Positions 1 through 64,000 of a DNA stretch of 64,000 nucleotides are shown here, piece by piece. The DNA is from Streptomyces griseochromogenes (GTDB lineage: Bacteria > Actinomycetota > Actinomycetes > Streptomycetales > Streptomycetaceae): assembly GCF_001542625.1 (NCBI RefSeq), contig NZ_CP016279.1:8742001-8806000 (forward strand). Reading direction: 5' to 3'. Position numbers and translations under genes: made by a program. The first letter of the stretch is position 1, and every line of letters begins with the position of its first letter. The notes under the pieces were generated by a model that saw nothing but the letters and a program-made list of their open reading frames with translations, ran no database searches and was not told where the DNA came from.

Positions 1-1
1 G

Positions 2-1003
2 TACTACAAGGAGGCCAAGAACGGCCAGATCCTCAACGAGGGGATCACCGAGGCCGGCTCGATGGCCGACTTCATCGCCGCGTCCACCGCGTACGCCACA
101 CACGGCGAGGCGATGATCCCGTTCTACATCTTCTACTCGATGTTCGGCTGGCAGCGCACGGCCGACCAGATGTGGCAGCTCGGCGACCAGCTCGGCCGCG
201 GCTTCCTGGTCGGCGCGACGGCGGGCCGTACGACCCTGACGGGCGAGGGCCTGCAGCACGCCGACGGCCACTCCCCGGTGATCGCGGCCACCAACCCGGC
301 GGCGCTGACGTACGACCCCGCCTTCGCCTACGAGGTCGCGGTCGTCGTACGTGAAGGTCTGCGCCGGATGTACGGCGAGGCCAAGCCGGGCGAGGACCAG
401 AACGTCTTCTACTACCTGACGGTCTACAACGAGCCGCTGCCGCAGCCGGCCAAGCCGGCCGGGCTCGGCATCGACGAGGGCATCGTCAAGGGCCTGTACC
501 GCTTCAACACGGCGGAGTCCGCGGGCGTGACCGCCCCGGCCAACGCGCCGCGCATCCAGCTGCTCGGCTCGGGTACGGCGATCCACTGGGCCCTGCGGGC
601 GCAGCAGCTGCTCGCCGAGGAGTGGGGCGTGGCCGCCGACGTGTGGTCCGCGACCTCCTGGTCGGAGCTGCGCCGCGACGCGATGGAGGCCGACGCGGCC
701 CTGCTGCGCGGCGAGGAGCGCGTGCCGTACGTCCGTCAGGCGCTGCAGGGCGCCGACGGCCCGGTCCTCGCGGTCTCCGACTACATGCGCCAGGTCCCGG
801 ACCAGATCGCGCAGTGGGTCGAGCAGGACTGGTCCTCGCTGGGCGCCGACGGCTTCGGTCTGTCGGACACGCGTGAGGCCGCCCGCCGCCACTTCGGCGT
901 CGACGCCGAGTCGATCGTCGTCGCGGCCCTGGCCCAGCTCGCCAAGCGCGGCGAGGTCAAGGCGACAGCGGTGAAGGAAGCCCGGGAGAAGTACGGGCTG
1001 TAG
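2..1003 (+). CDS. aceE: Pyruvate dehydrogenase E1 component, C-terminal part
   Basis: This is the last 333 residues of the homodimeric E1 subunit of the pyruvate dehydrogenase complex, which decarboxylates pyruvate on thiamine diphosphate and passes the acetyl group to lipoyl E2. The frame is open from the left edge ([19 protein letters not shown]), so the start and the ThDP-binding domain lie outside the window. Family segments seen are the [15 protein letters not shown] stretch, the [17 protein letters not shown] stretch and the C-terminal transketolase-like domain with [17 protein letters not shown]. The end at [11 protein letters not shown]...KYGL is typical of actinobacterial AceE. A strong hairpin follows 18 bases after the stop. 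The lipoate genes lipB-lipA, whose product this complex needs, lie 12 kb downstream. Confidence 0.95.
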
Positions 1004-1021
1004 TCACCGACGAGGTGCTGT

Positions 1022-1051
1022 GAAGGGGTACGGCTGCTGCCGTACCCCTTC
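1022..1051 (+). terminator. Rho-independent-type terminator of aceE
   Basis: A perfect 13-bp stem (1022-1034 with 1039-1051, arms gaaggggtacggc / gccgtaccccttc) around a 4-base loop sits 18 bases after the aceE stop. There is only a short C/T-rich tail, as is common in Streptomyces terminators. Confidence 0.85.
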
Positions 1052-1109
1052 TCGTTCTCTCCTCGGCTTCGCCGCCTTCGCTGTCGGTGGCCCCCGGCAT
1101 CATGAGGTC

Positions 1110-2093
1110 ATGCGTGCCGCCCGCCTCATCAAGATGGTGCTTCTCCTCCAGTCACGGGTCTCCATGACCGCCGCCGAGCTGGCCCGGGAGCTGGAGGTGT
1201 CGGAGCGGACCGTGACGCGGGACGCGCAGGCGCTGTCGGAGGCGGGGGTGCCGGTGTACGCGGACCGGGGACGGGCCGGCGGGTACCGGCTGGTGGGCGG
1301 ATACCGGACGCGGCTGACGGGGCTGGCACGCGGCGAGGCGGAGGCCCTGTTCCTGAGCGGGGTGCCGGGGGCGCTCAGGGAGATGGGGCTCGAGGACGCC
1401 GCCTCCGCCGCCCGGCTGAAGGTCTCCGCCGCGCTGCTGCCCTCCGTGCGGGACGCCCCGGAGAGCGCCGCCCAGCGGTTCCATCTGGACGCGCCCGCCT
1501 GGTTCCGGGAGCCGCGGACGCCCGCGCTGCTGCCCGTGATCGCCGAGGCGGTGTGGGACGACCGGTGCGTCAGCGCCCGGTACCGGCGGCGCGACGGTGA
1601 GGTGGAGCGGACGCTGGAGCCGTACGGGCTCGTGCTGAAGGCCGGCGTCTGGTACCTGTGCGCGCGGGTGGCCGACGACGGCTCCGTCCGGACCTACCGC
1701 ATCGACCGGTTCACCGCCGTCGACGCCCTCGCCGGGCGATTCCCCCGGGACCCGGACTTCGACCTGCCCGGCTGCTGGGCCGAGCAGGCCGAGCGGTTCG
1801 CCCGGTCGATCCTGCGCGCCGAGGTCGTCGTACGGCTCTCCCCCGAGGGCGTGCGCAGGCTGCCGTACGCCCTCGAACCGCTCTCCGTGCGGGAGGCGCT
1901 GGCGGGCGCGGGCGAGCCGGACGCCGAGGGGTGGGTGACGGTGACCGCGCCGGTGGAGTCGGAGGAGGTGGCGCACTCCCAGCTGTCGGCGCTCGGGCCC
2001 GAGGCCCAGGTGCTGGCGCCGGCGAGCCTGCGGGAGCGGTTCGCGCGGGACGCGGCCGCGCTCGCCGCGCTGTACGGGCATGCGGACGCCTGA
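1110..2093 (+). CDS. WYL-domain (DeoR-like HTH) transcriptional regulator
   Basis: A 327-residue regulator. The N-terminus (about residues 5-60) is a winged helix-turn-helix of the HTH_11 type, with the recognition region LARELEVSERTVTRDAQAL and a wing GRAGGYRL. The middle and C-terminus (about 140-320) form a WYL domain with its C-terminal extension; the segment LEPYGLVLKAGVWYLCARVADDGSVRTYRIDRF is the WYL core. Family members bind ligands or nucleic acid through WYL and mostly act as one-component regulators. The ATG at 1110 is chosen because the protein then begins MRAARLIKM, directly before the HTH; the upstream in-frame codons overlap the aceE terminator. The ligand and target are unknown; no partner gene is evident. 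Confidence 0.88.
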   Translation: MRAARLIKMVLLLQSRVSMTAAELARELEVSERTVTRDAQALSEAGVPVYADRGRAGGYRLVGGYRTRLTGLARGEAEALFLSGVPGALREMGLEDAASAARLKVSAALLPSVRDAPESAAQRFHLDAPAWFREPRTPALLPVIAEAVWDDRCVSARYRRRDGEVERTLEPYGLVLKAGVWYLCARVADDGSVRTYRIDRFTAVDALAGRFPRDPDFDLPGCWAEQAERFARSILRAEVVVRLSPEGVRRLPYALEPLSVREALAGAGEPDAEGWVTVTAPVESEEVAHSQLSALGPEAQVLAPASLRERFARDAAALAALYGHADA

Positions 2094-2152
2094 TAACGAT
2101 CCGCCGCACTCCGCGTGCGTCCCACCGGCCGAGGCACGATGCTGGTGCCGTG

Positions 2153-2671
2153 ATGGACGAGACGGAGTTCTGGGAGCTGATCGACACCACCCGCGAGGCC
2201 GCCGAGGGCGACCCCGAGGAGCAGGCCGACCTGCTCGTGGACCGGCTGCTCCAGCTGGACCCGGACATGGTCCTGGACTTCGCCCGCCACTTCGAGGCCC
2301 GCTACAACCGGGCCTACCGCTGGGACCTGTGGGGCGCCGCCTGGGTGCTGCTGGACGGGGCCAGCGACGACGCGTTCGACTTCTTCCGGTGCTGGCTGAT
2401 CGGCCAGGGGCGGGAGGTCTTCGAGGGCGCCGTGCACACCCCGGACTCGCTGGCCGGACTGCTGGGCGACTTCGACGAGGAGATCGACGGCGACGGCGAG
2501 GAGCTGGGCTACGCGGCGGACGAGGCGTACGAGCAGCTCACCGGTACCGTCGCCCCGGACCTGGGTATCGCGCCGGCGCCCGCCGAACCGGAGGGAACGC
2601 CGGTCGACTTCGAGAACGAGGCGGTCCTCGCCGGGCTCTATCCCAAACTTTGGGAGCGTTTCAAGGGCTGA
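2153..2671 (+). CDS. DUF4240 domain protein
   Basis: A 172-residue soluble, acidic protein that starts MDETEFWELID and has the DUF4240 pattern: an N-terminal helix with xxFWxLID, then a central block with Tyr/Trp and Leu (YRWDLWGAAWVLLDG), then DDAFDFFRCWLIGQGR. Many such proteins occur in Streptomyces; their function is not known. GTG at 2150 is directly in front and could also initiate. It lies 59 bases after the WYL gene in the same direction, so the two may share a transcript, but there is no obvious link. Confidence 0.8.
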   Translation: MDETEFWELIDTTREAAEGDPEEQADLLVDRLLQLDPDMVLDFARHFEARYNRAYRWDLWGAAWVLLDGASDDAFDFFRCWLIGQGREVFEGAVHTPDSLAGLLGDFDEEIDGDGEELGYAADEAYEQLTGTVAPDLGIAPAPAEPEGTPVDFENEAVLAGLYPKLWERFKG

Positions 2672-2972
2672 TTCCGCCACCAAACTCGACCGAAAACGTT
2701 CCATCAGGCCCGCCGAACGACCCTCTTACCGGTCTGAGCTGCGGATTCAACCACTTCCGCGGTATCTCCCGCCCCACAGGACACACCGTCAGAAACCGTG
2801 CGCCAGGGGCGTGTTCCACGTTTTCCGTGCGCCGGGGGTAGGCTGAGCCACATTCCGCAGGGCAGCCAGGTAGCAGGACGCCCCGAGCAGGTTGCCACCG
2901 GCAGTCTGCCAGGTGGCAACCTGCCGGTGGCGGCTCGAAGTCATCCTCGACAAGAATCGGGACCGCGAGGAG
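2672..2972. other. 301-bp intergenic region with a long palindrome
   Basis: No gene fits here. The stretch is less G+C-rich than its neighbours near 2680-2770 and holds the perfect 13-bp inverted repeat at 2887-2924 described separately. It probably contains the promoter of the XRE regulator at 2973. Confidence 0.6.
2887..2924. promoter_or_regulatory. Nested inverted repeat, candidate operator of the XRE regulator
   Basis: Perfect 13-bp arms (gcaggttgccacc at 2887-2899, ggtggcaacctgc at 2912-2924) enclose 12 bases that themselves hold ggcag-t-ctgcc (2900-2910). It lies 49 bases before the ATG of the XRE gene. This is seen in the sequence; its role as an operator, probably autoregulatory, is inferred from position. 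Confidence 0.6.
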
Positions 2973-3827
2973 ATGACATCGAAAGATCCGGCTCTGGAAC
3001 GGCGCAGGGTGCGTCTGGCCCTGCGCAACTACCGCAATGACGCGCACATCAGCCAGCCCGAGGTGGCCGAGCGCCTGTCCTGGTCACCGTCCAAGGTCAT
3101 CCGCATCGAGGGCGGCTCCGTAGGGGTGTCCGTGACCGACCTGCGCGCCCTCCTCGATCTCTACGGCGTGACGGACGACGCGATCCGCCGCGACCTGGAG
3201 CAGGCCACCCGGGACAGCCGGCGGCCGCCCTGGTGGAGCGCGTTCCGGGAGGTGGTGAGCCCGCAGTTCGCCACCTACCTCGGCCTGGAGGGCGCGGCCT
3301 GCGAACTGTCCTCCTACGACCCGACGCTCGTTCCCGGCCTGCTGCAGACCGAGGGCTACGCCCGCGCCCTGCTGGCGGACGGCCGGCGCCCGGCCGACCG
3401 GACCGACGCGATCGTCCGGCTGCGGGCCGAGCGGCAGCGGCGGCTGCTCCAGGAGTCGGCCGAGCCGCGGCTCAGGTTCCTGGTGGACGAGGCGGCGCTG
3501 CGCCGCTTGATCGGCGGGCCGCAGACCATGCGCGAGCAGCTGGAGCGGCTGAAGTCCGCGGCCCGCGTCCCGCACGTGGAGCTGAGTGTCGTGCCCTTCA
3601 CCCTGGGCGCGCACCCGGTACTGCGCAACGGCTCGATCGCGCTGACGTTCCGGGGCGGCGACGACGTGCTCTTCGTGGAGGGCCCGAGCGGCGCGCTGAC
3701 GACCCGCGACGACCAGGACGCCGTCGACGAGTACCTGGCGAGGTTCGAGGAGTCGCGCCACGAGGCCGTGTCCGGCGACGCGGCGATCGGCTTCATCGAC
3801 GAGGTACTGGCCCAGTACCCGTCCTAG
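2973..3827 (+). CDS. XRE-family regulator with DUF5753 domain
   Basis: A 284-residue regulator. Residues about 8-70 form an XRE helix-turn-helix (LRNYRNDAHISQPEVAERL then SWSPSKVIRIEGG), followed by the DUF5753 domain (about 95-275) with its marks YDPTLVPGLLQTEGYARAL and PHVELSVVPF. These proteins are abundant in Streptomyces and often pair with a DUF397 protein; the pair controls development and antibiotic production in known cases (for example the BldB/WhiJ-like groups). Start: ATG 2973 has a gcgaggag site just upstream; the frame is open back to 2892 but that would run through the palindrome. The DUF397 gene of this neighbourhood is at 4801-5007 on the other strand. Confidence 0.9.
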   Translation: MTSKDPALERRRVRLALRNYRNDAHISQPEVAERLSWSPSKVIRIEGGSVGVSVTDLRALLDLYGVTDDAIRRDLEQATRDSRRPPWWSAFREVVSPQFATYLGLEGAACELSSYDPTLVPGLLQTEGYARALLADGRRPADRTDAIVRLRAERQRRLLQESAEPRLRFLVDEAALRRLIGGPQTMREQLERLKSAARVPHVELSVVPFTLGAHPVLRNGSIALTFRGGDDVLFVEGPSGALTTRDDQDAVDEYLARFEESRHEAVSGDAAIGFIDEVLAQYPS

Positions 3828-3874
3828 CACTTCCACCGCACTGGAGACAGTCGGGCAGAGATCGGAGAGGGCCC

Positions 3875-4438
3875 GTGGCGGGTGTCTTCACCTGGATACG
3901 GCAGTGGCGGGCGGGCGACGGCGCCGGCCCCGGCGCACCTGTGCCCGGGCCCGCGGGCGAGCCGACGGAGCGGGCCGGCGAGGAGATACCGGGCGACACA
4001 CAGGACCCGGACCCTCCGCTGCCCGAGCCGGGCGGCGGGCCCCGGGGCGGCAACGACATCGCCTCGCCCCGGGACGTGCTGCCGGAACGGCCGCCCACCG
4101 TCAACGACCTGGTGCTCTACTTCATGCACTCGGTCTTCGGCTCCGACCTCGCCCTGAAGAGGTTCCTCAAGGTCCTCACCCGCCTCGCCGTCATAGGCGT
4201 GGTGGGCTACGCCGCCGTATGGGTCGTCTCCCTCGTCATCCACGTCCTGTTCCAGAAGATCGCGCCGGGATCCGCCCCGTCCCTGGGCAGCCTGAAATGG
4301 AGCGTCACCGGACTGGGCAGCGGCACCGCGCTCGTCTTCGGCGGCCTGCGAATACGCAGGTGGCGCAAGAGCCGTGGGCAGCGCCCCGCTATTCCTCCGC
4401 CCGGAACCGCTGAGGAAGCCGGCGAGCGGCAGCCGTAG
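3875..4438 (+). CDS. Hypothetical membrane protein
   Basis: A 187-residue protein with a Pro/Gly/Glu-rich soluble N-terminal half (about 1-75), then two likely membrane segments (about 105-128, LAVIGVVGYAAVWVVSLVIHVLF, and about 145-163, VTGLGSGTALVFGGL) and a basic tail (RIRRWRKSRGQR). No family is recognised. The GTG start at 3875 has a ggagagg site 4 bases upstream. It begins 47 bases after the XRE gene and may be in its transcript. Its 3' end overlaps the convergent gene at 4389-4673 by 50 bases. Confidence 0.7.
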   Translation: MAGVFTWIRQWRAGDGAGPGAPVPGPAGEPTERAGEEIPGDTQDPDPPLPEPGGGPRGGNDIASPRDVLPERPPTVNDLVLYFMHSVFGSDLALKRFLKVLTRLAVIGVVGYAAVWVVSLVIHVLFQKIAPGSAPSLGSLKWSVTGLGSGTALVFGGLRIRRWRKSRGQRPAIPPPGTAEEAGERQP

Positions 4439-4673
4439 CCCCCCGGTCGAGCAGCACCCCCGCGAGGGCCGCCGTCACCGCGCCCGAGACCCCCCAGACC
4501 CACGGCCGCAGTTCCGGTGCCACCGCCAGCGAGAGCAGAACGCCCACCAGCGTCGCCGTGCCCCCCGAGACCACGAAGCCGATGACGAGCAGGACGACCA
4601 GGGGCAAGAGCGCTCTGCCCCGCGGCCGGTCCGCGTTCCCGACGGGAAGCGACGTCTTGGCGGAATCCCCCAT
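4389..4673 (-). CDS. Small hypothetical membrane protein
   Basis: A 94-residue protein starting MGDSAKTSLPV, with two hydrophobic segments (about 26-46, LLPLVVLLVIGFVVSGGTATLVG, and 55-75, AVAPELRPWVWGVSGAVTAALAGVLL) and a basic C-terminus. The ATG at 4673 is chosen because upstream residues are His/Pro-rich and unlike coding sequence. It overlaps the end of the opposing membrane-protein gene. Function unknown. Confidence 0.6.
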   Translation of the reverse strand: MGDSAKTSLPVGNADRPRGRALLPLVVLLVIGFVVSGGTATLVGVLLSLAVAPELRPWVWGVSGAVTAALAGVLLDRGATAAARRLPQRFRAEE

Positions 4674-4800
4674 CTCGCCCCCAGGCGACTGAATTGGACT
4701 CTGGTGGTGATGCGGATGTCTTGTCACTGCTGGGCCCAATCGAAGCACAGCCACCCCCCGTCCCTGTCCTCACCCCGGTCCCATGGCCGGGAAACGCCCC

Positions 4801-5007
4801 TCACGCCGGCCCTTCCAGGGTTCTACCGCATAACGCGCGCAGGAACTCCTCCCAGGCCGGAGCCTCGAAGGCGATGAGATGCCCGTCCGGACGATGCGAC
4901 GCACGCACCCGAACTCCCCCGTCCGTCAGGGCGACTTCCACGCACTCGTACGGATCGCACGCACTGCTTTTGCGCCAGCCGAGCGCGAGCAGGTCACCGT
5001 CACCCAC
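4801..5007 (-). CDS. DUF397 domain protein
   Basis: A 68-residue protein with the DUF397 signature: an N-terminal WRKSSAC, then a strand ECVEVAL, then GGVRVRASHRPDGHLIAFEAPAWEEFLRAL. Typical members are 60-80 residues and are encoded next to XRE/DUF5753 regulators, as for BldB-WhiJ-type pairs. The GTG at 5007 is used since it gives normal family length and follows a gtgaggggg-type site; longer starts add unrelated sequence. Here the gene is on the opposite strand to the XRE gene and separated from it by two membrane-protein genes, an unusual arrangement. Confidence 0.85.
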   Translation of the reverse strand: MGDGDLLALGWRKSSACDPYECVEVALTDGGVRVRASHRPDGHLIAFEAPAWEEFLRALCGRTLEGPA

Positions 5008-5266
5008 CCCTGACTCCCCCTCACCCCACGGTCGGCGACCGGACGGTTGGAGGCCGCTACGTGCCTGGAAACCCCCGTATTTCCCGCTTGCGCCGATCCG
5101 CACGCACCGTACCGCACACGCGCGGAGCCCCGCAGGATGACGGCGGGAGTGGCCAGTGCGCGGCTCGACCCGACCGCCGGTCACTCACTCCTGCCTCACT
5201 TTTGCCCTGAAAAGGCTAGGCTGTCCGAAGCCGTGCGCCAAGTTGCAATCAAGCCCGATTTCCTTG

Positions 5267-5485
5267 TCACACAAGGGACTTGACGCCCTCCCGGGCCGGC
5301 GCGTGCAGCGGCGGCGCGGCGTTGGCCCGGTCGAGGGCCGAGGCGGTGGCCGTGGCCGGACCGACCACGACGGCCGCGGCGGCACGGACCACGGTCCAGG
5401 GTCCGCGCACCATCCGGGCCCACGGGGAGCCCGCCCCCGCATTCCCCCGCGCCCGTGCGTCCTGCCGCCGGGTACGACCGCCCAT
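5267..5485 (-). CDS. Small hypothetical protein
   Basis: A 72-residue basic protein beginning MGGRTRRQDARARG. It has one weakly hydrophobic Ala/Val stretch (VVRAAAAVVVGPATATASAL, about 32-51) that could touch a membrane. Support is the start context: an excellent ggaggtgg site 6 bases before the ATG at 5485. It is 65 bases downstream of the amidase gene on the same strand and may be co-transcribed. No family recognised. Confidence 0.5.
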   Translation of the reverse strand: MGGRTRRQDARARGNAGAGSPWARMVRGPWTVVRAAAAVVVGPATATASALDRANAAPPLHAPAREGVKSLV

Positions 5486-5550
5486 CGTTGCCCCACCTCC
5501 AGTCGGTGCGCCCCTGGGTGAGCGCGTGCCTCGACGGTAGGGCGGCGGGC

Positions 5551-6414
5551 TCAGCGGGCCCGGTGAGCCGGCTGTGACACTCCTGTGCGCGCGTGGCGCG
5601 TCGTCGTACGGCCCTGCAGCCGGGCCGCGGTCCGCCTGATCTCCGGGAGCCGGGCGGCCAGGGCGGCGCCGGGGCAGCTGGTCCGGAAACCGTCGTTGTG
5701 GCCGGCCACGACGGGCAGCGAGGCGGTGGCCCCGGCCTTGTAGCGGCTCTGGCCGTTGCTGGAGACCAGACGGGTGCGGGTGCGCGGGTCGATGTCGGCG
5801 AGGCCGAGTTTCCAGGCGGCGAGGGCGGCGATCGCGTCGGTCATGGCGCGCGGGACCGGAACGCCGTCGGTGAAGGTGCCGAGGGCGGCGACACCGGCGG
5901 TGCGGTGGTTGAAGCCCTGGGCGTGGGCGCCGGTGACGGGCCGGTCGACGCCTCCGGCGCGGCCCTCGTAGATGGTGCCGCAGCGGTCGACGAGGAAGTT
6001 GTAACCGATGTCGTCCCAGTTGCGGATGCCGGTCTGGCCGGCGTACAGGGACCGGATGATGCGGGGTGCGTCGGCGCAGTCGTAGGTGTTGGGCGAGTCG
6101 GTGTGGTGGACGAAGACGGCGACCACCTTGTCGTCGTAGCGCGGGGGCGGCTGGCCGTGCCCGGCGGTGGTGCGGTCCAGCCAGAGGGAGCGGGGCACGA
6201 TGCGTGGCCGGGCGGCGCGGTGGGCGGCGGCGGGCCGGCCCGCCGCCGGGCCGGCCGGCTTGAGCGTCGTGGGGCGCTCGACGCCGCCGGCACACAGGGT
6301 CAGCGCGAGCGGGGCGGTCAGACCGGGCAGACATCCGAGCAGCACCAGCAGGCTGCCGGACCCGTGAGCGGCCCGCCGCCTCGGTGCCCGCGGTGTTCGT
6401 CGGAAGACACGCAT
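5551..6414 (-). CDS. Secreted peptidoglycan-recognition N-acetylmuramoyl-L-alanine amidase
   Basis: A 287-residue cell-wall hydrolase of the PGRP/amidase_2 fold, predicted to cut the bond between N-acetylmuramic acid and L-alanine. After an N-terminal basic region and a hydrophobic signal-like stretch (SLLVLLGCLPGLTAPLALTL, about 20-40), the catalytic domain runs about 90-270. The zinc ligands are visible: His in FVHHTDSPN, His in VAGHNDGFRTSCPG, and the Cys of SCPG. The Tyr of DIGYNFLVD and GTIYEGRAGG are family marks. The ATG at 6414 places the signal region correctly. It is divergent from the MarP-like protease gene. Confidence 0.9.
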   Translation of the reverse strand: MRVFRRTPRAPRRRAAHGSGSLLVLLGCLPGLTAPLALTLCAGGVERPTTLKPAGPAAGRPAAAHRAARPRIVPRSLWLDRTTAGHGQPPPRYDDKVVAVFVHHTDSPNTYDCADAPRIIRSLYAGQTGIRNWDDIGYNFLVDRCGTIYEGRAGGVDRPVTGAHAQGFNHRTAGVAALGTFTDGVPVPRAMTDAIAALAAWKLGLADIDPRTRTRLVSSNGQSRYKAGATASLPVVAGHNDGFRTSCPGAALAARLPEIRRTAARLQGRTTTRHARTGVSQPAHRAR

Positions 6415-6613
6415 GGACCCACTGTCGGGCCGATCTTCGCGGCCCGCGATGTGTGCTGTGCCACCCGGTGGAACCATCGTCCTGGTCCAGGACGTTTCTG
6501 GGGGTATACGCACACGTGGCCGGTTCGCTGTCCGGTGGCCTTTCACGCGCGCGTGACTGATCATCGGGCCCGTCCCGCCCGTATGAAAAGGGGTCCGAGA
6601 GAAAGGCGGCTCC

Positions 6614-7807
6614 GTGGACCTGCTCGACCTGGTGCTTGTGCTGGTGATCCTCGTCTACGCGGCGTCCGGATACCGGCGTGGGCTGGTGACCGGCTGTGTG
6701 TCGCTGGCCGGGTTCGTGGGCGGTGCGGTCGTCGGTGTGTGGGTGCTGCCGTGGGTGACCGGTCTGGTGGCGCGGGGATCGGCCGAGGCGACCGTGCTGG
6801 CGGTGCTGACCGTGCTGGTGCCGGGAATGGTGGGACACGAGCTGGCGGGCCGGCTGGCCCTGCGGCTGCGCCGGGAGCTGGACCGGGAGGGGCGGGGTCC
6901 GCTGCGGGTGGTGGACGGCATAGGGGGTGCGGCGGCCAACTCGGTCGCGGTACTGATCGTGGCCTGGGTCGCGGCGAGCGTGCTGGCCGCGTCCTCGTCG
7001 CAGACCCTGTCGACGGCCATACGGAACTCGGCACTGCTGGGCGCGGTGCAGCAGACGATGCCGGACACGACCCCCGTGTGGTTCTCCCGGGCCACGTCCG
7101 CGCTGGCCGAGGCGGGCTTTCCGCAGGTCTTCAACCCGTTCGAGAACGAGTCGACGGCCCAGGTGGCCCGGCCCACCGGCGACAGCGTCACGCCCTCGGC
7201 GACGGACGCGGCCAGACGGAGCACGGTGAAGATCGAGGGCGCGTCCGGCACGGAGGGCCGGGAGGGCAGCGGCTTCGTGTACTCCTCGCGGCATGTGATG
7301 ACGAACGCGCACGTGGTGGCGGGCATAGAGCACCCGAGCGTGCGGGTGGGCGGGGTCGGGCGGTCGTACGAGGCCCGGGTGGTGCTCTTCGACCCGGACC
7401 GGGACGTGGCGGTGCTGTACGTGCCCGGGCTGCGCGCCCCGGTGCTGCGGTTCGACGGGAGCGCGGTGCGCGGCGACGCGGCCGTGGTCGCGGGCTATCC
7501 GCAGGACGGCAGCCTGAACCTGCAGGCGGCCACGGTGGCGAACCGGGTGCGGGCGACCGGCCAGAACATCTACAACGACCGCACGGTCACCCGGGAGATC
7601 TACTCGATCCGCTCGACGGTCCGGCCGGGCAACTCCGGCGGCCCGCTGCTGACCACCGGCGGCCGGGTGTTCGGCGTGGTCTTCGCCCGCTCCACCTCGG
7701 ACGCCGAGACGGGGTACGTCCTGACGGCGGACGAGGTGTCCGGCGACGCCGGGCGCGCGGCCACGGCGACGACGCCGGTGGACACGGGCCGGCTGATCAC
7801 CTCGTAG
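6614..7807 (+). CDS. marP: MarP-like membrane serine protease (CvpA domain plus trypsin domain)
   Basis: A 397-residue protein with about four membrane helices in the first 150 residues (CvpA/colicin V production fold) and an extracytoplasmic chymotrypsin-like protease. The catalytic triad is visible: His233 in TNAHVV, Asp264 in DRDVAVLYV and Ser341 in RPGNSGGPLL. This is the architecture of mycobacterial MarP (Rv3671c), which in Mycobacterium tuberculosis activates a peptidoglycan hydrolase under acid stress. The divergent neighbour here is a peptidoglycan amidase, which fits a cell-wall role, though MarP's known client is RipA rather than an amidase of this kind. The GTG at 6614 follows a gagagaaagg-type site. 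The symbol is by architecture only. Confidence 0.88.
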   Translation: MDLLDLVLVLVILVYAASGYRRGLVTGCVSLAGFVGGAVVGVWVLPWVTGLVARGSAEATVLAVLTVLVPGMVGHELAGRLALRLRRELDREGRGPLRVVDGIGGAAANSVAVLIVAWVAASVLAASSSQTLSTAIRNSALLGAVQQTMPDTTPVWFSRATSALAEAGFPQVFNPFENESTAQVARPTGDSVTPSATDAARRSTVKIEGASGTEGREGSGFVYSSRHVMTNAHVVAGIEHPSVRVGGVGRSYEARVVLFDPDRDVAVLYVPGLRAPVLRFDGSAVRGDAAVVAGYPQDGSLNLQAATVANRVRATGQNIYNDRTVTREIYSIRSTVRPGNSGGPLLTTGGRVFGVVFARSTSDAETGYVLTADEVSGDAGRAATATTPVDTGRLITS

Positions 7808-7821
7808 CGCTCACGCGGCGC

Positions 7822-8310
7822 TCACAGGGAGCGGCCCATGATCACGTCGTCGACGTACTCCCCCTGGAGCAGGAACTCCTCGGGCAGCACGCCCTCGACC
7901 ACGAACCCCTCGGACGCGTAGAGCCGGCGGGCCGGGGTGTTGTGCCCGAGCACGCGCAGGGTGATGCGGCGCGCGCCGCGCACCCGCGCCTCCTCGATCG
8001 CGGCCCGGATCAGCGCACGGCCGACGCCCTTGCCCCGGGCCTCGTCGCGGACGGCGAGTCCCTGGATCTGGCGTACGTGCGCGTTCGCGGCGAGCGGGGT
8101 CGGGAAACCGAGGAGGACATAGCCGACGAGGCACCCGTCGAGCTCGGCCACCAGCGTGTCCTCGGGGGTGTGCCGCTCGCCGAAGAAGGGGGCGTAGGGC
8201 GGCCTCGGCTCGGGGACGACCGCGTGCAGCGTCGACCAGGTGACCCTGTCGAGGAGGGCCAGCTCCCGGTCGTCCCCGGGCAGGGCGATGCGTATGTACG
8301 GCTCCGGCAT
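7822..8310 (-). CDS. GNAT-family N-acetyltransferase
   Basis: A 162-residue acetyltransferase. It begins MPEPYIRIALPGDDREL and shows the GNAT motif A region LAVRDEARGKGVGRALIRAAIEEA (acetyl-CoA pyrophosphate loop R-x-x-G-x-G, about residues 95-118), then a motif B end with LGHNTPARRLYASEGFVVEG. The acetyl acceptor cannot be read from the sequence. The ATG at 8310 gives a normal family length. It is divergent from the TIGR01777 gene with only 37 bases between the starts. Confidence 0.87.
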   Translation of the reverse strand: MPEPYIRIALPGDDRELALLDRVTWSTLHAVVPEPRPPYAPFFGERHTPEDTLVAELDGCLVGYVLLGFPTPLAANAHVRQIQGLAVRDEARGKGVGRALIRAAIEEARVRGARRITLRVLGHNTPARRLYASEGFVVEGVLPEEFLLQGEYVDDVIMGRSL

Positions 8311-8347
8311 GACGGCCACCTTAGACGCGAAGGTGAAGGATGGGGGC

Positions 8348-9241
8348 ATGGAACGTTCGCGAATCGCGGTGGCCGGCGCGTCCGGTCTGATCGGCAGCGC
8401 CCTGGTACGGTCCCTGGCCGCCGACGGGCACGAGGTGGTGCGCCTGGTCCGCCGCGCGCCCCGGGACGGGAGCGAGGTCCGCTGGGACCCGGAGCGGCAG
8501 CGGGTGGACGCGGGCGGGCTGGCCGGCTGCGACGCGGTGGTCAACCTCGCGGGGGCGGGGATCGGCGACCGGCGCTGGACGCCCGAGTACAAGCGGCTGA
8601 TCCGGGACAGCCGGGTGCTGGGCACGGCGGCGCTGGCCGAGGCGGTGGCCTCGCTGGACGTCCCGCCGCGCGTGTTCGTGAACGGCAGCGCGATCGGCAT
8701 CTACGGCGACACCGGTGACCGGGCCGCGGACGAGGACACACCGCCCGGGGACGGTTTCCTGCCGTCCCTGTGCGTGGAGTGGGAGGAGGCTGCGGCGCCC
8801 GTGCAGGAGGCGGGCGTGCGGACGGTGTTCGTGCGCACGGGGCTCGTGGTCGCGCGCGGCGGCGGGGCCTGGGGGCGGCTGTTCCCGCTGTTCAAGGCCG
8901 GTCTGGGAGGGCGCATGGGCGACGGGCGGCAGTACTGGTCGTACATCGCGCTGCACGACGAGGTCGCCGCGATCCGGCATCTCGTCGACCACGGGACGCT
9001 GTCCGGGCCGTTCAATCTGACCGCGCCGCGGCCGCTGACGAACCGTGAGGTCACCGAGGCGATGGGGCGGGTGCTGCGCCGGCCGACGCCGTTCGCCGTG
9101 CCGGCTCCGGTGCTGCGGACGGTCCTCGGCGAGATGGCCGGGGAGGTGCTGGGCAGCCTGCGGGTGGTGCCGAGTCGGTTGCTGGAGTCGGGGTTCACCT
9201 TCGCGTTCCCCGGCATCGAGGACGCGATCCGCGCCGCCTGA
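8348..9241 (+). CDS. TIGR01777-family NAD-dependent epimerase
   Basis: A 297-residue short-chain dehydrogenase/epimerase-like protein of the TIGR01777 (YfcH/SulA-like) family. The N-terminal nucleotide-binding motif VAGASGLIGSALVRSL, the segment CDAVVNLAGAGIGDRRW, and the C-terminal DUF1731 region (PAPVLRTVLGEMAGEVLGSLRV, then SGFTFAFPGIEDAIRA) are all visible. The family is widespread and its substrate is unknown. ATG 8348 is preceded by gaagga. The RBS lies within the divergent intergenic gap shared with the GNAT gene. Confidence 0.9.
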   Translation: MERSRIAVAGASGLIGSALVRSLAADGHEVVRLVRRAPRDGSEVRWDPERQRVDAGGLAGCDAVVNLAGAGIGDRRWTPEYKRLIRDSRVLGTAALAEAVASLDVPPRVFVNGSAIGIYGDTGDRAADEDTPPGDGFLPSLCVEWEEAAAPVQEAGVRTVFVRTGLVVARGGGAWGRLFPLFKAGLGGRMGDGRQYWSYIALHDEVAAIRHLVDHGTLSGPFNLTAPRPLTNREVTEAMGRVLRRPTPFAVPAPVLRTVLGEMAGEVLGSLRVVPSRLLESGFTFAFPGIEDAIRAA

Positions 9242-9434
9242 CATCACATCAGGATCCTTCTGAGACCTCCTGCGACCTCTTGTGACCGCATGCGACCGGC
9301 GTGCGACCGTGCCCTGTCGATGCGCGACTGTCCTTGACCGATCACGGCCCTAACCTCGACCCGAACTCGGGTATCCCCGGGGCCTGTTGGGGGCATGACG
9401 TCTCCACCGGCCGCGCAACCACAGGAGGGGCCTC

Positions 9435-10799
9435 GTGCTTGAGCCCGCGAACCAGGTGGACGTCGTCATCGTGGGAGCCGGAATCGCCGGACTCTCGGCG
9501 GCCCATCGGCTCACCAGCGCAGGAGTAACGACCGCAGTCCTGGAGGCCGCCCCTTACCCGGGCGGCCGTATGTCGACCGAGAAGGTCGACGGCTTCCGGC
9601 TCGACCGCATCGGACAGCTTCTGTCCACGTCCTACCCCGAGCTCCGCCGCACCCCGGGGCTCGGCTCGCTCACCCTGCGCCGCTTCGCGCCGGGCGTCCT
9701 GCTGCACCGCGACGGACGCACGCACCGGGCGGGCGCACCGGCGGCCGGAGGGAGCGCAAGGGGCGCACTCCATGTGGTGCGCGCCCTGGCAAGCGCCCCC
9801 CGGGGTTCTGCGGCCTCGCCGGGCCGGGCCGGTGCGCCGTTGGGCGGCGCGGTCGACCAGGCCCGGCTCGGCACCGCCCTGGGCCGGATCGCCGCCACCC
9901 CCGTAGAACGACTGCTGTCCCGGCCCGAACTGCCCGCCGCGCAGGCCCTCGCGGCGCGCGGGGTGCCCGCCCGGACGATCGAGGGCTTCCTGCGTCCGCT
10001 GCTCGCCGCGCTGCTGTGCGACCCGGAGCTGACCACGTCCAGCCGGTGCGCCGACCTGGCGCTGCACTCCTTCGCCGGGGGGCGGCTGTGCGTACCGGAG
10101 GGCGGCGCCGAGGCGCTGCCGGAGCAGCTGGCCCGCGCGCTGCCGGCCGGCATCGTGCACACCGGGGTGCGGGTCACCTCCGTGTCCACGACCTCGGTGA
10201 CCACGGCCGAGCACGGTGAGATCCGCTGCCGCGCGGTGCTGCTGGCGACCGACGCGCGGGCCGCGGCCGAGCTGCTGCCGGGCCTCAGGGTGCCGGGCTT
10301 CCATCCGGTGACGATCCTTCACCACACCACGGACGATCCGTCGGCGGTCTTCGCGACGGGCACGTCGCTGCTGCTGGACGCCGACCGGGGCGGCCCGGTG
10401 GCGCACACTGCGGTACTCAGCGCCGTGGACCCGAGCCGGGCGCCGGCCGGCCGGGTCCTGATCTCGTCGACGGTCCTGGGCACCCCGCCCGAGGGCATCG
10501 ACACCGCCGTCCGTATCCACCTCGCCCGGCTCTACGGCACGTCGACGCGCCGGTGGGAGACGCTGGCGGTGCATCACACGCCGGAAGCGGTACCGGCGAT
10601 GCGCCCGCCGCACGACCTGCGCCGCCCCGTGCGCCTGCTGGCGGGCCTGTACGTCTGCGGCGACCACCGCGACACCAGTACGGTCCAGGGCGCGCTGCAC
10701 TCCGCCCACCGGGCCGCGTCGGCGATCCTGGCGGATCTGGGGGCGGCAGGGTCGATGCACCATGGGGATCCGGCACCGACCATGCCCAGGGCGGCGTGA
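9435..10799 (+). CDS. FAD-dependent amine oxidase/desaturase-like oxidoreductase
   Basis: A 454-residue flavoprotein with an N-terminal FAD-binding motif VVIVGAGIAGLSAAHRL followed by the acidic end of the second strand (AVLEAAPYPGGRMST). The C-terminal FAD-binding end is YVCGDHRDTSTVQGALHSAHRAASAI. The overall pattern is that of the NAD(P)-binding Rossmann/amine oxidase group that includes phytoene desaturases and protoporphyrinogen oxidases, but the substrate is not evident. The GTG at 9435 has an aggagggg site. A common Streptomyces repeat follows the stop. The gene is alone between the epimerase and a convergent regulator. Confidence 0.82.
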   Translation: MLEPANQVDVVIVGAGIAGLSAAHRLTSAGVTTAVLEAAPYPGGRMSTEKVDGFRLDRIGQLLSTSYPELRRTPGLGSLTLRRFAPGVLLHRDGRTHRAGAPAAGGSARGALHVVRALASAPRGSAASPGRAGAPLGGAVDQARLGTALGRIAATPVERLLSRPELPAAQALAARGVPARTIEGFLRPLLAALLCDPELTTSSRCADLALHSFAGGRLCVPEGGAEALPEQLARALPAGIVHTGVRVTSVSTTSVTTAEHGEIRCRAVLLATDARAAAELLPGLRVPGFHPVTILHHTTDDPSAVFATGTSLLLDADRGGPVAHTAVLSAVDPSRAPAGRVLISSTVLGTPPEGIDTAVRIHLARLYGTSTRRWETLAVHHTPEAVPAMRPPHDLRRPVRLLAGLYVCGDHRDTSTVQGALHSAHRAASAILADLGAAGSMHHGDPAPTMPRAA

Positions 10800-10800
10800 C

Positions 10801-10830
10801 CCCCTGAGGGGGCGCGGGGAACCGCGCGAC
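10801..10830. repeat. Copy of the common Streptomyces ggggcgcggggaac-type intergenic repeat
   Basis: The sequence around ggggcgcggggaaccgcgcg, directly after the oxidoreductase stop, matches a short dispersed motif I know from many Streptomyces 3' ends. The arms cgcgg...ccgcg could form a hairpin. Its function, if any, may be termination. Confidence 0.55.
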
Positions 10831-10926
10831 CGGCCGCGACGGCGAGCACCGGGCGAAGAGCCGCAACCCGCGACGGCGGGTGGCGAAGCCCGGTTCGGCA
10901 CCGCCGTCGCGGCGGAGCAAGGCGGG

Positions 10927-12393
10927 TCAGCCCAATGCCGCCACCTTCTCCCGATACCCCCTCGCCGGCGCCGCGTCCCGATACGGCTCCAGTCGGCGTT
11001 CGAAGTCCCGCACGTACTCGATCGCGCGAGCGCTCCGCATCTCCGCCGCCTGGCCGGCCGCCTCCGCGGCCAGCGTGCAGGCCTGGTCGAGTTCGCCGAG
11101 GCCGAGCCGGGCGGTGGCGAGGACGACCCGGCAGAAGAGGCGGCTGCGGGCGTAGGAGGGGGCGCGCAGCTGGAGGGAGCGCTCCGCGTGCTGCGCGGCC
11201 GCCCGGAACTGCTGCAGATCACGGTGGCAGTGCCCGAACTCGTCGGCCAGCTGCGCCTCGTCGAAGAACCGGGCCCAGTACGGCACCTCGTCCCCGGGCC
11301 GGGCCGCCTCCAGGGCGCGCTCGGCCCGCACCAGCGCCCCGGTACACGCCCTCACCTCCCCGAGCACCCCGTGCGCGCGGGCCTCGGAGGCGTGCAGCAG
11401 CGCCTGCACCACCGGCGGCGCGCCGGTGCCGACTCCCTGCTGCGCCACCCGCGCCAGCTGCACCGCCTCCCTGCCGTGTCCGAGGTAGACGGCCTGGCGG
11501 CTCATGGTGACGAGCACGTAGGAGCCGTAGGCCCGGTCCCCGGCCGCCTGGGCGAGGCGCAGGGCCTGGACGAAATAGCGCTGGGCGAGCCCGTGCGCGG
11601 CGATGTCGTACGAGGTCCAGCCCGCGAGCCGGGTGAGGTCGGAGGCCGCCGCGAACAGCCGGCGGCCGGTCTGCTCGTCATAGGTGCCGCGCAGCATCGG
11701 CTCGCACTCGTGCTCCAGATAGCGCACCAGGGCCTGGCGCGCGTGGCCGCCGCCGTACGCGTCGTCGAGGGTGCGGAACAGCTCGCCGACCGAGCGCAGC
11801 GCGGCGATGTCGCCGCCGGTCACCTTGTGGCCGGGGGCGCGGGTGGCGTGCCCGCGGGGCCGGGACAGGGCCGGTACGGCATCCGGGCGGTCCTTGGCCG
11901 CGCCGGGGCGCAGCTGCGCCGGCACCCGGGCCAGCGGCTCGCGGGAGACCCTGTCGTCGGGCTTGCCGATCAGCCAGTCCCGGCTGGGCACGACCAGCCC
12001 CGCCGGAGTGAAGGCGATCTTGCGCAGCTCGGCGTGGCTGCCGGAGTCCTTGCGCCAGAGCCCGCCGACGATGTCGACGGCCTCCTCCGGGGTGGCCGCG
12101 AACTCCAGGCCGGCGTACACCGGCGCACAGGCGTCCAGGCCGAGATCCTGGGCCGTGAGGCGACGCCCGAGCCGGCGCGTGAAGACCTCGGCGATCAGGG
12201 CGGGCGTGGTACCGCGGGGCTGCTGGCCGCGCAGCCACCGGGTGACCGACGTCTTGTCGTATCTGAGATCCAGCCCATGCTCCAGACCGAGCTGGTCGAC
12301 GCGACGAGCCAGACCCGCGTTGGAGAACCCCGCCTCTGCGATGAGCGCGGCGAGCTGGCGGTTGGGGGTGCGCTGCGCGGGTCGATCCGTCAT
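10927..12393 (-). CDS. NsdA-like TPR regulatory protein
   Basis: A 488-residue cytoplasmic regulator. The N-terminal 80 residues look like a divergent helix-turn-helix (RQLAALIAEAGFSNAGLARRV, then DKTSVTRWLRGQQPRG), and the remainder is rich in helical repeats of TPR type (for example AAQHAERSLQLRAPSYARSRL and LGLGELDQACTLAAEAAG). Streptomyces NsdA, a negative regulator of sporulation and antibiotic production, has the same layout; this is a paralogue or relative, not NsdA itself as far as I can tell. The ATG at 12393 has a ggcaggag site 7 bases before. It is divergent from lipB; the gap of 238 bases presumably holds both promoters. Confidence 0.8.
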   Translation of the reverse strand: MTDRPAQRTPNRQLAALIAEAGFSNAGLARRVDQLGLEHGLDLRYDKTSVTRWLRGQQPRGTTPALIAEVFTRRLGRRLTAQDLGLDACAPVYAGLEFAATPEEAVDIVGGLWRKDSGSHAELRKIAFTPAGLVVPSRDWLIGKPDDRVSREPLARVPAQLRPGAAKDRPDAVPALSRPRGHATRAPGHKVTGGDIAALRSVGELFRTLDDAYGGGHARQALVRYLEHECEPMLRGTYDEQTGRRLFAAASDLTRLAGWTSYDIAAHGLAQRYFVQALRLAQAAGDRAYGSYVLVTMSRQAVYLGHGREAVQLARVAQQGVGTGAPPVVQALLHASEARAHGVLGEVRACTGALVRAERALEAARPGDEVPYWARFFDEAQLADEFGHCHRDLQQFRAAAQHAERSLQLRAPSYARSRLFCRVVLATARLGLGELDQACTLAAEAAGQAAEMRSARAIEYVRDFERRLEPYRDAAPARGYREKVAALG

Positions 12394-12631
12394 CTGCGGT
12401 GCGGTCTCCTGCCTTCCGGGCTTCTGAAGTGCCGGGATTGCCTGTGAGCAGCCCATATGGCCTATTGGACGGCGCGAATGTAGCGGAGAGTGAGCAGGTG
12501 ATCGCACAGCTCGCCACACATTCATCCGATCGTGTGAGGATTGCCCGCAGGGCTGACGTACGCCGGTCGGACGTACAGTGGCGTGGGCGCGTTACAGGCC
12601 TGACACCGGTTCGCTGAGGGAGGCGCTTGCC

Positions 12632-13429
12632 GTGAGTGAGTTGCGGTTCGTCCGCATGGGGTTCGGTGCGGATGCCGTCGATTACCAGGAGGCCTGGGAC
12701 GAGCAGCGCCAGGTGCACGCCGCCCGGTTCGCCGACGAGGTCCCCGACACCGTGATCCTCCTGGAACACCCCCCGGTGTACACCGCGGGCCGGCGCACCG
12801 AGGACAGCGAGCGCCCGCTGGACGGCACCCCGGTCATCGACGTGGACCGCGGCGGCAAGATCACCTGGCACGGCCCGGGCCAGCTGGTGGGCTACCCGAT
12901 CCAGAAGCTGCCCCGCCCGGTGGACGTCGTCGCCCATGTGCGGCGCCTCGAGGAGGCGATCATCCGCACCTGCGCCGAGTTCGGCCTGGAGACCACCCGG
13001 GTCGAGGGCCGCAGCGGCGTGTGGGTGCTCGGCGATCCGGTCGAGCAGCGGCCCGCGCTCGGCGGACTCTCCCTGGACTTCGACCCGCGGCTGAACGACG
13101 AGGAGTTCGACCCCCGCCTCAACGGCCCGGAGTACGCGCCCTCCAACGCCGGCCAGCGCCGCGAGGACCGCAAGATCGCCGCGATCGGCATCCGGGTCGC
13201 CAAGGGCGTCACGATGCACGGCTTCTCCTTCAACGTGAACCCGGACAACCGCTGGTTCGACCGGATCATCCCGTGCGGGATCCGGGACGCGGGGGTGGCA
13301 TCCCTCGCGAACGAGCTCGGCAGGGACATCACGATCGAGGAGGTCCTGCCGGTGGCCGAGCGGCATCTGCGGGACGTACTGGAGAACGCGGACCCCAAGC
13401 CGCGGGTGATCGAGAAGGCATCTGCCTGA
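12632..13429 (+). CDS. lipB: Octanoyl-[ACP]:protein octanoyltransferase LipB
   Basis: A 265-residue enzyme that moves octanoyl from acyl carrier protein to lipoyl domains, the first step of lipoate synthesis. Family motifs are clear: [42 protein letters not shown], and the catalytic Lys181 ([10 protein letters not shown]) and Cys215 ([17 protein letters not shown]). The family is usually 210-250 residues; an acidic insertion near residues 145-175 ([20 protein letters not shown]) explains the extra length. The GTG at 12632 follows gagggagg. lipA follows 122 bases later. Its products serve the E2 subunits that work with the AceE at the left of the window. Confidence 0.97.
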
Positions 13430-13490
13430 CCGAGGGAATGCGCCCTGCGGCCATGAGGTTGGCCTCACCGGTAGGGCTCAGTTAACACGG

Positions 13491-13508
13491 GCGTACGCTG
13501 GTGTACGC
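13491..13508. promoter_or_regulatory. Short dyad upstream of lipA
   Basis: gcgtac (13491-13496) and gtacgc (13503-13508) form a 6-bp inverted repeat with a 6-base spacer, 44 bases before the lipA start. A regulatory role is only suggested by its position. Confidence 0.25.
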
Positions 13509-13551
13509 CGACGAATCGAAGATTACTCAAAGCAATCAGCAGGGAGCCGAC

Positions 13552-14541
13552 GTGTCCGCAGTCGCACCCGACGGACGCAAGATGCTGCGCCTGGAGGTCC
13601 GCAACAGCCAGACCCCCATCGAGCGCAAGCCCGAGTGGATCAAGACCCGGGCGAAAATGGGTCCCGAGTACACCAAGATGCAGAACCTCGTGAAGAGCGA
13701 GGGCCTGCACACGGTCTGCCAGGAAGCCGGCTGCCCGAACATCTACGAGTGCTGGGAGGACCGCGAGGCGACCTTCCTCATCGGCGGCGACCAGTGCACC
13801 CGGCGCTGCGACTTCTGCCAGATCGACACCGGCAAGCCCGAGGCCCTGGACCGCGACGAGCCGCGCCGCGTCGGCGAGTCCGTGGTCACGATGGACCTGA
13901 ACTACGCCACCATCACCGGCGTCGCCCGCGACGACCTGGAGGACGGCGGCGCCTGGCTGTACGCCGAGACCGTGCGCCAGATCCACCGGCAGACGGCGGA
14001 CCGCGAGGGCGGCCGCACGAAGGTGGAGCTGCTGGCTCCCGACTTCAACGCGGTTCCGGAGCAGCTCGCCGAGGTCTTCTCCTCCCGCCCCGAGGTCTTC
14101 GCGCACAACGTCGAGACCGTGCCCCGGATCTTCAAGCGGATCCGGCCCGGCTTCCGCTACGAGCGCTCCCTGAAGGTCATCACCGAGGCCCGCGACTTCG
14201 GCCTGGTCACCAAGTCCAACCTGATCCTCGGCATGGGCGAGACCCGCGAGGAGGTCAGCGAGGCGCTCCAGCAGCTGCACGACGCCGGCTGCGAGCTGGT
14301 CACGATCACCCAGTACCTGCGCCCCTCCGTGCGCCACCACCCGGTGGAGCGCTGGGTCAAGCCGCAGGAGTTCGTGGAGCTGAAGGAGGAGGCCGAGCAG
14401 ATCGGCTTCTCCGGTGTGATGTCCGGCCCGCTCGTGCGGTCCTCCTACCGCGCCGGGCGCCTGTACCGGATGGCGATCGAACAGCGTCAGTCGGCCGCTC
14501 CGCAGCCGGGCGGTTCGCACATCGCCGCCCAGGCGGTCTGA
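13552..14541 (+). CDS. lipA: Lipoyl synthase LipA
   Basis: A 329-residue radical SAM enzyme that inserts two sulphurs into protein-bound octanoyl groups. Both iron-sulphur clusters are represented: the auxiliary cluster ligands in [12 protein letters not shown] and the radical SAM ligands in CTRRCDFC. The C-terminal RSSYRAG provides the serine ligand of the auxiliary cluster. The GTG at 13552 is chosen for its agggag site and because the homologous protein begins here; GTG 13501, in frame further up, lies in the promoter dyad. With lipB it forms the complete de novo lipoate pathway. Confidence 0.97.
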
Positions 14542-14682
14542 GCAGGGTGTGTGAATTCACGCACAAGTAATTACCGGCCAGTAATGGCCGAGTCGACGCG
14601 GTCCTGACCGTCCTCGCTGATGAGGGCGACCATCAGGGCCGCGTCAGCGTTTCGGTGCTCTGTATCAAGGCTTCATTGGTGT

Positions 14683-14711
14683 TTGACCGGTCGGACACGC
14701 CCTGGTAACAC
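14683..14711 (+). promoter_or_regulatory. Candidate housekeeping promoter of the small gene at 14769
   Basis: ttgacc (14683-14688) and taacac (14706-14711) are separated by exactly 17 bases, close to the consensus for the principal Streptomyces sigma factor, and lie 57 bases before the ATG. Confidence 0.55.
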
Positions 14712-14768
14712 CAATCAGTGACTCTGGTATCACACCTCGTACACCCGGACCGAGGGGGGACCTCGACC

Positions 14769-14966
14769 ATGCAGGCCGCGCCCGTACGCGCCACCGCCAT
14801 CCCGTCCTTCACCGACGCGCTGCGCGCCGTCGAGTCTTTGCTGATGAGCGGCGGGCAGCGCACCGCCCGCCGCAACGCCTGGACCTCCGTGCTGGAGGAC
14901 CGCCGCCGCGCGAAGGACCGGGTCGAGGCGGAGCGCGTCCTGGAGCAGGCCGCCACCCGCCCCTGA
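14769..14966 (+). CDS. Small conserved actinobacterial protein
   Basis: A 65-residue protein (MQAAPVRATAIPSFTDALRAVESLLMSGGQ...) with a charged helical C-terminal half (ARRNAWTSVLEDRRRAKDRVEAERVLEQA) that could form a coiled coil. The ATG at 14769 has a gagggggga-type site and a good promoter upstream. The same small gene between lipA and the DUF4191 gene is familiar from other Streptomyces, from memory; function unknown. Confidence 0.75.
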   Translation: MQAAPVRATAIPSFTDALRAVESLLMSGGQRTARRNAWTSVLEDRRRAKDRVEAERVLEQAATRP

Positions 14967-15027
14967 CCCCCCGCCCCACCGGGCACTGCCGTCGTGGGCA
15001 CTCCCGGGGCCACGTAGACTTCGTGGC

Positions 15028-15729
15028 ATGGCGAGGAAGGAAACCGCGGCGGACGCCGCGAACGCAGGGCGGCTGAAGCAGATCGCCCTCACGTACAAGA
15101 TGACCCGCAAGGCCGACAAGAAGATCGGTCTTGTCCTCGGGGCCGTCGGCATCGGCACCCTCGGTGTGTTCCTCGCGATCGGCTTCCTGATCGGCCACCC
15201 GGTCTATCTGGGCATCCTGGGCCTGCTCCTCGGCCTGCTCGCGACGGCGATCGTGTTCGGCCGCCGGGCCGAGCGGGCCGCCTTCGGGCAGATGGAGGGC
15301 CAGCCGGGCGCCGCGGCGGCGGTACTGGACAACGTCGGCCGGGGCTGGACGACGACCCCCGCGGTGGCGATGAACCGCAGCCAGGACGTGGTGCACCGGG
15401 CCGTCGGCAAGGCCGGCATCGTGCTGGTCGCCGAGGGCAACCCGAACCGGGTGAAGAGCCTGCTGGCCGCCGAGAAGAAGAAGATGAACCGCATCGTGGC
15501 GGACGTGCCCGTGCACGACCTGATCGTCGGCACCGGCGACGGCCAGGTCGAGCTGAAGAAACTGCGCACGACCATGCTGAAGCTCCCGCGCGTGCTCACC
15601 GGCCCCCAGGTGACCACCACCAACGACCGGCTGCGCGCGATGGGCGACCTGATGAGCAACATGCCGCTGCCGAAGGGTCCGATGCCGAAGGGCATGCGGA
15701 TGCCGAAGGGCGGCCCGAAGGCCCGCTGA
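15028..15729 (+). CDS. DUF4191 integral membrane protein
   Basis: A 233-residue protein with a basic N-terminus, two adjacent membrane helices (about 36-57, GLVLGAVGIGTLGVFLAIGFL, and 59-82, GHPVYLGILGLLLGLLATAIVF), and a cytoplasmic domain ending in a Met/Pro/Lys-rich tail with PKGPMPKGMRMPKGGPKAR. This matches the DUF4191 family found next to lipA across actinobacteria. Its function is unknown; the constant neighbourhood suggests a link to lipoate or membrane physiology. It is followed by a very long palindrome that also serves the convergent RDD gene. Confidence 0.88.
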   Translation: MARKETAADAANAGRLKQIALTYKMTRKADKKIGLVLGAVGIGTLGVFLAIGFLIGHPVYLGILGLLLGLLATAIVFGRRAERAAFGQMEGQPGAAAAVLDNVGRGWTTTPAVAMNRSQDVVHRAVGKAGIVLVAEGNPNRVKSLLAAEKKKMNRIVADVPVHDLIVGTGDGQVELKKLRTTMLKLPRVLTGPQVTTTNDRLRAMGDLMSNMPLPKGPMPKGMRMPKGGPKAR

Positions 15730-15736
15730 GCCTTCT

Positions 15737-15791
15737 CGTACGACGAAGGGGGGCGCCCGGTGTGACACCGGGCGCCCCCCTTCGTCGTACG
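15737..15791. terminator. Bidirectional terminator, 27-bp perfect palindrome
   Basis: The two sides are mirror-complementary over 27 bases each (15737-15763 with 15765-15791), including gaaggggggcgcccggtg and its complement. It lies between convergent genes (DUF4191 and RDD), so it can end transcription from both sides. Confidence 0.9.
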
Positions 15792-15795
15792 GGCG

Positions 15796-16263
15796 CTAGG
15801 CGCGGACCTCGACGGTCTGCGCGATGCGGTCGTGCAGGCCGCGGCCGTCCCGGTCCCAGATCAGCGCGGGGATCGCGAGGCACAGCAGCACGGTGCGCAG
15901 CAGGGAGCGCAGCGGGTTGACCGTGCCGGTCCGAAGGGCCACGACCCGGATGCCGAACAGGCGCTTGCCCGGGGTGAAGCCGATCGTGCCGACCGTCAGG
16001 GCGCTCATCACGAAGAAGACGAGCAGCGCCCAGTTGCTGGTGGCGGGGCTGTAGCCGTGCGTGATCAGGCCGTATGCGATCAACACGCACAGGCCCCAGT
16101 CGACGGCCAGTGCCCCGAGCCGCCTGCCGGGCCGGGCGATCGAGTTCGGTCCCTCCTCGGGGAGGCCGAGCTGCTCGCCCCGGTATCCGAAGTCGGCACC
16201 GGCTTCTTCCATCGCCGCGCGCGGCCCGGACAGCCACGATCCGATTGCTTGCCTGTTGTCCAC
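15796..16263 (-). CDS. RDD-family membrane protein
   Basis: A 155-residue RDD protein. The name motif is seen as RPGRRLGALAVDWGLCVLIAYGL (Arg then Asp in the first helix), followed by two further membrane segments (about 77-97, NWALLVFFVMSALTVGTIGF, and 113-135) with TPGKRLFGIRVV between them. Some RDD proteins are ion antiporters; this one is not characterised. The start is GTG at 16263. It ends 5 bases from the shared palindromic terminator, and it is divergent from glnA. Confidence 0.88.
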   Translation of the reverse strand: MDNRQAIGSWLSGPRAAMEEAGADFGYRGEQLGLPEEGPNSIARPGRRLGALAVDWGLCVLIAYGLITHGYSPATSNWALLVFFVMSALTVGTIGFTPGKRLFGIRVVALRTGTVNPLRSLLRTVLLCLAIPALIWDRDGRGLHDRIAQTVEVRA

Positions 16264-16338
16264 CCGAACACGGTACTGCGCCCGGTTTCGGGCACGGCGC
16301 CGAGGGGTGTGTCGGCGCTACGGTGGAACCGTGGCCGG

Positions 16339-16376
16339 TTAACTTCTGCGAAACAAATGGGTCACGCCCGAGAAAT
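16339..16376 (+). promoter_or_regulatory. GlnR box of glnA
   Basis: Four half-sites with strict 11-base period: ttaac (16339-16343), gaaac (16350-16354), gtcac (16361-16365) and gaaat (16372-16376). This is the known GlnR pattern gTnAC-n6-GaAAC repeated twice. GlnR is the global nitrogen regulator and activates glnA under nitrogen limitation in Streptomyces. The box ends about 97 bases before the ATG. Confidence 0.9.
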
Positions 16377-16473
16377 CACCCGTCCCTAGGGTCGAGACCA
16401 GCGTGTGCCACCGCACTGGCCGCACGAACGATCTACCACCCCGGCGAGGACGGTCGGGAGTAGGAGGAGCTGG

Positions 16474-17883
16474 ATGTTCCAGAACGCCGACGAGGCCAAG
16501 AAGTTCATCGCGGACGAGGACGTCAAGTTCGTCGACGTCCGCTTCTGCGACCTGCCGGGCGTCATGCAGCACTTCACGGTGCCCGTCGAGGCGTTCGACC
16601 CGGACGAGGAGCTCGCCTTCGACGGATCGTCGATCCGTGGTTTCCAGGCCATCCACGAGTCCGACATGGCGCTGCGCGCGGACCTGTCGACCGCCCGGGT
16701 CGACCCCTTCCGCCGTGACAAGACGCTGAACATCAACTTCTTCATCCACGACCCGATCACGGGCGAGCAGTACTCCCGTGACCCGCGCAACGTGGCGAAG
16801 AAGGCCGAGGCCTACCTCGCCTCGACCGGTATCGCGGACACCGCGTACTTCGGTCCCGAGGCCGAGTTCTACGTCTTCGACTCCGTCCGCTTCGCGACCA
16901 GCGCGAACGAGTCCTTCTACCACATCGACTCCGAGGCGGGCGCCTGGAACACCGGCGCCCTGGAGGACAACCGTGGGTACAAGGTCCGCTACAAGGGCGG
17001 CTACTTCCCGGTCCCGCCGGTCGACCACTTCGCCGACCTGCGCGCCGAGATCTCCCTGGAGCTGGACAAGGCCGGCCTGAAGGTCGAGCGCCAGCACCAC
17101 GAGGTGGGCACCGCCGGCCAGGCGGAGATCAACTACAAGTTCAACACGCTGCTCTCCGCCGCCGACGACCTCCAGCTCTTCAAGTACATCGTGAAGAACG
17201 TGGCCTGGCGCAACGGCAAGACCGCGACCTTCATGCCGAAGCCGATCTTCGGCGACAACGGCTCGGGCATGCACGTGCACCAGTCGCTGTGGAGCAACGG
17301 CGACCCGCTGTTCTACGACGAGGCCGGTTACGCGGGCCTGTCGGACACCGCCCGCTACTACATCGGCGGCATCCTCAAGCACGCTCCGTCGCTGCTGGCC
17401 TTCACCAACCCGACGGTGAACTCGTACCACCGTCTGGTGCCGGGCTTCGAGGCGCCGATCAACCTGGTGTACTCGCAGCGCAACCGCTCGGCGGCCATGC
17501 GTATCCCGATCACCGGCTCGAACCCGAAGGCCAAGCGCGTCGAGTTCCGCGCCCCGGACTCCTCCGGCAACCCGTACCTGGCCTTCTCCGCCCTGCTCCT
17601 CGCGGGCCTGGACGGCATCAAGAACAAGATCGAGCCGGCCGAGCCGATCGACAAGGACCTCTACGAGCTGGCTCCCGAGGAGCACGCGAACGTGGCCCAG
17701 GTCCCGACGTCGCTGCCGGCCGTCCTCGACTCGCTCGAGGCCGACCACGAGTTCCTCCTCCAGGGCGACGTGTTCACGCCGGACCTGATCGAGACGTGGA
17801 TCGACCTCAAGCGCACCACCGAGATCGCGCCGCTGCAGCTGCGTCCGCACCCGCACGAGTTCGAGCTGTACTTCGACGTGTGA
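16474..17883 (+). CDS. glnA: Glutamine synthetase type I (GSI)
   Basis: A 469-residue ATP-dependent enzyme that makes glutamine from glutamate and ammonium; it acts as a dodecamer. Motifs include [16 protein letters not shown], the metal-binding [11 protein letters not shown], the ATP-site [18 protein letters not shown] and [17 protein letters not shown]. Tyr397 in [11 protein letters not shown] is the adenylylation site and is exactly at the E. coli position. GlnE, which modifies it, is encoded at 59266-62271. The ATG at 16474 has a strong aggaggagc site. Control is by GlnR (box at 16339-16376). A stem-loop follows the stop. Confidence 0.98.
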
Positions 17884-17919
17884 CCGGGCCGCGCGGCCCG
17901 CGTCGCGCGCTTCGGCCAT

Positions 17920-17958
17920 GAGGGCCGCCATCCGGAATCGCTCCGGGTGGCGGCCCTC
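17920..17958 (+). terminator. Terminator of glnA
   Basis: An 11-bp perfect stem (gagggccgcca at 17920-17930 with tggcggccctc at 17948-17958) extended by about 5 further pairs around loop aatcgct, 37 bases after the glnA stop. Confidence 0.8.
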
Positions 17959-17986
17959 GGCCGTGTGTGGTCCGTTACCTCCGCCG

Positions 17987-18277
17987 TCAGCCGACGACCA
18001 CCACTACGACCGGGTTGCTGTTGAAGCCGTAGCCGTTGCCGTAGCCGAACCCGTTGCCGTAGCCGAAGCCGTTGCCGTAGAAACCGTTGTTGCGGAAGCC
18101 GAAGCCGTTGCCGTAGAAGCAGTTGCCGAACCCGCCGTAGAAGCAGCCACGGTTGGTGGAGACCTGGGTCGGGGTGGCTGCCGACGCGGTACCGGCGGTG
18201 CCGATCGCGATTCCGCTCGCCATCAGAACACCGATGGCGGACGCGGCGGCAAAACGCCTCACGCGGTGTGCATTCAT
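17987..18277 (-). CDS. Secreted Tyr/Gly/Asn-repeat protein
   Basis: A 96-residue secreted protein. Residues 1-34 form a signal peptide (basic MNAHRVRRF, hydrophobic core AAASAIGVLMASGIAIGTAG, likely cut after TASA or TASAA). The mature part (about 60 residues) is low complexity: repeats of YGNGFG and FYGNGFG, two cysteines (RGCFYGG, GNCFYGN), and a terminal run PVVVVVVG. No catalytic residues. It is reminiscent of structural or amyloid-prone surface proteins but has no chaplin or rodlin motif. ATG at 18277 has a ggaaggaggg site. Function unknown. Confidence 0.75.
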   Translation of the reverse strand: MNAHRVRRFAAASAIGVLMASGIAIGTAGTASAATPTQVSTNRGCFYGGFGNCFYGNGFGFRNNGFYGNGFGYGNGFGYGNGYGFNSNPVVVVVVG

Positions 18278-18613
18278 CGATCTGCCCTCCTTCCACCCCC
18301 TCGTGCGGTCGTCATCGAGGCACGAGACGGATGGCCACGGACCCGGAGCACGATGCCCGGCGTGGTCGTTGGTATTGCCGCCCGTGTAGTGGAATCAGGG
18401 CTCTCAGTCCCCTGCGATTCGGGGGATTGCGCTGTCTGGCGCACCCTGTGGCGCGGCTCTCATCTGTAGATGCTAGCCGCCCGGCGACCACCCAGCATCC
18501 CGGGAGATCGGCGGGAGGTGACGGCCGAGCGCGCAACCTTCGGCGCTTCCCATGTTTCCTACTCTTGGGGGATCATCCTCCTGGTTCTGTCCGACGAGAG
18601 AGGTTGAACGGGG
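18278..18613. other. 336-bp region between divergent genes
   Basis: No gene or strong palindrome seen. It must contain the promoter of the secreted repeat protein (leftward) and of the 18614 gene (rightward); I could not assign boxes with confidence. Confidence 0.5.
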
Positions 18614-18871
18614 ATGACCGAACAGGACGACTGGGAGCGCGAGTTCGATCACAGGTGGGCGAATTCCGCCGAGCACAAGGAGCCCTCGGCGCGGGCCCGG
18701 ATGCTCGCCGCCCGCTGGAAGGAGAACCCGCCCGACCCGGCGCCCTTCCGCGCCGACCCGGAGTCGGCCGCGCCGCGGCGCTCGTCGTGGGTGTCGACGG
18801 TGGTGGTGCTCGGCTGTGTGGCCGCGGTGATAGTCCTGCTGGGGTACGCGCAGATGCGCTCCCCCTATTAA
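18614..18871 (+). CDS. Small hypothetical membrane-anchored protein
   Basis: An 85-residue protein with a charged cytoplasmic part (MTEQDDWEREFDHRWANSAEHKEPSARARM) and one C-terminal membrane helix (about 57-78, SSWVSTVVVLGCVAAVIVLLGY). It starts with ATG after a ggttgaacggggatg context (RBS cggg weak). The HEAT-repeat gene begins 11 bases after the stop, so the two are likely co-transcribed. No family recognised. Confidence 0.65.
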   Translation: MTEQDDWEREFDHRWANSAEHKEPSARARMLAARWKENPPDPAPFRADPESAAPRRSSWVSTVVVLGCVAAVIVLLGYAQMRSPY

Positions 18872-18882
18872 GGGGACGGCGG

Positions 18883-20313
18883 GTGCAGGAGGAGATCAGG
18901 GACGGGGCGGCGGCCGCACGGCGGCTGGTCGCGGGTGCCGGGCTGCGGGACGTCCTCGACACCGGCGATCCGGCGGCCTGGCTGGCGCTGGACGAGGGCG
19001 CGCGGGCCGACGAGTGGTCCTTCCCCCCGTACGTCGTGCCCTCCTGGGAGGAGACGGACGGCGGGCGCTCGCTGACCGCCGTCCTGCGCGGCGACGGCCC
19101 GCTCACCGAGGGGCAGCTCGCGCTCGCCCTGTGTCACCGTGACGGCCGGATCCGGCACAAGGCGCTCGGGCGGGTCGCCGGGCTTCCGACGCTGCTGCCG
19201 CTGGTGGCGGTGCGGTGCACGGACTGGGCGCAGCCGGTGCGGGAACGGGCCAGGAAACGGCTCGCCGAGGCCCTGGACGCGCGGACGGCCGCATGGCTCG
19301 CCCCGCTGGTCCGGCGCCTCGGCGACCGCCACCGGGGCGACTTCGCCCTCGGTCTGCTCGGCGAGGTGCTGCGGCGGGCGCCCGGCGAAGGGCTGACCCC
19401 GCTCCTGGCCTCCCCCGACCGCCCCGTACGCCGTTTCGCGTACGGACTCGCCGTCGAGGAGGGGTTCCTCTCCCCGGCCGCGCTGGCCCGCGCGGCGGCC
19501 CGGGACGACGACGCCGTCGTCCAGAGCCTGTGCGCCGAGGCCGCCCTCGCCGCCGTGACGGACGAGGACGCGGAAGACGTGCTGGGGGCGCTGCTCGGTG
19601 CCCCGGGCCCGCGGGCCCGGTCCGCCGGAGTGACCGCGCTGCGCAGACTCCGGCGGCCGGAGCAGGCCGTCGGGTTTCTCGCGGACCGGTCGGCGCTGGT
19701 GCGGGCCTGTGCCCGGTATGTCGTGCGGCAGTACGGGACCGATCCGCTGCCCTGGTACCGCGAGCGGTGCGCCGGCCCCGGTGACCCGGCACTGCCGCCG
19801 GGTGCCGCCGTCGGGCTCGCGGAGTGCGGGACCCGCGCGGACGCCGCCCTGCTGTGGCCGCTGCTGGACCACCCGGCGCCCGGCGTCCGGGCGAGGGCGG
19901 TGGCCGGGCTGCGCCTGCTGGACGTGACGGACGTACCGCGGATGCGGCGGATGCTGGACGATCCGGCACCGGGGGTCGTCGGCGAGGCCACCCTCGCCCT
20001 GCTCCCCTCCGCCGCGCTGCTGCCGCAGGCGTGGCTGGCCGCCCGGCTGGCGCCGGAGCGGCCCCGGTGCGTGCGCGTGTCGGCGCAGCGGCTGCTGCAC
20101 GCGCACGGCGAGGTCGCACGGCTGCGGGCGGCGGTGACCCTGCTCGGCGACGCGGACGAGCGGCTGCGGACGCGGGCCGAGCTGACCGTGCGGCGGGCCC
20201 TGCGGTGGGGTGCGCGGAGCCGGTCCGGGCCCGAGGTCGCGGAGCTGCTCGCCGAGGCCCGCTCCCGCCTCGGCCGAGCGCCCCGGCGCACAGGAAGCCT
20301 TTGCTGCCCCTAG
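18883..20313 (+). CDS. HEAT-repeat protein
   Basis: A 476-residue soluble protein built of helical repeats of HEAT type, for example DGRIRHKALGRVAGLPTLLPLVAVRCTDWAQPVRERARKRLAEAL and HPAPGVRARAVAGLRLLDV, DDPAPGVVGEATLALLP. Such proteins act as scaffolds or, in some bacteria, as lyases and DNA glycosylases (AlkD); no catalytic signature was recognised here. GTG 18883 is preceded by aagggg. It overlaps no other real gene; htpX starts 74 bases downstream. Confidence 0.75.
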   Translation: MQEEIRDGAAAARRLVAGAGLRDVLDTGDPAAWLALDEGARADEWSFPPYVVPSWEETDGGRSLTAVLRGDGPLTEGQLALALCHRDGRIRHKALGRVAGLPTLLPLVAVRCTDWAQPVRERARKRLAEALDARTAAWLAPLVRRLGDRHRGDFALGLLGEVLRRAPGEGLTPLLASPDRPVRRFAYGLAVEEGFLSPAALARAAARDDDAVVQSLCAEAALAAVTDEDAEDVLGALLGAPGPRARSAGVTALRRLRRPEQAVGFLADRSALVRACARYVVRQYGTDPLPWYRERCAGPGDPALPPGAAVGLAECGTRADAALLWPLLDHPAPGVRARAVAGLRLLDVTDVPRMRRMLDDPAPGVVGEATLALLPSAALLPQAWLAARLAPERPRCVRVSAQRLLHAHGEVARLRAAVTLLGDADERLRTRAELTVRRALRWGARSRSGPEVAELLAEARSRLGRAPRRTGSLCCP

Positions 20314-20387
20314 ATCTGCGCGCGACCTCCTCATGGCGGTCCGCAGGTGCACACTGGACAGCGGGACGAGTGCGTGACTGCGGGGTG

Positions 20388-21314
20388 ATGCAGATGCAGA
20401 GCCGCTTCCAGAGCGATCGGCGGCTGACCGTGCGCATGACGGTCACGCTGTTCCTGCTCGGGCTGCTGTACGTGGCGTTCGTCGCCGCGTTGATCGTGTT
20501 GCTGAAGTCCTGGCTGCTGGTCGTCGTCCTGGTCGGCGCGATGTTCGTGGCGCAGTTCTGGTTCTCCGACCGGATCGCGATGTTCGCCATGCGCGGGCGG
20601 GTCGTGGAGCGGGAGGAGTATCCCGAGCTGCACGCGGTGGTCGACCGGCTGTGCGCGATCGCGGACATGCCGAAGCCGGTGGTCGCCGTGTCCGATATGG
20701 ACATGCCGAACGCGTTCGCGACCGGCCGCAATCCCGATCACGCCGTGGTCTGTGTGACCACGGGGCTGCTGCGGCGGCTGGAGCCCGCCGAGCTGGAAGG
20801 CGTGCTGGCGCACGAGCTGTCGCACGTCGCGCACAAGGACGTCGCCGTGATCACGGTCGCGTCGTTCCTCGGCGTGATCGCCGGGCTGATCGTGCGGTTC
20901 GCCTTCTACTCGCAGGTCTTCGGCGGGGGCCGCAGGGACCAGAACACCGCGATCGTGTTCGCCGGGGTGATGGGGGTATCGGCGGCCGTGTACGCGATCA
21001 GCTTCCTGCTGATCCGGGCCCTGTCCCGGTACCGGGAGCTGGCGGCCGACCGGGCCGCCGCGCACCTGACCGGCCGGCCCTCGGCGCTGGCGTCGGCGCT
21101 CACCAAGGTCTCCGGGGAGATCGCCCGGATCCCGACCAAGGACCTGCGCACGGCCCAGGCCTTCAACGCCTTCTACTTCACCCCCGCGACCGGCAAGGAG
21201 CCCGGCATCGAGCGGTTCTTCTCCACCCACCCGACGCTGGAACAGCGCCTGGAGCAGCTGGGCCGTATCTCCACGGAGCTGGGCGAGGCGGCCGCGCCGG
21301 GCAAGGCGGGCTGA
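20388..21314 (+). CDS. htpX: HtpX-like M48 membrane zinc metalloprotease
   Basis: A 308-residue membrane protease. Two N-terminal membrane helices (about 17-57), the zinc motif HELSH (in GVLAHELSHVAHKD, about residue 143-147), two further helices (about 156-178 and 185-208) and the third ligand Glu in RELAADRAA are all seen. Family members degrade misfolded membrane proteins under envelope stress. The start is at one of two near codons, ATG 20388 or ATG 20394 (GTG 20385 also in frame); the SD is not decisive. Its partner pspAB starts 3 bases after its stop, so the two are translationally linked. Confidence 0.9.
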   Translation: MQMQSRFQSDRRLTVRMTVTLFLLGLLYVAFVAALIVLLKSWLLVVVLVGAMFVAQFWFSDRIAMFAMRGRVVEREEYPELHAVVDRLCAIADMPKPVVAVSDMDMPNAFATGRNPDHAVVCVTTGLLRRLEPAELEGVLAHELSHVAHKDVAVITVASFLGVIAGLIVRFAFYSQVFGGGRRDQNTAIVFAGVMGVSAAVYAISFLLIRALSRYRELAADRAAAHLTGRPSALASALTKVSGEIARIPTKDLRTAQAFNAFYFTPATGKEPGIERFFSTHPTLEQRLEQLGRISTELGEAAAPGKAG

Positions 21315-21317
21315 ACC

Positions 21318-21902
21318 TTGGGGCTGCTGGACATCCTGCTGGGCCGTACGAAACCGGTCGCACCCGATCTGGACCAGCTGTTCGCGCTGCCGTCGGCGGC
21401 CGTGACGCTCCAGGCGGCGGCCGGGTTCACCCCGACCGGCAACGGCGCGGTGTGCTTCGCCACGGTCGAGGGCGCGGCCTTCGAGCAGACCCACCGGGAG
21501 GTCCAGGCGCTGCTCGACGCGGACGCCGAGCGCGCCGGTCCTCCGGTGGAAATGAGCCAGGACGGCTACGGCTACTCCTGGCTGCTCTCCCGGCGGTCCC
21601 CCGACCAGCTGCCCCAGCTGGTCAACGACCTGCACGCGGTGAACAGCTCGATGGAGGCCAACGGCTTCGGACCGCAGCTGCTGTGCTCCCTGGCCGCGTT
21701 CGCGGACGACACCGGCCGCATGCTGGCCCTCGTCTACCTCTACAAGCGCGGCACCTTCTATCCTTTCGCGCCGCTGCCCGGCACCGCCGATCGACGGGAC
21801 AGCGCGCTGGAGCTGCAGATGAAGGCGGCTCTCGCGAGCGACCTCAGGATCGAGCAGGACCTGAGCCGCTGGTTCCCGGTGTGGGGCGCCCCCGGCCTGT
21901 GA
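21318..21902 (+). CDS. pspAB: PspA-associated protein PspAB
   Basis: A 194-residue cytoplasmic protein of the PspAB family, beginning GLLDILLGRTKPVAPDLDQLFALPSAAVTL. Family members occur beside htpX or the PspA/Vipp1 envelope-stress system in actinobacteria; their activity is not well defined. Start is TTG at 21318, only 3 bases after the htpX stop; no other in-frame start gives the conserved N-terminus. The pair suggests a membrane-stress module. Confidence 0.88.
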   Translation: MGLLDILLGRTKPVAPDLDQLFALPSAAVTLQAAAGFTPTGNGAVCFATVEGAAFEQTHREVQALLDADAERAGPPVEMSQDGYGYSWLLSRRSPDQLPQLVNDLHAVNSSMEANGFGPQLLCSLAAFADDTGRMLALVYLYKRGTFYPFAPLPGTADRRDSALELQMKAALASDLRIEQDLSRWFPVWGAPGL

Positions 21903-21921
21903 CCGGCGGCGCCCCCGGGGC

Positions 21922-22194
21922 TCACCTGCTCTTCTCCCGCTCCTGGCGCCGGGCCTCGAAGGGGCGCTCGCGGCGGTAGCGGCGCTCCCACTTGGCCTGG
22001 CGGTCCCGGCGCTCGCGGTAGGCCCGGTAGGAGTCGGGCGGCGTGCCCGAACCGGCCGGCGGGGCCGCGCCGGGCGAGCCCCGACCGTGCTTCACGTACA
22101 GATAGAGCAGCGCGGCGGCGGCGAGCCACCAGATGTGGTTTCCGAATCCGAGAATCACCAGGACGACGGTCCCGGCGACGACGATGCCAGTCAT
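21922..22194 (-). CDS. Small hypothetical membrane protein
   Basis: A 90-residue protein with an N-terminal double hydrophobic region (about 1-35, MTGIVVAGTVVLVILGFGN and HIWWLAAAALLYLYV) and a strongly charged C-terminal helix (ERRDRQAKWERRYRRERPFEARRQEREKSR). The ATG at 22194 is preceded by ggaggt-type sequence (gtccgtca... on the coding strand, aggtccgtc). Function unknown; convergent with pspAB, 19 bases apart. Confidence 0.6.
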   Translation of the reverse strand: MTGIVVAGTVVLVILGFGNHIWWLAAAALLYLYVKHGRGSPGAAPPAGSGTPPDSYRAYRERRDRQAKWERRYRRERPFEARRQEREKSR

Positions 22195-22329
22195 GACGGA
22201 CCTCCGTGGGGTGAGTGCGGCGTGCGTGCGGGAAGGGGAACGTGTCGGCTTCGCGACGTTTGTTCAGCGTAGGGAGACCGCTACCACGGGTGCACCTCGT
22301 TTTCCGTGCCGTCCGGCGGATGTGAGTGA

Positions 22330-23997
22330 ATGGCACGTATGAGCGAACTCCCGGGTCTCCCTTGCGAGTACGACGCGATCACGCACATGTACGACGGTGA
22401 GCGGCTCAGCGCGGTGAGGGCCGGCCCGCGCGGACGGGCGACCGCCGTCCTCCTGCACGGGGCCGGCAACGGCAGCAAGGAACGGCTGCTGCCGCTGCTC
22501 GCCGAGTTCGCCGCGCACGGCTGCCACGCCCTGGCTCTCGACTTCTCCGGACACGGGGAAAGCACCGGAGAGCTCTCGGAGTTGAGCCTGCGGCGCCGGT
22601 TCGAGCAGGCGGCGGCGGTGATCGACGCGCAGGCTCCGGCCCGCGACCCGCTGGTCCTGGTGGGGTTCAGCATGAGCGGACAGACGGTGGCGGACCTCGC
22701 CCGCCACTACGGACAGCGGGTGGCGGCCGTGGGCCTGTGCGCACCCGCCGTCTACGCACCCCAGGCCTGGGACGTGCCCTTCGGTGACGGCCGGGGCCGG
22801 TTCAGCGAGATCATCCGCACCCCCGGCAGCTGGCGCGACTCCCCGGCCCTGGAGGTGCTGCGGGCGTACGAGGGCCGGGCGGTGCTGGCGGTGCCGGGCA
22901 CGGACGAGGTCATCCCGCCGGAGGTGACCGAGGCCGTACAGGAGGCACTGGCGGCCCGCGCCCAGTACACGCGCTTCGAACTCCCGGACGCCGAGCACCG
23001 GTTGGGGCTCTGGTTCCGCGACCACGCCGGGGACCGGCGGGAGTTCGCCGCAGCCCTGCTCGGCGGGCTGGAGGAAGCGGGCTGGGCGGCGACACGGCGC
23101 TGGGTGGCCGAGCGGCTTCCGCGGGGCCGTACGGTCGCCGGCTCCCAGCGGCTTGCCGGGGGCTGGTCCTCCCAGATGCGCGGGCTCACCCTCGACGACG
23201 GCGAGGAGCTGGTGCTGCGCACCTTCGTGAAGCCGTTCTTCCGCCGGCACGCCCTGGGCCTGCTGTCCCGGGAGGCAGCCGTCCTCGGTCTGCTCGCGGG
23301 GCAGGAGGGCATCCCGGCACCGGCTCTGGTCGCCGTGGACGCCACCGGCGACCACTGCGACCACCCCTCGCTGCTGATGACCCGGCTGCCGGGCCTGGTG
23401 CGGGTGGACGAGGAGGACCGGGAGGCGCTGGACCGGCGTCTGGACCTGCTCGCCGCCCAGCTGGTCCGGATCCACGCGGTCGAGCCCGAGGACCGTCCGC
23501 GCACCTATCAGGCGTGGACGTCGGCGGAACGGCTGCGCACCCCGGACGGCGGGATGTGGGCACGGGCGGTGGACGTGATCCGCCGCGACCCGCCGCCGTA
23601 CCGGGGCCGCTTCCTGCACCGGGACTACCACCCCGGGAACGTGCTGTTCACGGGTGCCGGGGACGGGCTGCGGGTGAGCGGGGTCGTCGACTGGGTGGAG
23701 ACCTCGTGGGGGCCGGCCGACCTCGACGTCGCCCACTGCTCGACGGCGCTCGCCCTGTTGCACGGCCCGGCGCGGGGGCTCGCCTTCCGGGACCGGTACG
23801 AGGCGCGGGGCGGCCAGGGCCTGGCGGACGGGCCGGACCACCTCTACTGGCGGCTGCTGGACGCCCTGGCCTACTTTCCCGACGCCGGGAAACTGGCCCG
23901 GCCGTGGCGCGAGCTGGGCCGTACGGATCTGACACCGCGGGTGATGCGCGAGCGGCTGGAGGCGTACGTGGGCGGGCTGCTGGAGCGGTACGCCTGA
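22330..23997 (+). CDS. Fusion of alpha/beta-hydrolase and aminoglycoside-phosphotransferase-like kinase domains
   Basis: A 555-residue two-domain protein. Residues about 1-255 are an alpha/beta hydrolase with a complete triad: nucleophile Ser in GFSMSG (about 113-118), acid Asp in VPGTDEVIP (about 198) and His in DAEHRLG (about 221). Residues about 265-545 are an APH/choline-kinase-like domain with the catalytic loop HRDYHPGNVLF (about 431-441) and the metal-binding VVDWVET (about 456-462). The usual ATP-binding Lys of the N-lobe appears to be Arg (ELVLRTFVKPF). No frameshift is present in between. ATG 22330 or 22339 could both start; there is no strong SD. Function unknown; the combination suggests phosphorylation and deacylation of the same small molecule. 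Confidence 0.82.
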   Translation: MARMSELPGLPCEYDAITHMYDGERLSAVRAGPRGRATAVLLHGAGNGSKERLLPLLAEFAAHGCHALALDFSGHGESTGELSELSLRRRFEQAAAVIDAQAPARDPLVLVGFSMSGQTVADLARHYGQRVAAVGLCAPAVYAPQAWDVPFGDGRGRFSEIIRTPGSWRDSPALEVLRAYEGRAVLAVPGTDEVIPPEVTEAVQEALAARAQYTRFELPDAEHRLGLWFRDHAGDRREFAAALLGGLEEAGWAATRRWVAERLPRGRTVAGSQRLAGGWSSQMRGLTLDDGEELVLRTFVKPFFRRHALGLLSREAAVLGLLAGQEGIPAPALVAVDATGDHCDHPSLLMTRLPGLVRVDEEDREALDRRLDLLAAQLVRIHAVEPEDRPRTYQAWTSAERLRTPDGGMWARAVDVIRRDPPPYRGRFLHRDYHPGNVLFTGAGDGLRVSGVVDWVETSWGPADLDVAHCSTALALLHGPARGLAFRDRYEARGGQGLADGPDHLYWRLLDALAYFPDAGKLARPWRELGRTDLTPRVMRERLEAYVGGLLERYA

Positions 23998-24013
23998 CCC
24001 GGCCGGTCCCGGC

Positions 24014-25408
24014 TCACACCCCCGGCTCCGCCGTCACCACGCCCGCCCCGATGGCCGCGCCGAGGGCCGCGTGGTCGGCGGCGGTCTGGGCGGCGTAGGC
24101 GAGGGCGAAGTCGGCGACGGCGCGGTCGAAGGTGTCGGCGCCGCCGAGGTAGGCGGCGATGGCGATGCGGTCGCCGGAGCGGGCGTGGGCGCGGGCCAGG
24201 GTGGTGCCGCACAGCCGGGCGTAGGCGAGCAGGTCGGCCGGGTCCATGCCGGCGACCTCGGCGGAGCCCTTCGTGTCGCGCAGCCTGCGCCAGTAGAAGG
24301 CGCGGCCCTGGGGTCCGCTCATCCAGCCGAGGAAGATGTCGGTGGCGGACTGCAGCAGCCGCTGCCCGGCGACCACCCGGTGCCCGGGATGGACGTACGG
24401 CCCGCTCGGCAGATGTTCCTCCAGCACCGACGTCCGTGCCTCCTTGATCTGCAGGAACAGCAGGTCGTCGGTGTCCCGCCCGGTGAGCAGCACGATGAAG
24501 CAGCGCAGGCCGACGCTGCCGATACCGACGATCTTGCGGGCGGCGTCGGTGAACCGGTAGCGGTCCAGGAGATGGCGGCGCTCCTCGGGGAGGGTGGAGC
24601 GGTAGTCGCTGAAGGTCTTGCGCAGGGAGGCCATGTCCGGGGCGCCGGCGGGTTCCAGGAGCGGCGGGTCGTGGATGATCCGGCGCCGCCCGTCGACCAG
24701 CTCCGTCAGCTTGCCGTAGGCCTGGAGGCTGGTGCGGCGGCGGGTCCGGGTGAGGCTGGATTCCAGGCGGCGCCTGTGGCGGGCGGAGTGGACGAGGGGC
24801 AGCAGACGGTCGCCGTCGACCTGTTCGTACCAGACGGCCAGCTCTCCGAGTCCGGCCAGCCGGCGCATCGCGGTGCGGTACCCGGTGACGGCCGCCTGGG
24901 CCGCGGCTCGCATCTTGGCACCGCTGTGGCCGTTCTCCCTCGCGGCCACCGCCACACTGGCCGCGAGCCGCTTGACGTCCCATTCGAAGGGCCCGGGAAA
25001 GGTCTCGTCGAAGTCGTTCAGGTCGAAGAGCGGGGTGCGTCCCGGGGAGGCGTAGAGCCCGAAGTTCAGCAGGTGGGCGTCGCCGCACAGCTGCACCGTG
25101 AGCCCGGTGTGGGGCTGGACGGCCAGGTCGGCGGCCATCACCGCGGTGGCACCGCGCAGGAAGGCCAGCGGCGAGGCGGACATCCGTCCGTAACGTATCG
25201 GCAGCAGCTCGGGAAGCCGGTCGCGGCCCTGTCGCTCCAGTACGGCCACGGGGTCGGGCCGGTCGGCGGACGGGATCCACAAGGCGTGTACGGAGCGGGG
25301 GACCTTCTTGCGGGCCTGTCTGCCGCACTGGGCGCGGGCCTCGGGGGTGCCGCGCGGAGGACGGGCCTCGGGAGTGGCACGCCGGGGGCGGACCTCGGTC
25401 ATGCTCAT
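24014..25408 (-). CDS. DUF2252 protein
   Basis: A 464-residue protein of the DUF2252 family: ATVAVMAADLAVQPHTGLTVQLCGDAHLLNFGLYASPG with the signature GDAHLLNFG, then FDLNDFDETFPGPFEWDVKRLAAS. These segments resemble the HxDxxxxN and DFD sites of APH-type kinases, so a kinase-like fold is possible; activity is not known. The N-terminus (about 1-30) is basic and repetitive (TPEARPPRGTPEARAQ). The ATG at 25408 has an aaggagg site 8 bases upstream, which decides it over ATG 25402. It is convergent with the fusion gene 16 bases away, and divergent from the winged-helix gene. Confidence 0.88.
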   Translation of the reverse strand: MSMTEVRPRRATPEARPPRGTPEARAQCGRQARKKVPRSVHALWIPSADRPDPVAVLERQGRDRLPELLPIRYGRMSASPLAFLRGATAVMAADLAVQPHTGLTVQLCGDAHLLNFGLYASPGRTPLFDLNDFDETFPGPFEWDVKRLAASVAVAARENGHSGAKMRAAAQAAVTGYRTAMRRLAGLGELAVWYEQVDGDRLLPLVHSARHRRRLESSLTRTRRRTSLQAYGKLTELVDGRRRIIHDPPLLEPAGAPDMASLRKTFSDYRSTLPEERRHLLDRYRFTDAARKIVGIGSVGLRCFIVLLTGRDTDDLLFLQIKEARTSVLEEHLPSGPYVHPGHRVVAGQRLLQSATDIFLGWMSGPQGRAFYWRRLRDTKGSAEVAGMDPADLLAYARLCGTTLARAHARSGDRIAIAAYLGGADTFDRAVADFALAYAAQTAADHAALGAAIGAGVVTAEPGV

Positions 25409-25589
25409 ACGGCGGCCTCCTTCTGCGGTTCCCCGCGTTTGCCGTCACCTCCTGCTGGAAGTGAAGGCCGGACGGGCGGGCCCGCGCATGCGGAGCGGGG
25501 CGAACGGGTGAAGGGGCCGGTTGTCAGTGGCATCGGCGACCATGAGGGCAGGACAGCGCGGACGGGACGGACGGGACGGGAAGGCCGGC

Positions 25590-26774
25590 ATGAGCGACGT
25601 ACGACGGCGGCACATCGGTACGGCTGAGCGGCGGGCCCGGCTGGCCCTGCGGCACCGCCTCGCGCCCACCGCCCGGGCGACGGACCCCGAGGAGGTCGCC
25701 GCCTCCCTGGTGGCGCTGCACGGCACGGACCCGGCGACGGTGTTCCTGGCGGTGGCGGCGCGGCTGGCCGACCCGGCCAAGGCGGTCCCGGAGACGGAGC
25801 GGGCGCTGTACGAGGACCGCGCGCTCGTCCGCATGCACGGTATGCGCCACACGGTGTTCGTGTTCCCGACGGAGCTGACGGCGGTCGTGCACGCCTCGAC
25901 GGGCCTCACGGTGGCGGCCCGTGAACGCGCCTCGCTCCTCAAGGACATGGCCAAGGCGGGCGCCCCCGACGCGGCCTGGCTGGCGGAGGTCGAGACGGCC
26001 ACGCTGGCCGCGCTGGCCCGGCGCGGCCAGGCGACGGCGGCGGAGCTGGCGGCGGACGAGCCGCGTCTGCGCGAGCAGTTCGTGTACGCGGCCGGGAAGA
26101 GCTACGAGGGCGTGCACACGGTCTCCTCGCGCCTGCTGCGCGTCCTCGGCGTCGAGGGCAAGGTGGTCCGCGGCCGACCGCTGGGCTCGTGGACGTCCAG
26201 CCAGTTCCGCTGGGCACCGGCACCGGAGCACCCGGAGCTGGACGCGGCCCGGGCGCAGGCGGACCTGCTGGACAGGTGGCTGAGAGTCTGCGGCCCGGCG
26301 ACGGAGGCGGACCTGAAGTGGTGGACGGGCTGGCGGGTGACGGAGGTCCGCAGGGCCCTGTCCGCCGTCGGCGCGCGGGAGGTGACCCTGGACGAGGGCA
26401 CGGGCTACGTCGCCGACGGTGACGCGGACCCGGTTCGGGCGCCCGAGGAGCCCTGGGCGGCCCTGCTCCCCGCCCTGGACCCGACGGCCATGGCCTGGCA
26501 GCGGCGCGACTGGTACCTCGCGCCGGAACTGCGCGGGGACCTCTTCGACCGCAGCGGCAACGTGGGTCCGACGGTGTGGTGGAACGGCCGGGTGGTGGGC
26601 GGCTGGGCCCAGCGCGCCGACGGCGAGATCGTCTGGCGCGTCACCGAGGAGGGCGCGCGCCGGGAGGCCGAGGCGGCGGTCGCGGCGGAGGCCGGGCGGT
26701 TGCGGGGGTGGCTGGGGGCGACGCGGGTGACTCCTCGGTTCCGTACGCCGCTGGAGCGGGAGTTGACGGCGTGA
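25590..26774 (+). CDS. Winged-helix DNA-binding (HTH_42 / AlkZ-like) protein
   Basis: A 394-residue protein of the HTH_42 (winged helix DNA-binding, AlkZ/YcaQ-like) family. Characteristic elements are LALRHRLAP...EEVAASLVALHGTDPATVFLAV near the N-terminus, YEDRALVRMHGMRHTVFVFP, and SRLLRVLGVEGKVVRGRPLGSW in the centre. In AlkZ/YcaQ this fold unhooks interstrand crosslinks as a DNA glycosylase through a QxQ motif; I did not find a clear QxQ here, so the activity is open. ATG 25590 was chosen from the conserved start. A palindromic terminator follows the stop. Confidence 0.8.
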   Translation: MSDVRRRHIGTAERRARLALRHRLAPTARATDPEEVAASLVALHGTDPATVFLAVAARLADPAKAVPETERALYEDRALVRMHGMRHTVFVFPTELTAVVHASTGLTVAARERASLLKDMAKAGAPDAAWLAEVETATLAALARRGQATAAELAADEPRLREQFVYAAGKSYEGVHTVSSRLLRVLGVEGKVVRGRPLGSWTSSQFRWAPAPEHPELDAARAQADLLDRWLRVCGPATEADLKWWTGWRVTEVRRALSAVGAREVTLDEGTGYVADGDADPVRAPEEPWAALLPALDPTAMAWQRRDWYLAPELRGDLFDRSGNVGPTVWWNGRVVGGWAQRADGEIVWRVTEEGARREAEAAVAAEAGRLRGWLGATRVTPRFRTPLERELTA

Positions 26775-26806
26775 GGTGGGTCTTCGGCCTGCGGTGGCGA
26801 CGGCGT

Positions 26807-26834
26807 CGGGTGCCCCGGCAGCGCGGGGCACCCG
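26807..26834. terminator. Terminator between convergent genes
   Basis: Arms cgggtgcccc (26807-26816) and ggggcacccg (26825-26834) around an 8-base loop, located between the winged-helix gene and the convergent gene at 26844. Confidence 0.8.
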
Positions 26835-26843
26835 GCGCCGGCC

Positions 26844-27158
26844 TCACCGGCTGTAGCGCATGAACGCCCGCACCATGTGGCACGTCGTGTCCGACGGCGG
26901 GTGCACGCCGATCTCCTCCGCCGTGCTGCGGATGGTCTCGTTGCGGGCCTGGTTCGGCAGGTAGACCCCGGAGTCGAGCAGGGCTATGGCGAGGCGCATG
27001 GCCTTCAGGCGCCGGTTGTGCGTGACGTACCACTCGCGCGGCCGCCCGGCCGGGAGCGGACGCTTCTCCGTCGGTGTGTAGGGCGAGTCGAACAGCACGG
27101 AACGCTTGGCGGTGGACTGGGTCGGCAGCGGCTTGGACTTCAGGGCGGCAGCGGGCAC
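26844..27158 (-). CDS. Conserved hypothetical protein
   Basis: A 104-residue basic protein without signal or membrane segments: a Lys/Pro-rich N-terminus (LKSKPLPTQSTAKRSVLFDSPYTP) and a helical C-terminal half (RLKAMRLAIALLDSGVYLPNQ ... AEEIGVHPPSDTTCHMVRAFMRYSR). No family recognised. The start is uncertain: the aggagg site abuts ATG 27164 with no spacing but sits 6 bases before GTG 27158, so GTG is preferred. About 210 bases upstream are gene-free. Confidence 0.55.
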   Translation of the reverse strand: MPAAALKSKPLPTQSTAKRSVLFDSPYTPTEKRPLPAGRPREWYVTHNRRLKAMRLAIALLDSGVYLPNQARNETIRSTAEEIGVHPPSDTTCHMVRAFMRYSR

Positions 27159-27373
27159 GGGCATCCTCCTGTCGTGGTCAGGGCACCCGCCGGAACTCCC
27201 GGCGACGCCCTCGAACACTGCCTCTATTCTACTGGCCGGCACTGACATCCAGACAGTCCGCAGGGTGCGGCAAACGTCCAGGTGAGAAAATGAATTGAGG
27301 CCCCGTCACAGCAGGTTCGGGTGAGGCGCGCGAGGCGCCGGATAATTCGAACAGAGCCATCGGTGAAGGGGCG

Positions 27374-28891
27374 TCAGCCCGGGCCGGGGCCGGCCATGGC
27401 CCGGGCACGCAAGGCACGTTTGTCCACCTTGCCGTTCGCGGTGAGGGGCAGGCGCCGCGTCCACCAGACGGCGGTCGGCCGGTGTGCCGGGGCGAGCCTC
27501 TCCGCCACCAGTGCGCATGCCTCGGCGGCGGCCTTCCGGCTCGCCGCGCGGCCGGGTGCCGGCACGAGGAAGGCGCAGACCTCCTCGCCCGTCCCGGCAC
27601 TGGGTCTGCCGACCACGGCGGCCTGGGTGACGGCGGGGTGCCGGGCGAGGGCCGCTTCGACGGGCAGGCTGTAGACGTTGTCCCCGTCGACCACCACCAT
27701 GTCCTTGGCCCGGTCGTCGAGGTAGAGATAGCCCTCGCCGTCGAGGTGTCCGAGGTCGCCGGTGCGCAGCCACCCGTCCCGCAGCACCTCGGCCGTGAGG
27801 TCGGGCCGCATCCAGTAGCCCGACATCAGGGCGGCCGAGCGCACCCATACGTCGCCGGTCCGTCCGGCGGGCAGGGGCCGCCCGGCCTCCCCTGCCTCCC
27901 GTATCTCGATCTCCACGCCGGCCGCCGGGCGGCCCGCCGAGCCGAGCAGCCAGGGCCGGTCCGCGACGGCCGCCGTGTGATCGGCGGGGTCCAGCCGGGT
28001 GACGACCGCGGCCTCGGTCGTTCCGTAGCCCTGCTGCCAGCGACAGCCCCAGGCGGCGACCGCCTGCCGCAGCCGCTGCGGCAGGATCGGCGCAGCGCCG
28101 TAGCTGATCGCTTCGAGGCCCTCGATCCCTTCGGCGGTGCGGGGGTCCTCGAGGAGCCGGTAGATCATGGGCGGCATCAGATAGGTCGACGCGGGCCCCA
28201 GCCTCCGGCACGCGGCCGCGAGCCGCCCCGCGTCGAAGGCGGACAGCACTTCCACCCGCCCGCCGGCCCGCCACTGTTCCAGACAGCGGCCGCCGGAGCG
28301 TGCGGCCAGGGAGGTCACCGACACGAAGGTCCCTGGATCGCGATCCCCTTCGGTGCCGTACGCACCGGAACGCGCCGCCAGCGCGCGGAAGGTGGTGGCG
28401 ACGCCCTTGGGCCTGCCGGTGGTGCCTCCCGTGTACGTCACGCGGGCGATGTCGTCCTCGCGGGCCGCGAGGGGCACCGCGACCGCCTCACGACGCGCGG
28501 CCCGCCCGAGCAGCTCGGCCAGAGCCAGCCGCGGTGCGCCCGTGTCCGGCACCGGAACGCCGTGCACCACCAGTCGCGGGCGGCAGTCCCGGAGCAGATG
28601 CTCCACTCCGTACGTGGACGCGTCCCGCACCACCAGGGTCAACCGCGCGCCGAGGACATGGGCGGCGGTCCGCAGGAGCAGGGCCTGGGCCCGGTTCTCG
28701 CCCAGCACACACGCCAGGCCGGATCCGCGGCACACCCCCGCGTCGCCCAGCACACCGGCGATCCGGTAGACCTCCGCGAGCAGTGCGCCATGGTCGAGCA
28801 CACGACCGCCGAGGCCGAAGCCCCCGAGCGCCGGGCGTCCGACGTGACCCTCCAGCCCCTCGACGAGCCGGGTCACGTATGCCGCCGCCAC
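27374..28891 (-). CDS. AMP-dependent acyl-CoA synthetase/ligase
   Basis: A 505-residue member of the ANL adenylate-forming family, predicted to activate a carboxylic acid with ATP and transfer it to CoA. The P-loop YTGGTTGRPKG (about 150-160), the motif QQGYGTTEAAVV, the hinge region DGWLRTGDLGHLDGEGYLY and the C-terminal lysine motif LTANGKVDKRALRA are all present. The start is GTG at 28891 (MAAAYVTRLVEGLEG), with a weak gggagc site. No acyl carrier or ketosynthase is beside it, so it is an orphan; fatty acid or aromatic substrate cannot be told. Confidence 0.85.
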   Translation of the reverse strand: MAAAYVTRLVEGLEGHVGRPALGGFGLGGRVLDHGALLAEVYRIAGVLGDAGVCRGSGLACVLGENRAQALLLRTAAHVLGARLTLVVRDASTYGVEHLLRDCRPRLVVHGVPVPDTGAPRLALAELLGRAARREAVAVPLAAREDDIARVTYTGGTTGRPKGVATTFRALAARSGAYGTEGDRDPGTFVSVTSLAARSGGRCLEQWRAGGRVEVLSAFDAGRLAAACRRLGPASTYLMPPMIYRLLEDPRTAEGIEGLEAISYGAAPILPQRLRQAVAAWGCRWQQGYGTTEAAVVTRLDPADHTAAVADRPWLLGSAGRPAAGVEIEIREAGEAGRPLPAGRTGDVWVRSAALMSGYWMRPDLTAEVLRDGWLRTGDLGHLDGEGYLYLDDRAKDMVVVDGDNVYSLPVEAALARHPAVTQAAVVGRPSAGTGEEVCAFLVPAPGRAASRKAAAEACALVAERLAPAHRPTAVWWTRRLPLTANGKVDKRALRARAMAGPGPG

Positions 28892-28995
28892 GCTCCCATG
28901 GAAAGCCCAGGAGAGCCATGAGGCAACATGAGGCCATTTACCATGACACCGGACGGCGACCGAGGCGAGAGACGCTTCTCCCCTACCGTGGTCCC

Positions 28996-29364
28996 ATGGA
29001 AATCTGGATCAATCCCGCCTGCTCCAAGTGCCGCAGCGCGATCAGCCTGCTCGATGCCGAGGGAGCCGACTACACCGTCCGCCGCTATCTGGAGGACGTG
29101 CCGAGCGCGGACGAGATCAAGGCCGTGCTCGAACGGCTCGGTCTCGAGCCGTGGGACATCACCCGCACCCAGGAGGCCGCGGCCAAGGAGCTGGGGCTCA
29201 AGGAGTGGGCCCGGGACGAGACTTCGCGGGACCGGTGGATCACGGCCCTCGCCGAGCACCCCAAGCTCATCCAGCGCCCGATCATCACCGCCGACGACGG
29301 AACCGCCCTGGTGGCGCGCACCGACGAGGCCGTGCAGGAGGCGCTCTCCCGGAGCGAGAGCTGA
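28996..29364 (+). CDS. ArsC-family (Spx/arsenate reductase-like) protein
   Basis: A 122-residue thioredoxin-fold protein with the active-site segment NPACSKCRSAISLLD, and C-terminal IQRPIITADDGTALVARTDEAV, as in glutaredoxin-coupled arsenate reductases of the ArsC/YffB group. No ars operon genes (arsB, arsR) are near, so the real substrate may differ. ATG 28996 is the first start before the conserved MEIWINPACSKC. Upstream overlaps no real gene; it is divergent from the ligase gene. Confidence 0.85.
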   Translation: MEIWINPACSKCRSAISLLDAEGADYTVRRYLEDVPSADEIKAVLERLGLEPWDITRTQEAAAKELGLKEWARDETSRDRWITALAEHPKLIQRPIITADDGTALVARTDEAVQEALSRSES

Positions 29365-29390
29365 AGCAGGCTCAACTTCACTGTGACGCA

Positions 29391-29426
29391 GGTTACTTCA
29401 GTTACTCCTGCAACCGCTGAGTAACC
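29391..29426. promoter_or_regulatory. Inverted repeat before the secreted protein at 29485
   Basis: ggttact (29391-29397) and agtaacc (29420-29426) form a 7-bp dyad with a 22-base spacer, 59 bases before the start. Seen in the sequence; a role is inferred from its position only. Confidence 0.35.
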
Positions 29427-29484
29427 CCGTTCGGTATCTCGTACATAGCGGCGTACGCACCCCTACCTCTTCAGGAGGCGCGTT

Positions 29485-30234
29485 ATGTCGCGCAGGAGAA
29501 CTCTCAGCACGAAGAAGAAGATCGCGCTGCTCGTCAGTGCCGCGGCGGTGGCGGGCGGCGGGGCCTTCGCGCTGGCGTCCACCTCGAACGCCGCGCAGAG
29601 CCCGCAGAACGCCAAGACGCTGTCCGCCGGGGACTCGAACGTCTGCCAGGGGCTGGCCACGGCCCATGGCAACAACGACAAGTTCATCGCGGACCAGAAG
29701 GCACATCCGGACGCGCAGTCGGCGGCCCGGATCGCCAACCGCGAGGCGGTCCTCAAGCAGATCGAGGTCCAGCAGAAGGCGGCCGGCTGCACGGTTGGGG
29801 AGTCGGCTCAGGGCTCCCAGGCGGCGCAGAACGGCAACGCCCAGCAGGGCAACGGTCAGCAGATGGGCCACCAGGGCAAGGGCCAGCAGGGTAACGGGCA
29901 GCAGGGCAACGGGCAGCAGGCGGGTCAGCAGGGCGCGCAGGGCGGTGCCGCGGGGGACAACGGCGCAGGCGCCGCCGCGGCCTCCGGTCAGCAGGTGTGC
30001 AAGGGCTCGACCGTCACGCTCTCCGGCGAGGGCGGCGCCCCGGCCGCATCCAGCGGCACGTTCCCGGCGGGGACGACCCTGAAGGTCACCAACCTGGACA
30101 ACAACAAGTCCACCACGGTGAAGGTCACTTCCCCCTCCGGCAGTTGCGTCCTGCTCAACAACGCGGCCTTCGAACAGGTCCGGGAGCCGGGCAAGTTCCT
30201 CATCCGCCACGCGGTGATCGAGAAGGTGGGGTGA
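29485..30234 (+). CDS. Secreted protein: helical Cys module, Gln/Gly/Asn linker, double-psi-barrel-like domain
   Basis: A 249-residue secreted protein. Signal peptide about 1-37 (MSRRRTLSTKKKIALLVSAAAVAGGGAFALA, cleaved after SNA). Next a short helical module closed by two cysteines (NVCQGLA ... KAAGCTVGE), a linker of Gln, Gly and Asn repeats (QQGNGQQ repeated, about 110-160), and a C-terminal domain (about 165-249) with FPAGTTLKVTNLDNNKSTTV and LNNAAFEQVREPGKFLIRHAVIEKV, which resembles RlpA/expansin-like double-psi beta barrels. The ATG at 29485 has an aggaggcg site. Its architecture is shared with the DUF1996 protein at 37104. Wall or septum binding is an inference. Confidence 0.65.
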   Translation: MSRRRTLSTKKKIALLVSAAAVAGGGAFALASTSNAAQSPQNAKTLSAGDSNVCQGLATAHGNNDKFIADQKAHPDAQSAARIANREAVLKQIEVQQKAAGCTVGESAQGSQAAQNGNAQQGNGQQMGHQGKGQQGNGQQGNGQQAGQQGAQGGAAGDNGAGAAAASGQQVCKGSTVTLSGEGGAPAASSGTFPAGTTLKVTNLDNNKSTTVKVTSPSGSCVLLNNAAFEQVREPGKFLIRHAVIEKVG

Positions 30235-30237
30235 GGC

Positions 30238-31098
30238 TCAGCGGACCGACAGGAAGTCGGTGAGGCGGCGGGCCAGGGCGGCGGGTGCTGCCTGCGGCAG
30301 CGCGTGGTGTGAGACATCCGGCAGTACGGCGGTCTCCACGTGCGGCAGCATCGCGGCGGCCCGGGCGGCCACCTCACGGGAGTCATGGGTCCTGCTGTTC
30401 GCGGCCACGAGCAGCAGGACCGGCACGTCCAGGGCGCGCAGCGCCTCGGGCGACGGCCGCGGTCCCGTCACCGGCTTTGCGGACGGAAATCCCGCGGCCG
30501 CCTCCTGGAGGGTGAGCCAGTCGGGGTCCAGGGCGGCCCCTCCCCCGGTCTCCCACTCCAGGAAGGCGCGGACCCGGCGGGGCGAGGGCCGCAGCAGCAT
30601 CGGCAGGGCATGGAGCAGGTACGCCGCCCGGTATCCGGCGAAGCACTGGGTCGGGTCCAGGAGGAACAGGCGGCGTACCCGGGACGGTGCGCGCAGCGCG
30701 TAGTGCAGGGCGATCCAGGCGCCGTAGGAGTGTCCGCCCAGGTCGGTGCCGGCCACGCCGAGGCCGTCCAGGAGAGCGTCCAGCCAGGCGGCCAGGTCGG
30801 CGACCGTGCGGGGGTGACGGTCGGCGGCCGGGGCGCTCAGGCCCGGGGCGCCGATCAGGTCGGGGGCGTAGATGCGGCGGGTCCGGGCCAGTTCCGCGGT
30901 CTGGGCGTACCAGGACACCGAGGTCGCCGGGCCGCCGCCGGGCAGCAGGAACAGCGCGGGCGCTTCGCGCGGGCCGCAGGCGTTGACCCGGGTGTCGCCG
31001 AAGGGCGTGGCGACCGTCAGCGCCTCGTGCCGGGCGGGCCATTTCGCCAGGACGTCGTCGTACGCGCCCCGGAAGACCTCGCTGTCGTATCCGGTCAT
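30238..31098 (-). CDS. Alpha/beta-fold hydrolase
   Basis: A 286-residue hydrolase with LFLLPGGGPATSVSW (oxyanion region), nucleophile motif GGHSYGAW (Ser about 145), and a His near the C-terminus in LPDVSHHALPQAAP. The acid residue is probably in the VLLLVAANSRTHD region. No substrate signature. ATG 31098. It is divergent from a MarR regulator, with an operator-like dyad in the 69 bases between, so the regulator likely controls it. It is convergent with, and 3 bases from, the secreted protein gene. Confidence 0.85.
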   Translation of the reverse strand: MTGYDSEVFRGAYDDVLAKWPARHEALTVATPFGDTRVNACGPREAPALFLLPGGGPATSVSWYAQTAELARTRRIYAPDLIGAPGLSAPAADRHPRTVADLAAWLDALLDGLGVAGTDLGGHSYGAWIALHYALRAPSRVRRLFLLDPTQCFAGYRAAYLLHALPMLLRPSPRRVRAFLEWETGGGAALDPDWLTLQEAAAGFPSAKPVTGPRPSPEALRALDVPVLLLVAANSRTHDSREVAARAAAMLPHVETAVLPDVSHHALPQAAPAALARRLTDFLSVR

Positions 31099-31110
31099 GG
31101 GACCGCCCCC

Positions 31111-31151
31111 TATTATCTCGTTCAGCAAGATATTCGCTCGGCGAGATAATA
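31111..31151. promoter_or_regulatory. MarR-type operator between the hydrolase and marR genes
   Basis: tattatctcg (31111-31120) and cgagataata (31142-31151) form a perfect 10-bp dyad. Within it tatctcg-ttcag-caagata is a second, shorter dyad (6 of 7 pairs). Such AT-rich dyads in divergent gaps are typical MarR sites; role inferred. Confidence 0.65.
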
Positions 31152-31167
31152 ACCTCGGAGGCCCCGC

Positions 31168-31662
31168 GTGCAGCCCGATATGGAGATCGTCCACCTGCTG
31201 CGTGCCGCGGCCGTCGAACTCGGCCTGCACAGCGCCCGGTTCGCGCAGCACAACGGCATGCACCCCACGGACGTACGCGCCCTGATCGCGCTGATGGACG
31301 CGCGGCGGGCGGGCGCGGAGACGACCGCGGGGCGGCTCGGGGCCGCGCTCGGGCTCAACTCGGCGGGAACCACGGCGCTGCTCGACCGGCTGGAGCGGGC
31401 GGGCCATGTGCGGCGGGTGCGCGGGGAGACCGACCGGCGCAGGGTCGTCGTGGAGGTGACGGACGGCGCCGTGGACCTCGGGTGGGCCTTCTTCGGGCCG
31501 CTGATCGAGCGGTCGGTGGAACTGCTGCGCGGCTACGACGACCATCAGCGGGCCGCGATCCGGGACTTCCTCGACGGGGTGCGGACGGCCGCGGCGGAGG
31601 GCACCCATACCCCGCCCACCGACACCTCACAACGTGAGCCGCAGCACGGAAACACCAGGTAA
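31168..31662 (+). CDS. MarR-family transcriptional regulator
   Basis: A 164-residue winged-helix regulator: RLGAALGLNSAGTTALLDRLERAGHVRRVRGETDRRRVVVEVT is the recognition and wing region (about 53-95). N- and C-terminal helices (VHLLRAAAVELG and RAAIRDFLDGV) form the dimer domain. Start is GTG 31168 (MQPDMEIVHLLRAA). It is divergent from the alpha/beta hydrolase, with the dyad between. Its stop lies inside the GlnR-like site for glnII. Confidence 0.87.
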   Translation: MQPDMEIVHLLRAAAVELGLHSARFAQHNGMHPTDVRALIALMDARRAGAETTAGRLGAALGLNSAGTTALLDRLERAGHVRRVRGETDRRRVVVEVTDGAVDLGWAFFGPLIERSVELLRGYDDHQRAAIRDFLDGVRTAAAEGTHTPPTDTSQREPQHGNTR

Positions 31663-31696
31663 CACGGGGTTCACACACGAGCAATGACCGGGAAAT
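31659..31696 (+). promoter_or_regulatory. GlnR-type site upstream of glnII
   Basis: Four pentamers on the strict 11-base period: gtaac (31659-31663), ttcac (31670-31674), gcaat (31681-31685), gaaat (31692-31696). The outer two match the GlnR consensus and the inner two are weak. It overlaps the marR stop codon and ends 105 bases before the glnII start. Confidence 0.75.
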
Positions 31697-31801
31697 CGCC
31701 TGTTGACAGGCTGCCGGGCAGTTCGACGCGGCGCCCCGGTGCCGCAGCGCCGCAGCACCCGCACCGAGTGCGCCCGACCCACCCCCGAAGGATGTGTCCC
31801 C

Positions 31802-32833
31802 GTGACCTTCAAGGCCGAGTACATCTGGATCGACGGCACCGCGCCGACGGCCAAGCTCCGTTCGAAGACGAAGATCATCACGGGTGCCCCGGCCGGTCTC
31901 GACGCGCTGCCGATCTGGGGCTTCGACGGGTCCTCCACCAACCAGGCCGAGGGCCACTCCTCGGACCGCGTGCTCAAGCCGGTCTTCACCTGCCCGGACC
32001 CGATCCGCGGCGGCGACGACGTCCTGGTGCTGTGCGAGGTCCTCGACATCGACATGACCCCGCACCGCTCCAACACGCGTGCCGCGCTGGCCGAGGTCGC
32101 CGAGCGGTTCGGCGCGCAGGAGCCGATCTTCGGCATCGAGCAGGAGTACACCTTCTTCGACGGCGCCCGTCCGCTGGGCTTCCCCGAGGGCGGCTTCCCG
32201 GCCCCGCAGGGCGGCTACTACTGCGGTGTCGGCGCCGACGAGATCTTCGGCCGCGAGATCGTCGAGGCCCACCTGGAGAACTGCCTGAAGGCCGGTCTCG
32301 CCATCTCCGGCATCAACGCCGAGGTCATGCCCGGCCAGTGGGAGTTCCAGGTCGGCCCGGTCTCCCCGCTGGAGGTCTCCGACCAGCTGTGGGTGGCCCG
32401 TTGGCTGCTCTACCGCACCGCCGAGGACTTCGGCGTCTCCGCGACCCTGGACCCGAAGCCCGTCAAGGGCGACTGGAACGGCGCGGGCGCGCACACCAAC
32501 TTCTCGACCAAGGCGATGCGCGAGGGCTACGAGGCGATCATCACCGCCTGCGAATCGCTCGGCGAGGGCTCCAAGCCGCTCGACCACGTCAAGAACTACG
32601 GCGCCGGCATCGACGACCGTCTGACGGGCCTGCACGAGACCGCCCCGTGGGACAAGTTCTCCTACGGCGTCTCCGACCGCGGTGCCTCGGTCCGCATCCC
32701 GTGGCAGGTCGAGAAGGACGGCAAGGGCTACATCGAGGACCGCCGCCCGAACGCCAACGTCGACCCGTACGTGGTGACCCGCCTGCTGGTGGACACCTGC
32801 TGCGCCGCGCTGGAGAAGGCCGGCCAGGTCTGA
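31802..32833 (+). CDS. glnII: Glutamine synthetase type II (GSII)
   Basis: A 343-residue eukaryotic-type glutamine synthetase. Features: LPIWGFDGSSTNQAEGHSSD, IFGIEQEYTFFDG, GQWEFQVGPVSPLEVSDQLWVARWLLYR, and the ATP-site DPKPVKGDWNGAGAHTNFS. GSII is not adenylylated by GlnE and is feedback controlled; in Streptomyces it is expressed under nitrogen limitation through GlnR. The GTG at 31802 follows a gaagga-type site. A terminator hairpin follows. Streptomyces are among the bacteria that keep both GSI and GSII. Confidence 0.97.
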   Translation: MTFKAEYIWIDGTAPTAKLRSKTKIITGAPAGLDALPIWGFDGSSTNQAEGHSSDRVLKPVFTCPDPIRGGDDVLVLCEVLDIDMTPHRSNTRAALAEVAERFGAQEPIFGIEQEYTFFDGARPLGFPEGGFPAPQGGYYCGVGADEIFGREIVEAHLENCLKAGLAISGINAEVMPGQWEFQVGPVSPLEVSDQLWVARWLLYRTAEDFGVSATLDPKPVKGDWNGAGAHTNFSTKAMREGYEAIITACESLGEGSKPLDHVKNYGAGIDDRLTGLHETAPWDKFSYGVSDRGASVRIPWQVEKDGKGYIEDRRPNANVDPYVVTRLLVDTCCAALEKAGQV

Positions 32834-32850
32834 TCCGTCCCGCTTCGCGA

Positions 32851-32881
32851 AGGGGCGCCCGCCGTCACGGTGGGCGCCCCT
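32851..32881 (+). terminator. Terminator of glnII
   Basis: Arms aggggcgccc (32851-32860) and gggcgcccct (32872-32881) with an internal ccg-tca-cgg extension, 18 bases after the stop. Confidence 0.85.
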
Positions 32882-33060
32882 GCCGCGTTCTCGTCCGGAT
32901 GCCGAGACGGCGTGCCGGGCCGGGCAACCGGCGGGAAGCCGCTGATCAGGCGGATCATGTGCCCCGAAGGGAGGTGGGCGACGTCAACTCCGTACCAAGG
33001 AAGCGTCCAAGCAGTGAGAGAAGCCTGCTGCCCCGGACCCCTGTCTGCTTCAATGGACCC

Positions 33061-33183
33061 ATGGCCAGCTACCGGAACACCACCGCGACGGGTCGCCATG
33101 ACCTCGAGCCGTTCTGGCCCTCCCGTCAGCACCACGACTTCGACCGGGTGTGTTGCCGCGCGATGAACGCGCGGGCCCTCTAA
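33061..33183 (+). CDS. Putative 40-residue leader peptide with Cys-Cys codons
   Basis: A 40-residue open frame ending R-Q-H-H-D-F-D-R-V-C-C-R-A-M, close to the Streptomyces leader-peptide pattern (Arg-x-His-x-Asp-Leu-x-Arg-Val-x-Cys/Ser) known before sulphur genes and regulators. ATG at 33061 sits next to the sequence tcaatggaccc, without an SD; it might be leaderless. A hairpin (33156-33174) begins at the last base of the second Cys codon. It precedes the winged-helix gene by 118 bases. I infer cysteine-sensing attenuation; no proof in the sequence. Confidence 0.5.
   Translation: MASYRNTTATGRHDLEPFWPSRQHHDFDRVCCRAMNARAL
33156..33174 (+). promoter_or_regulatory. Hairpin at the Cys-Cys codons of the leader peptide
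   Basis: A perfect 7-bp stem ccgcgcg / cgcgcgg with loop atgaa. It starts within the second Cys codon (tgc at 33154-33156), so a ribosome paused at the cysteine codons would cover its left arm. Confidence 0.5.
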
Positions 33184-33301
33184 AGCCGTACACCCGGCCT
33201 TCGGCCAGCGCGAAACGACGTACGTCCCCCGGCGCCCCCGACCACACATCGCGGCCGCCGTCCCGCCCGACGGACCCCTCGCGCGAAAGAGCAGACCTCT
33301 C

Positions 33302-33880
33302 ATGGCGACCACTCGTTCTCTCTCCACCGCCTCCCCCCTGTCCGCCCCCGCCCGGCACCGGCTGCGGGCCGTCGACCGGGACGAGGTCGTGGACGTCGTG
33401 GACCTCCTGCCCCCGGGCGCCACCTGGCTGCCCGCGCCGCAGCACACCCTGCCCACCCTCCCCGGACAGCCGCCCATGGTCGGGTACCTGGTGCTGGTCC
33501 CGGCGGACCAGCGGCCCCCCTTCCTGCCGGTCGCGGTGCCGGACGCACCGGAGACGGCCGCCGGGGCGGACGTCGAGACGGACGCCGAGCCGCTGGTGCG
33601 GATCGACCCGGGCCGGCGCACCGCGAGCGTCGACGGCCGCGAACTCGACCTCACCTACCTGGAGTTCGAGCTCCTCGCCCACCTGGTGGCCCACCCGCAC
33701 CGGGTGCACACCCGCGACCAGCTGGTCACCACGGTGTGGGGGTACGGCCACATCGGTGACGGCCGCACCGTCGACGTCCACGTCGCCCGGCTGCGCCGCA
33801 AGCTGGGCGACCGGCACCGCCAGGCGATCCAGACGGTGCGCCGGGTCGGCTACAAGTACGCGCCGCCGGCCGGGCGCTGA
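33302..33880 (+). CDS. OmpR-type winged-helix regulator without receiver domain
   Basis: A 192-residue protein. The C-terminal 100 residues are an OmpR/PhoB-type winged helix (LTYLEFELLAHLVAHPHRVHTRDQLVTTVWG ... RTVDVHVARLRRKLGDRHRQAIQTVRRVGYKY). The N-terminal 90 residues (VDLLPPGATWLPAPQHTLPTLPGQPPMVGYLVLVP) lack the phosphorylatable Asp receiver fold and are not a known domain. Thus it is an atypical, phosphorylation-independent regulator. ATG 33302 follows gaaagagcag. The Cys-Cys leader ORF precedes it and may control it. Confidence 0.8.
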   Translation: MATTRSLSTASPLSAPARHRLRAVDRDEVVDVVDLLPPGATWLPAPQHTLPTLPGQPPMVGYLVLVPADQRPPFLPVAVPDAPETAAGADVETDAEPLVRIDPGRRTASVDGRELDLTYLEFELLAHLVAHPHRVHTRDQLVTTVWGYGHIGDGRTVDVHVARLRRKLGDRHRQAIQTVRRVGYKYAPPAGR

Positions 33881-33940
33881 CCGTCTGCTGAGAGCAGAGC
33901 GCGGTTCCCTCCCGCGGCTTTCGCGGGCACAGTCACCGGT

Positions 33941-34960
33941 ATGAGACTTCTGATGCTCGGTGGTTCGGAGTTCGCGGGACGGGCCGTGGTGGAGGCGGCG
34001 CTCGGGCGCGGCTGGGAGGTGACCGTCTTCAACCGGGGGCGGCACGCTCCCCTCCCGGGGGTGAGGGTCTTGAGCGGGGACCGCACCGCGCCCGGCGGAC
34101 CGGCCGCCCTGGCCGAGGGCGAGTGGGACGTCGTCGTCGACACCTGGTCGAAGGCGCCGCGCGCGGTGCGGGACGCAGCGCGGCTGCTGCGGGACCGCGC
34201 CCGGCGGTATGTGTACGTGTCGAGCTGCTCGGTGTACGCGTGGGCCCCGCCCGCCGGATACGCCGAGGACGCGCCGCTGGTCGAGGGCGCCGAGGCCGGC
34301 GCAGGACAGACCGACTACCCGCGGGACAAGCGGGGCGGCGAGCTGGCCGCGCTGGACGCCTTCGGCGCGGACCGCTCGCTGTTCGTACGGGCCGGGCTGA
34401 TCCTCGGGCCGTACGAGAACATCGGGCGGCTGCCGTGGTGGCTGACCCGGATCGCGCGCGGCGGCCCCGTGCTGGCGCCGGGCCCGCGCGACCTGCCCCT
34501 CCAGTACGTAGACGTCCGCGACCTCGCCGAATGGATTCTGGGCGCCGCCGAACAGGAACTGAGCGGACCGTACAACCTGATCAGCCCGCAGGGGCACGCC
34601 ACGATGGGCGAGCTGCTCGACGCGTGCGTGGCGGTCACCGGCGCGGACGCGGAGCTGCGCTGGACCGATCCGAAGGCCGTGCTCGACGCGGGCATCGAGC
34701 CGTGGACCCAGCTGCCGGTGTGGGTACCGCCGGGCACCGACATGCACGACGCCCTGCACGGCGCGGACGTCTCCCGCGCCGTGGCGACGGGCCTGAGGTG
34801 CCGTCCTGTCGCCGAGACGGTCGCCGACACCTGGACCTGGCTGCGGTCCATCGGCGGCGTCGCCCCGCAGCGCCCGGACCGGCCGCCGGTGGGCCTCGAT
34901 CCGGAGGTGGAGGCGAAGGTGCTGGCCGGTGCGGGGGGTGTTGCTGACACCACCCCCTGA
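33941..34960 (+). CDS. NAD-dependent epimerase/reductase
   Basis: A 339-residue extended short-chain dehydrogenase-like protein. The glycine motif MLGGSEFAGRAVVEAAL and NRG after the second strand, VYVSSCSVYAW, and LQYVDVRDLAEWILGAA are typical of NAD-dependent epimerases that act on nucleotide sugars or isoflavone-type substrates. The usual YxxxK is seen only loosely (DYPRDKRGGE), so its catalytic details are unclear. ATG 33941 gives the conserved start MRLLMLGGSEFAGR. It starts 60 bases after the winged-helix gene. Confidence 0.82.
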   Translation: MRLLMLGGSEFAGRAVVEAALGRGWEVTVFNRGRHAPLPGVRVLSGDRTAPGGPAALAEGEWDVVVDTWSKAPRAVRDAARLLRDRARRYVYVSSCSVYAWAPPAGYAEDAPLVEGAEAGAGQTDYPRDKRGGELAALDAFGADRSLFVRAGLILGPYENIGRLPWWLTRIARGGPVLAPGPRDLPLQYVDVRDLAEWILGAAEQELSGPYNLISPQGHATMGELLDACVAVTGADAELRWTDPKAVLDAGIEPWTQLPVWVPPGTDMHDALHGADVSRAVATGLRCRPVAETVADTWTWLRSIGGVAPQRPDRPPVGLDPEVEAKVLAGAGGVADTTP

Positions 34961-35013
34961 AAGGGGGGACCGGCCCAGTGCCGGCGCCCGCCGGGGTCGG
35001 CGAGACTGACAGC

Positions 35014-36291
35014 ATGAACAGCAACACGAAAAACGACGGCCTGCGTACCCGCGTGGGGGACATGCTGCTGGCCGCCGGACGGGGGTTCGTGCTGGCCGTG
35101 GTCTCGCTGCCCCTGGCCGTCCTCTGCTTCACCCTGGCGGCCGTGTCGATCGCGCTCGTCCCGGCCGGCCTCGGCATCTTCACCACACCGCCGGTCCTGA
35201 CCGGCGTACGCACCTTCGCCAACTGGCGGCGGGTCCTGGCCGCCGAGTGGAGCGGAGTGCGCATCCCGGTGAAGTACCGGCCGATACCCGAGGGCGCCGA
35301 CCCCTGGCAGCGCACGGTGATGATGCTGGGGGACACCGCGACCTGGCGTGATCTGCGGTGGCTGCTGGTGGACATGACGGCCGGGTTCGTCACGGCACTG
35401 CTGCCCGCCGTATTGGTGTTCTACCCGCTGGAGGGCTTCGTGCTGGCGGCCGGGCTGTGGCGGGTGATCTCGGATGCGGAGGGCGGCCCCTACTGGTACG
35501 GCTTCGTACCCGTCGACAGCCAGGCGACCGCGTTCGCGGCCGCCGCCCTGGCCGCCGTACTCCTCGTGGTCGCCTACCGGTTCACCCCTGCCCTGCTGAC
35601 CGCCCACTTCCGGCTCACCCGCGCCGTCCTCGCCCCGAGCCAGGCCGAGCTCACCGAGCGGGTGCGGGTGCTGACCGAGACCCGGCGGGACGCCGTGGAC
35701 ACCTCCGCCGCCGAGCTGCGCCGCATCGAACGGGATCTGCACGACGGGGCGCAGGCCCGGCTGGTCGCCATGGGTATGGACCTCGGCACCGTCGAGGCGC
35801 TGCTGGAGAAGAACCCGGCCAAGGCGCGCAAGCTGCTCGCCCAGGCCCGCCAGAACTCCGCCGAGGCCCTGGAGGAACTGCGCGACCTGGTCCGCGGCAT
35901 CCATCCGCCGGTGCTGGCCGAGCGCGGACTCGGGGACGCGGTGCGGGCGCTGGCACTGCGGCTGCCCCTGCCGAGCGAGGTGAACGTGGAGCTGCCCGGC
36001 CGCGCGGAGGCACCGGTCGAGTCGGCCGCCTACTTCGCGGTCAGCGAGGTCCTCACCAACGCCGTCAAGCACTCCGGTGCCGAGCGCGCCTGGGTGGACC
36101 TGCATCACACCGATGGGATGCTGCGGATCACCATCACCGACAACGGCAAGGGCGGCGCCGTGATCGGCGCGGGCTCGGGGCTCGTCGGGGTCGAGAGGCG
36201 ACTGGGTACATTCGACGGCGTTCTGGCCGTCAGCAGCCCCGCGGGCGGTCCCACTCTGGTGACCATGGAGATCCCGTGCGCGTTGTCCTAG
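35014..36291 (+). CDS. Membrane histidine kinase (HisKA_3 type)
   Basis: A 425-residue sensor kinase. Membrane segments are seen at about 22-55 (GFVLAVVSLPLAVLCFTLAAVSIALV) and 120-190 (four further hydrophobic stretches with LPAVLVFYPLEGFVLAA and AFAAAALAAVLLVVA). The dimerisation/phosphoacceptor box is RRIERDLHDGAQARLVAMGM with the His about residue 247, and the ATPase N and G boxes are SEVLTNAVKHSGAERA and ITDNGKGGAVIGAGSGLVGVERRL. The ATG at 35014 is chosen. It overlaps the response regulator by 16 bases. Confidence 0.92.
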   Translation: MNSNTKNDGLRTRVGDMLLAAGRGFVLAVVSLPLAVLCFTLAAVSIALVPAGLGIFTTPPVLTGVRTFANWRRVLAAEWSGVRIPVKYRPIPEGADPWQRTVMMLGDTATWRDLRWLLVDMTAGFVTALLPAVLVFYPLEGFVLAAGLWRVISDAEGGPYWYGFVPVDSQATAFAAAALAAVLLVVAYRFTPALLTAHFRLTRAVLAPSQAELTERVRVLTETRRDAVDTSAAELRRIERDLHDGAQARLVAMGMDLGTVEALLEKNPAKARKLLAQARQNSAEALEELRDLVRGIHPPVLAERGLGDAVRALALRLPLPSEVNVELPGRAEAPVESAAYFAVSEVLTNAVKHSGAERAWVDLHHTDGMLRITITDNGKGGAVIGAGSGLVGVERRLGTFDGVLAVSSPAGGPTLVTMEIPCALS

Positions 36292-36929
36292 CCGAAGACC
36301 TCTTCCTGCTGCGGGACGGACTGGTCCGGCTGCTGGAGGCCTACGACTTCGAGATCGCGGCGGCCGTCGAGTCCGGACCCGAACTCACCCGTGCGCTGGC
36401 CGAGTTGCAACCGGACGTCGCCGTGGTCGACGTACGGCTGCCGCCCACGCACACCGACGAGGGTCTGCAGTGCGCGCTCCAGGCCCGGCGGGAGCGGCCC
36501 GGGCTGCCGGTGCTGGTCCTCTCCCAGCACGTGGAGCAGCTGTACGCACGGGAGTTGCTGGCCGACGGCAGCGGCGGGGTGGGCTATCTGCTCAAGGACC
36601 GGGTCTTCGACGCCGAGCAGTTCGTGGACGCGGTGCAGCGGGTGGCCGGGGGCGGTACGGCGATGGACCCGCAGGTGATCCAGCAGCTGCTGTCGCGCCG
36701 GGCGGCCGACGACCGGCCGCTCGCCCACCTGACCCCCAGGGAGCGGGAGGTCCTCGAACTGATGGCACAGGGCCGGTCGAACACGGCGATCGCCGGGCAG
36801 CTGGTGGTGACGGAACGGGCCATCGCGAAGCACACCTCCAACATCTTCACCAAACTGGGCCTGGAGGTGTCGGACGACGACAATCGCCGCGTTCTGGCCG
36901 TGCTCGCCTACCTGGACCGCGACCACTGA
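36276..36929 (+). CDS. NarL/LuxR-type response regulator
   Basis: A 217-residue response regulator, partner of the kinase just upstream. Receiver domain: VRVVLAEDLFLLRDGL, phosphoacceptor Asp in DVAVVDVRLPPTHTDEG (about residue 52), Lys in GYLLKDRV. LuxR-type HTH: LTPREREVLELMAQGRSNTAIAGQL ... KHTSNIFTKLGL. The GTG at 36276 lies within the 3' end of the kinase gene and has the SD ggagat, indicating translational coupling. Signal and target genes are not evident. Confidence 0.93.
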   Translation: MRVVLAEDLFLLRDGLVRLLEAYDFEIAAAVESGPELTRALAELQPDVAVVDVRLPPTHTDEGLQCALQARRERPGLPVLVLSQHVEQLYARELLADGSGGVGYLLKDRVFDAEQFVDAVQRVAGGGTAMDPQVIQQLLSRRAADDRPLAHLTPREREVLELMAQGRSNTAIAGQLVVTERAIAKHTSNIFTKLGLEVSDDDNRRVLAVLAYLDRDH

Positions 36930-37103
36930 TGCTCTGTTCAACTTCCGCTGCTCAGAGGGCATTTGAGGCCCGTGGGCGGGGTATTCCTCGGATAAATTTG
37001 TGAGACGGCTGAACACCTCTGAGGCGGCGTCCGTATGGAAGGGCGCCGCTTCACTCCTGTCGGGCGCCTCGATGCTGCCCCGCAAGGAAGTCAGAGGAGT
37101 TCC

Positions 37104-38645
37104 ATGGGACGCAACACACGAAAACGCCGTACGCCGCTGGCCACCAAGGCCATTGCCGCATCGGCGGCCCTAGCGCTCGGTGGGGGCGGGCTGATCTGGG
37201 CGAACTTCTACGCTTCGGCGCACGAGCCGAACAACCAGACGTGGGGAGGCAACTCGACCAAGGCCGCCACGGCCCAGGTCGCGACGATCTCCTGCCCGGA
37301 CGTCGGCCAGAAGCTGACGAACGTGCCCTGGCGCGCACGCCAGGGCGTGGCGACGGAGCTGGCGAACCTCGACAAGCAGATCACCGAGGCCTACAACCGG
37401 CTCGCTTCCACCCGCCAGTCGCAGACGAACGATCCGAGCTTCGTGCAGAACGCGATCGTCGGCCCCCTCAAGGACAAGCGGGCCGCGACGATCGACCGGA
37501 TCAGGATGGACATCCAGCGGGTCGGCGGTTCCTTCAACAGCGCGCTGAACCAGCTCGCCGCCTGTACGACGCAGTCCGCCAACCAGACCACCGCCGGTGG
37601 CCAGCAGCAGAACGGCGGCCAGCAGCAGAACGGCGGGCAGCAGCAGAACACCGGTGGGCAGCAGCAGAACGGCGGCCAGCAGCAGGGCAACGCCGGCCAG
37701 CAGCAGAACATCGGCGGGCAGGCCGGCAACGGCCCGGTCGCGGCCGACTTCGTGGACATCACGAAGGTCGCGCCGAACGTCCAGGGCAAGCCGCGCCAGA
37801 CCGGCAACGGCTCGAACGGTGTGTTCATCACGCGCTGCGGTGTGAACGCGAACAAGAACCACAACACCGACAACGTGATCGTGGCGCCCGGCGTGACCAA
37901 CGGCGCGCACCACCTGCACGACTACGTCGGCAACCAGAAGGTCAACGCGTTCGCCAGCAACCAGACGTTCCTGCAGGGCGGCACCAGCTGCCAGAACAGC
38001 AACGACCTGTCGTCGTACTACTGGCCGGTGGTCCGCGTCCAGGACGGCTCGCAGGACTTCGACCAGAACGCGGACGGCGGTGGCAAGGAAGGCAACGTCG
38101 GCAAGATCCTGACGCCGGTGAAGGCGCAGATCAAGTACGTCGGCAGCCCGGTCAGCAAGGTCGTCGCGATGCCGCAGTTCCTGCGCATCATCACCGGTGA
38201 CGCCAAGACCACCACCAACGGTCTGGCCAACGCCAACGCGCACTGGAGCTGCACCGGCTTCGAGAACAAGGTCCAGCTGACGACGCAGTACCCGATCTGC
38301 CCGCAGGGCAGCCAGGTGGTGCGTACGTTCGCCTTCCAGAGCTGCTGGGACGGGCAGAACATCGACAGCGCCAACCACCGTACGCACGTGGCCTTCCCCG
38401 ATCCGGCGAGCGGCGTGTGCGGGAACGGCTTCAAGGCGATCCCGCAGCTCACGATGCGCCTGGTGTACAACATCACCCCGCCGACCCTCCAGAACGGCCA
38501 GGTGAAGAACGCCTTCGCGGTCGACGGCTTCCCGGAACAGCTCCACAAGCCGGCCACCGACCACGACGACTTCATCAGCGTCACGACCGGCGGCCTGGCG
38601 AACAAGATCGCCAACTGCATCAACAACGGTCAGCGGTGCGCGTAA
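37104..38645 (+). CDS. Secreted DUF1996 protein with Gln/Asn/Gly linker
   Basis: A 513-residue secreted protein. N-terminal signal/anchor about 12-38 ([28 protein letters not shown]), a helical module with two cysteines ([10 protein letters not shown] ... QLAACTTQ, about 65-160), a linker of repeats around QQQNGG (about 170-215), and a DUF1996 domain (about 230-505) with [27 protein letters not shown] and SYYWPVV. DUF1996 occurs in secreted proteins of fungi and actinobacteria; function unknown, some related to cell-wall proteins. The ATG at 37104 has an agaggag site. Its first two modules resemble the secreted protein at 29485. A strong terminator follows. Confidence 0.85.
37598..37720 (+). 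repeat. Tandem imperfect repeats encoding QQQNGG
   Basis: Imperfect 18-base units of the form ggccagcagcagaacggc are repeated within the DUF1996 gene, coding for the QQQNGG linker. Confidence 0.7.
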
Positions 38646-38656
38646 CCCCCTAGTGG

Positions 38657-38689
38657 AAACGGGCGGTGGGATCCTCCCACCGCCCGTTT
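38657..38689 (+). terminator. Terminator of the DUF1996 gene
   Basis: A perfect 15-bp stem (aaacgggcggtggga at 38657-38671 with 38675-38689) and a 3-base loop, ending in tttt, 11 bases after the stop: a classical intrinsic terminator. Confidence 0.92.
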
Positions 38690-38713
38690 TCGCGTGTGTG
38701 CCCCGGCGCCGGG

Positions 38714-39115
38714 TCAGCCGCTGTGCGCGTGGTGGTCGGTGCCGATCTCCACGTCACCGCCGAGCGTGCCGCGCAGCGCCTTGACGACCCCGTTGTCACC
38801 GACGGCGACCCACTTGCGGCCGACCAGGTAGTAACCGCCGTAGTCCTTGGCGTCGTTGATCCACTCGCGCTGGCCGCGGTCGGTGGCGAAGGTCGCGAGG
38901 ATGAACCTGCCGTCGGTGTTCTTGCAGATGGCCTGGCGGATCTCGTCGGCGTCGGTCTGCATGTTCGGCTTGCACTTCACCTCGGCGGCCAGGCTCTCCA
39001 GGCTGCCGGTGGCGGTGGGCGGCACCTTCCGCGTGTCCCCGCCGCTGCCGCAGCCCGTCAGCGCCAGTACGGCCGCGGCGCCCGCGACGGCGAGCATCGG
39101 TCGCGTCAACCTCAT
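38714..39115 (-). CDS. Small secreted lipoprotein
   Basis: A 133-residue lipoprotein. Signal peptide with basic MRLTRP and hydrophobic AVAGAAAVLALTGC; the lipobox LTGC gives Cys about residue 22. The mature domain has an SLESLAAEVKCKPNMQTDADEI segment, one further cysteine pair candidate (VKCKP and QAICKNTD) and IGTDHHAHSG at the end. ATG at 39115 follows ggaggaac. No named family recognised. It is divergent from the large gene at 39312. Confidence 0.75.
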   Translation of the reverse strand: MRLTRPMLAVAGAAAVLALTGCGSGGDTRKVPPTATGSLESLAAEVKCKPNMQTDADEIRQAICKNTDGRFILATFATDRGQREWINDAKDYGGYYLVGRKWVAVGDNGVVKALRGTLGGDVEIGTDHHAHSG

Positions 39116-39311
39116 CTGTTCCTCCGGTCTGGTGCGCAGAAGCATGCCGCAGAGAGCCCCGGCGAGGAGCCCCGCCCCTGGATACGGCCGCCGCGCGCGA
39201 TGCGCTCAACGCGACCGCCGCCCGGGCCGCCTTCGACGACCACGGGCGGGAGGCGGCGGAGGCGGCGGAGCGGGCCGGTGACCAACCTACGGTTCGCTCG
39301 TTTTCCCGGAC

Positions 39312-41234
39312 GTGCAGTCACAGGATGTAGCCCAGCGCAACGCACCCGCCTCCGCCGGGACCGCAGGCCCGGTAGTCGACGTCGAGCAGGCCGAGGCCGC
39401 GCTCGTCGAGCACTATCCCCGGCTGGTCCGGCTCGCCTACCTCGTACTGCCGCCCCGCCTCGGCCGCAGCCGCCGGGTGCTGACGGCACACGCCCTCACC
39501 CAGCGCGCCCTGCCCCGGGGCCGCAAGCAGACATCGGTGATCCCGGCCCAGTCCTCGGGCCGGGACGGCGACCCCGGGTACGCGTTCCTGCGCCTGCGTG
39601 TGCTGCGTGCGGCGCTGGAGGTGGCCCGCCCCCGCAAGGGCGTGCCGAGGCTCTCGCAGCTGCCGCCGCTGCTCCCCCAGGTGTGGGGCCTGCGCCTGTT
39701 CCCGCGCTCCGGCGGCTCCGACGAACTCGCCCTGGACCAGCGGCTGTCCGCGCTGTCCGGCCCGGCGCGCGCCGCGTATGTGCTGCGCGGCCTGGAGAAG
39801 CTGCCCGACGCCGACATCCGCAGGATCCTGGAGGCGGCCGGGATCGAGCAGCCCGACTCCGCCCTGGCAGAGGCCAACGAGGTACCCGGACAGGACGCGC
39901 TGCTCTCCTCCCCCGAGTACGACCCCTGCTCGCTGCAGGCCCGGCCCACCGACCTGATGCGCCGGCGCCAGCACGCCAAGGCCGCGCTCGCCGCCGCGGC
40001 CGCGCTCGCGGTGTGCGGGGCGCTGGTGGCCATGCCGGGCACCGGCTGGGGCCCCGACGGCGCCGCCGCGCCCCTGTACGCCCAGAACCCGGCGGCCGAG
40101 GCGGCTCTGAACCCGGGCAAGCTGACCCGGGTACCCCCGGCGGCGTGGCAGTCCGCGGCCCGCACCGACTTCTCCGTATGGCCCGCGCGCGGCCCGCTCA
40201 CCGGCGACAAGGACCTGCTGCGCCGCGCCCTGGCCGTCTGGGCCCGCCCCGGGGAGACGGTCCGCGTCTCGGCCACCCCCGGCACCCCGACCGGCGGCCC
40301 GGCCGGCCCGCCTCAGCTGCTGTACGCGGGCCTGGTGGACGCCGCGCGCGTGGTGGTGCTCTACGACGGCCTGCGCATCGCCCGCTACGCCGAGCCCAAG
40401 GACGGCTCCTCGGGGGCCGCACTCGACTTCGCGCGCGCCGACGGCGCGACCAGCGCCGAGGCGAGCGCGCTGGTGCTGGGCCGCTCCGACGGCAACGTCC
40501 GGTATCTGACCGCCCCATGGGTGAAGAAGGCCGCCGAGCGCGACCTGATGAAGCCGGGCGCGGCCGCGACGCCCCTCGCCATGACCGACGGGGTCACCGC
40601 GCCGCTGGCCAGCCCCGCGCTGCAGCCCGGCAGCTGCACCTCGTGGAACGTGCTGCAGCTGACCGACGCGGCCGGCACCCGGCTCGCCACCGATCTGGGC
40701 GAGCTGGTCCCGGCCCGCCTCACCGCCGGACACCCCGGCGCCATCGGTGAGGCGTCCAGCCCGGAGGGACTGCGCGCCTGGGCGCCGTTCGCCTGCTCGC
40801 TGTCCATGGAGCGCTCCGCGGGGGTGCGCAGCGTCAACGCGTGGCAGTTCGCGAACCAGCCCCTGCCCGAGGGGAGCGGTACGGGTGTGTGGATGTGCGC
40901 CCGTGCCGAGACCTGGCGCGGCGACGGCACGGCCGCGTGGGCCCAGTTCCAGACGCCGGGCGGGCCGGTCGGAGCGCTCGTGGCCAGGGGCGCGGACGTG
41001 CCGGCCTGCGGTCCGCGCGACCCGAATGTGCTGGCCGGGGTGCTGTGGAAGGCCAAGGCCGGGAACTGGTACCTGCTGGCCGCGGGCGGCCCGGACACCA
41101 CATCGATCCGCACCAGCGGAGGGGTCACCGCTTCGGGACCGGGGCCGTTGCTCGCCGTCCGGGCCAAGCAGGGGGCGCAGGCGCAGCTGAAGGGCACGCT
41201 GAAGGGCGGCAGGCCGATCGACGGACTCCACTAG
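39312..41234 (+). CDS. Sigma-factor-like domain fused through one TM helix to an extracytoplasmic domain
   Basis: A 640-residue protein. Residues about 25-185 look like a degenerate ECF sigma-factor arrangement: AEAALVEHYPRLVRLAYLVL resembles the region 2 start, and RLSALSGPARAAYVLRGLEKLPDADIRRILEAAGI resembles region 4. The remaining sigma motifs are missing, so it may no longer bind RNA polymerase. A membrane helix (about 219-243, AKAALAAAAALAVCGALVAM) is followed by a large extracytoplasmic domain of about 390 residues (many Ala/Gly/Pro, several Cys such as CTSWNV, FACSL, WMCARAE, PACG). Start GTG 39312 has no strong SD. It is divergent from the lipoprotein gene. Confidence 0.65.
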   Translation: MQSQDVAQRNAPASAGTAGPVVDVEQAEAALVEHYPRLVRLAYLVLPPRLGRSRRVLTAHALTQRALPRGRKQTSVIPAQSSGRDGDPGYAFLRLRVLRAALEVARPRKGVPRLSQLPPLLPQVWGLRLFPRSGGSDELALDQRLSALSGPARAAYVLRGLEKLPDADIRRILEAAGIEQPDSALAEANEVPGQDALLSSPEYDPCSLQARPTDLMRRRQHAKAALAAAAALAVCGALVAMPGTGWGPDGAAAPLYAQNPAAEAALNPGKLTRVPPAAWQSAARTDFSVWPARGPLTGDKDLLRRALAVWARPGETVRVSATPGTPTGGPAGPPQLLYAGLVDAARVVVLYDGLRIARYAEPKDGSSGAALDFARADGATSAEASALVLGRSDGNVRYLTAPWVKKAAERDLMKPGAAATPLAMTDGVTAPLASPALQPGSCTSWNVLQLTDAAGTRLATDLGELVPARLTAGHPGAIGEASSPEGLRAWAPFACSLSMERSAGVRSVNAWQFANQPLPEGSGTGVWMCARAETWRGDGTAAWAQFQTPGGPVGALVARGADVPACGPRDPNVLAGVLWKAKAGNWYLLAAGGPDTTSIRTSGGVTASGPGPLLAVRAKQGAQAQLKGTLKGGRPIDGLH

Positions 41235-41301
41235 TTGACACTGGCGTCAACAAGGTTCCGCACGGGGGTTCTCAGACGACCTACCCGTCAGTACATTGAC
41301 G
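41234..41301. promoter_or_regulatory. Two dyads before the metal-dependent hydrolase gene
   Basis: gttgac-n6-gtcaac (41234-41251) and cgtca-n6-tgacg (41286-41301) lie just upstream of the ATG at 41304. Both have half-sites related to GTCA/TGAC with a 6-base spacer. The TetR regulator of the same cluster is a plausible binder; role inferred. Confidence 0.45.
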
Positions 41302-41303
41302 CC

Positions 41304-42200
41304 ATGTCTAACACGCAGGCCCGGCCGGTGGAGTCCGAGCGCATACCGCTCAAGGCCCGCAATGTGTCCTTCTCCTGGGAGGACACACCGCTGCACTGGG
41401 TGCCCGGCGACCCGTTCTCCACGCACACCATCAACGTGCTGCACCTGTTGCTGCCCGCCGGTGAGCGGTGGTTCGTGCATGTGTACAAGCAGGTGCTGCC
41501 GCTCATCCGGGACGACCGGCTCCGCGAGGACGTCGTCGGCTTCATCGGGCAGGAGGCGATGCACTCCCAGGCCCACGACGAGGTCCTGCCGCACCTGCGC
41601 GAGCAGGGGCTCGACCCGACGCCGTACACCGCGCAGGTCGACTGGTTCTTCGAGAAGCTGCTCGGCGACCGCACACTGCCGCCGGGCCGGGCGCGCCGCT
41701 GGTGGCTGCTGGAGCGGGTCGCGCTGATCGCGGCGATCGAGCACTACACCGCCTTCCTCGGCGACTGGGTGCTCAACGCCGCCGAGCTGGACCGGCGCGG
41801 CGCCGACCCGACCATGCTGGACCTGCTGCGCTGGCACGGCGCCGAGGAGGTCGAGCACCGCTCCGTCGCCTTCGACCTGTTCACGCACGTCGACGGCAGC
41901 TACCGGCGGAGGGCGCGCACCTGGGCGACGGCCTTCACCGCCCTGGTGTTCCTGTGGCAGCGCGGGATCCGCTTCTTCCTGGAGAACGATCCGACCCTGG
42001 TGGATCCCAAGGCATCCCTGAAGGACTTCTACGTCCGGGGCCGGCAGGGCACCCTGCCCGCCACCGGCGACATGCTCAAGTCCATCCCGCGCTACCTCAG
42101 CCGCTCCTACCACCCCTCCCAGGAGGGCTCCACCGCGCAGGCCGTCGCCTACCTGGCCTCCTCCCCCGTCGCGCTCGCCGCCGAGAGGGCCGTGTCGTGA
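41304..42200 (+). CDS. Diiron-type metal-dependent hydrolase (PF10118 family)
   Basis: A 298-residue predicted metal-dependent hydrolase. Metal-binding patterns are ExxHxxxH in IGQEAMHSQAHDEVLPHL and a second site GAEEVEHRSVAFDLF; Glu in LLERVALIAAIEHYTAFL adds a third. These helical ferritin-like patterns would bind two metals. Such proteins occur beside oxygenase-type reductases; here the flavin/2Fe-2S reductase gene starts 1 base within the stop of this gene (ATG overlapping TGA), so translation is coupled. ATG 41304. The substrate is not known. Confidence 0.85.
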   Translation: MSNTQARPVESERIPLKARNVSFSWEDTPLHWVPGDPFSTHTINVLHLLLPAGERWFVHVYKQVLPLIRDDRLREDVVGFIGQEAMHSQAHDEVLPHLREQGLDPTPYTAQVDWFFEKLLGDRTLPPGRARRWWLLERVALIAAIEHYTAFLGDWVLNAAELDRRGADPTMLDLLRWHGAEEVEHRSVAFDLFTHVDGSYRRRARTWATAFTALVFLWQRGIRFFLENDPTLVDPKASLKDFYVRGRQGTLPATGDMLKSIPRYLSRSYHPSQEGSTAQAVAYLASSPVALAAERAVS

Positions 42201-43249
42201 TGCCGAAGCCGCGCACCGTCGCCCTCGTCGCCGGCGCCGCCCTGCTGGCCCGGCGGGCCCTGCGCCGCCGCGTGAAGGCCTCGCCGCTGTGGCCGCTGCC
42301 CGCCCTGGACCCGCCCCTCTCCGGCCGCCCCCGCTCACGAGCCCTGCGGCTGCTGCTCACCGCCCACGAGAGCGTCGCCGAGGGGGTCGTACAACTACGG
42401 CTGGAAGGACGCGGGTTGCCGCGCTGGGAGCCCGGTGCGCACCTCGACCTGGTGCTGCCGTCGGGGCTCGTACGGCAGTACTCGCTGTGCGGCGACCCCG
42501 GGGACGCCTCCTCGTACACGGTCGCCACCCGGCTGGTCGAGGACGGGCGTGGCGGCTCGCGCGAGGTGCACGAGCAGCTCGCCGAGGGCATGGAGCTGGA
42601 GGTGCGCGGACCGAGGAACCGCTTCCCTCTTGTGGACGCGCCCTCGTACGTCTTCGTCGCCGGCGGCATCGGCATCACACCGATCCTGCCGATGCTGCGG
42701 GCCCTGCCCGACGGCACCGACTGGCGGCTGCTGTACGGCGGGCGGACGCGGGCCTCGATGCCGTTCCTGGAGGAGGTCCGCACACTCGCCGGAAAGAGGC
42801 TGACGCTCGTCGCCGAGGACGAGGACGGCCGCCCGGACCTGGGCGCGCTGTTCGCCCGGGTCCCCGAGGGGACGGCCGTGTACTGCTGCGGCCCGGAAGG
42901 ACTCATGGCGGCGGCGGAGGCACATCTGCCCGAGGGCGCCACGCTGCACCTGGAGCGGTTCGCGCCCCGCGCCTCGGCCGACGGCAACACCGGCTTCGAG
43001 CTCGAACTCCGGTGTAGCGGGCGGACGTTGACGGTCCCCGCCGACTCCACCGTGCTGGCCGCCGTACGCCGTGCACTCCCGGACACCGCCTACTCCTGTG
43101 AGCAGGGCTTCTGCGGAACCTGCCAACAGCGGGTGCTGGAGGGCGAGGTGGACCACCGGGACGAGCTGCTGACGGATGCGGAGCGTGCCGACTCGATGCT
43201 GATCTGTGTATCGCGGGCGAGGAGTGAGCGCCTCGTGCTCGACCTGTGA
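42200..43249 (+). CDS. Flavin/NAD(P)H oxidoreductase with C-terminal 2Fe-2S ferredoxin domain
   Basis: A 349-residue class IA/vanB-type reductase. FAD/FMN region: VRQYSLCGDPGD (R-x-Y-S), NAD region FVAGGIGITPILPMLRAL and YCCGPEGLMAAAE, C-terminal ferredoxin cluster CEQGFCGTC ... LICVSRA. It carries electrons from NAD(P)H through flavin and 2Fe-2S to an oxygenase partner. The preceding diiron-type protein is the likely partner because their genes overlap by 1 base. Start ATG 42200 (GTG 42197 also in frame). Confidence 0.92.
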   Translation: MPKPRTVALVAGAALLARRALRRRVKASPLWPLPALDPPLSGRPRSRALRLLLTAHESVAEGVVQLRLEGRGLPRWEPGAHLDLVLPSGLVRQYSLCGDPGDASSYTVATRLVEDGRGGSREVHEQLAEGMELEVRGPRNRFPLVDAPSYVFVAGGIGITPILPMLRALPDGTDWRLLYGGRTRASMPFLEEVRTLAGKRLTLVAEDEDGRPDLGALFARVPEGTAVYCCGPEGLMAAAEAHLPEGATLHLERFAPRASADGNTGFELELRCSGRTLTVPADSTVLAAVRRALPDTAYSCEQGFCGTCQQRVLEGEVDHRDELLTDAERADSMLICVSRARSERLVLDL

Positions 43250-43317
43250 CGGAATGATGTGAATGCCGGTGCGGGTCCGGACCGTTGACGGCCGGATCCG
43301 ATCGGTAAGGTGTTCGC

Positions 43318-44007
43318 ATGAGTACCGGGGTTCGCCGCAGGATGGGTGTCGAGGAGCGACGGCAGCAGCTGATCGGTGTCGCGCTCGACCTGTTCAGCCG
43401 ACGCTCGCCCGACGAGGTCTCCATCGACGAGATAGCCTCGGCGGCGGGCATCTCACGTCCGCTGGTCTACCACTACTTCCCCGGCAAGCTCAGCCTGTAC
43501 GAGGCCGCGCTGAAGCGTGCCTCGGAGGATCTCGCGGGCCGGTTCGCGGAGCCGCACGAAGGTCCGCTGGGGGCCCGGCTGCTGCGCGTCATGCGCCGCT
43601 ACTTCGACTTCGTGGACGAACACGGCCCCGGTTTCTCGGCGCTGATGCGCGGCGGCCCGGCGGTCGGCTCGTCCACGACCAACGCGCTCATCGACTCGGT
43701 ACGCCAGGCCGCCTACGAGCACATCGTCGCGCACCTCGGCGTGACCGAGGCACCCGCGCGCCTCGAACTGGTCGTCCGCTCCTGGATCTCGCTCGCCGAG
43801 TCGACGGCGCTGATCTGGCTGGACGGCCGGCGCATCCCGCGCGGCGAGCTGGAGCTGCAGCTCGTGCACGACTTCGCCGCGCTGGCGGCGGTGAGCGCCG
43901 CCTACGACGCGGACATGGCCGCCCTGCTGAGCACGATGGTCAAGGACGAGCCGGCCGACGGGCCCTTCGCGGAGCTCGTCGGCCGGCTGCTGTCCCTGGC
44001 GCCCTGA
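43318..44007 (+). CDS. TetR-family transcriptional regulator
   Basis: A 229-residue regulator: N-terminal HTH VALDLFSRRSPDEVSIDEIASAAGISRPLVYHYFPGKLSLYEAAL, then a helical ligand-binding domain with VRSWISLAESTALIWLDGRRI. Such regulators usually repress nearby genes; the two genes before it (diiron-type hydrolase and reductase) are likely targets. Start ATG 43318 lies 68 bases after the reductase. It is convergent with, and 7 bases from, the tautomerase-like gene. Confidence 0.9.
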   Translation: MSTGVRRRMGVEERRQQLIGVALDLFSRRSPDEVSIDEIASAAGISRPLVYHYFPGKLSLYEAALKRASEDLAGRFAEPHEGPLGARLLRVMRRYFDFVDEHGPGFSALMRGGPAVGSSTTNALIDSVRQAAYEHIVAHLGVTEAPARLELVVRSWISLAESTALIWLDGRRIPRGELELQLVHDFAALAAVSAAYDADMAALLSTMVKDEPADGPFAELVGRLLSLAP

Positions 44008-44014
44008 GGGCCGC

Positions 44015-44371
44015 CTACCGGTCGAACTTCCGGTACGACGGATCCAGCTCGCGGACCTCGGCGGAGCCGTGCAGGGTGACCCCGTCCTGCGGCTCTACAT
44101 GCTTGCGGAGCAGTTCCAGCACGGTCTCCGTGAGCCTCGCCTTCGTATCCTCGCCGCGTCCGGCGAGAAGACCGATGGTCACGCGCACGATGGCGTGCCG
44201 CTCGTCCATGTCCTCGTATCCGTACGCGGCGTACCCCTCCCGGAAGATCGTCTTGCAGGCCTCCGGCTTGGCCCCCGCGATCTCGACCACCGCTTCGTGC
44301 AAGGCCCGCGCAAGGCCCTCCTCGTCGAAGGAATCCGCACCGGCGGTGTAGTCGACGGTGATCTGCGGCAT
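44015..44371 (-). CDS. Tautomerase-like protein
   Basis: A 118-residue protein starting MPQITVDYTAG, with the N-terminal Pro that serves as catalytic base in the tautomerase superfamily (4-oxalocrotonate tautomerase, macrophage-inhibitory factor, 5-carboxymethyl-2-hydroxymuconate isomerase). Later motif: KTIFREGYAAYGYEDMDERHAIVRVTIGLLAGR. Substrate unknown; other aromatic degradation genes are absent. ATG 44371. It lies 32 bases after the pullulanase-like gene on the same strand. Confidence 0.75.
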   Translation of the reverse strand: MPQITVDYTAGADSFDEEGLARALHEAVVEIAGAKPEACKTIFREGYAAYGYEDMDERHAIVRVTIGLLAGRGEDTKARLTETVLELLRKHVEPQDGVTLHGSAEVRELDPSYRKFDR

Positions 44372-44403
44372 GAGCACTCCTGTTCTACGGCGACGGCCCG
44401 ACC

Positions 44404-49812
<5,409 letters not shown>

Positions 49813-50166
49813 AGGCGGTAACTCCTTGCGATTACGGCTCTCTTGGGTCCGACCCCGGCGCGACCGTATCCCTAACGAAAGGTTTACAGCAAGGGTCTTG
49901 AAACTCACGGCAAGAACTTTCACCACGTTCTTTGGCGTGCCCTCTCAACAGGTCCACTCTCACCAGTGCTTAGCCGGTGGAGGTCTGGGCCGCACATCCC
50001 GGACTCGGCCCCGGCCCCGGACGCCACCGCAAGCCCTCGCCATGACACGAGGACGCTTCCGCGCGTCGGACCGTCGTGACCTGGGAGTCCGGGACGAACC
50101 GCTCGTACACGACGGGCGGTTCGTCCGGCTGCACGACGAGCAACACCTGGAAGTAGTCTCCCCGGC
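49813..50166. other. 354-bp region between the two secreted amylase genes
   Basis: Contains the promoter of the amylopullulanase and candidate MalR half-sites (49889-49914). On the minus strand from 50166 down to about 50035, there is a coding-like frame (see finding), but no confident gene. Confidence 0.5.
49889..49914 (-). promoter_or_regulatory. MalR-type half-sites before the amylopullulanase gene
   Basis: gcaag (49889-49893), cttg (49897-49900) and caag (49911-49914) form a dyad tcttg-n10-caaga-like pattern, 77-102 bases before the GTG. It resembles the sites near malE and malR; role inferred. Confidence 0.5.
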
Positions 50167-51543
50167 TCAGCAGCTCGACTTTCCGGCGTAGATCGCGAGC
50201 GCCGTGTTCGAGCCCAGGGTGGCGGTGAACTGCCCACTGGAGTTCACCGTCACCGTCGTGTTGTTCTGGACGTTGCAGTACGTGCCCGCGGGCAGCGACG
50301 TCTGGTACGTCCGGCTCAGCGGCGAGGACTCGTGGTTGATCGCCACGTATCCCTTGTTTCCCCGCCCGAAGGCGATCGCGTTGTTGCCGTTGTCCCACCA
50401 GTTGGAGACGGCCTGGCCCCCGGTCGCGTTGCGGAAGGCGACCATGGACTTGATCTCCGGCCAGGCGTGCTGGCACTTCCAGCCGTCCTGCCAGCAGGCG
50501 TTCACCGTGCCGCCGTTGGGCGGGCCGGCGTCCGCGTCCGACCACTCGTAGCCGGAGTTGATGTCCGGGGCGCCGTAGGGGTAGGCGAGCATGAAGACGT
50601 TCGCCAGGGTGTAGTTCGCGCCGTCCTTGTAGTTCAGGGTCGAGCCGTTGCGCTCCGTGTCGTGGTTGTCCACGAAGACGCCCGCCACCGAGCTCTTCAG
50701 ATAGCCCCAGCCCTCTCCGTAGTTGGTCAGATACGCCAGCTTCTCGTTGTTGAAGACGCGCTTGAGGTCATAGGCGTAGCGGAACTCCTGGACGTCACCG
50801 TTGCCGGTGTATTCGGAGGGCTGGACGGCCTCGTTGGCGCCGTAGATGACCTCCTGCTTCCAGTAGACGGAGGGGTTGGTCAGGCGGCTCTTGATGTTGG
50901 CCAGGTCGTCGGCGGGGATGTGCTTGGCCGCGTCGATGCGGAAGCCGTCCACGCCCAGGGAGAGAAGGTCGTTCATGTAGCCGGCGATCGTCTTGCGGAC
51001 GTACTCCTCGCCGGTGTCCAGGTCGGCCAGGCCGACCAGTTCGCAGTGCTGGACGTTCCAGCGGTCCTGGTAGTTGGTGACCTGGGCCGTGCAGTCGTCG
51101 AGGTCGGCGGAGGAGTACAGGCCCGGGTAGTCGTACTTCGTATACGACGAGCCGCCGGTGCCGGTGCCGGATCCGGCCGCCATGTGGTTGATGACGGTGT
51201 CGACGACGACCTTCACACCGGCCGAGTGGCAGGTGTTCACCATGTCCTGGAACGCCGTGCGGTCACCGAGGCGGCCCGCGATCTTGTACGACACCGGCTG
51301 GTACGACGTCCACCACTGCGAGCCCTGTATGTGCTCGGCGGGCGGGGAGACCTGGACGTATCCGTAGCCGGCCGGACCGAGGGCGTTGGTGCACTCGCGG
51401 GCCACCGAGGCGTACTTCCACTCGAAGAGGACGGCGGTGACGTCCTTGGTGCCGGGCGGGGAGGCCTGCGCCGCAGTCGGGTACATGCCAATCGCTGCTG
51501 CGGTCGCGAGGGCGAGTGCCGCGGGGAGGGTTCTGCGTGCCAT
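50167..51543 (-). CDS. Secreted alpha-amylase
   Basis: A 458-residue secreted GH13 alpha-amylase. Signal peptide about 1-27 ([22 protein letters not shown]). Catalytic sites: conserved [21 protein letters not shown] (Asp about 203), IYGANEAVQ (Glu about 235), FVDNHDTER (Asp about 291), and a C-terminal beta domain ending [13 protein letters not shown]. It cuts internal alpha-1,4 links in starch outside the cell; it ends without the starch-binding CBM20 that many streptomycete amylases carry. ATG 51543. A MalR-like dyad and a terminator hairpin lie upstream. Confidence 0.94.
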
Positions 51544-51569
51544 GTGGGGGTCCTTCGTCCTTGAAGGCG

Positions 51570-51591
51570 CTTGCTGCAATGTTTCAGCAAA
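51570..51591 (-). promoter_or_regulatory. MalR-type dyad of the alpha-amylase promoter
   Basis: cttgctg (51570-51576) and cagcaaa (51585-51591) pair at 6 of 7 positions around 8 bases; another acttgc follows to 51596. It is 27 bases before the ATG, as expected for a repressor site over the promoter. Streptomyces amylase promoters are known to carry such repeats bound by the LacI-family MalR/Reg1. Confidence 0.6.
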
Positions 51592-51614
51592 CTTGCGGTG
51601 ACGCAGATGTTAAA

Positions 51615-51641
51615 GGCCCGCTGTCTGAAAGACAGCGGGCC
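51615..51641 (-). terminator. Terminator at the end of the maltose operon
   Basis: A perfect 11-bp stem (ggcccgctgtc / gacagcgggcc) with loop tgaaa, followed on the minus strand by tttaa. It lies 36 bases after the aglA stop and ahead of the amylase promoter. Confidence 0.88.
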
Positions 51642-51677
51642 GTTGTGAAGTTGATGCAAAAACTTACAGACGGGCCG

Positions 51678-53363
51678 TCAGGCCACGGTCGTCCACCACA
51701 CCGTCGTGTCGGCCGGCACCTTCGTCTCGCCGTCCGCCTCGGTCAGCTCGCCGCTGGTGAGCAGGACACGGCCGTAGGACGGGGTCGTCACCGACTCGCC
51801 GGTCGTGTTCGCGACGCACACGAACTCGCCCCGGCGGAAGGACAGGACGCCCTCGGGGGCCCGCAGCCACTCCACTGCCTCGCCCGCGCCCAGATCGGGC
51901 TGGGACCGGCGGACGCTCAGCGCCGAACGGTACAGCTCCAGGGTCGAGCCGGGTACTCCCGTCTGTGCCTCCACGCTCAGTTCGGCCCAGGTCGACGGCT
52001 GGGGCAGCCAGCTGCCGCCGCTGCCGAAGCCGTACGACGAGCCCTCGCGGGTCCACGGGATCGGCACCCGGCAGCCGTCGCGGAAGCCGTCCTGGCCGGC
52101 GCCGCGGAAGTACGCCGGGTCCTGGCGCACCTCGTCGGGGAGGTCCACGACGTCCGGCAGGCCCAGTTCCTCGCCCTGGTAGATGTACGCCGAGCCGGGG
52201 AGCGCGAGCATGAGGAGGGTGGCCGCCCTCGCCCGGCGCAGGCCCAGTCCGCGGTCGCCGGCCGTGCGGATCTGGGTGCCGAGGCCCGGCGGGTTGGCGA
52301 AGCGGGTGGCGTGCCGGGTGACGTCGTGGTTGGACAGGACCCAGGTGGCGGGGGCGCCGACCGGGCGCATCACCTCCAGGGTGCGGTCGATGACCGTACG
52401 GAGTTCCTTCGCGTCCCATTCCGTCGACAGGTACTGGAAGTTGAAGGCCTGGTGGAGCTCGTCCGGGCGGACGTAGTTGGCGGTGCGCTCGACGGTCGGG
52501 GTCCAGGCTTCCGCCACGAAGATCTGCTCGCCCGCGTACTCGTCGAGGATCGTGCGCCACTGGCGGTAGATGGCGTGCACGCCGTCCTGGTCGAAGAACG
52601 GCATGACATCGTTGCCCAGCAGTTTCAGCTGGTCGTGGGAGCCGAGGTCCGGGAGGCCGTCGGCCTTCACCAGTCCGTGGGCGACGTCGATCCGGAAGCC
52701 GTCGACGCCCATGTCCAGCCAGAAGCGCAGGATCGAGCGGAACTCGTCGCCGACCGCCGGGTGTTCCCAGTTGAAGTCGGGCTGCTCGGGGGCGAAGAGG
52801 TGCAGGTACCACTCACCGGCCGAGCCGTCCGGTTCGGTGACCCGGGTCCACGCCGGGCCGCCGAAGATGGACTCCCAGTCGTTGGGCGGGAGTTCGCCGT
52901 TCTCTCCCTTGCCCGGGCGGAAGTGGTAGCGGTCGCGCAACGAGGAGCCGGGGCCCTCGGCCAGAGCGCGCTTGAACCACTCGTGCTGGTCGGAGGAGTG
53001 GTTGGGGACGAGGTCGACGATGACGCGCAGGCCCTGTGCGTGGGCGTCGCGGATCAGCGCGTCGGCGTCGAGCAGGTTGCCGAACATCGGGTCGACGGCG
53101 CGGTAGTCGGCGACGTCGTAGCCGGCGTCGGCCTGCGGGGAGGCGTAGAAGGGGCTGAGCCATACGGCGTCCACGCCGAGGTCGCGCAGGTAAGGGAGTC
53201 TGGAGCGTACGCCTTCCAGGTCCCCCATGCCGTCGCCGTTGCTGTCGGCGAAGCTGCGCGGATAGACCTGGTAGATGACCGCGTCCCGCCACCAGTCGCG
53301 GCGCTGGGCGACGGTGGCGACGGCGGAGTCGTCGGCCGGGGCTGCAGAGTGCTGCTGGCTCAT
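51678..53363 (-). CDS. aglA: Cytoplasmic alpha-glucosidase AglA
   Basis: A 561-residue GH13 enzyme without signal peptide: it hydrolyses imported maltose and maltodextrins. Features: WWRDAVIYQVYPRSFADSNGDGMGDLEG, DLVPNHSSDQH, DGFRIDVAH (Asp about 225), FVAEAW (Glu about 283), LSNHDVTRHATRF (Asp about 345), then YQGEELGLPDV. The ATG at 53363 has a good aaggaagcc site; ATG 53396 is in frame but without it. It lies downstream of malG in the same direction, with a hairpin between. Confidence 0.93.
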   Translation of the reverse strand: MSQQHSAAPADDSAVATVAQRRDWWRDAVIYQVYPRSFADSNGDGMGDLEGVRSRLPYLRDLGVDAVWLSPFYASPQADAGYDVADYRAVDPMFGNLLDADALIRDAHAQGLRVIVDLVPNHSSDQHEWFKRALAEGPGSSLRDRYHFRPGKGENGELPPNDWESIFGGPAWTRVTEPDGSAGEWYLHLFAPEQPDFNWEHPAVGDEFRSILRFWLDMGVDGFRIDVAHGLVKADGLPDLGSHDQLKLLGNDVMPFFDQDGVHAIYRQWRTILDEYAGEQIFVAEAWTPTVERTANYVRPDELHQAFNFQYLSTEWDAKELRTVIDRTLEVMRPVGAPATWVLSNHDVTRHATRFANPPGLGTQIRTAGDRGLGLRRARAATLLMLALPGSAYIYQGEELGLPDVVDLPDEVRQDPAYFRGAGQDGFRDGCRVPIPWTREGSSYGFGSGGSWLPQPSTWAELSVEAQTGVPGSTLELYRSALSVRRSQPDLGAGEAVEWLRAPEGVLSFRRGEFVCVANTTGESVTTPSYGRVLLTSGELTEADGETKVPADTTVWWTTVA

Positions 53364-53490
53364 GGCTTCCTTGATGCGTAAGGGAATTCGGGTCATGGGC
53401 GTGGGTACGGTGGCGCGGGCCGTGGGCCGGGGCTGGGTGTGCGAGGCGGCCGCGGTGTCAGCGGGGTCGGATGGGCACCGCGGCCGCCTA

Positions 53491-53512
53491 CCCGCGCGCG
53501 AAAACGCGCGGG
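53491..53512 (-). terminator. Hairpin between malG and aglA
   Basis: cccgcgcg (53491-53498) and cgcgcggg (53505-53512) with loop cgaaaa. It sits in the 170-base gap between malG and aglA. It may be a terminator or a processing/stabilising hairpin giving different amounts of malG and aglA mRNA. Confidence 0.6.
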
Positions 53513-53533
53513 AGCCGTTGTGCGACAGGGGAC

Positions 53534-54439
53534 TCAGCCCTTGGTGCCGCCTGCGGTCAGGCCGGTGACGAGGTTCTTCTGCACCAGGTAGAAGAACACG
53601 GACACGGGTATCGCGATCAGTACCGCGGTCGCGGCCATGTAGTTCCACTGCGCGTCGTGCTCGCTGACGAAGGTCTGCAGACCGACGGCGAAGGTGTACT
53701 TGGAGTCGTCGAGCATGAAGGTGGTCGCGAAGGCGACCTCGCCCACGGCGGTGATGAAGTTGTAGAAGGCGGCGACGGCGAGCCCGGGACGGGCCAGCGG
53801 CAGGATCAGCCGGAAGAAGGTGCCGAAGGGGGTGAGCCCGTCCACGCGTCCGGCCTCGTCGATCTCGAAGGGGATGGTGTCGAAATATCCCTTGAGCAGC
53901 CAGGCGCTGTACGGCACGGCCGTGGTGCAGTTGATGATGATCAGCGACCAGTACGTGTCGATGAGGTCGAGCTCGCTGAAGATCTCGTACATCGGCACGA
54001 TCAGGATGGCGATCGGGAAGGCCTGGGTGAGCAGGAGGACCCACATCAGCGACTTGTAGCCGGGGAAGCGCATGCGCGAGACGGCGTAGCCGGTGGTGGC
54101 CGCGACGAAGACACCGATGAAGGTGGTGCCGAGAGCCACGATCATCGTCGACTTGAACCAGTCGAAGAAGGCGGTGTGCTGCAGCACGAAGCTGTAGTTG
54201 GAGAAGGTGAGCTTGCCGAGGATCTTGCCCGGGTGCAGGTAGTCGTCCTTGTCCGGACCGAGGGACAGGAAGATCAGCCAGGCCACCGGGGCCAGCGCGA
54301 TCAGGCTCGCGAGGACGAGGCCGCCGTGCAGCAGGACGGCGCCGAGCGGGCCGCGTTCGCCGCGCCGGCGGGTGCGGCGCCGGGGCTCGGCGGTGGGGGC
54401 GGGCCCGGCCTCGGTCTTCTCAAGGGTCGTGGTGCTCAT
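53534..54439 (-). CDS. malG: Maltose/maltodextrin ABC transporter permease MalG
   Basis: A 301-residue membrane permease with six hydrophobic segments (for example AVLLHGGLVLASLIALAPVAWLIFLSL and FKSTMIVALGTTFIGVFVAATTGYA) and the EAA loop DEAGRVDGLTPFGTFFRLILPLARPG that contacts the ATPase. No ATPase gene is in the window, so the system probably uses a shared MsiK-type ATPase, as in Streptomyces. ATG 54439 follows ggag-n8. It starts 19 bases after malF. Confidence 0.95.
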   Translation of the reverse strand: MSTTTLEKTEAGPAPTAEPRRRTRRRGERGPLGAVLLHGGLVLASLIALAPVAWLIFLSLGPDKDDYLHPGKILGKLTFSNYSFVLQHTAFFDWFKSTMIVALGTTFIGVFVAATTGYAVSRMRFPGYKSLMWVLLLTQAFPIAILIVPMYEIFSELDLIDTYWSLIIINCTTAVPYSAWLLKGYFDTIPFEIDEAGRVDGLTPFGTFFRLILPLARPGLAVAAFYNFITAVGEVAFATTFMLDDSKYTFAVGLQTFVSEHDAQWNYMAATAVLIAIPVSVFFYLVQKNLVTGLTAGGTKG

Positions 54440-54458
54440 GGCGGCGGCTCCTGCGGCG

Positions 54459-55463
54459 TCAGGCGGCGAGCTGGTCATTGCGCTTCAGCCAGCGGAAGTA
54501 GAAGGAGGTGAAGACGGTCAGGATCGACAGCAGCAGGACGCCGTACGCGGCGGACTGGGCGAAGTCGCGCGGCTGCTGTCCGAAGCCCAGGTAGTAGGCC
54601 CAGGTGACGAGGATCTGGGCGTCGGGCGCACCGGTGGGGCCGAACAGCAGGAAGATGATGGCGAACTGGTTGAAGGTCCAGATGATGCCGAGCAGTACGA
54701 CGGTGGAGCTGACCGAGCGCAGGCCGGGCAGGGTGACGTGCCGGAACTGCTGCCAGGCGCTGGCGCCGTCCATCTCCGCGGCCTCGTAGAGCGTGGAGTC
54801 GATGGACTGCAGGCCGCCGAGCAGGGAGAGCATCATGAACGGCACACCGCACCAGGTGTTGACCATGATCGCGGCGAATCGCTGCCAGAAGGTGTCCTCC
54901 AGCCACTGCGGCTGGGGCAGGTGGAGCGAGCCGAGGAACTGGTTGAGCGCGCCGGAGTCGGCGAGCATGATCCGCCAGGAGAAGACGGTGACGAAGGTCG
55001 GCACGGCCCAGGGCACGACCAGCATCAGGCGGTAGAAGGTGCGGCCGCGCAGCTTCTGGTTGAGCATGAGCGCGAGGCCCAGGCCGATGGTGTAGTGCAG
55101 GGCCACGCAGGCGACCGTCCAGAAGACGGTCCACAGGAAGTGCGACCAGAACCGGTCGTAGGACAGCGGGCCGAACAGGATGTCCTTGTAGTTGTCGATC
55201 CCGATGAACTTGTACGTGGCGTCGATGTGGTTGACGCCGATCGTGCGCGCCGAGTTGAGGCTGTTGGCGTCGGTGAGGGTCAGGTAGAGACCGCGTAGCA
55301 GCGGATAGCCCACGATGACGCCGAGCACGACGACGACCGGCGCGATCATCGCGTAGGCGTACCAGTGCTTCTGGAATCCGTATCTGATGCGCTGGCCCAG
55401 GCCGGGCCGCGGCGCGCGGTCACCGGGGCGGTTGCCGGTGGCGCGGTCGATGGCGACTGTCAT
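54459..55463 (-). CDS. malF: Maltose/maltodextrin ABC transporter permease MalF
   Basis: A 334-residue permease with several membrane segments (YAYAMIAPVVVVLGVIVGYPLL, LWTVFWTVACVALHYTIGLGLALML, TVFSWRIML) and the EAA motif EAAEMDGASAWQQFRHVTLPGLR. It forms the channel with MalG. ATG 55463 with an aaggtg site; a GTG at 55472 is an alternative that adds three residues. It is 97 bases after malE, with a long hairpin between. Confidence 0.94.
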   Translation of the reverse strand: MTVAIDRATGNRPGDRAPRPGLGQRIRYGFQKHWYAYAMIAPVVVVLGVIVGYPLLRGLYLTLTDANSLNSARTIGVNHIDATYKFIGIDNYKDILFGPLSYDRFWSHFLWTVFWTVACVALHYTIGLGLALMLNQKLRGRTFYRLMLVVPWAVPTFVTVFSWRIMLADSGALNQFLGSLHLPQPQWLEDTFWQRFAAIMVNTWCGVPFMMLSLLGGLQSIDSTLYEAAEMDGASAWQQFRHVTLPGLRSVSSTVVLLGIIWTFNQFAIIFLLFGPTGAPDAQILVTWAYYLGFGQQPRDFAQSAAYGVLLLSILTVFTSFYFRWLKRNDQLAA

Positions 55464-55510
55464 GTTCGACACCTTCGGGAGATCAGGGGGCGGGCCTGGG
55501 CACAGGCCGG

Positions 55511-55552
55511 TGGCCGTCGGATCCTTCCCCCCTCAGGAGGATCCGACGGCCA
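55511..55552 (-). repeat. Intergenic hairpin between malE and malF
   Basis: A perfect 14-bp stem (tggccgtcggatcc at 55511-55524 with 55539-55552) and a 14-base loop. It resembles the intercistronic elements found after malE genes in other bacteria, which raise malE mRNA over malF by protecting the 3' end or by partial termination; function inferred. Confidence 0.7.
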
Positions 55553-55560
55553 CGCGGGCG

Positions 55561-56832
55561 TCACTTGCTGAAGTCGGGCACCAGCTTGGTGATGGCGACC
55601 TCGGCGTTGCTCAGACCCTTGTCCAGGGACTCCTTGCCGCCGGCGACCTTGGGCAGCTCGATGTCCAGCGGACCCCACAGGGAGCTGTACTCGGGCAGGG
55701 CCGGACGGGGCTGCGCGGCGGCCAGGACACCCTGGTAGCCGGCGATGCCGGGGTCGGCCTTGACCTGTGCGGTGAAGGCGTCGGAGCGGGTGGGCAGCGT
55801 GGAGTTCTTCAGGGCGATGGTCTCCTGGGACTTCGCCGAGGTCATGAACTGCACGAACTTCAGCGCCGCGGCCTGGTGGGCCTTGTCGGAGCCGGCGTAG
55901 ACCGAGAGGTTGTGGCCGCCGGTCGGGGCGCCCGCCTTGCCGGCGGAGCCGGCCGGGACGGTGGCGATGCCGAGGTTGCCCTTGTCCTTGAAGGCCGAGC
56001 CCTTGTAGAAGTTGGTGATCTCCCAGGGTCCCTGGATGATCGCGGCGACCTTGCCGTTGACGAACGCGTCCTGGATGTGGGCGTAGGCGTCGGCGGTGGT
56101 GTCGGCCTTGTGCAGGCCCTTGCCGGAGAAGGTGCTCAGCCAGGTGCCGTAGGCCTTCTTGGCGGCGGCCGAGTTCACGGTGATCTTCTTGGCGGCGGCG
56201 TCGACGGTGTCGGTGCCCTCGCCGTAGAGGAAGGACTGGGCGTAGTAGGCCTGGGTGGAGCCCCAGTAGCCGTCGACACCGGTCTTGCCCTTGACCTTGG
56301 CGGCGTCGGACTTCAGCTCGTCCCAGGTCTTGGGGGCCTCGGTGATGCCGGCCTTCTTGAACAGGGCCTTGTTGTAGACCAGGGCAAGGGTGTCGGTGAC
56401 CAGCGGCACGCCGTAGGTCTTGCCCTCGTACTGGGCCTGCTTGATCAGGTTCGGCTGGAACTTGGCCTGGTCGGCGAGGGCGTCCGTGCCGTCCAGCGGC
56501 AGCAAGTAGCTCTTCTTCGCGAAGGCGGGGGTCCAGCCGACCTCGGAGCGCAGGATGTCGGGGGCGCCCTTGGAGCCGGCGGCGGTGTCGAACTTGTTCT
56601 GCGCCTGGTCGAAGGGGACGTTGACGTACTTGACCTTGATGTTCTTGTTGGCGGCCTCGAACTGGGAGACCAGGGCCTTGTACGTCGGTGCCTCATTGGT
56701 GGCGTTGGAGGTGTCCCACCAGGTGATGGTGACCGGGCCGTCCGACTTGCTGTCGCTGTCGCTCCCGCCGCACGCCGTCGCCGCCAGGGCGAAGGACGCC
56801 ACCAGCGCGGAGGCCGCTATGCCACGCCGCAT
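55561..56832 (-). CDS. malE: Maltose/maltodextrin-binding lipoprotein MalE
   Basis: A 423-residue solute-binding lipoprotein. Signal MRRGIAASALVASFALAATAC with a lipobox-like ATAC (Cys about 21), then PVTITWWDTSNATNEAPTYKALVSQFEAANKNIKVKYVNVPFDQAQNKF, and NKALFKKAGI ... FTAQVKADPGIAGYQGVLAAAQPRP, typical of family 1 binding proteins. It delivers maltodextrins to MalFG. ATG 56832 has an aaggag site at -6. It is divergent from malR, with MalR-type dyads in the gap. A hairpin follows it. Confidence 0.95.
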   Translation of the reverse strand: MRRGIAASALVASFALAATACGGSDSDSKSDGPVTITWWDTSNATNEAPTYKALVSQFEAANKNIKVKYVNVPFDQAQNKFDTAAGSKGAPDILRSEVGWTPAFAKKSYLLPLDGTDALADQAKFQPNLIKQAQYEGKTYGVPLVTDTLALVYNKALFKKAGITEAPKTWDELKSDAAKVKGKTGVDGYWGSTQAYYAQSFLYGEGTDTVDAAAKKITVNSAAAKKAYGTWLSTFSGKGLHKADTTADAYAHIQDAFVNGKVAAIIQGPWEITNFYKGSAFKDKGNLGIATVPAGSAGKAGAPTGGHNLSVYAGSDKAHQAAALKFVQFMTSAKSQETIALKNSTLPTRSDAFTAQVKADPGIAGYQGVLAAAQPRPALPEYSSLWGPLDIELPKVAGGKESLDKGLSNAEVAITKLVPDFSK

Positions 56833-56964
56833 GAGTTCTCCTTGAGGGTTAAGCCCGTGGGATGCAGGGAGCAGTCCCGTCCGATGTCCCTGCGGTCTTG
56901 CCGACTGCGCCGTTGCGGCGGCCGGGCGACTGGAACGTAACAGCGATGTAAGCGCTGCGAAAGA

Positions 56965-56987
56965 CCTTGCAGAAAAAAAGTGCAAGG
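56965..56987 (-). promoter_or_regulatory. MalR operator of the malEFG promoter
   Basis: ccttgca (56965-56971) and tgcaagg (56981-56987) form a perfect 7-bp dyad with a 9-base A-rich spacer, 133 bases before malE. This matches the known preference of Streptomyces MalR for paired cttgca/tgcaag half-sites. MalR relieves on malto-oligosaccharide binding. Confidence 0.82.
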
Positions 56988-57069
56988 AGCCACAACGGTT
57001 ACCGCCCCGTGACCTGTGGTCGACCGGGGTGTAACGCGGTATTGAAGCCGTTGGGCGGACTGGGGGACA

Positions 57070-57096
57070 CTTGTGCAAGACTCTGCAAGTTCTTGC
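57070..57096 (+). promoter_or_regulatory. MalR-type half-sites before malR
   Basis: cttg-tg-caag (57070-57079) and gcaag-tt-cttgc (57085-57096) lie 24-50 bases before the malR start. They suggest autoregulation by MalR. Confidence 0.6.
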
Positions 57097-57119
57097 CGCC
57101 ACAAACTCGAGGGAGCGCG

Positions 57120-58259
57120 ATGACGCAGCAATCCACGGCAGGCCGTTCGGTCGCTCGCGCACGGCGTCCCGTCGGTGTGCAAGGCGAGGCGCGGCCGGTA
57201 CAGTCCGGTGGCGTGACCACACGGCTTGCGGACATCGCTGCGCAGGCGGGGGTGAGCGAAGCGACCGTCAGCCGCGTCCTCAACGGGAAGCCGGGCGTCG
57301 CCGCCACCACCCGCCAGTCCGTTCTCGCCGCGCTGGACGTGCTCGGCTACGAGCGTCCGGTACGGCTGCGGCAGCGCAGCGAGGGCTTGGTGGGCCTGAT
57401 CACCCCGGAGCTGGAGAACCCGATATTCCCCGCGCTCGCGCAGGTCATCGGCCAGGCGCTGACCCGGCAGGGCTACACCCCGGTGCTCGCCACCCAGACC
57501 CCGGGCGGGTCGACGGAGGACGAGCTGACCGAGATGCTGGTGGACCGCGGGGTGGCGGGGATCATCTATGTCTCCGGGCTGCACGCCGACACCACCGCCG
57601 ACATGCAGCGCTATGAGCGGCTGCGGGCGCAGGGTGTGCCGTTCGTGCTGGTGGACGGGTTCTCGCCGAAGGTGCAGGCGCCGTTCATCTCCCCGGACGA
57701 CCGGGCGGCGATGACGCTGGCGGTCACGCACCTGGCGTCGCTGGGGCACACCCGGATCGGTCTTGCGCTCGGCCCGAAGCGTTTCGTGCCGGTGCAGCGC
57801 AAGATCGAGGGCTTCGTGCGCGCGGTGCAGGACCAGCTGGGGCTGAGCGCCGAGACGGTCGAGACGGAGCTGGTCCAGCACTCGCTGTACACCCTGGAGG
57901 GCGGTCAGGCGGCCGCGGCCGCGCTGATCGAGCGGAACTGCACGGCGGTGGTGTGCGCGAGCGACATGATGGCGCTCGGTGCCATACGGGCGGCCCGGCA
58001 GCTGGGCCTGGAGGTGCCCCGGGACGTGTCGGTGGTGGGCTTCGACGACTCCCCGCTGATCGCCTTCACCGACCCGCCGCTGACCACGGTCCGCAAGCCG
58101 GTCCCGGCGATGGGACAGGCGGCGGTGCGCACGCTGCTGGAGGAGATCGGCGGGACGCCCGCGCCGCACAGCGAGTTCGTGTTCATGCCGGAACTGGTGG
58201 TGCGCGGTTCGACCGCTTCGGCACCGGCCGACCGGGGTGAGCGCGGTGGCGGCAGGTGA
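57120..58259 (+). CDS. malR: LacI-family maltose regulator MalR
   Basis: A 379-residue repressor. LacI HTH: TTRLADIAAQAGVSEATVSRVLNGKPGVA (about 32-60) with the hinge region following, then the periplasmic-binding-like ligand domain with LVGLITPELENPIFPALAQVIG, AVVCASDMMALGAIRAA, DVSVVGFDDSPLIAFTDPPLTTVRKP. ATG 57120 has a gaggga site and adds 31 residues before the HTH; the family usually starts near GTG 57213, which would give 348 residues, so this start is not fully settled. It represses malEFG and the amylase genes in the absence of maltose. Confidence 0.92.
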   Translation: MTQQSTAGRSVARARRPVGVQGEARPVQSGGVTTRLADIAAQAGVSEATVSRVLNGKPGVAATTRQSVLAALDVLGYERPVRLRQRSEGLVGLITPELENPIFPALAQVIGQALTRQGYTPVLATQTPGGSTEDELTEMLVDRGVAGIIYVSGLHADTTADMQRYERLRAQGVPFVLVDGFSPKVQAPFISPDDRAAMTLAVTHLASLGHTRIGLALGPKRFVPVQRKIEGFVRAVQDQLGLSAETVETELVQHSLYTLEGGQAAAAALIERNCTAVVCASDMMALGAIRAARQLGLEVPRDVSVVGFDDSPLIAFTDPPLTTVRKPVPAMGQAAVRTLLEEIGGTPAPHSEFVFMPELVVRGSTASAPADRGERGGGR

Positions 58260-58411
58260 CCGCGGTGACGCCGGACGGCCGTAGTGACCGTATGTGCGGC
58301 TGACCGGGGAGCCTTGGGGGCGGACGTCCTCCCTGTGCGGTAGAACGTGCGGGGCGGACCCAACCTTGGGATGATCTGGCGAGGAAGCCTTTTCTGGCAG
58401 ACTTGGTGCCT

Positions 58412-59284
58412 ATGAGTGACTCGGCCGTTACGGAACCGGAAGGTCGCGAGGAGGTGGCCGTTCCGCGGACCGACACGGGCGAGGACAGACAGGGTTTCCG
58501 GCTTTTTCCGGGCCGGCCGCGGCATCCGCGTCGGCCCCGGTTGTGGTTCGAGATCCTGCTGATCGGGGTGAGTTACTGGACCTACTCGCTGATCCGCAAC
58601 GCCGTCCCGGAGCAGAAGGCCGAGGCGCTGCGCAACGCCGACTGGGTCTGGCGGGCCGAGCACGGTCTGGGCATCGCCGTCGAGGAGTCGGTCAACCATG
58701 CCGTGAACTCGGCGACTTGGCTGATCATCGGCATGAACTACTACTACGCCACCCTGCACTTCGTCATCACTCTGGGTGTCCTGGTGTGGCTGTATCACTG
58801 GCATCCCGGCCGCTACGCGGCGACCCGGCTGGTGCTGTTCGCGACCACGGGCGTGGCCCTGGTCGGCTACTACCTGTTCCCGCTCGCTCCGCCCCGGCTG
58901 ATGCACGGCGGGCTCTTCGTGGACACGGTCATGGTGCACCACACCTGGGGCTCGATGGCCTCGGGCGATCTGAAGCACATGTCCAACCAGTACGCGGCGA
59001 TGCCGTCGATGCACATCGGCTGGTCGCTGTGGTGCGGGCTGACGGTCTTCGCGCTGGCGTCCGTGCCCTGGGTGCGGGTGCTGGGGCTGCTCTACCCGAC
59101 GGGGACCCTCCTGGTGATCGTCGCCACGGCCAACCACTTCTGGCTGGACGCGGTCGGCGGGGCGCTGTGCCTGGCCTTCGGCTTCACGGTGGCCAGGCTC
59201 TGGTACGGCAGCCTGCCCCACGCCCTGCCGAGACTGGTACCGGCCCCGGCCGCCGCCGCGCCGGCTCAGGTCCCGGCCGCGTAG
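58412..59284 (+). CDS. PAP2-superfamily membrane phosphatase-like protein
   Basis: A 290-residue membrane protein with about six helices (LWFEILLIGVSYWTYSL, FVITLGVLVWLY, LVLFATTGVALVGYYLFPLA, IGWSLWCGLTVFALASVPW, VLGLLYPTGTLLVIVATANHFWLD). The catalytic PAP2 marks MPSMHIGWS and ANHFWLDAVGG (His and Asp) are present, as in phosphatidylglycerol- or lipid-phosphate phosphatases and inositol phosphoceramide synthase-like proteins. Start ATG 58412 with weak SD. Its 3' end overlaps the convergent glnE by 19 bases. Confidence 0.88.
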   Translation: MSDSAVTEPEGREEVAVPRTDTGEDRQGFRLFPGRPRHPRRPRLWFEILLIGVSYWTYSLIRNAVPEQKAEALRNADWVWRAEHGLGIAVEESVNHAVNSATWLIIGMNYYYATLHFVITLGVLVWLYHWHPGRYAATRLVLFATTGVALVGYYLFPLAPPRLMHGGLFVDTVMVHHTWGSMASGDLKHMSNQYAAMPSMHIGWSLWCGLTVFALASVPWVRVLGLLYPTGTLLVIVATANHFWLDAVGGALCLAFGFTVARLWYGSLPHALPRLVPAPAAAAPAQVPAA

Positions 59285-62271
59285 AACAGCTCCTGCACGA
59301 CCGTGCGCGCCCTGCGGGTCGTACGGCGGTAGGCGTCCAGCATGTCTCCGGCGTGCCCGGCGCCGTAACCCAGGTAGCGGCCGACGGCGGCCAGCTCGCG
59401 GGGCTCGGTGGGGAAGGTGTCACCCGCCCGGCCGCGGACCAGCATGACCGCGTTGCGCACCCTGCTCGCCAGCACCCAGGCCTCGTCCAGCACGGCGGTG
59501 TCCGTGGCGGACAGCAGCCCGGCCTCACGGGCGGCGGCCAGGGCCGCGCGGGTGCGGGTGGTGCGCAGGCCGGGCTCGCGCCAGCCGTGGCGCAGCTGGA
59601 GCAGCTGGACGGTCCACTCGACGTCGGAGAGACCGCCGGGGCCGAGCTTGGTGTGCAGCCTCGGGTCGGCGCCGCGCGGCAGGCGCTCGGACTCCATCCG
59701 GGCCTTCAGCCGGCGGATCTCCCGGACCGCCTCGTCGTCCAGGCCGTGCTCCGGGTAGCGCAGTGGGTCGATCAGCTCGGTGAAGCGGCGGGCCAGGTCC
59801 TCGTCCCCGGCGACCGGCTCGGCCCGCAGCAGCGCCTGCGACTCCCAGACGAGTGACCAGCGGCGGTAGTAGGCCTCGTACGACTTCAGGGTGCGCACCA
59901 GCGGCCCGGACTTGCCCTCGGGGCGCAGGCCGGCGTCGATGAGCAGCGGCGGGTCGGCGCTGGGCAGCTGCAGCAGGCGGCGCATCTCGGCGACGACCTT
60001 GTTGGCGGCGGCCGCCGCCTCCTGCTCGTCCACGCCGTCCTGGGGCTCGTGCACGAAGAGCACGTCGGCATCGGAGCCGTAGCTGAGTTCGTGGCCGCCG
60101 AAGCGGCCCATCCCGATGATCGCGAACCGGGTGGGCAGGGTGTCGCCCCAGCCGTCGCGGACCACCGCGCGCAGGGTGCCCGCGAGGGTGGCCGCGGTCA
60201 GGTCGGAGACGGCGGCGCCGACCCGGTCCACGAGGGCGCCCTGGTCGGCCTCGGCCGGGCTGGTCTCGGTGCCGTACGAGGAGACGATGTCCCCGGCGGC
60301 CGTCCGGAACAGCTCGCGGCGACGGACGCCGCGGGCCGCGGGGACGCCCTGCTCGGCGTTCTCGGCGCGGCCCACCGCGGCCAGGATCTCCTGCTCCAGC
60401 TGGGCGCGGTCGCGCGGCCCGAGACCGCCGCTGCCGCCGTCGCCGTCGCCGAGCAGGGCCACCGCTTCAGGGGCGCGCATCAGCAGGTCCGGGGCGAGCC
60501 GGCCCGCCGACAGGACCCGGGCCAGGTTCTCGGCCGCCGCGCCCTCGTCCCTGAGGAGCCTGAGGTACCAGGGGGTCTTGCCGAGCGCGTCGGAGACCTT
60601 GCGGAAGTTCAGCAGGCCGGCGTCCGGGTCGGCGGAGTCGGCGAACCAGCCGAGGAGGACGGGCAGCAGGGTGCGCTGGATGGCGGCCTTGCGGGTCACG
60701 CCGGAGGCGAGGGCCTCCAGGTGGCGCAGGGCGGCGGCCGGGTCGGCGTAGCCGAGGGCGACCAGGCGTTCGCGGGCCGCCGCGGCGCTCAGCCTCGCCT
60801 CGCCGGGGGCGAGCTGGGCGACCGCGTCGAGCAGCGGGCGGTAGAAGAGCTTCTCGTGCAGCCGTCGTACGACGCCGGTGTGCCGCTTCCACTCGCGGTG
60901 CAGCTCGGTCACCGGGTCGGTGCGCAGGCCCAGGGAGCGGCCGAGACGGCGCAGGTCCGGTTCGGCTTCGGGGACGAGGTGGGTGCGGCGCAGGCGGTAG
61001 AGCTGGATGCGGTGCTCCATCGAGCGCAGGAAGCGGTAGGCCTCGTCGAGGCGGGCGGTGTCCTCGCGGCCCACATAGCCGCCGGCGGCGAGGGCCTGGA
61101 GGGCGTCGAGGGTGGTGCCGCTGCGCAGGGTCAGGTCGGTGCGGCCGTGCACCAACTGGAGCAGCTGGACCGCGAACTCGACGTCCCTGAGGCCGCCCGG
61201 GCCCAGTTTGAGTTCGCGGTCCACCTCGGCCGCGGGGATGTTCTCCACGACCCTGCGGCGCATTTTCTGTACGTCGGCGACGAAGTTCTCGCGCTCGGCC
61301 GCCTTCCAGACGAGGGGTTCCAGCGCGTCGACGTAGGCCTGCCCCAAGGTGGCGTCCCCGGCCACCGGGCGGGCCTTGAGCAGCGCCTGGAACTCCCAGG
61401 TCTTGGCCCAGCGTTGGTAGTAGGCGAGATGGCTGCTGAGGGTGCGGACGAGGGGGCCGTTGCGGCCCTCGGGGCGGAGGTTGGCGTCCACCGGCCAGAT
61501 CGAGCCCTCGATGGTCGTCTCGGAGCAGATCCGCATCATGTGCGAGGCCAGTCTGGTGGCGGATTTGAGCGCTTTGCCCTCGTCGGCGCCCTCGGCCGCC
61601 TCCGCCACGAAGATCACGTCCACGTCGGAGACGTAGTTCAGCTCGTGTCCGCCGCACTTGCCCATCGCGATCACCGCGAGGCGGCAGGCGGCGGCGTCCT
61701 CGGGGGCGGCGGCGCCTGCCAGGGCCAGGGCGGCGCGCAGGGTGGCGGTGGCGAGGTCGGCCAGTTCGGCGGCGGTCTCGGCGAGGTCCGTGGTGCCGCA
61801 CACGTCGCGTGCCGCTATCGACAGCAGGCAGCGGCGGTAGGCCACGCGGAGGGAGATGGGGTCGGTGGCCGCTTCCAGTCCGCGCTCGAACTCCTCCACG
61901 CCGGGGTGGAGGTCACGGGGCTCATAGGTGACCAGGACCTGCCAGTCGCTGGGGTGGCGGGCGAGGTGGTCGGCGAGGGCGGCGGAGGCGCCGAGGACAC
62001 CGAGGAGGCGGTCGCGCAGGGGCTTGGCGGCCGTCAGGGTGTCCAGCAGTTCGCGGTGGGCGGTGGGGTCGGGCTGGGCCTCCAGGAGGCGGGCCAGGCC
62101 GTGCAGGGCCAGGTCGGGGTCGGCGGTGGCGCCCAGGGCCTCCAGGAGGACCGGGTCGTCGCGCAGCGGGGACAGCTCGGCGCTGTCCAGGAGGCGCTCG
62201 GCCGCGGAGGGGGCGGTGAAGCCGTGCCGCAGCAGTCGCGTGAAGGTACTGCTCCTGCGCCCCGGCGTCAT
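59266..62271 (-). CDS. glnE: Glutamine synthetase adenylyltransferase GlnE
   Basis: A 1001-residue two-domain enzyme that adds and removes AMP at Tyr397 of GSI. Two nucleotidyltransferase motifs are seen: GGHELNYVSDVDVIFV in the N-terminal deadenylylase half (about 210) and GGHELSYGSDADVLFV in the C-terminal adenylylase half (about 728), each followed by LRPEGRNGPL / LRPEGKSGPL. The ATG at 62271 gives normal length. The target GlnA is encoded 43 kb to the left. In Streptomyces, loss of the deadenylylation balance affects nitrogen responses. It overlaps the PAP2 gene by 19 bases at the 3' end. Confidence 0.97.
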   Translation of the reverse strand: MTPGRRSSTFTRLLRHGFTAPSAAERLLDSAELSPLRDDPVLLEALGATADPDLALHGLARLLEAQPDPTAHRELLDTLTAAKPLRDRLLGVLGASAALADHLARHPSDWQVLVTYEPRDLHPGVEEFERGLEAATDPISLRVAYRRCLLSIAARDVCGTTDLAETAAELADLATATLRAALALAGAAAPEDAAACRLAVIAMGKCGGHELNYVSDVDVIFVAEAAEGADEGKALKSATRLASHMMRICSETTIEGSIWPVDANLRPEGRNGPLVRTLSSHLAYYQRWAKTWEFQALLKARPVAGDATLGQAYVDALEPLVWKAAERENFVADVQKMRRRVVENIPAAEVDRELKLGPGGLRDVEFAVQLLQLVHGRTDLTLRSGTTLDALQALAAGGYVGREDTARLDEAYRFLRSMEHRIQLYRLRRTHLVPEAEPDLRRLGRSLGLRTDPVTELHREWKRHTGVVRRLHEKLFYRPLLDAVAQLAPGEARLSAAAARERLVALGYADPAAALRHLEALASGVTRKAAIQRTLLPVLLGWFADSADPDAGLLNFRKVSDALGKTPWYLRLLRDEGAAAENLARVLSAGRLAPDLLMRAPEAVALLGDGDGGSGGLGPRDRAQLEQEILAAVGRAENAEQGVPAARGVRRRELFRTAAGDIVSSYGTETSPAEADQGALVDRVGAAVSDLTAATLAGTLRAVVRDGWGDTLPTRFAIIGMGRFGGHELSYGSDADVLFVHEPQDGVDEQEAAAAANKVVAEMRRLLQLPSADPPLLIDAGLRPEGKSGPLVRTLKSYEAYYRRWSLVWESQALLRAEPVAGDEDLARRFTELIDPLRYPEHGLDDEAVREIRRLKARMESERLPRGADPRLHTKLGPGGLSDVEWTVQLLQLRHGWREPGLRTTRTRAALAAAREAGLLSATDTAVLDEAWVLASRVRNAVMLVRGRAGDTFPTEPRELAAVGRYLGYGAGHAGDMLDAYRRTTRRARTVVQELFYAAGT

Positions 62272-62484
62272 CCGCGGCCTCCCCTGGAGTCTCGGTCGTC
62301 CTGGCCAGAGCCTATCCGGAGCGGGCGTCTCAGGCTCTGGGGCGGTTCTCGTGCCGTGGCCGAGCGGGTGCGTGGTCCGCATGCCCGCGGCGGCCTGAAC
62401 GGGTGGATCGCGGCTCGGGTCGCGCCCGATGCCGGGAGCCGGGGCCGCGGCCACATCCCCTCCGGAAGCGGCCGGGGAGAGACC

Positions 62485-62745
62485 ATGCCGGGCCCCGTGG
62501 GCGAGCTCGACGTCCGCCACGGCGGCGAAGGGACCTCGGCGCATCCCTGGTCCGACGCCGGGGCGCAGTCGGAGGGGGCTGAGCTGTTCTGGATCTCGAC
62601 GGTACGGCCCGACGGGCGGCCGCACGTCACCCCGACGCCCGCGGTGTGGCGGGACGGTGCCCTGCGCTTCGGCACCGGGCCCGTCGGGCGCGAGGCCCGC
62701 TGGAAGAAAAGCGGGTCACCGGATCGCCGTGTCGGGGGCGGGTGA
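62485..62745 (+). pseudogene. Truncated pyridoxamine-5'-phosphate-oxidase-like (flavin split-barrel) gene
   Basis: An 86-residue frame starts MPGPVGELDVRHGGEG and contains ELFWISTVRPDGRPHVTPTPAVW-type sequence, the first strands of the flavin split-barrel (PPOX/F420-dependent) fold. Normal proteins are about 130-160 residues; here the frame ends soon after FGTGPVGREARWKK, and no continuation in other frames was seen. It is probably a decayed gene; a divergent short protein cannot be excluded. Confidence 0.6.
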
Positions 62746-62878
62746 ACTGACCCGGCGGCAGGCGTAGTTCATCCGGTCTTCATCCTCCCGGTTGGGCCAT
62801 GTGGGGCGCGGGAATGTTCGTGTGTGCATGCTCTGTCCGCACCGCCAGCCCCGTCGTTCCCCCCACCCGGAGGTTGAT

Positions 62879-63766
62879 GTGTCCGGCAGTTCCGTGTACC
62901 GCCGTGCCCGTACGCTCGTGGCCTCGGCCACCGCCCTCGCCGCTGCCGCGATCGGACTGTGGACCGGGCTCGGTGGCGAGTCCGCGCACGCCGCGAGCGC
63001 CGTTCCCAGCCCGGACCACGTGATCGTCGTGGTCTTCGAGAATCACGCCTACAGCCAGGTCATCGGCTCTTCCAGCGCCCCGTACATCAACTCGCTGAAG
63101 TCCGGCGGCGCCAGCCTCAGCCAGTCCTACGCCGAGACCCACCCGAGCCAGCCGAACTACTTCGCCCTGTTCTCCGGCTCCACCCAGGGCATCACGGACG
63201 ACAGTTGCTACACCCCGGGCTTCTCGTCCGCGCCGAACCTGGCCTCCGAGATGATCGCCGCCGGGCGCAGCTGGGCCAGCTACAACGAGACCCTGCCGAG
63301 CCAGGGTTCGACCACGTGCAGCAGTGGCAACTACGCGCGCAAGCACAACCCGTGGTTCGGCTTCGGCAATGTGCCGACCTCAAGTGCCAAGACCTTCTCC
63401 CAGTTCCCGACGGACTACTCGACGCTGCCCCAGCTGTCGTTCGTGGTCCCGAACCTGTGCAGCGACATGCACGACTGCTCGGTGTCGACCGGTGACACCT
63501 GGCTGAAGAACAACCTCGGCGCCTACGCCACCTGGGCCAAGACCCACAACAGCCTGCTCGTCGTCACCTTCGACGAGGACAACCGGCTCAGCGGCAACCG
63601 GATCCCGACCGTCCTGTACGGGCAGCCGGTCACCGCGGGGTCGTCGTCCTCCACCACCTACGACCACTACGACCTGCTGCGCACCCTGGAGGACAGCCAG
63701 GGTCTGAGCACGCACGCGGGCAACGCGGCGTCCGCCTCGGACATCACCGGCATCTGGGCGTCCTGA
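62879..63766 (+). CDS. Secreted phosphoesterase (acid-phosphatase/phospholipase C-like)
   Basis: A 295-residue secreted enzyme. Signal peptide about 1-37 (VYRRARTLVASATALAAAAIGLWTGLGGESAHAA). Mature protein: VIVVVFENHAYSQVIGSSSAPYINSLKSGGA, SYAETHPSQPNYFALFSG, VVPNLCSDMHDCSV, LLVVTFDEDN, in line with the phosphoesterase family PF04185 (phospholipase C and acid phosphatase types). Metal and phosphate ligands are Glu-Asn-His, Asp-Asp-His like motifs. GTG 62879 has the SD ggagg. It is followed 1 base later by the MFS gene. Confidence 0.85.
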   Translation: MSGSSVYRRARTLVASATALAAAAIGLWTGLGGESAHAASAVPSPDHVIVVVFENHAYSQVIGSSSAPYINSLKSGGASLSQSYAETHPSQPNYFALFSGSTQGITDDSCYTPGFSSAPNLASEMIAAGRSWASYNETLPSQGSTTCSSGNYARKHNPWFGFGNVPTSSAKTFSQFPTDYSTLPQLSFVVPNLCSDMHDCSVSTGDTWLKNNLGAYATWAKTHNSLLVVTFDEDNRLSGNRIPTVLYGQPVTAGSSSSTTYDHYDLLRTLEDSQGLSTHAGNAASASDITGIWAS

Positions 63767-63767
63767 G

Positions 63768-64000
63768 GTGTACGTAGCGGACAGCCGCGCGAGCAAGGCG
63801 CCGGTGTCCGCGGAAGGCGCCGCCCGGTACGCAGTTGCCGGGCGGCGCCGTGCCGCGGTCGCCCCCACCGTGCTCGCTCTCGGCGCGGTCAGCCTCGTCA
63901 CCGACGTGTCGTCGGAGATGGTGACGGCGGTGCTGCCGCTGTACCTGGTGACGGGACTCGGTCTGTCGCCGCTGGGGTTCGGGCTCCTCGACGGGATCTA
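63768..64000 (+). CDS. MFS transporter, N-terminal part
   Basis: The first 77 residues of a membrane transporter, cut by the window edge. The N-terminus is polar (VYVADSRASKAPVSAEGAARYAVAGRRR) and then AAVAPTVLALGAVSLVTDVSSEMVTAVLPLYLVTGLGLSPLGFG forms the first two helices. VSLVTDVSSEMV is typical of a group of major facilitator proteins in actinobacteria. It starts 1 base after the phosphoesterase stop, so they are likely co-transcribed. Substrate unknown. Confidence 0.8.
   Translation, partial: MYVADSRASKAPVSAEGAARYAVAGRRRAAVAPTVLALGAVSLVTDVSSEMVTAVLPLYLVTGLGLSPLGFGLLDGI

Follow-up and report, generated by a model that had tools for sequence, protein, structure and literature searches.

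A Streptomyces protein joining an alpha/beta hydrolase to an APH-fold kinase, and the probable repeated loss of its kinase half

AAC(6')-Ie/APH(2'')-Ia is a bifunctional resistance enzyme composed of an acetyltransferase and an APH-fold kinase; PDB entry 4ork, found in the structure list of the kinase studied here, is presumably its kinase domain. In ACAD10 and ACAD11, an APH-like kinase is reported to be joined to an acyl-CoA dehydrogenase, the enzyme that uses the kinase product, and ACAD10 also has a HAD domain that restrains the kinase (PMC11342911). We analyzed a gene located in a 64,000-nucleotide stretch of Streptomyces griseochromogenes DNA (hereafter, the window), whose product resembles both systems in having an APH-fold kinase as one of two enzymes in a single chain. 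Its partner domain is an alpha/beta hydrolase, unlike the acetyltransferase of AAC(6')-Ie/APH(2'')-Ia, which is a known resistance gene, and unlike the partners in ACAD10/ACAD11, from which it also differs in being bacterial. No ACAD or HAD profile matched the window protein at E 0.001.

Taken separately, the two halves have distant relatives of known structure. The fold neighbors of the hydrolase include S33 and cinnamoyl-feruloyl esterases (PDB 3pf8, 7xrh, and 7wwh; 18–24% identity), from which it differs in an elbow that ends in Ser rather than Gly and in the attached C-terminal kinase, as well as the macrolide esterase EstT. For the kinase, the 50 matches listed contain APH(2''), APH(3'), homoserine kinase, Rv3168, corramycin kinase, and PsiK at 9–23% identity; in contrast to these small-molecule kinases, the window kinase is joined to a hydrolase. 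Its fold neighbors, among them APH, MPH-E, and corramycin kinase, were nearly tied and therefore did not pick out a substrate class. The curated NCBIfam equivalog model of APH(3'), NF033068, scored 27.4 bits with the whole protein and 30.1 bits with the kinase half, against a cut-off of 205. A sequence search of the PDB with the kinase half alone gave no match at E 1, and a profile search gave 13 distant matches, of which viomycin kinase, 3dxp, and 1nd4 were the best. Much closer are standalone kinases of the Streptomycetaceae (e.g., L129 and L131), 59–68% identical to the fused kinase and with the same motifs, which differ from the fusion in lacking a hydrolase and in their variable contexts.

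The first-pass annotation of the window had proposed a one-chain fusion in which both halves keep their catalytic residues, and profile searches bore this out. The translated frame contained no internal stop (Table 1), and a 100%-identical database copy, P0002, has 552 amino acids. Matches above the Pfam cut-offs were obtained for Hydrolase_4 (PF12146; residues 36–146, E 1.7e-12, 47.6 bits, cut-off 27), Abhydrolase_1 (PF00561; 40–148, E 5.3e-09, 36.5 bits, cut-off 25.8), Abhydrolase_6 (PF12697; 40–264, E 5.8e-06, 27.6 bits, cut-off 26.3), and APH (PF01636; 273–497, E 8.7e-30, 104.7 bits, cut-off 23.2). We then counted residues over the covering rows of a 100-row alignment of fused, hydrolase-only, and kinase-only sequences. 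No other letter occurred at the proposed triad or at Asp432 (82/82), Asn437 (82/82), and Asp454 (83/83) of the kinase. The Ser-Asp-His triad, placed by motif and not by coordinates, is in canonical order. A strict G-x-S-x-G elbow is absent in the window hydrolase, where a small residue replaces the last Gly (G-F-S-M-S), a substitution that the alpha/beta hydrolase superfamily tolerates. The Arg that had been singled out at the position of the ATP-binding Lys is present as Arg297, but it is not special to the fusion: it is invariant in a kinase alignment of 18 rows (the window and 17 kinase-only sequences) and is thus a trait of the kinase family.

Table 1 Features of the fusion gene and its surroundings (window coordinates)
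Feature	Position	Strand	Remark
Hydrolase-APH kinase fusion gene	22330..23997	+	555 aa, single frame
Hydrolase domain, residues ~14-245	22369..23064	+	
APH-fold kinase domain, residues ~253-554	23086..23991	+	
Ser114, proposed nucleophile, elbow G-F-S-M-S	22669..22671	+	S in 97/97 covering rows
Asp192, proposed triad acid	22903..22905	+	D in 98/98 covering rows
His223, proposed triad base	22996..22998	+	H in 97/97 covering rows
Gln212, residue tracking kinase presence	22963..22965	+	Fused 93/98, kinase-less 6/38
Arg297 at ATP-lysine position	23218..23220	+	R in 84/84 covering rows and 18/18 kinase-alignment rows
Arg305, candidate fusion-specific kinase residue, lead only	23242..23244	+	Fused 98/98; standalone 1/11, 0/8
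Catalytic loop HRDYHPGN (Asp432, Asn437)	23617..23640	+	
VVDWVET with metal-binding Asp454	23683..23703	+	
PspAB, conserved upstream neighbor	21318..21902	+	PF22742, E 1.2e-76; 65/80 loci
M48 peptidase, conserved upstream neighbor	19824..21314	+	PF01435; 65/80 loci
DUF2252 gene, convergent with fusion, not part of finding	24014..25408	-	PF10009, E 2e-139; 25/80 loci
Divergent 90-aa ORF, not part of enzyme	21922..22194	-	37/80 fusion loci

A structure model of the two-domain protein (pLDDT 92, pTM 0.86) has one helix ending at residue 244 and the next beginning at 253, with a linker of ~8 residues between them. By our own Nei–Gojobori script, dN/dS was 0.15–0.41 for the hydrolase half in 7/7 fused pairs and 0.14–0.37 for the kinase half in 6/7; the seventh value (L031/L058, 1.33) was disregarded on account of the in-frame stop in L031. 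Three pairs of kinase-less hydrolases gave 0.33–0.52. Sequence comparison thus establishes one frame with two complete domains and two conserved catalytic sets, encoded as one chain across many Streptomyces species.

Both domains were present in 120 of the 120 matches listed, out of 2297 database relatives (one being the window's own), and every organism named among them was a Streptomyces; the pairing of the domains is thus no chance event. A second search, started from a divergent fused protein, likewise returned two-domain proteins in 120 of the 120 matches listed. From 300 confirmed genome stretches, 80 were kept as loci, all Streptomyces by title, and the fusion was uninterrupted in 78. 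Our automatic intactness filter passed 74 and flagged six rows: in L037, L076, L077, and L081, an ORF of 544–561 amino acids is intact and the stop lies ahead of it, and L031 and L093 are truly interrupted. L092 was counted as intact, though its match ends at residue 536. Two doubts raised at the outset, that orthologs might be separate genes joined here by a frameshift and that homologs might have lost their catalytic residues, can now be answered: the one-frame loci rule out a frameshift or assembly artifact, the residues are kept in all covering homolog rows, and the architecture stands.

Among the genomes sampled, the fusion was confined to the genus Streptomyces. An order-wide sample contained the fused protein in 26/197 genomes, all Streptomyces (counting G026, whose single frame of 586 residues was reported in two pieces). 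A family sample of 297 genomes from 17 genera gave full-length matches in Streptomyces only, the other genera having one half or both halves apart. There was no fusion outside Streptomyces in a class sample of 296 genomes or in a phylum sample of 396 genomes searched with the divergent query; scoring in all four samples covered the best few candidates of each genome. Within the genus, a draw of 307 Streptomyces genomes yielded 41 fused (including L207 and L213), 26 kinase-less, and 2 interrupted copies, and 238 genomes without a hydrolase match at E 1e-70; 12 genomes were classed from the earlier samples. The first-pass annotation had taken the fusion to be undescribed. We found no publication describing a hydrolase–APH kinase fusion in the open-licence literature, most subscription journals being outside reach, and as far as these searches reached, the two-enzyme protein is undescribed in the main antibiotic-producing genus. 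The architecture itself, however, is already named automatically in databases, for example as 'pimeloyl-ACP methyl ester carboxylesterase/aminoglycoside phosphotransferase (APT) family kinase'.

The fused gene sits downstream of M48 and PspAB genes in a recurrent site, where DUF2252 or AlkZ-like genes adjoin variably; glnA was found in 57 and AlkZ-like genes in 45 of the 80 loci, some of which end at contig ends. The DUF2252 gene had been noted for kinase-like motifs. This family is indeed listed among the Pfam families of the protein-kinase clan (PMC9758233), but its low recurrence among the fusion loci (Table 1) led us to reject it as a functional partner. A shared operon was also rejected, as the fusion is divergent from the small ORF and convergent with DUF2252. 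The small ORF, which starts 135 bp from the fusion start, looks by eye membrane-like at its start and strongly basic at its tail and lies on the strand opposite to the fusion in each of the 37 loci that have it. Pattern scans for sigma-70 promoters and terminators at the fusion site gave no match, no operon partner hinting at a pathway appeared among the 80 loci, and the PADLOC anti-phage defense models matched 0 families at E 0.001. None of PspAB, M48, glnA, AlkZ-like, and DUF2252 was seen in 14/80 loci (L031, L035, L036, L039, L045, L053, L058, L061, L064, L066, L075, L090, L094, and L097), and these fused copies are therefore probably at a second place in the genome. A fused copy also occurs on three Streptomyces plasmid records of ~1.2 Mb (H1–H3).

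Some Streptomyces have the hydrolase alone at the same site, most likely through loss of the kinase and not through any frameshift in the window. In the first 15 loci of this kind, the frame ends at the junction of the domains, between residues 245 and 306 (window numbering), with no kinase behind the hydrolase at E 1e-3. At least one core-site neighbor accompanied 35 of 38 kinase-less rows, and none accompanied L182, L183, and L214. A 63-row tree with an unsettled bootstrap, in which standalone hydrolases from elsewhere and from other genera count among the not-fused rows, required 12 switches between the fused and the not-fused state, of which at least 9 were forced by well-supported branches; for the kinase-less Streptomyces rows alone, 10 changes were needed and at least 8 were forced. 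A larger, quicker tree gave 22 changes. The trees have no sure root, and gain and loss are indistinguishable from them alone. In the kinase tree, the fused kinases form one group of 33 rows with support 99, comprising 31 fused rows, L125, and L119 (a fused gene truncated where its contig ends); L126, which is divergent, falls in an open fork. Because this single group is supported and repeated rejoining at the same junction is unlikely, we favor one fusion followed by several losses: the kinase was probably joined once within Streptomyces and then deleted in several lineages.

The reverse case, a retained kinase with the hydrolase gone, occurred in one genome (L125 in G127). No other kinase-only copy was seen at the core site; this locus has glnA and the divergent small ORF but yielded no match to the hydrolase, PspAB, or M48. 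L158 (G841), from a different genus of the same family, has a standalone hydrolase with the C-terminal remnant of a kinase behind it on the same strand, corresponding to residues 233–302 of the kinase half at 67% identity and hinting that the fusion was once present in that genus or was transferred. Interrupted copies of the fusion are L031, L093, L124, L127, L173, and L219.

Because the gene occurs at one chromosomal site both with its kinase and without it, what the second domain contributes can readily be compared, and this comparison points to a single residue, Gln212, at the likely contact surface. Gln212 was first picked by scanning hydrolase columns, being present in 82/85 fused rows, 2/15 kinase-less rows at the site, and 0/12 standalone hydrolases from elsewhere. 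Since it had been chosen by a scan, we fixed the prediction beforehand and drew new genomes. Leaving out 12 already sampled genomes from the 69 with a match gave 57 new loci (30 fused, 23 kinase-less, and 4 other), and 17 of the 30 fused loci did not enter the count because their hydrolase was at least 98.5% identical to a row already used. In these held-out genomes, Gln was found in 11/13 fused and 4/23 kinase-less copies (Fisher p 0.0002, ignoring kinship), and in 28/30 new fused copies with the 17 near-identical ones included. The 4 other loci all have Gln; L207 and L213 match the intact fused L081 and L077, and L173 and L219 are interrupted. In the combined counts (Table 1), where the 98 fused rows include the interrupted L031 and L093, the frequency difference was 0.79, compared with 0.31 for the runner-up of 228 columns, E238, which lies nearer the junction. 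Kinase-less copies mostly have Arg at this position (22/38).

Each kinase-less row was also paired with its most similar unused fused row. Of the 38 pairs obtained, 31 had Gln on the fused side only, 6 on both, 1 on neither, and 0 in the reversed arrangement; among the 11 pairs of at least 80% identity, Gln was missing only in the kinase-less member in 8, kept by both in 3, and reversed in 0. Well-supported branches provided only 6 independent pairs, with which the sign test was not significant (median p 0.125) and cannot reach significance. The simplest reading is that Gln212 is a candidate contact at the hydrolase–kinase interface, a surface that would be freed once the kinase is gone, and its tracking, together with the confident two-domain model (pTM 0.86), argues for real packing. 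Hitch-hiking by recombination could produce such a pattern without any contact, but the tracking should in that case strengthen toward the junction, and E238 at 0.31 tracks less than Gln212 at 0.79, which makes this alternative less likely. On the kinase side, Arg305 is present in every fused row and absent in 18/19 standalone kinase rows (from the 59–68% group and a 53% group); we treat it as a lead only for the partner residue, because the standalone kinases represent few clades and the kinase-only L125 keeps Arg305. Fused copies without Gln212 are L074, L126, L157, L171, and L223 (5/98). L171 and L223 are divergent fused proteins with Arg at 212, whose hydrolases share 71% and 62% identity with the closest row of the earlier set; they perhaps represent an older branch in which the interface differs.

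A fusion is usually a hint that the reactions of its two parts are linked. However, a Rosetta-stone relationship between the unfused halves was unsupported: they occurred together in 8/235 genomes against 6.7 expected (p 0.35), and a fixed two-step pathway is therefore unproven. No close kinase was found in 25/33 genomes with an unfused hydrolase, and no close hydrolase in 40/48 genomes with an unfused close kinase, so that each half can be useful alone. Among the standalone kinases, of which L129 and L139 have a stretch in common, no neighbor family recurred in more than 3/19 loci, and no theme emerged from the Pfam names of a few neighbors. Standalone kinases of the same family, with 49–59% identity, also occur on Streptomyces plasmids.

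Our best explanation, which we put forward tentatively and at somewhat less than even odds, is a Streptomyces enzyme of two activities, one of which cuts an ester or lactone while the other then adds a phosphate to a hydroxyl of the product or of a related compound. Alcohols are what an esterase or lactonase sets free and what APH-fold kinases act on, which would make cutting before phosphorylation the natural order. The predicted enzyme would be cytosolic: its serine hydrolase would act on a small molecule that carries an ester, a lactone, or a bond of similar type, and the APH-fold kinase, packed behind it across the short linker, would phosphorylate a hydroxyl of what is released, or of a related compound, so that both domains together might process or detoxify a hydroxylated metabolite. 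The hydrolase would be the core activity and the kinase a second module touching it near Gln212, deleted again in lineages that need only the first step. The conserved sites, the specific packing, the dN/dS below 1, and the ACAD10/11 precedent (PMC11342911) support this order; the lack of co-occurrence of the unfused halves (8/235 against 6.7) and the evident usefulness of the hydrolase alone speak against it. Two independent inactivating activities joined for joint expression only, as in AAC(6')-APH(2''), and acting on the same or different xenobiotics, possibly antibiotics, are a strong competitor, although we consider them less probable. The accessory behavior of the standalone kinases, with their variable contexts and plasmid copies, the fold neighbors APH, MPH-E, corramycin kinase, and EstT, and again the missing co-occurrence of the halves are consistent with such a pair, and a role in antibiotic resistance is possible; yet the fused gene is mostly at a stable site (PspAB in 65/80), the curated APH(3') model stays far below its cut-off, and the tracking of the kinase by Gln212 argues for specific packing over a mere tether.

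The same tracking, with one hydrolase position changing with the kinase, would also suit a regulatory pair in which one domain restrains or senses for the other, the kinase being mainly a modulator of the hydrolase. The hydrolase is retained without the kinase in many relatives, and the HAD domain of ACAD10 sets a precedent (PMC11342911). We nevertheless regard this as improbable: fused copies keep every catalytic residue of the kinase, and a kinase-only derivative, L125, exists at the same site, for which reasons the kinase looks like a self-standing enzyme. Least probable is a neutral joining without joint function that persists and is now decaying. It would account for the interrupted copies and for the 238/307 Streptomyces genomes without a hydrolase match, but it sits poorly with 78/80 intact loci, dN/dS below 1 in both halves, and invariant active sites. 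To return to the two-activity enzyme, a bolder form of it, to which we give a low probability, makes the kinase a removable second-step or control module, lost on separate branches, with each older loss relaxing Gln212; the enzyme may then open and phosphorylate a Streptomyces signaling or defense metabolite, for example a lactone, a substrate class that is speculation. Both families were already known, and the most interesting part is the repeated kinase loss with its tracking residue.

One source names a fused protein, P0216, 'Multifunctional-autoprocessing repeats-in-toxin'. This name is most likely a mis-transfer from distant hydrolase similarity, and no other sign of a toxin was seen in the fusion proteins analyzed here. 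Elsewhere in the window, a simple gene finder reported a long open frame of 1840 residues at 44404–49926 on the minus strand.
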